Assembly: GCA_025964295.1 (NCBI GenBank) | Contig: JAOPZD010000112.1 | Location: forward strand, 1-9,473 | DNA length: 9,473 nt | Direction of reading: 5' to 3' | Source: Conexibacter sp. | GTDB lineage: Bacteria > Actinomycetota > Thermoleophilia > Solirubrobacterales > Solirubrobacteraceae | Shown: in pieces, positions 1 to 9,473 of the stretch | Layout of the letters: each line of letters begins with the position of its first letter | Numbering within the stretch: position 1 is the stretch's first letter | Made by a program: the position numbers and the translations under genes | The notes under the pieces: model-generated | Told to the model about the DNA's origin: nothing | The model's input: the letters and a program-made list of their open reading frames with translations, nothing else | Databases searched by the model: none

Positions 1-1042
1 CCGTGATGCGGGTGCGCTCCTCCAGGACGCGCTCCAGCGGGCGGTCGATGTCCTCGCCGGCCTCGAGCTTGTCGATGTAGCCGCGCATCGCCGTGAACGG
101 CAGGCGCAGGTCGTCGATCCAGGCGCGATCGGTGTGCGTGTAGCCGGCGCCGGTGGAGTACCAGAACCACGGGTCCTTGGCCTGCTCGAGCGCCGCCAGC
201 CACTCGTCGCCGCGCGGGGCGGTGCCGATGGCGGCGAGCAGCTCGTCGGCGTCGGCGGTGTCGCGCACCAGGCCGCCGAGCCCGAGCTCGACGGCCAGGC
301 GCGCGAGCTTGCGGACCTCGTCGTCGGGGCGGAAGAGCAGGATGTCGATCCCTGCCACCATCCGCGCGACGGTCTGGTCGGTGATGCCCGGGAACGCCTG
401 CTGGCAGAACTCCTTGAACGTCAGGTACGCGCCGTACCCGAGGTTGAGCATCTCGAAGTGGTAGGCCCCCATCTCGAAGAGGTTCTCGATCAGGCGGTCA
501 TAGGACGTGAGCAGGTCGTAGGAGCTGAAGAGGCCGCGGTGCTCGGTGACGAAGGCCTCCTGCTCGCGATCGGGCAGCGGCGTGAACGTGATCGCCTTCA
601 GGCGCGCGATGCAGTCCTCGGCCTTGACGATCCAGTTGTCGTAGATCTCGTCCCAGTTGGCGTAGTAGTGGCCGGCGCGGCGCGCGAAGTGCTCGGCGCG
701 CTGGGCGATCTGCTCGGGGTCCGAGACGCCGCGCGGGCTGATGTACAGGTACCCGTTGATGATGCGGTGGTCGATGCCCCACGACGGCGGGATCTGCCAG
801 ACGCGGGTGGTCAGCTGGTTGCACGCCACCCACCAGTTCTCGGTCATGATCGTGTCGAACGGGTAGATCGGCGACGGGTTGTGCATGCCGTCGAAGAACC
901 ACAGCTCGCGCTCCTCGACGTCCTTGGTGGCGTCGCTGAGCAGCGCGTAGTAGGGGTACAGCTCCTGCCAGCCCTCGGCGCCCGCGGGCGTGGTGACCGC
1001 GTGCGGGCTGAGGAAGGAGCGGGCGGCGTCGGTGGCGCTCAT
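1..1042 (-). CDS. PEP-utilising enzyme family protein, N-terminal part (3' end cut by window edge)
   Basis: An ATG at 1042 opens a frame with no stop down to base 1, giving about 347 residues of a longer protein. It begins MSATDAARSFLSPHAVTTPAG and continues with strongly protein-like segments: ELWFFDGMHNPSPIYPFDTI near residue 50, GIDHRIINGYLYISPRG near 90, RRAGHYYANWDEIYDNW near 120, and MVAGIDILLFRPDDE near 230. I recognise this as the N-terminal half of actinobacterial proteins annotated as PEP-utilising enzymes, relatives of PEP synthase, phenylphosphate synthase and pyruvate phosphate dikinase. Their phosphohistidine (mobile) domain lies near the C-terminus, so it would be outside the window and cannot be checked. 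The gene starts 2 bp after the nicX-like stop, so it is translationally linked to the dioxygenase and is the last visible gene of the operon. A phosphotransfer role on a ring hydroxyl or carboxylate is inference. Recognition is by memory of the family, not by search. Confidence 0.75.
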   Translation of the reverse strand, partial: MSATDAARSFLSPHAVTTPAGAEGWQELYPYYALLSDATKDVEERELWFFDGMHNPSPIYPFDTIMTENWWVACNQLTTRVWQIPPSWGIDHRIINGYLYISPRGVSDPEQIAQRAEHFARRAGHYYANWDEIYDNWIVKAEDCIARLKAITFTPLPDREQEAFVTEHRGLFSSYDLLTSYDRLIENLFEMGAYHFEMLNLGYGAYLTFKEFCQQAFPGITDQTVARMVAGIDILLFRPDDEVRKLARLAVELGLGGLVRDTADADELLAAIGTAPRGDEWLAALEQAKDPWFWYSTGAGYTHTDRAWIDDLRLPFTAMRGYIDKLEAGEDIDRPLERVLEERTRIT

Positions 1043-1044
1043 GC

Positions 1045-2097
1045 TCAGACCCGGGCCGGGACGTCGTCGGCCTTCAGGGCCTCGACGACGATGTCGCCGT
1101 CGACGACGATCGGCTCGTCGTCGAGGTACAGCGTGCAGTTGCGCATCGGGACGTCGACGTGGCAGAGCGTCTCGTTGGGGCCGCCGAGCTCGCCGTTGGG
1201 GCCGGTGGAGAACAGGACGTTGCCGTAGAACGAGCGGCCGTGCATGCCCATGCCGCGGCGGTCGGTGGCCAGGATCGACCACTGGGCGGTCTCCAGCATC
1301 CCCCAGCCGATGTGGGCGATGCCGTAGGCGTCGGGGTCCTTGAACGAGGCCATGTACTCGCGCAGCAGGTCGGCGTCGACGGTGCCGCCTATGTGCTCGA
1401 TGCGCCCGGCCTCGATCGTCAGCTCGATCGGGGTCTGCACGTAGGACTTGAACGGGAAGATGATGTCGCCGGGGGCGATCACGACCTTGCCGTCGACGCC
1501 GTCGTCGGCGCCGCCGGTGAAGAGGAAGCCCGAGGGCCAGTGGTCCCAGCGGCCCGGCGTGTCGGTGTAGCCGTACTGCGTGATGACCGGGTAGGACCCC
1601 AGCTTGTAGGTGACGTCGCTGCCGGCCGCGTTGGTGAAGCGCAGCTCCTTGGCCGCGCCCAGCAGCTCGCCGCCGGCCTCGACGCGCTCGCGCAGGCGGC
1701 GTGACGGCGCCATCGCGCGGATGTGCTCCAGCGGCTCGATGCAGAGCAGCACGCGCGTGCCCGACTCCTGGATCTCCAGCTGCTCCTTGGAGAACAGCAG
1801 GAAGATCGTGTCGATGACGAGGTCGACGCCCTTGAGCGCCTCGATCGCCGGGCGGTTGCCGGCCAGCGGGGTCTCGCCGACCTCCCAGGCGCCGACGTCG
1901 CCGTCCAGGCTCCCGCCCACGTGCGGCAGGTTCACGTTGAACGCCGTCGCGCCGAGGGCGTCGGCCGCCGCGAGGAAGGCGTCGACGTACTCCGAGCGCT
2001 GATGGCCCTGCGACAGCACGGCGACGGTGCTGCCCTCCACGATGCCGCAGAGCGCGAGCTCCTCACGGCACATTTCCACGAAGGTGGGGACGCGCAT
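1045..2097 (-). CDS. nicX: 2,5-dihydroxypyridine 5,6-dioxygenase (NicX/Hpo-like)
   Basis: This 350-residue protein has the same length as Pseudomonas putida NicX, the extradiol-type Fe(II) dioxygenase that opens 2,5-dihydroxypyridine to N-formylmaleamate. The family shares the fold of M29-like aminopeptidases. The C-terminal half contains AHIGWGM (His262) and LCHVDVPM (His313 and Asp315). Their spacing matches the two-His/one-Asp iron ligands I recall for NicX (His265, His318, Asp320). Other landmarks are AVLSQGHQRSEY near residue 30, IAPGDIIFPFKSY near 210 and MGMHGRSFYGN near 285. The ATG at 2097 is preceded by a purine-rich AGGAGAGAGAG ribosome site (about 2104-2114). The gene follows the deformylase by 27 bp and precedes the PEP-utilising gene by 2 bp, so all are probably one transcript. 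The flanking deformylase and amidase, which act on its product, strongly support the assignment. The enzyme is cytoplasmic. Confidence 0.9.
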   Translation of the reverse strand: MRVPTFVEMCREELALCGIVEGSTVAVLSQGHQRSEYVDAFLAAADALGATAFNVNLPHVGGSLDGDVGAWEVGETPLAGNRPAIEALKGVDLVIDTIFLLFSKEQLEIQESGTRVLLCIEPLEHIRAMAPSRRLRERVEAGGELLGAAKELRFTNAAGSDVTYKLGSYPVITQYGYTDTPGRWDHWPSGFLFTGGADDGVDGKVVIAPGDIIFPFKSYVQTPIELTIEAGRIEHIGGTVDADLLREYMASFKDPDAYGIAHIGWGMLETAQWSILATDRRGMGMHGRSFYGNVLFSTGPNGELGGPNETLCHVDVPMRNCTLYLDDEPIVVDGDIVVEALKADDVPARV

Positions 2098-2103
2098 ATG
2101 TGA

Positions 2104-2116
2104 CTCTCTCTCCTCG
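2104..2116 (-). promoter_or_regulatory. Ribosome binding site of the nicX-like gene
   Basis: On the minus strand the 27-bp gap between the deformylase and dioxygenase genes contains GAGGAGAGAGAG ahead of the ATG at 2097. It is the clearest Shine-Dalgarno stretch in the operon and supports this start. It suggests the dioxygenase is initiated independently rather than by coupling, unlike the overlapping upstream genes. Confidence 0.6.
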
Positions 2117-2124
2117 TTGCTCGT

Positions 2125-2973
2125 TCAGACGTGTGCTGCCAGCAGGGGACGGACCGTCGCCAGGAAGGCGTCGAGCTCGTCCCAGGGAACCATGTGACCG
2201 GCTCCCTGCACCTCATGGATGGTCGCCGCGGGGTTGGCCTGCGCCGCCTCCCGCGCTCCCTCGGCCGTGACCACCGGGCTCGCGCCGCCGTGGATGAGCG
2301 CCGTCGGCGCCTGCACCTCCGGCCACCACGCGAAGAAGTCCTCCACCTCGCTGAAGAGGCGGAAGCTCTCCAGCACCGCCGCCTCGTCGCAGGTGGCCAC
2401 CCAGCGGGCGCGCAGCTCGAGCTCGGGGCGCGGCCAGCGCGGGTAGAAGCGCTGGACGGCGTCGGCGGTGGTGCCGCGCTGACCCTCGTGCAGCTGCTCC
2501 AGGAACGCCTCGCGCGAGGTCGGGTAGCCGCCGCGGCCCGGGCCGCTGAGCGGCGGGTCGACGATGATCGACGCGGCGAAGTCCGTGCTGCTCCGGGCCG
2601 CCGCGTAGCTGGCGATCCGCGCGCCCATCGAGTGGCCGAGCAGGATGGGGTCCTGCCCGGCGAGGTCCAGCTCGGCGAGGACGGCGTCGAGGTCGGCCGC
2701 GTAGTCGGCCACCGTGTAGGACGGCCCGGTGTCCGACAGGCCGCGGCCGCGGAGGTCGAGCACGACGGGGCGCACGAGGTCGCGCAGCTCGCGGACGACG
2801 AAGTCCCACGTGACGGCGGGGCTGGTGATGCCGGGCAGGACCACGAGCGGGCGCGCGTCGCCGCCGTAGTCGAGGACGTGGAGCGCGACGTCGCCGCTGC
2901 GCGCCCAGCGGCTCTCGGCGGCGACGTGGTCGAGGTCCGCGCGGGCCTCCGCGCTGACGCTAGGCGCCGACAC
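2125..2973 (-). CDS. nicD: N-formylmaleamate deformylase (NicD-like alpha/beta hydrolase)
   Basis: This 282-residue alpha/beta-hydrolase probably removes formate from N-formylmaleamate to give maleamate. The nucleophile elbow is GHSMGAR with Ser115. The acid is probably Asp139 in IIVDPPLSGPGRGG, and the catalytic His is His260 in GAGHMVPW. The offsets between these match the NicD triad I recall (Ser101, Asp125, His245). The oxyanion-loop segment VVLPGITSPAVTWD lies near residue 45 and DLRGRGLSD near 73. The start is a GTG at 2973, placed 14 bp inside the end of the upstream dehydrogenase gene, which implies translational coupling. An isolated alpha/beta-hydrolase would be hard to assign. The adjacent 2,5-dihydroxypyridine dioxygenase and maleamate amidase make the deformylase role convincing. 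It acts in the cytoplasm between NicX and NicF. Confidence 0.88.
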   Translation of the reverse strand: MSAPSVSAEARADLDHVAAESRWARSGDVALHVLDYGGDARPLVVLPGITSPAVTWDFVVRELRDLVRPVVLDLRGRGLSDTGPSYTVADYAADLDAVLAELDLAGQDPILLGHSMGARIASYAAARSSTDFAASIIVDPPLSGPGRGGYPTSREAFLEQLHEGQRGTTADAVQRFYPRWPRPELELRARWVATCDEAAVLESFRLFSEVEDFFAWWPEVQAPTALIHGGASPVVTAEGAREAAQANPAATIHEVQGAGHMVPWDELDAFLATVRPLLAAHV

Positions 2974-3967
2974 CGCCGGCCTCCTTGTCGGCTGCGAGCT
3001 CGGCGATCAGCGCGTCGCCCAGCTGCGAGGTCGTCCAGGTCCCGCCCCGGTCGGGCGTGCCGCCGTGGGCGGCGACCCGGTCCAGCGCGGCGTCGAGGCG
3101 CTGGGCGCCCTCCGCGTTGCCGAGCCCGTGCTCGAGCAGCAGCGCCGCCGAGCGGATCGTCGCGGTCGGGTTGGCCACCCCGCGGCCGGCGATGTCCGGC
3201 GCGGTGCCGTGGACGGGCTCGAAGAGCCCGGGGCCGTGATCGCTCAGGCAGGCCGAGGCGGCCTCGCCCAGGCCGCCGGTGAGCGCGGCGGCGATGTCGG
3301 ACAGGATGTCGCCGAAGGTGTTCTCGGTGACGATGACGTCGAACTGCGTCGGGTCCTGGACCAGCCGCATGGCGGCGGTGTCGACCAGCAGGTGGTCGAG
3401 CGCGACGTCGGGGAAGTCGGCGGCCAGCTCCTCGGCGATGCCGCGCCACATGCGCGAGGTGGCCAGGACGTTGGCCTTGTCGACCGAGGTCAGCCGGCCC
3501 GACCGCGCCCGCGCGAGCTCGAAGCCCTTGCGCACCACGCGGCGGACCTGGTCGGGGTGGTACTCGCAGGTGTCGAAGACCGTGCCGTCGGGCCGCGTGC
3601 CGCGCGCGCCGAAGTAGAGGCCGCCGATCAGCTCGCGCACGATCATCAGGTCGATGCCGTCGCCCGTGGACGGTCGCAGGTTGGCGTACACGTCGAGCTC
3701 GCGGCGCAGCGCGAACATGCCGTCCTCGGGGTTGCGCGCCGACCAGGCGTAGTCGCCCGAGCCGACGGCGCCCATCAGGACCGCGTCGGCCGCGCGGCAG
3801 GCCTGCAGCGTCGCGTCGGGCAGCGGGTCGCCGAAGGCCGCGATGGCGGCGGCGCCGATCGCGTGCTCGGCGAGCGCGATGTCGGCGTCGACCACGGCCA
3901 GGACCCGGGCCGCCTCGGCCACGACCTCCGGTCCGATGCCGTCGCCCGGCAGCAGGACGACGTTCAT
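2960..3967 (-). CDS. Isopropylmalate/D-malate dehydrogenase-family beta-decarboxylating dehydrogenase
   Basis: This 335-residue enzyme belongs to the NAD-dependent beta-decarboxylating dehydrogenases (LeuB, D-malate, tartrate, isocitrate). The start LLPGDGIGPEV is diagnostic. Substrate-carboxylate residues are Arg88, Arg98 (NLRP) and Arg111 (VREL). Catalytic Tyr118 and Lys164 (VDKAN) are present, with metal ligands Asp196, Asp220 and Asp224 (NTFGDILSD). The NAD segment EPVHGTAPDIAGRGVANP, with Asp258, points to NAD rather than NADP. The specificity helix reads EDGMFALR. The Glu of LeuB is kept, but the Leu-Leu pair that holds the isopropyl group is Met84-Phe85. The stretch between NLRP and VREL is about 15 residues shorter than in Thermus LeuB as I recall it. 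The ATG at 3967 overlaps the amidase stop by 4 bp (ATGA). Its place within a maleate-forming operon suggests oxidation of D-malate to pyruvate and CO2, but a LeuB paralogue or another 2-hydroxyacid substrate remains possible. Confidence 0.85.
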   Translation of the reverse strand: MNVVLLPGDGIGPEVVAEAARVLAVVDADIALAEHAIGAAAIAAFGDPLPDATLQACRAADAVLMGAVGSGDYAWSARNPEDGMFALRRELDVYANLRPSTGDGIDLMIVRELIGGLYFGARGTRPDGTVFDTCEYHPDQVRRVVRKGFELARARSGRLTSVDKANVLATSRMWRGIAEELAADFPDVALDHLLVDTAAMRLVQDPTQFDVIVTENTFGDILSDIAAALTGGLGEAASACLSDHGPGLFEPVHGTAPDIAGRGVANPTATIRSAALLLEHGLGNAEGAQRLDAALDRVAAHGGTPDRGGTWTTSQLGDALIAELAADKEAGGVGA

Positions 3968-4623
3968 GCGCCGGCCGCCTCGACCGCCGCGAGGCCGGCG
4001 AGGTAGGCGAGCACGTCGTCGAGCGCGACGACGTCGCCGTACTTGGCGTCGATGTCGAACAGGGCCGCGTCGTGCGGGCCGGGCGCGCGGTCGCCGACGC
4101 ACTCGCGCGGGACCAGCGTCGGGAAGCCGGACTGGACCGCGTCGACCACGCTGGCGCGGACGCAGCCGCTCGTGGTCGCGCCGCAGACGATCACGGTGTC
4201 CGCGCCGAGGCTGGTGAGCGTCGCGGCGAGGTGGGTCCCGAAGAACGCGGACGCGCCCTTCTTGACGATCAGCGCGTCGCGCTCGGCGACCGGCAGGCGC
4301 GGGTCGAGGTCGACGAGCTCGGAGCCGGAGCGCAGGATCCGCAGCCCCGGCGCCTTGTCGAGCCAGGCGGAGGCGCCGCCCTCGGCCTCGGCGGCGTCGT
4401 AGGCGATCGTCGTGAAGACCACGGGGGCGCCGATATCGCGCGCGGCCGCGACGACCCTTGCGGTTGCCGTGACCACGTCGGTCAGGTCGGCCCCGGTCGG
4501 CCACTGCGGCTCGGTGAACCCGCGGCTCAGGTCGACGACCACGATCGCCGGCCGCGCGCCGCGCCGGACCGGGGCGCCGAAGCCGGCCCGCTCGTACGTC
4601 TGCTCGGTGTTCTCGTCGTACAT
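3964..4623 (-). CDS. nicF: Maleamate amidohydrolase (NicF-like isochorismatase-family hydrolase)
   Basis: This 219-residue cysteine hydrolase of the isochorismatase superfamily probably hydrolyses maleamate to maleate and ammonia. The catalytic triad is visible: Asp31 in IVVVDLSRGF, Lys121 in IVKKGASAFFGT, and nucleophile Cys154 in CGATTSGCVRASVVDA, followed by the family's cis-peptide region and GDRAPGPHDAALFDID near residue 180. NicF is about this length. The first residues, MYDENTEQTYERAGFG, are typical of the maleamate/N-carbamoylsarcosine amidase branch. The ATG at 4623 faces the palindromic intergenic region and makes this the first gene of the leftward operon. It overlaps the next gene by 4 bp. 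No strong Shine-Dalgarno site is seen. N-carbamoylsarcosine amidase is the main alternative, but the NicD and NicX neighbours favour maleamate. Confidence 0.88.
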   Translation of the reverse strand: MYDENTEQTYERAGFGAPVRRGARPAIVVVDLSRGFTEPQWPTGADLTDVVTATARVVAAARDIGAPVVFTTIAYDAAEAEGGASAWLDKAPGLRILRSGSELVDLDPRLPVAERDALIVKKGASAFFGTHLAATLTSLGADTVIVCGATTSGCVRASVVDAVQSGFPTLVPRECVGDRAPGPHDAALFDIDAKYGDVVALDDVLAYLAGLAAVEAAGA

Positions 4624-4634
4624 GCCCCATCAGG

Positions 4635-4673
4635 GTTGCATACATGTATACGCTGTGCAACACGCTTGTATGC
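4635..4673. promoter_or_regulatory. Palindromic operator-like region between nicF and gntR
   Basis: The core ATACATGTAT (4640-4649) is a perfect 10-bp palindrome. It sits inside a wider inverted repeat GTTGCA (4635-4640) / TGCAAC (4656-4661). A second half-site, TTGTATGC (4666-4673), repeats TTGCATAC (4636-4643) exactly 30 bp away, about three helical turns, and is also the inverse of GCATACA (4638-4644). FCD-type GntR regulators commonly bind palindromes with GTATAC- or TGTATACA-like cores. This is therefore the likely site where the divergent regulator controls both nicF and itself. Assigning it to that regulator is inference. Confidence 0.6.
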
Positions 4674-4682
4674 GGACGTCCG
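4673..4682. repeat. Second perfect palindrome CGGACGTCCG in the nicF-gntR spacer
   Basis: A perfect 10-bp palindrome abuts the second TTGTATGC half-site and lies just upstream of the proposed gntR -10 box. It could be a second protein-binding site. It could also be chance, since such GC-rich palindromes are common in DNA of this composition. Confidence 0.35.
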
Positions 4683-4691
4683 TCGCCACCG

Positions 4692-4697
4692 TAGAAT
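4692..4697 (+). promoter_or_regulatory. Likely -10 element of the gntR regulator (leaderless start)
   Basis: TAGAAT fits the actinobacterial TANNNT -10 pattern and ends 8 bp before the GTG at 4706. Transcription would then begin at or next to the start codon, giving a leaderless mRNA. This would explain why no Shine-Dalgarno site is seen. No convincing -35 hexamer is at standard spacing, though TTGTAT at 4666-4671 is about 20 bp upstream. Confidence 0.4.
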
Positions 4698-4705
4698 CCC
4701 ACCCC

Positions 4706-5404
4706 GTGTCCTTCAGCGTTGACCAGTCAGTCGTCTTGGGAGAGAAGACGAGCGTGGCGGCGGCCCGCGTGCTGCGCCAGGCCATCCTCTCGGGCGAGCT
4801 CGCCGGCGGGCAGGTCCTCGGGGAGGAGAGCCTGGCACGCCAGCTCGGCATCAGCCGCACGCCGGTCCGCGAGGCGCTGCTGCGCCTGCACTCCGACGGC
4901 CTGGTCGAGATGCCGCCCAACCGCCCCGCGGCGGTCCGCAGCTTCAGCCACGACGACCTGCACGAGCTCCACTCGCTGCGCGCGATCCTCGAAGGCCACG
5001 CCGCCCGCATCGCCGCAGGCCGCCTCACCGACGCCGACTTCGCGACGCTGCGCGCAAGCTGCGAGCGCTACGGCGAGCTGCAGAAGGAGGACGAGGACCT
5101 CCCCAAGCTCGTCGACGAGAACTTCGTCTTCCACGGCACGATCGTGGCCGCCGCCGGCAGCGAGCGCCTCGAGGCCATGATCCGCCAGGTCTCCGCCGTG
5201 CCGCTCATCTACAAGTCCTACATGACCTACTCGGCCGAGAACCGCACCACGGCCTGGAAGGACCACCTCGGGATCCTCGCGGCTCTGGAGAAGCGCGACG
5301 CCGCGAAGGCCGAGTCGCGGATGAAGGCGCACATCGAGTGGGCGCGCGACGTGGCGCTGGAGCACCTGCGGCTGGTCACGGGGCCGCCGAGCGCGGCGGA
5401 CTGA
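4706..5404 (+). CDS. GntR-family (FCD/FadR subfamily) transcriptional regulator of the pyridine operon
   Basis: This is a 232-residue regulator if read from the GTG at 4706; an in-frame ATG at 4670 would add 12 residues but lies inside the operator-like repeats. Residues 15-78 form the winged helix: VAAARVLRQAILSGELAGGQVLGEE, then the recognition helix region LARQLGISRTPVREALLRL. The C-terminal FCD effector domain runs from about residue 83, with LHSLRAILEGHAARIAA, DENFVFHGTIVAAAGS (His143), WKDHLGIL (His187) and RMKAHIEWA (His209). These are probable metal/ligand residues of the FCD fold. It is divergent from the nic-like operon with shared palindromes between them, so it is probably its local regulator, with a pathway acid as effector. 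Pseudomonas uses MarR- and TetR-type regulators (NicR, NicS) for the same genes, so the wiring differs here. Confidence 0.88.
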   Translation: MSFSVDQSVVLGEKTSVAAARVLRQAILSGELAGGQVLGEESLARQLGISRTPVREALLRLHSDGLVEMPPNRPAAVRSFSHDDLHELHSLRAILEGHAARIAAGRLTDADFATLRASCERYGELQKEDEDLPKLVDENFVFHGTIVAAAGSERLEAMIRQVSAVPLIYKSYMTYSAENRTTAWKDHLGILAALEKRDAAKAESRMKAHIEWARDVALEHLRLVTGPPSAAD

Positions 5405-5434
5405 TCTCGGCGCGGTCCTTCTCCCGGGGCGCCG

Positions 5435-6322
5435 TCAGTCCCGGACGAGGTAGTGGATGGGCTTGAGCCGCAGAAGATTGCGGCCTTCCTCATCAAGCTT
5501 GTCGTAGTACTCGATCCACAGGCGGAGCAGTCGCGGGCCATCGATGAGAATGAGCCGGCGCTGGTCTCCGCGTGCCAGCGCCATCGCGCTCCGCGTGAAG
5601 CCGCCCAGCGCGATGAAGACCCCGACGTCGTCGGTGGCGATCGTCGAGAGGAACTGCTGGACGTCACCGGAGTCCTGCTTGCTCTTTGGCGTCCGCTTGG
5701 CCTGACCTTTGATGCGGCGGCCGTAAACGCCGATCGCGTCGGCGTAGGCGACGAGGTCGATCCCGCCGTCGGGACCGGGCGGCGACACCCACACGACCTC
5801 ATGCCCGAGAGCCTCGATCAGCTTTCGGCAGATCTCCTGGAACACGAAGGGATCGAGCTTGCCGACGTAGTCCAGGATCTCGGTTCGAGCCTGGTCTTCG
5901 GCGTCCTCCAGCGTCGTCGCGACCTTCACCTCGTCCTCATCGTCGACGTCGTCGGTGACGTCAGGTCGCCGCTCCTTCTTCCACTGGCGATACAGCGTCC
6001 TCGCAGCCTTGAACAGCGCTTCCGGGGACCGATGCTGGGCTAGCGCGGCCGTCCCGGCGTCGGTGATCGTCCAGATGCCGCCGCTCTTGTTCATCCAACC
6101 GGCGTGCACCGCCGTGATGGTCGTGAAGCGGACGATGCGTGGAAACCGCCGACCACCGGAGTCGAAGGATCCCTCCTCGTATTCGGTGAGCGTCAACGCA
6201 CGCTCGACGCCTTGAATGGCGTCCTTCGCGGCGACCCCATCTGCTTCGGCGGCCAACAACGGAAGCAACGCCAGAAGGATCTCGCCCTTGCGCTGGACGG
6301 TGGTCAAAGCCGGATCGGACAC
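5435..6322 (-). CDS. Mrr-like restriction endonuclease (PD-(D/E)xK fold, QxK variant)
   Basis: This 295-residue protein has two parts. Residues about 10-95 look like the winged-helix Mrr N-terminal domain, ending KSGGIWTITDAGTAAL. An acidic linker at 118-142 (DVTDDVDDEDE) follows. Residues 150-290 are an Mrr catalytic domain: FVFQEICRKLIEALGHEV (Glu163), GPDGGIDLVAY (Asp189) and IKGQAKR (Gln207, Lys209). Together these make the D...QxK active site typical of Mrr. Mrr proteins are usually type IV enzymes that cut DNA carrying foreign methylation, or are stress-activated nucleases. The GTG at 6322 gives MSDPALTT. Its stop lies 30 bp from the stop of the convergent regulator gene, so this is one edge of the inserted block. 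It is on the same strand as the XhoI-like pair but separated from it by a plus-strand ORF, so it probably has its own promoter. Confidence 0.85.
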   Translation of the reverse strand: MSDPALTTVQRKGEILLALLPLLAAEADGVAAKDAIQGVERALTLTEYEEGSFDSGGRRFPRIVRFTTITAVHAGWMNKSGGIWTITDAGTAALAQHRSPEALFKAARTLYRQWKKERRPDVTDDVDDEDEVKVATTLEDAEDQARTEILDYVGKLDPFVFQEICRKLIEALGHEVVWVSPPGPDGGIDLVAYADAIGVYGRRIKGQAKRTPKSKQDSGDVQQFLSTIATDDVGVFIALGGFTRSAMALARGDQRRLILIDGPRLLRLWIEYYDKLDEEGRNLLRLKPIHYLVRD

Positions 6323-6329
6323 ATGCGTG

Positions 6330-6335
6330 AGCCTA
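6330..6335 (-). promoter_or_regulatory. Possible -10 element of the mrr-like gene
   Basis: Minus-strand TAGGCT fits TANNNT and ends 7 bp before the GTG at 6322, again consistent with a leaderless transcript. No good -35 match is seen. The assignment rests on spacing alone. Confidence 0.3.
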
Positions 6336-6396
6336 GCCTGCGACGGCGAGGCGAACTCCCCCGCCGCGAGGTGCCGGCGCCGAGCTGGGAGACCAT

Positions 6397-6648
6397 ATGG
6401 GGGGCGAACTTTTGCGAAGCGACGCTACTAGCGGCATGACCAGGTTTGAAACGATCGCTCGACTGGTTGCCGCTCTGGGCCCTGCCGGATGTGCGTTGGT
6501 CGCCGACGCGCTTGAAGCGCTCGATCCCGTCGATGTCGAAGCGCAGACGGCGACAGAGGCACTGGCCGAGGAATTCCGGCACCTCGCCCAGCCGGCAACC
6601 GCGGAAGCGTTCCCAGGCCCATCCGACTCAACGATTCGCAGCCAATAG
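6397..6648 (+). CDS. Small unrecognised acidic protein inside the restriction block
   Basis: This ORF of 83 codons starts at an ATG at 6397, preceded 4 bp upstream by GGGAGA. A second in-frame ATG at 6436 would give 70 residues starting MTRFETIARLVAALGP. The product is alanine-rich and acidic, with a likely helical segment LVAALGPAGCALVADALEALD and a second helix ATEALAEEFRHLA. I recognise no helix-turn-helix, metal site or membrane segment. It is divergent from the mrr-like gene (74 bp between starts), and its last 21 bp overlap the end of the XhoI-like endonuclease gene tail to tail. That place would suit a regulator, an inhibitor or an antitoxin-like partner, but nothing in the sequence demonstrates any of these. 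An antisense 92-codon ORF (6304-6582, minus) has less natural composition, so I prefer the plus-strand frame. Confidence 0.45.
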   Translation: MGGELLRSDATSGMTRFETIARLVAALGPAGCALVADALEALDPVDVEAQTATEALAEEFRHLAQPATAEAFPGPSDSTIRSQ

Positions 6649-7338
6649 GTACGCCGCTCGGGCACGAATCGCGGCCATGAAAGCAGCGAAGTCCAGGTCG
6701 TGGGCCGGCTCATGGATGGGCGACCCAAGATCTGCGGAGGAGGTGACAAAGCACACGGCGTCATACAGGCGCTCCAACAGAAGCCGCCGACAGAAGATCT
6801 CGTAACGCTGCTTGTACGACGCGCCCTTGAAGACCGGGTCGACCTCATAGAACGGCTCGCGCACGCGCACCGGGCTGGTCGACTTGGGCGCCTCCTCGAG
6901 AAGGAAGAGATATCCGAGCCACGGCCGGGCGGTGCCGAATCGACCCTCGCGGAAGGCCGTCCACACGTCGGTGGCGGAGCCGATGGCTTCTTCCGTACGG
7001 TTGTTATAGTTGTTGCCGAACGACGGGCCTACCTGGCTCTTGAACTCAATCGCGGCGGCGAGGGTGCCCTCATGCACCACGACGAGGTCCCACTTCTTCT
7101 CAGGGCGGAAGTACCCGGGAAGTTCGACAGAGGAGGACCGGCTGATGGAGTGTGCAGGGAAGCCCGCATCGATGAAGATCCGTTCCATCACCAGGGCCAT
7201 GGCGTCCATGTGGGCGCCGCCTGTAACCGCCCCTCGTCGCCCGGCGTCGGCCTTGCCCAAAGCGAGCTGCTTGTCCTGCTGACCAGTGCGCACTTCCCAG
7301 TGGGACCGGATGGCGCTTTCGAACTCTTCTCGGTTCAT
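6628..7338 (-). CDS. Type II restriction endonuclease, XhoI/PaeR7I family (predicted CTCGAG)
   Basis: This 236-residue protein is close in length to XhoI and PaeR7I (about 245). The core reads ELPGYFRPEKKWDLVVV (Asp84), then AIEFKSQVGPSFGNNYNNR (Glu98, Lys100), which is the PD-(D/E)xK site. It continues EEAIGSATDVWTAFREGRFG, RPWLGYLFLLEEAPKS and YKQRYEIFCRRLLLERLYDAVCF. These segments are hallmark XhoI-family blocks as I recall them from PaeR7I, so recognition of C^TCGAG is likely but inferred. The ATG at 7338 lies 32 bp after the methyltransferase stop, so M and R form one leftward operon with M first, an order that favours methylation before cleavage. The catalytic residues and overall length argue for an intact, active enzyme. 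GC content is clearly lower than in the pyridine cluster, which suggests transfer of the whole block. Confidence 0.9.
   Translation of the reverse strand: MNREEFESAIRSHWEVRTGQQDKQLALGKADAGRRGAVTGGAHMDAMALVMERIFIDAGFPAHSISRSSSVELPGYFRPEKKWDLVVVHEGTLAAAIEFKSQVGPSFGNNYNNRTEEAIGSATDVWTAFREGRFGTARPWLGYLFLLEEAPKSTSPVRVREPFYEVDPVFKGASYKQRYEIFCRRLLLERLYDAVCFVTSSADLGSPIHEPAHDLDFAAFMAAIRARAAYLLAANR
6895..6900. other. CTCGAG site inside the XhoI-like endonuclease gene
   Basis: The predicted target of this R-M system occurs in its own endonuclease gene, so the locus depends on the partner methyltransferase for protection. The other CTCGAG sites I found in the window are at 62-67, 185-190, 2416-2421, 3131-3136 and 5168-5173, so the site is not avoided here. 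Confidence 0.7.
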
Positions 7339-7370
7339 CGGACGCTGATTCGCCCTCTACCGGTCCTCTC

Positions 7371-9071
7371 CTACCGCGGGATCTCGCCGATGTCATACAG
7401 CTCCAGCGCAATCCGGGTGGCGCGCTCCGCATCGCGCCCCCGAAAGGCCTTTCTCAGCTCCGTGCGGGCGCTGGGCTTCACCTTCGACAGCTCGGGAACC
7501 CGGATGCGTCGCAGGTATTGGGCCTGGAACCGGAAATAGCCGCCTCTCATCTTGACCGCATAGGCCTCCACGAACAACTGGGCGACTCTGGACAGCAACA
7601 GCCCTCCGAGCACCTCGGCATCCCAGCGGTCGGACATCACCCAGTAGAGGTTGTGATGTGGGTATGTCGTGCCGTCATCAAGGACGGGATGAGCCGCCGC
7701 CTTGATGTCCGGGATCAGCAGCTTCGTCCGCTTGGTCAGCAGGGGGTCGACCCGATCGATCGTGCGATACCAGTGCCGGGGCCGGCGGGCGGCCACGTTG
7801 CGCTTCAGAAGCGCGGCGGCATTGTCCTCGTAGTACGACGCGAGGCGGGGAAAGTCCTCAAGTTCCACGAGACCGGAGCCGTCCGCGGCCCACGGGCTGA
7901 CGAGATAGTGCCCCGACCACTCAAGTGTTCCTGTCATGGTGTCGCGACCCATGGCCATCGGCACGAGTTGCGAGGACTCGACAAGGTCGGGGTCTTGGGT
8001 GATGTACACCTTGTCCGCACCGGTCGCGACACCGATGCCGACGCGCGTCCCGGTCGCCGGATCCTCCAATGGCGGTAGACGCTGTTCGAGGTCCTTGACC
8101 AGCGCCAGCCGTTCCGGCGAGCCGGTGGGCCACGAGGCGCTGCCCTCGAACCACCCGGGCAGCTCCGCAGCGTCGAAGTCCGGATCGTGGACGGGTCGGG
8201 TGTGGCTCCAACGGCGAAGCCGCGCGGCCGCTTCCTCGTCGAACGAGCCATGGGCGTTGACCACCGTCGCGGTCCGTTGCTCGCCGCGCCGCAGAATCGT
8301 GATCGAGGGGTAGGCGGACACGTCATCAGCGAACGCATCCACGTCGTGCATCTCGATCGCGGCATCAACGGAGTACCGCTTCGCAACCAGCTCGCGAAGC
8401 CGCGCCCCGTACTGATTGCGCATCCATCGATCGGCGCAGATGAAGCCCAGGACTCCGTCCCGCTTGAGGGCCTTCAGGCCAACCTCATAGAAGCCGACGA
8501 AGATGTCGGCCCGCCCCCCCATCGTCTGACAAACACGGCGGTAGGCAGCCCCTCGCACGATCGAGACGTCTTCGAGACGAATGTATGGCGGGTTCCCGAT
8601 GACAAAATCCGCGACCTGATCCCGATGGTCAGAAAGCAGGAAGTCGTCGTGATGGACCCATCCCTCGGCCATGCGCTCGGCCCGCGCGCCATCGATATCG
8701 CGGGCCTGTAGCAACTCCGAGATGAGCCGCCGCGCAGCCAGCACGTGGGACGGTTGGAGATCACATGCATAGAGAGCGTTCGCTGCGTCGTCGAGGGGAC
8801 GGCCGTGGCTCTCACATGAGGCGACGAGGCGCTCCACCATGGGACCGACGAACGCGCCGTCGCCACAGGCCGGCTCGACTGCATGCAACGACGCGAGGTC
8901 GCGATCAACGGTGAATCCCGCCAGGTCGAGGATCAGCTCAACGACCCAACGCCGCGTGAACACGGCGCCATACTCGGCGACCTCGTCATCTTCGATCGCT
9001 GCGAGGAGCGACAGCTCCAACGAATCGCGGTCTTTCAGAAGCGCGAGCTGCTCAGGGCCAACGGACACCAC
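7371..9071 (-). CDS. Type II N6-adenine DNA methyltransferase (partner of the XhoI/PaeR7I-like nuclease)
   Basis: This methyltransferase of up to 566 residues shows gamma-class order. Motif X is YGAVFTRRWVVELILDLAGF (residues 34-53), and motif I is VEPACGDGAF (65-74) for S-adenosylmethionine binding. A motif III-like HHDDFLL (140-146) follows, then motif IV NPPY (160-163) at the catalytic site. The C-terminal target-recognition region contains GIGVATGADKVYI (345-357) and, near the end, AVKMRGGYFRFQAQYLRRIRVP, both typical of TaqI/Eco57I-type N6-adenine enzymes. Paired with a XhoI-family nuclease, it should methylate the adenine of CTCGAG. Starts are tandem GTG codons at 9071 and 9068. The second sits 7 bp from the -10-like TACAGT, the better spacing for a leaderless mRNA, and would give MSVGPEQ and 565 residues. 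No Shine-Dalgarno site is present. A LexA-like box directly abuts the start. Confidence 0.9.
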   Translation of the reverse strand: MVSVGPEQLALLKDRDSLELSLLAAIEDDEVAEYGAVFTRRWVVELILDLAGFTVDRDLASLHAVEPACGDGAFVGPMVERLVASCESHGRPLDDAANALYACDLQPSHVLAARRLISELLQARDIDGARAERMAEGWVHHDDFLLSDHRDQVADFVIGNPPYIRLEDVSIVRGAAYRRVCQTMGGRADIFVGFYEVGLKALKRDGVLGFICADRWMRNQYGARLRELVAKRYSVDAAIEMHDVDAFADDVSAYPSITILRRGEQRTATVVNAHGSFDEEAAARLRRWSHTRPVHDPDFDAAELPGWFEGSASWPTGSPERLALVKDLEQRLPPLEDPATGTRVGIGVATGADKVYITQDPDLVESSQLVPMAMGRDTMTGTLEWSGHYLVSPWAADGSGLVELEDFPRLASYYEDNAAALLKRNVAARRPRHWYRTIDRVDPLLTKRTKLLIPDIKAAAHPVLDDGTTYPHHNLYWVMSDRWDAEVLGGLLLSRVAQLFVEAYAVKMRGGYFRFQAQYLRRIRVPELSKVKPSARTELRKAFRGRDAERATRIALELYDIGEIPR

Positions 9072-9087
9072 GCGAACTGTAGTTCGA
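9072..9087 (-). promoter_or_regulatory. Putative LexA/SOS box at the methyltransferase start
   Basis: The minus strand reads TCGAACTACAGTTCGC. It contains CGAAC-N4-GTTCG, a perfect inverted repeat, and differs by one base from the mycobacterial SOS consensus TCGAAC-N4-GTTCGA. The inverted repeat starts one base upstream of the first GTG and contains the likely -10 hexamer TACAGT (9076-9081), so a bound repressor would block RNA polymerase. I found no second GAAC-N4-GTTC in the window. Binding by LexA is inferred from the match. Confidence 0.65.
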
Positions 9088-9411
9088 CCCGTGGATGACT
9101 CTGCTCGTCGAGAGCATCCGGCCGGTGAGCGCGATTTGCCACCGAGATCAGGTCAGCGCAGCATCTGCCCCCCAGTTGGGTCGAACCAGACCGAGCACGA
9201 CGAGCGTGGTGTCGGGTGGTGGCGTGAGGTCGTGTGCCCGTCATCTAGGGGCCCAGCGCCTCGGCCCGCGGGCGCAGCGCTCCCAGAGGCGGTCCAGCTC
9301 GTCGCCCAGCTCGCGCGGGGCGTTTGTGCTGGGCCGGCGGTCTGCGACTTAAGGCCCATGGAAACCGGGACCCGCTCTGCCCCAGAGTGCGACGCAGTTC
9401 ATCGCCCACCG
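9088..9411. other. Stretch without a convincing gene, right edge of the restriction block
   Basis: These ~320 bp hold only short ORFs with unnatural Arg/Ser/Pro-rich composition. The minus strand around 9240-9345 carries an open frame without a start, ending ELGDELDRLWERCARGPRRWAPR, which might be the decayed C-terminus of an older gene. A 10-bp palindrome GCCCGCGGGC lies near 9270, with no run of T, so it is not a clear terminator. The promoter of the rightmost gene should lie in the last 100 bp, but I cannot pick out reliable -35 and -10 boxes. Confidence 0.4.
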
Positions 9412-9417
9412 AAGGAG
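9412..9417 (+). promoter_or_regulatory. Ribosome binding site of the right-edge gene
   Basis: AAGGAG lies 8 bp ahead of the ATG at 9426. It is the best Shine-Dalgarno match in the window and makes the start choice of the following partial gene secure. Confidence 0.75.
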
Positions 9418-9425
9418 CCCGCACC

Positions 9426-9473
9426 ATGCGCACCATCGCCCCACGCACCCTGCTGAGCGTCGCCGCCGCCGCC
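9426..9473 (+). CDS. N-terminus of a probable exported protein (cut by right edge)
   Basis: Only 16 codons are visible: MRTIAPRTLLSVAAAA. Two arginines followed by a Leu/Val/Ala-rich run look like the start of a Sec signal peptide or a membrane anchor. The strong ribosome site supports a real start. Function cannot be judged. It appears unrelated to the restriction block and probably belongs to the older chromosomal backbone. Confidence 0.6.
   Translation, partial: MRTIAPRTLLSVAAAA

What the first reader, a model, noticed from the sequence alone, without database searches (positions are those of the whole stretch)
9068..9087. SOS (LexA) box over the promoter and start codon of a type II R-M operon
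CGAAC-N4-GTTCG sits directly on the likely -10 of the methyltransferase-first operon and differs in one base from the mycobacterial SOS consensus. If LexA binds, methylase and nuclease expression would rise on DNA damage or phage replication stress. Basal methylation must still protect the host, so LexA may damp an already strong leaderless promoter. Alternatively, the box could time methylation of repaired DNA. R-M control is usually by C proteins or by the methylase itself, and damage-linked control would be unusual.
Basis: partly seen in the sequence, partly recalled or inferred. Interest (0 to 1): 0.8.

Follow-up and report, generated by a model that had tools for sequence, protein, structure and literature searches.

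The report
DNA-damage switch on a methylase gene
A short palindrome in front of a DNA-methylating defence gene resembles the binding site of the bacterial DNA-damage repressor LexA; near-perfect LexA-type sites stand at the same place in a related group of these genes, so damage control of the methylase looks likely there and possible but unproven here.

Summary
The palindrome is real: GCGAACTGTAGTTCGA at 9072-9087 matches TCGAAC-N4-GTTCGA at 11 of 12 fixed bases; 0.017 exact CGAAC-N4-GTTCG are expected in the window. It lies just before the methylase (M) start of an XhoI-like type II R-M pair. The motif recurs: in 797,577 bases of window plus 92 loci it occurs 9 times, 8 of them at an M start. 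In a wider survey all 11 members of one M clade carry a box (SH-aLRT 98). Hosts of five boxed loci have the GAAC-N4-GTTC core before lexA, and in one of them before recA. So LexA control of M is well supported in that clade, by sequence alone. In two of its loci the nuclease gene is opposed and no second box was seen, so the methylase is the boxed gene there. The window's own site is weaker evidence: its inner bases (T/T) are disfavoured in its likely order (1 T in 58 lexA half-sites), its three nearest relatives with DNA lack the box, and its -10-like hexamer lies inside rather than beside it. I put LexA control in the window at about even: a weak, independent operator, or a chance palindrome.

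The parts
9072..9087 (.). LexA-like palindrome GCGAACTGTAGTTCGA (core CGAAC-N4-GTTCG at 9073-9086)
   Evidence: 0.017 exact matches expected in the window
9076..9081 (-). TACAGT, a leaderless -10-like hexamer inside the palindrome
   Evidence: by eye, by comparison with TAGGCT-N6-ATG in L132 and L133; the sigma-70 scan found none
7371..9068 (-). methylase gene M (N6-adenine type; alternative start GTG 9071)
   Evidence: PF07669, PF12950, PF02384; PADLOC MTase_II E 1.2e-185
6628..7338 (-). restriction endonuclease gene R, XhoI family
   Evidence: PF04555 E 6.2e-74

Best explanation
The palindrome is a LexA operator laid over the promoter of the methylase gene. Bound LexA covers the -10 and start region and damps transcription; after DNA damage, RecA-triggered LexA cleavage frees the promoter and methylase output rises. 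Here the nuclease follows on the same strand and would probably rise too. The likely benefit is a methylation boost that protects host sites left unmethylated by repair and replication. Shown by computation: the motif, its recurrence before a clade of related M genes, and the same motif before lexA in related hosts. Inferred: LexA binding, induction and benefit. For the window the operator would be weak and independently arisen.
For: Motif present and rare. 8 of 9 CGAAC-N4-GTTCG in window plus 92 loci lie at M starts. 11 of 11 rows of one M clade boxed, SH-aLRT 98; label clustered, 0 of 500 shuffles as low. GAAC-N4-GTTC before lexA in five boxed hosts and in G002 and in 29 of 30 lexA loci examined of the order of G002. 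Perfect 16-mers near recA, a DnaE-type polymerase, DUF222/HNH genes and M. In 8 of 12 boxed loci a TANNNT ends on the first T of the box (by eye).
Against: Window inner bases are T/T: T in 1 of 58 lexA half-sites of the order; PWM 10.1 against 20.4-26.8 for 29 lexA sites; T/T class 3 seen against 1.9 expected among 75 listed of 434 sites. L001-L003 have no box, nor do the other M loci of the class and order with DNA. The window lies outside the boxed clade and its -10 is placed differently. The L019 bin has an alpha-type lexA repeat. No binding or expression data; window genome not held.
Confidence: 0.5

Rival explanations
1. Chance palindrome: a leaderless -10 (TACAGT) whose flanks happen to read CGAAC and GTTCG; the M promoter of the window is not under LexA, as in its nearest relatives.
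For: Nearest relatives L001-L003 have leaderless-looking M promoters without a box. T/T inner class is not enriched in the order. In 5 of 41 genomes of the order the palindrome is no commoner than its reversed control.
Against: 1.8e-4 exact matches expected per 100 bases, and it falls exactly where boxed relatives have theirs. Rough odds for function against chance 2.4, 9.7 or 48 with priors 0.005, 0.02 or 0.10.
Confidence: 0.37
2. Operator of another regulator, such as a controller protein or a local repressor, that happens to share the outer arms with the LexA motif.
For: Inner bases extend the arms to GAACT-N2-AGTTC, unlike the LexA sites of the order; this slightly resembles controller-protein boxes (recalled, from no call).
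Against: The two small ORFs scanned near the pair have no Pfam or NCBIfam hit; other small ORFs were not scanned. Recalled controller boxes have another spacing.
Confidence: 0.12

Closest known systems
Actinobacterial LexA/SOS box: S. venezuelae tCGAAC-N4-GNNCGa (PMC9380542, passages seen); M. tuberculosis boxes of Table 1 in PMC8607333 (passages seen)
   Same: Same outer arms CGAAC and GTTCG with a 4-base centre, at a promoter.
   Different: The four M. tuberculosis boxes shown all have A..T as inner bases; the window has T..A. The target is an R-M methylase; the words restriction and methyltransferase do not occur in the main text of PMC9380542.
Predicted SOS link of a restriction-modification cluster (HsdS, COG0732) in gut metagenomes (PMC3998124, passages seen)
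   Same: LexA-type site predicted for an R-M gene in Firmicutes/Actinobacteria data.
   Different: Type I specificity subunit, not a type II methylase; a prediction, and the binding tests named in the abstract were for other genes.
Type I restriction alleviation, EcoKI (PMC11109961, passages seen)
   Same: Protects the host from its own R-M system when unmethylated sites appear after DNA damage or recombination.
   Different: Acts by ClpXP proteolysis of HsdR; that study found plasmid-caused alleviation independent of SOS. Here the proposed step is transcription of M.
B. subtilis ydiOP (BsuMI methylase) in the LexA regulon (recalled; searches did not show it)
   Same: If recalled rightly, a type II methylase under LexA, with the XhoI target CTCGAG.
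   Different: Cytosine methylase of another family; not verified here.

Membership tests
LexA operator (actinobacterial SOS box) | Outer palindrome CGAAC-N4-GTTCG | tested here: met
   9073-9086 exact
LexA operator (actinobacterial SOS box) | Inner half-site base A or G, as in LexA sites of the likely order (not required by the N4 motif given for S. venezuelae) | tested here: not met
   T/T; lexA half-sites A 53, G 3, C 1, T 1; PWM 10.1 against 20.4-26.8
LexA operator (actinobacterial SOS box) | Host LexA uses this motif | tested here: inconclusive
   Own genome not held; 29 of 30 lexA loci examined, of 57 found, in the order of G002 have GAAC-N4-GTTC upstream
LexA operator (actinobacterial SOS box) | Kept before orthologous genes | tested here: inconclusive
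   Kept in 11 of 11 rows of a sister clade; absent in nearest relatives L001-L003
LexA operator (actinobacterial SOS box) | LexA binding and induction by DNA damage | not testable with these tools
   needs a bench test
XhoI-like type II R-M system | XhoI-family nuclease beside an N6-adenine methylase | tested here: met
   PF04555 and PF07669/PF12950; PADLOC REase_II and MTase_II
XhoI-like type II R-M system | Recognition of CTCGAG | not testable with these tools
   CTCGAG occurs 6 times in the window, 7.1 expected; not informative
Controller-protein R-M system | Small HTH controller gene by the R-M genes | tested here: inconclusive
   Two small ORFs scanned (6397-6648, 9095-9352) had no hit; other small ORFs not scanned

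The most novel reading that the evidence does not exclude
LexA control of the methylase of XhoI-like R-M systems has arisen more than once in Actinomycetota. It is kept through exchange of the nuclease partner and even where the nuclease gene is opposed and unboxed, because the selected output is a burst of methylation that shields the damaged, newly copied chromosome from its own nuclease: a transcriptional counterpart, for type II systems, of type I restriction alleviation. The window is one such separate origin.
Probability: 0.35. Interest if true: 0.72.

Novelty: new variant of a known kind. Interest (0 to 1): 0.52.

Why it matters
R-M genes are commonly described as governed by controller proteins or by the methylase itself (recalled). 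A conserved SOS box at the methylase promoter would tie protection from self-restriction to the DNA-damage response, and would make testable how type II systems avoid cutting host DNA that is left unmethylated after repair.

Tried and rejected
Own genome: none held and no file laid, so the host's own lexA and recA could not be read; the order of G002 served as a stand-in. One search failed because a locus was given where a G handle is needed; one search repeated it with G002.

Viral contigs: a single-protein search found no relative; the alignment search gave 12 loci, none with a box of 10 or more of 12 bases near the M start. Plasmids: 155 records, best listed identity 47.8%, not followed. 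Thermoleophilia-type class of G002: 10 of 399 genomes have an XhoI-family match; 9 of the 10 fetched regions hold M, none with more than 8 of 12 bases of the box.

Trace of the site in close relatives: the N-terminal extension of P0006 reads RTTVR in the frame where the window palindrome reads RTTVR, but agreement runs on upstream (by eye), so it speaks for promoter conservation and not for the box as such. A search for more such extensions scored none of 71 candidates.

L001 was labelled boxed in the tree. It is a match at +60 in the coding part with mismatches in the core, and I drop it. The label-change figure includes it, so the clustering test is quoted only. Rows: one search kept 127 different proteins (L157 and L158 too short); for I named 28 for removal, 12 second copies of the same genomes and 16 distant or long rows; 111 rows remained, since part of the named rows had already been merged as identical.

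The PWM uses a small pseudocount, which enlarges the penalty for the window's inner bases; one search repeats the point with plain counts. By that PWM three other M boxes (L014 15.7, L019 12.9, L024 14.0) also fall below all 29 lexA sites.

Not every perfect 16-mer found lies near an SOS gene: of 14 sites, L111 (Solirubrobacterales G002), L112 and L115 showed no evident one, L107 looked like imuA by eye but had no Pfam hit, and L110 gave intein and LAGLIDADG matches only.

Literature: nine searches of the openly licensed library showed in their listings no paper on an SOS box at a type II methylase promoter; a type I R-M link is predicted in PMC3998124. Most subscription papers are missing from that library.

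Full report
What is there. The 16-mer GCGAACTGTAGTTCGA is at 9072-9087. It matches TCGAAC-N4-GTTCGA at 11 of 12 fixed positions and CGAAC-N4-GTTCG exactly. A first-order model of the window expects 0.017 exact matches in 9473 bases and 1.8e-4 per 100 bases. It lies directly before the methylase gene on the minus strand: M reads from GTG 9068 (several relatives begin VSV or MSV) or GTG 9071 to 7371, and R follows at 7338-6628. M carries Eco57I, TaqI_C and N6_Mtase domains, R the XhoI domain. A TACAGT that could be a leaderless -10 lies within the palindrome (by eye; the sigma-70 scan found none).

Recurrence. A scan of genome contigs with a 27-row alignment of M kept the best 80 of 521 confirmed stretches; viral contigs gave 12 loci. 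In 7 of these 92 loci (L007, L014, L017, L019, L024, L026, L068) a box with 10-12 of 12 bases lies near the M start. In 797,577 bases of window plus these loci, CGAAC-N4-GTTCG occurs 9 times: 8 at M starts, the window included, and one elsewhere in L055. In 395 genomes of the class of G005, 20 had M; 5 of the 20 loci have a box, two being repeats of L014 and L068 and three new, L145, L156 and L157; L155 has too little upstream DNA to judge. A search with the L014 methylase in 298 and 198 genomes of overlapping sets (28 and 20 with a match) gave 28 further loci, 7 of them with a box: L225, L226, L241 and L245 are new, three repeat L007, L145 and L017.

Tree. In a tree of 116 methylase rows the 8 rows of one clade are all boxed (SH-aLRT 96), and the label (10 rows, window and L024 included) needs 3 changes, 0 of 500 shuffles being as low. 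With the added loci a clade of 11 rows has 11 boxes (SH-aLRT 98); L241 lies outside it but near, and the window and L024 lie elsewhere. Both trees are quick searches without bootstrap. The window's nearest rows are L001-L003 of Solirubrobacterales, which have no box. All 232 genomes given for the order of G002 were searched: 5 have M at E below 1e-100, and none of the five has a box. The window's box, if it works, therefore looks like a separate origin.

Architecture. In 8 of 12 boxed loci (L007, L014, L026, L145, L156, L225, L226, L245; the 12 are the clade of 11 plus L241) a TANNNT hexamer ends on the first T of the box (by eye), so the box would cover the start of transcription. L017, L019, L068 and L241 do not show this. 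In the window the hexamer is inside the box. Partners differ: an XhoI-family R on the same strand in L017 and L019 (and in L024 outside the clade), an opposed XhoI-family R in L007 and L014, and another nuclease in L026, L145, L156, L226, L241 and L245. Of that second kind, L026, L145 and L156 have no Pfam hit, and the two given to PADLOC, L026 and L145, match REase_II weakly (E 1.2e-8 and 2.3e-5). No R was found in L068 and L225, which are short on DNA. In L007 and L014 the fetched DNA holds no second GAAC-N4-GTTC, so the box there serves the methylase.

Is it a LexA motif? Five hosts of boxed loci (G004, G005, G006, G009, G010) and Solirubrobacterales G002 have GAAC-N4-GTTC upstream of lexA. 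The Hyphomicrobiales bin of L019 instead has a GAAC-N7-GAAC repeat there, and the lexA locus of G008, host of L024, is cut off. Perfect TCGAAC-N4-GTTCGA occurs 1-5 times in each of eight genomes, the reversed control 0-2 times. Of the 14 sites, one each lies near recA (L117), a DnaE-type polymerase (L118), nrdB (L116) and dnaA (L108), three near DUF222 or HNH genes (L106, L109, L113), and two at the methylase (L105, L114); the other five showed no named SOS family. In G005 the only perfect 16-mer is the methylase box. In the order of G002, 29 of the 30 lexA loci examined, of 57 found, have GAAC-N4-GTTC upstream. Over 41 genomes of that order CGAAC-N4-GTTCG occurs 434 times against 195 for the control; in 5 of the 41, G002 among them, there is no excess.

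Evidence against the window site. In the 29 lexA sites the base after GAAC is A in 53 of 58 half-sites, G in 3, C in 1 and T in 1; in the 12 boxed M loci it is A 15, G 7, T 2 of 24. The window is T/T. Its PWM score of 10.1 is below all 29 lexA sites (20.4-26.8), though three other M boxes (L014, L019, L024) are below them too. Among 75 listed palindromes from 9 of the 41 genomes, inner pairs A/A and A/G far exceed expectation (27 and 18 against 1.9 and 8.2), T/T does not (3 against 1.9). The inner T here may be set by the -10, since TACAGT needs it (inference).

Mechanism. Shown by computation: motif, placement, clade-wide retention, same motif before lexA in related hosts. Inferred: LexA represses M, damage releases it, and more methylase protects unmethylated host sites after repair. 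The loci with opposed R favour methylation as the output; in the window both genes would rise if transcribed together. Type I restriction alleviation meets a similar need by proteolysis, and one study found its plasmid-caused form independent of SOS (PMC11109961, passages). A link of a type I R-M cluster to the SOS network has been predicted from gut metagenomes (PMC3998124, passages), so an R-M and LexA link is not new in kind; an operator kept across a clade of type II methylase genes appears to be, within the nine searches named.

Host. No genome is held for the window. The flanking protein 1045-2097 matches one named Conexibacter stalactiti at 82% and one of a Solirubrobacterales MAG at 83%, and M groups with Solirubrobacterales rows. 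That order is likely, not proven.

Noticed in passing
L026:5680-6630, L145:3135-4082, also L156, L226, L241, L245: A second kind of nuclease partner downstream of boxed methylases: no Pfam hit in the three scanned and only weak PADLOC REase_II matches in the two scanned.
   Followed up: partly
L007:3741-4487 and L014:5717-6457: XhoI-family nuclease genes opposed to a boxed methylase, with no second box in the fetched DNA.
   Followed up: partly
L019:154-169 and L099:1427: A boxed R-M pair in a contig binned as Hyphomicrobiales, whose lexA has the alpha-type GAAC-N7-GAAC repeat: wrong binning, or a transferred pair in a host whose LexA would not read the box.
   Followed up: no
L156 and L157: Same box in two genomes; in L157 the methylase frame holds a TGA, so that copy may be decaying.
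   Followed up: no
window 5435-6322: An Mrr-like nuclease gene (PF04471, PF14338) beside the XhoI-like pair; by search no exact CGAAC-N4-GTTCG at its start.
   Followed up: no
window 9068-9094: The palindrome is flanked by a second pair of arms, CCACG and CGTGG, offset by three bases; meaning unknown.
   Followed up: no
L108:1501 and L116:1501: Perfect SOS-type 16-mers 171 bases before a dnaA frame and 138 bases before an nrdB-like gene.
   Followed up: no
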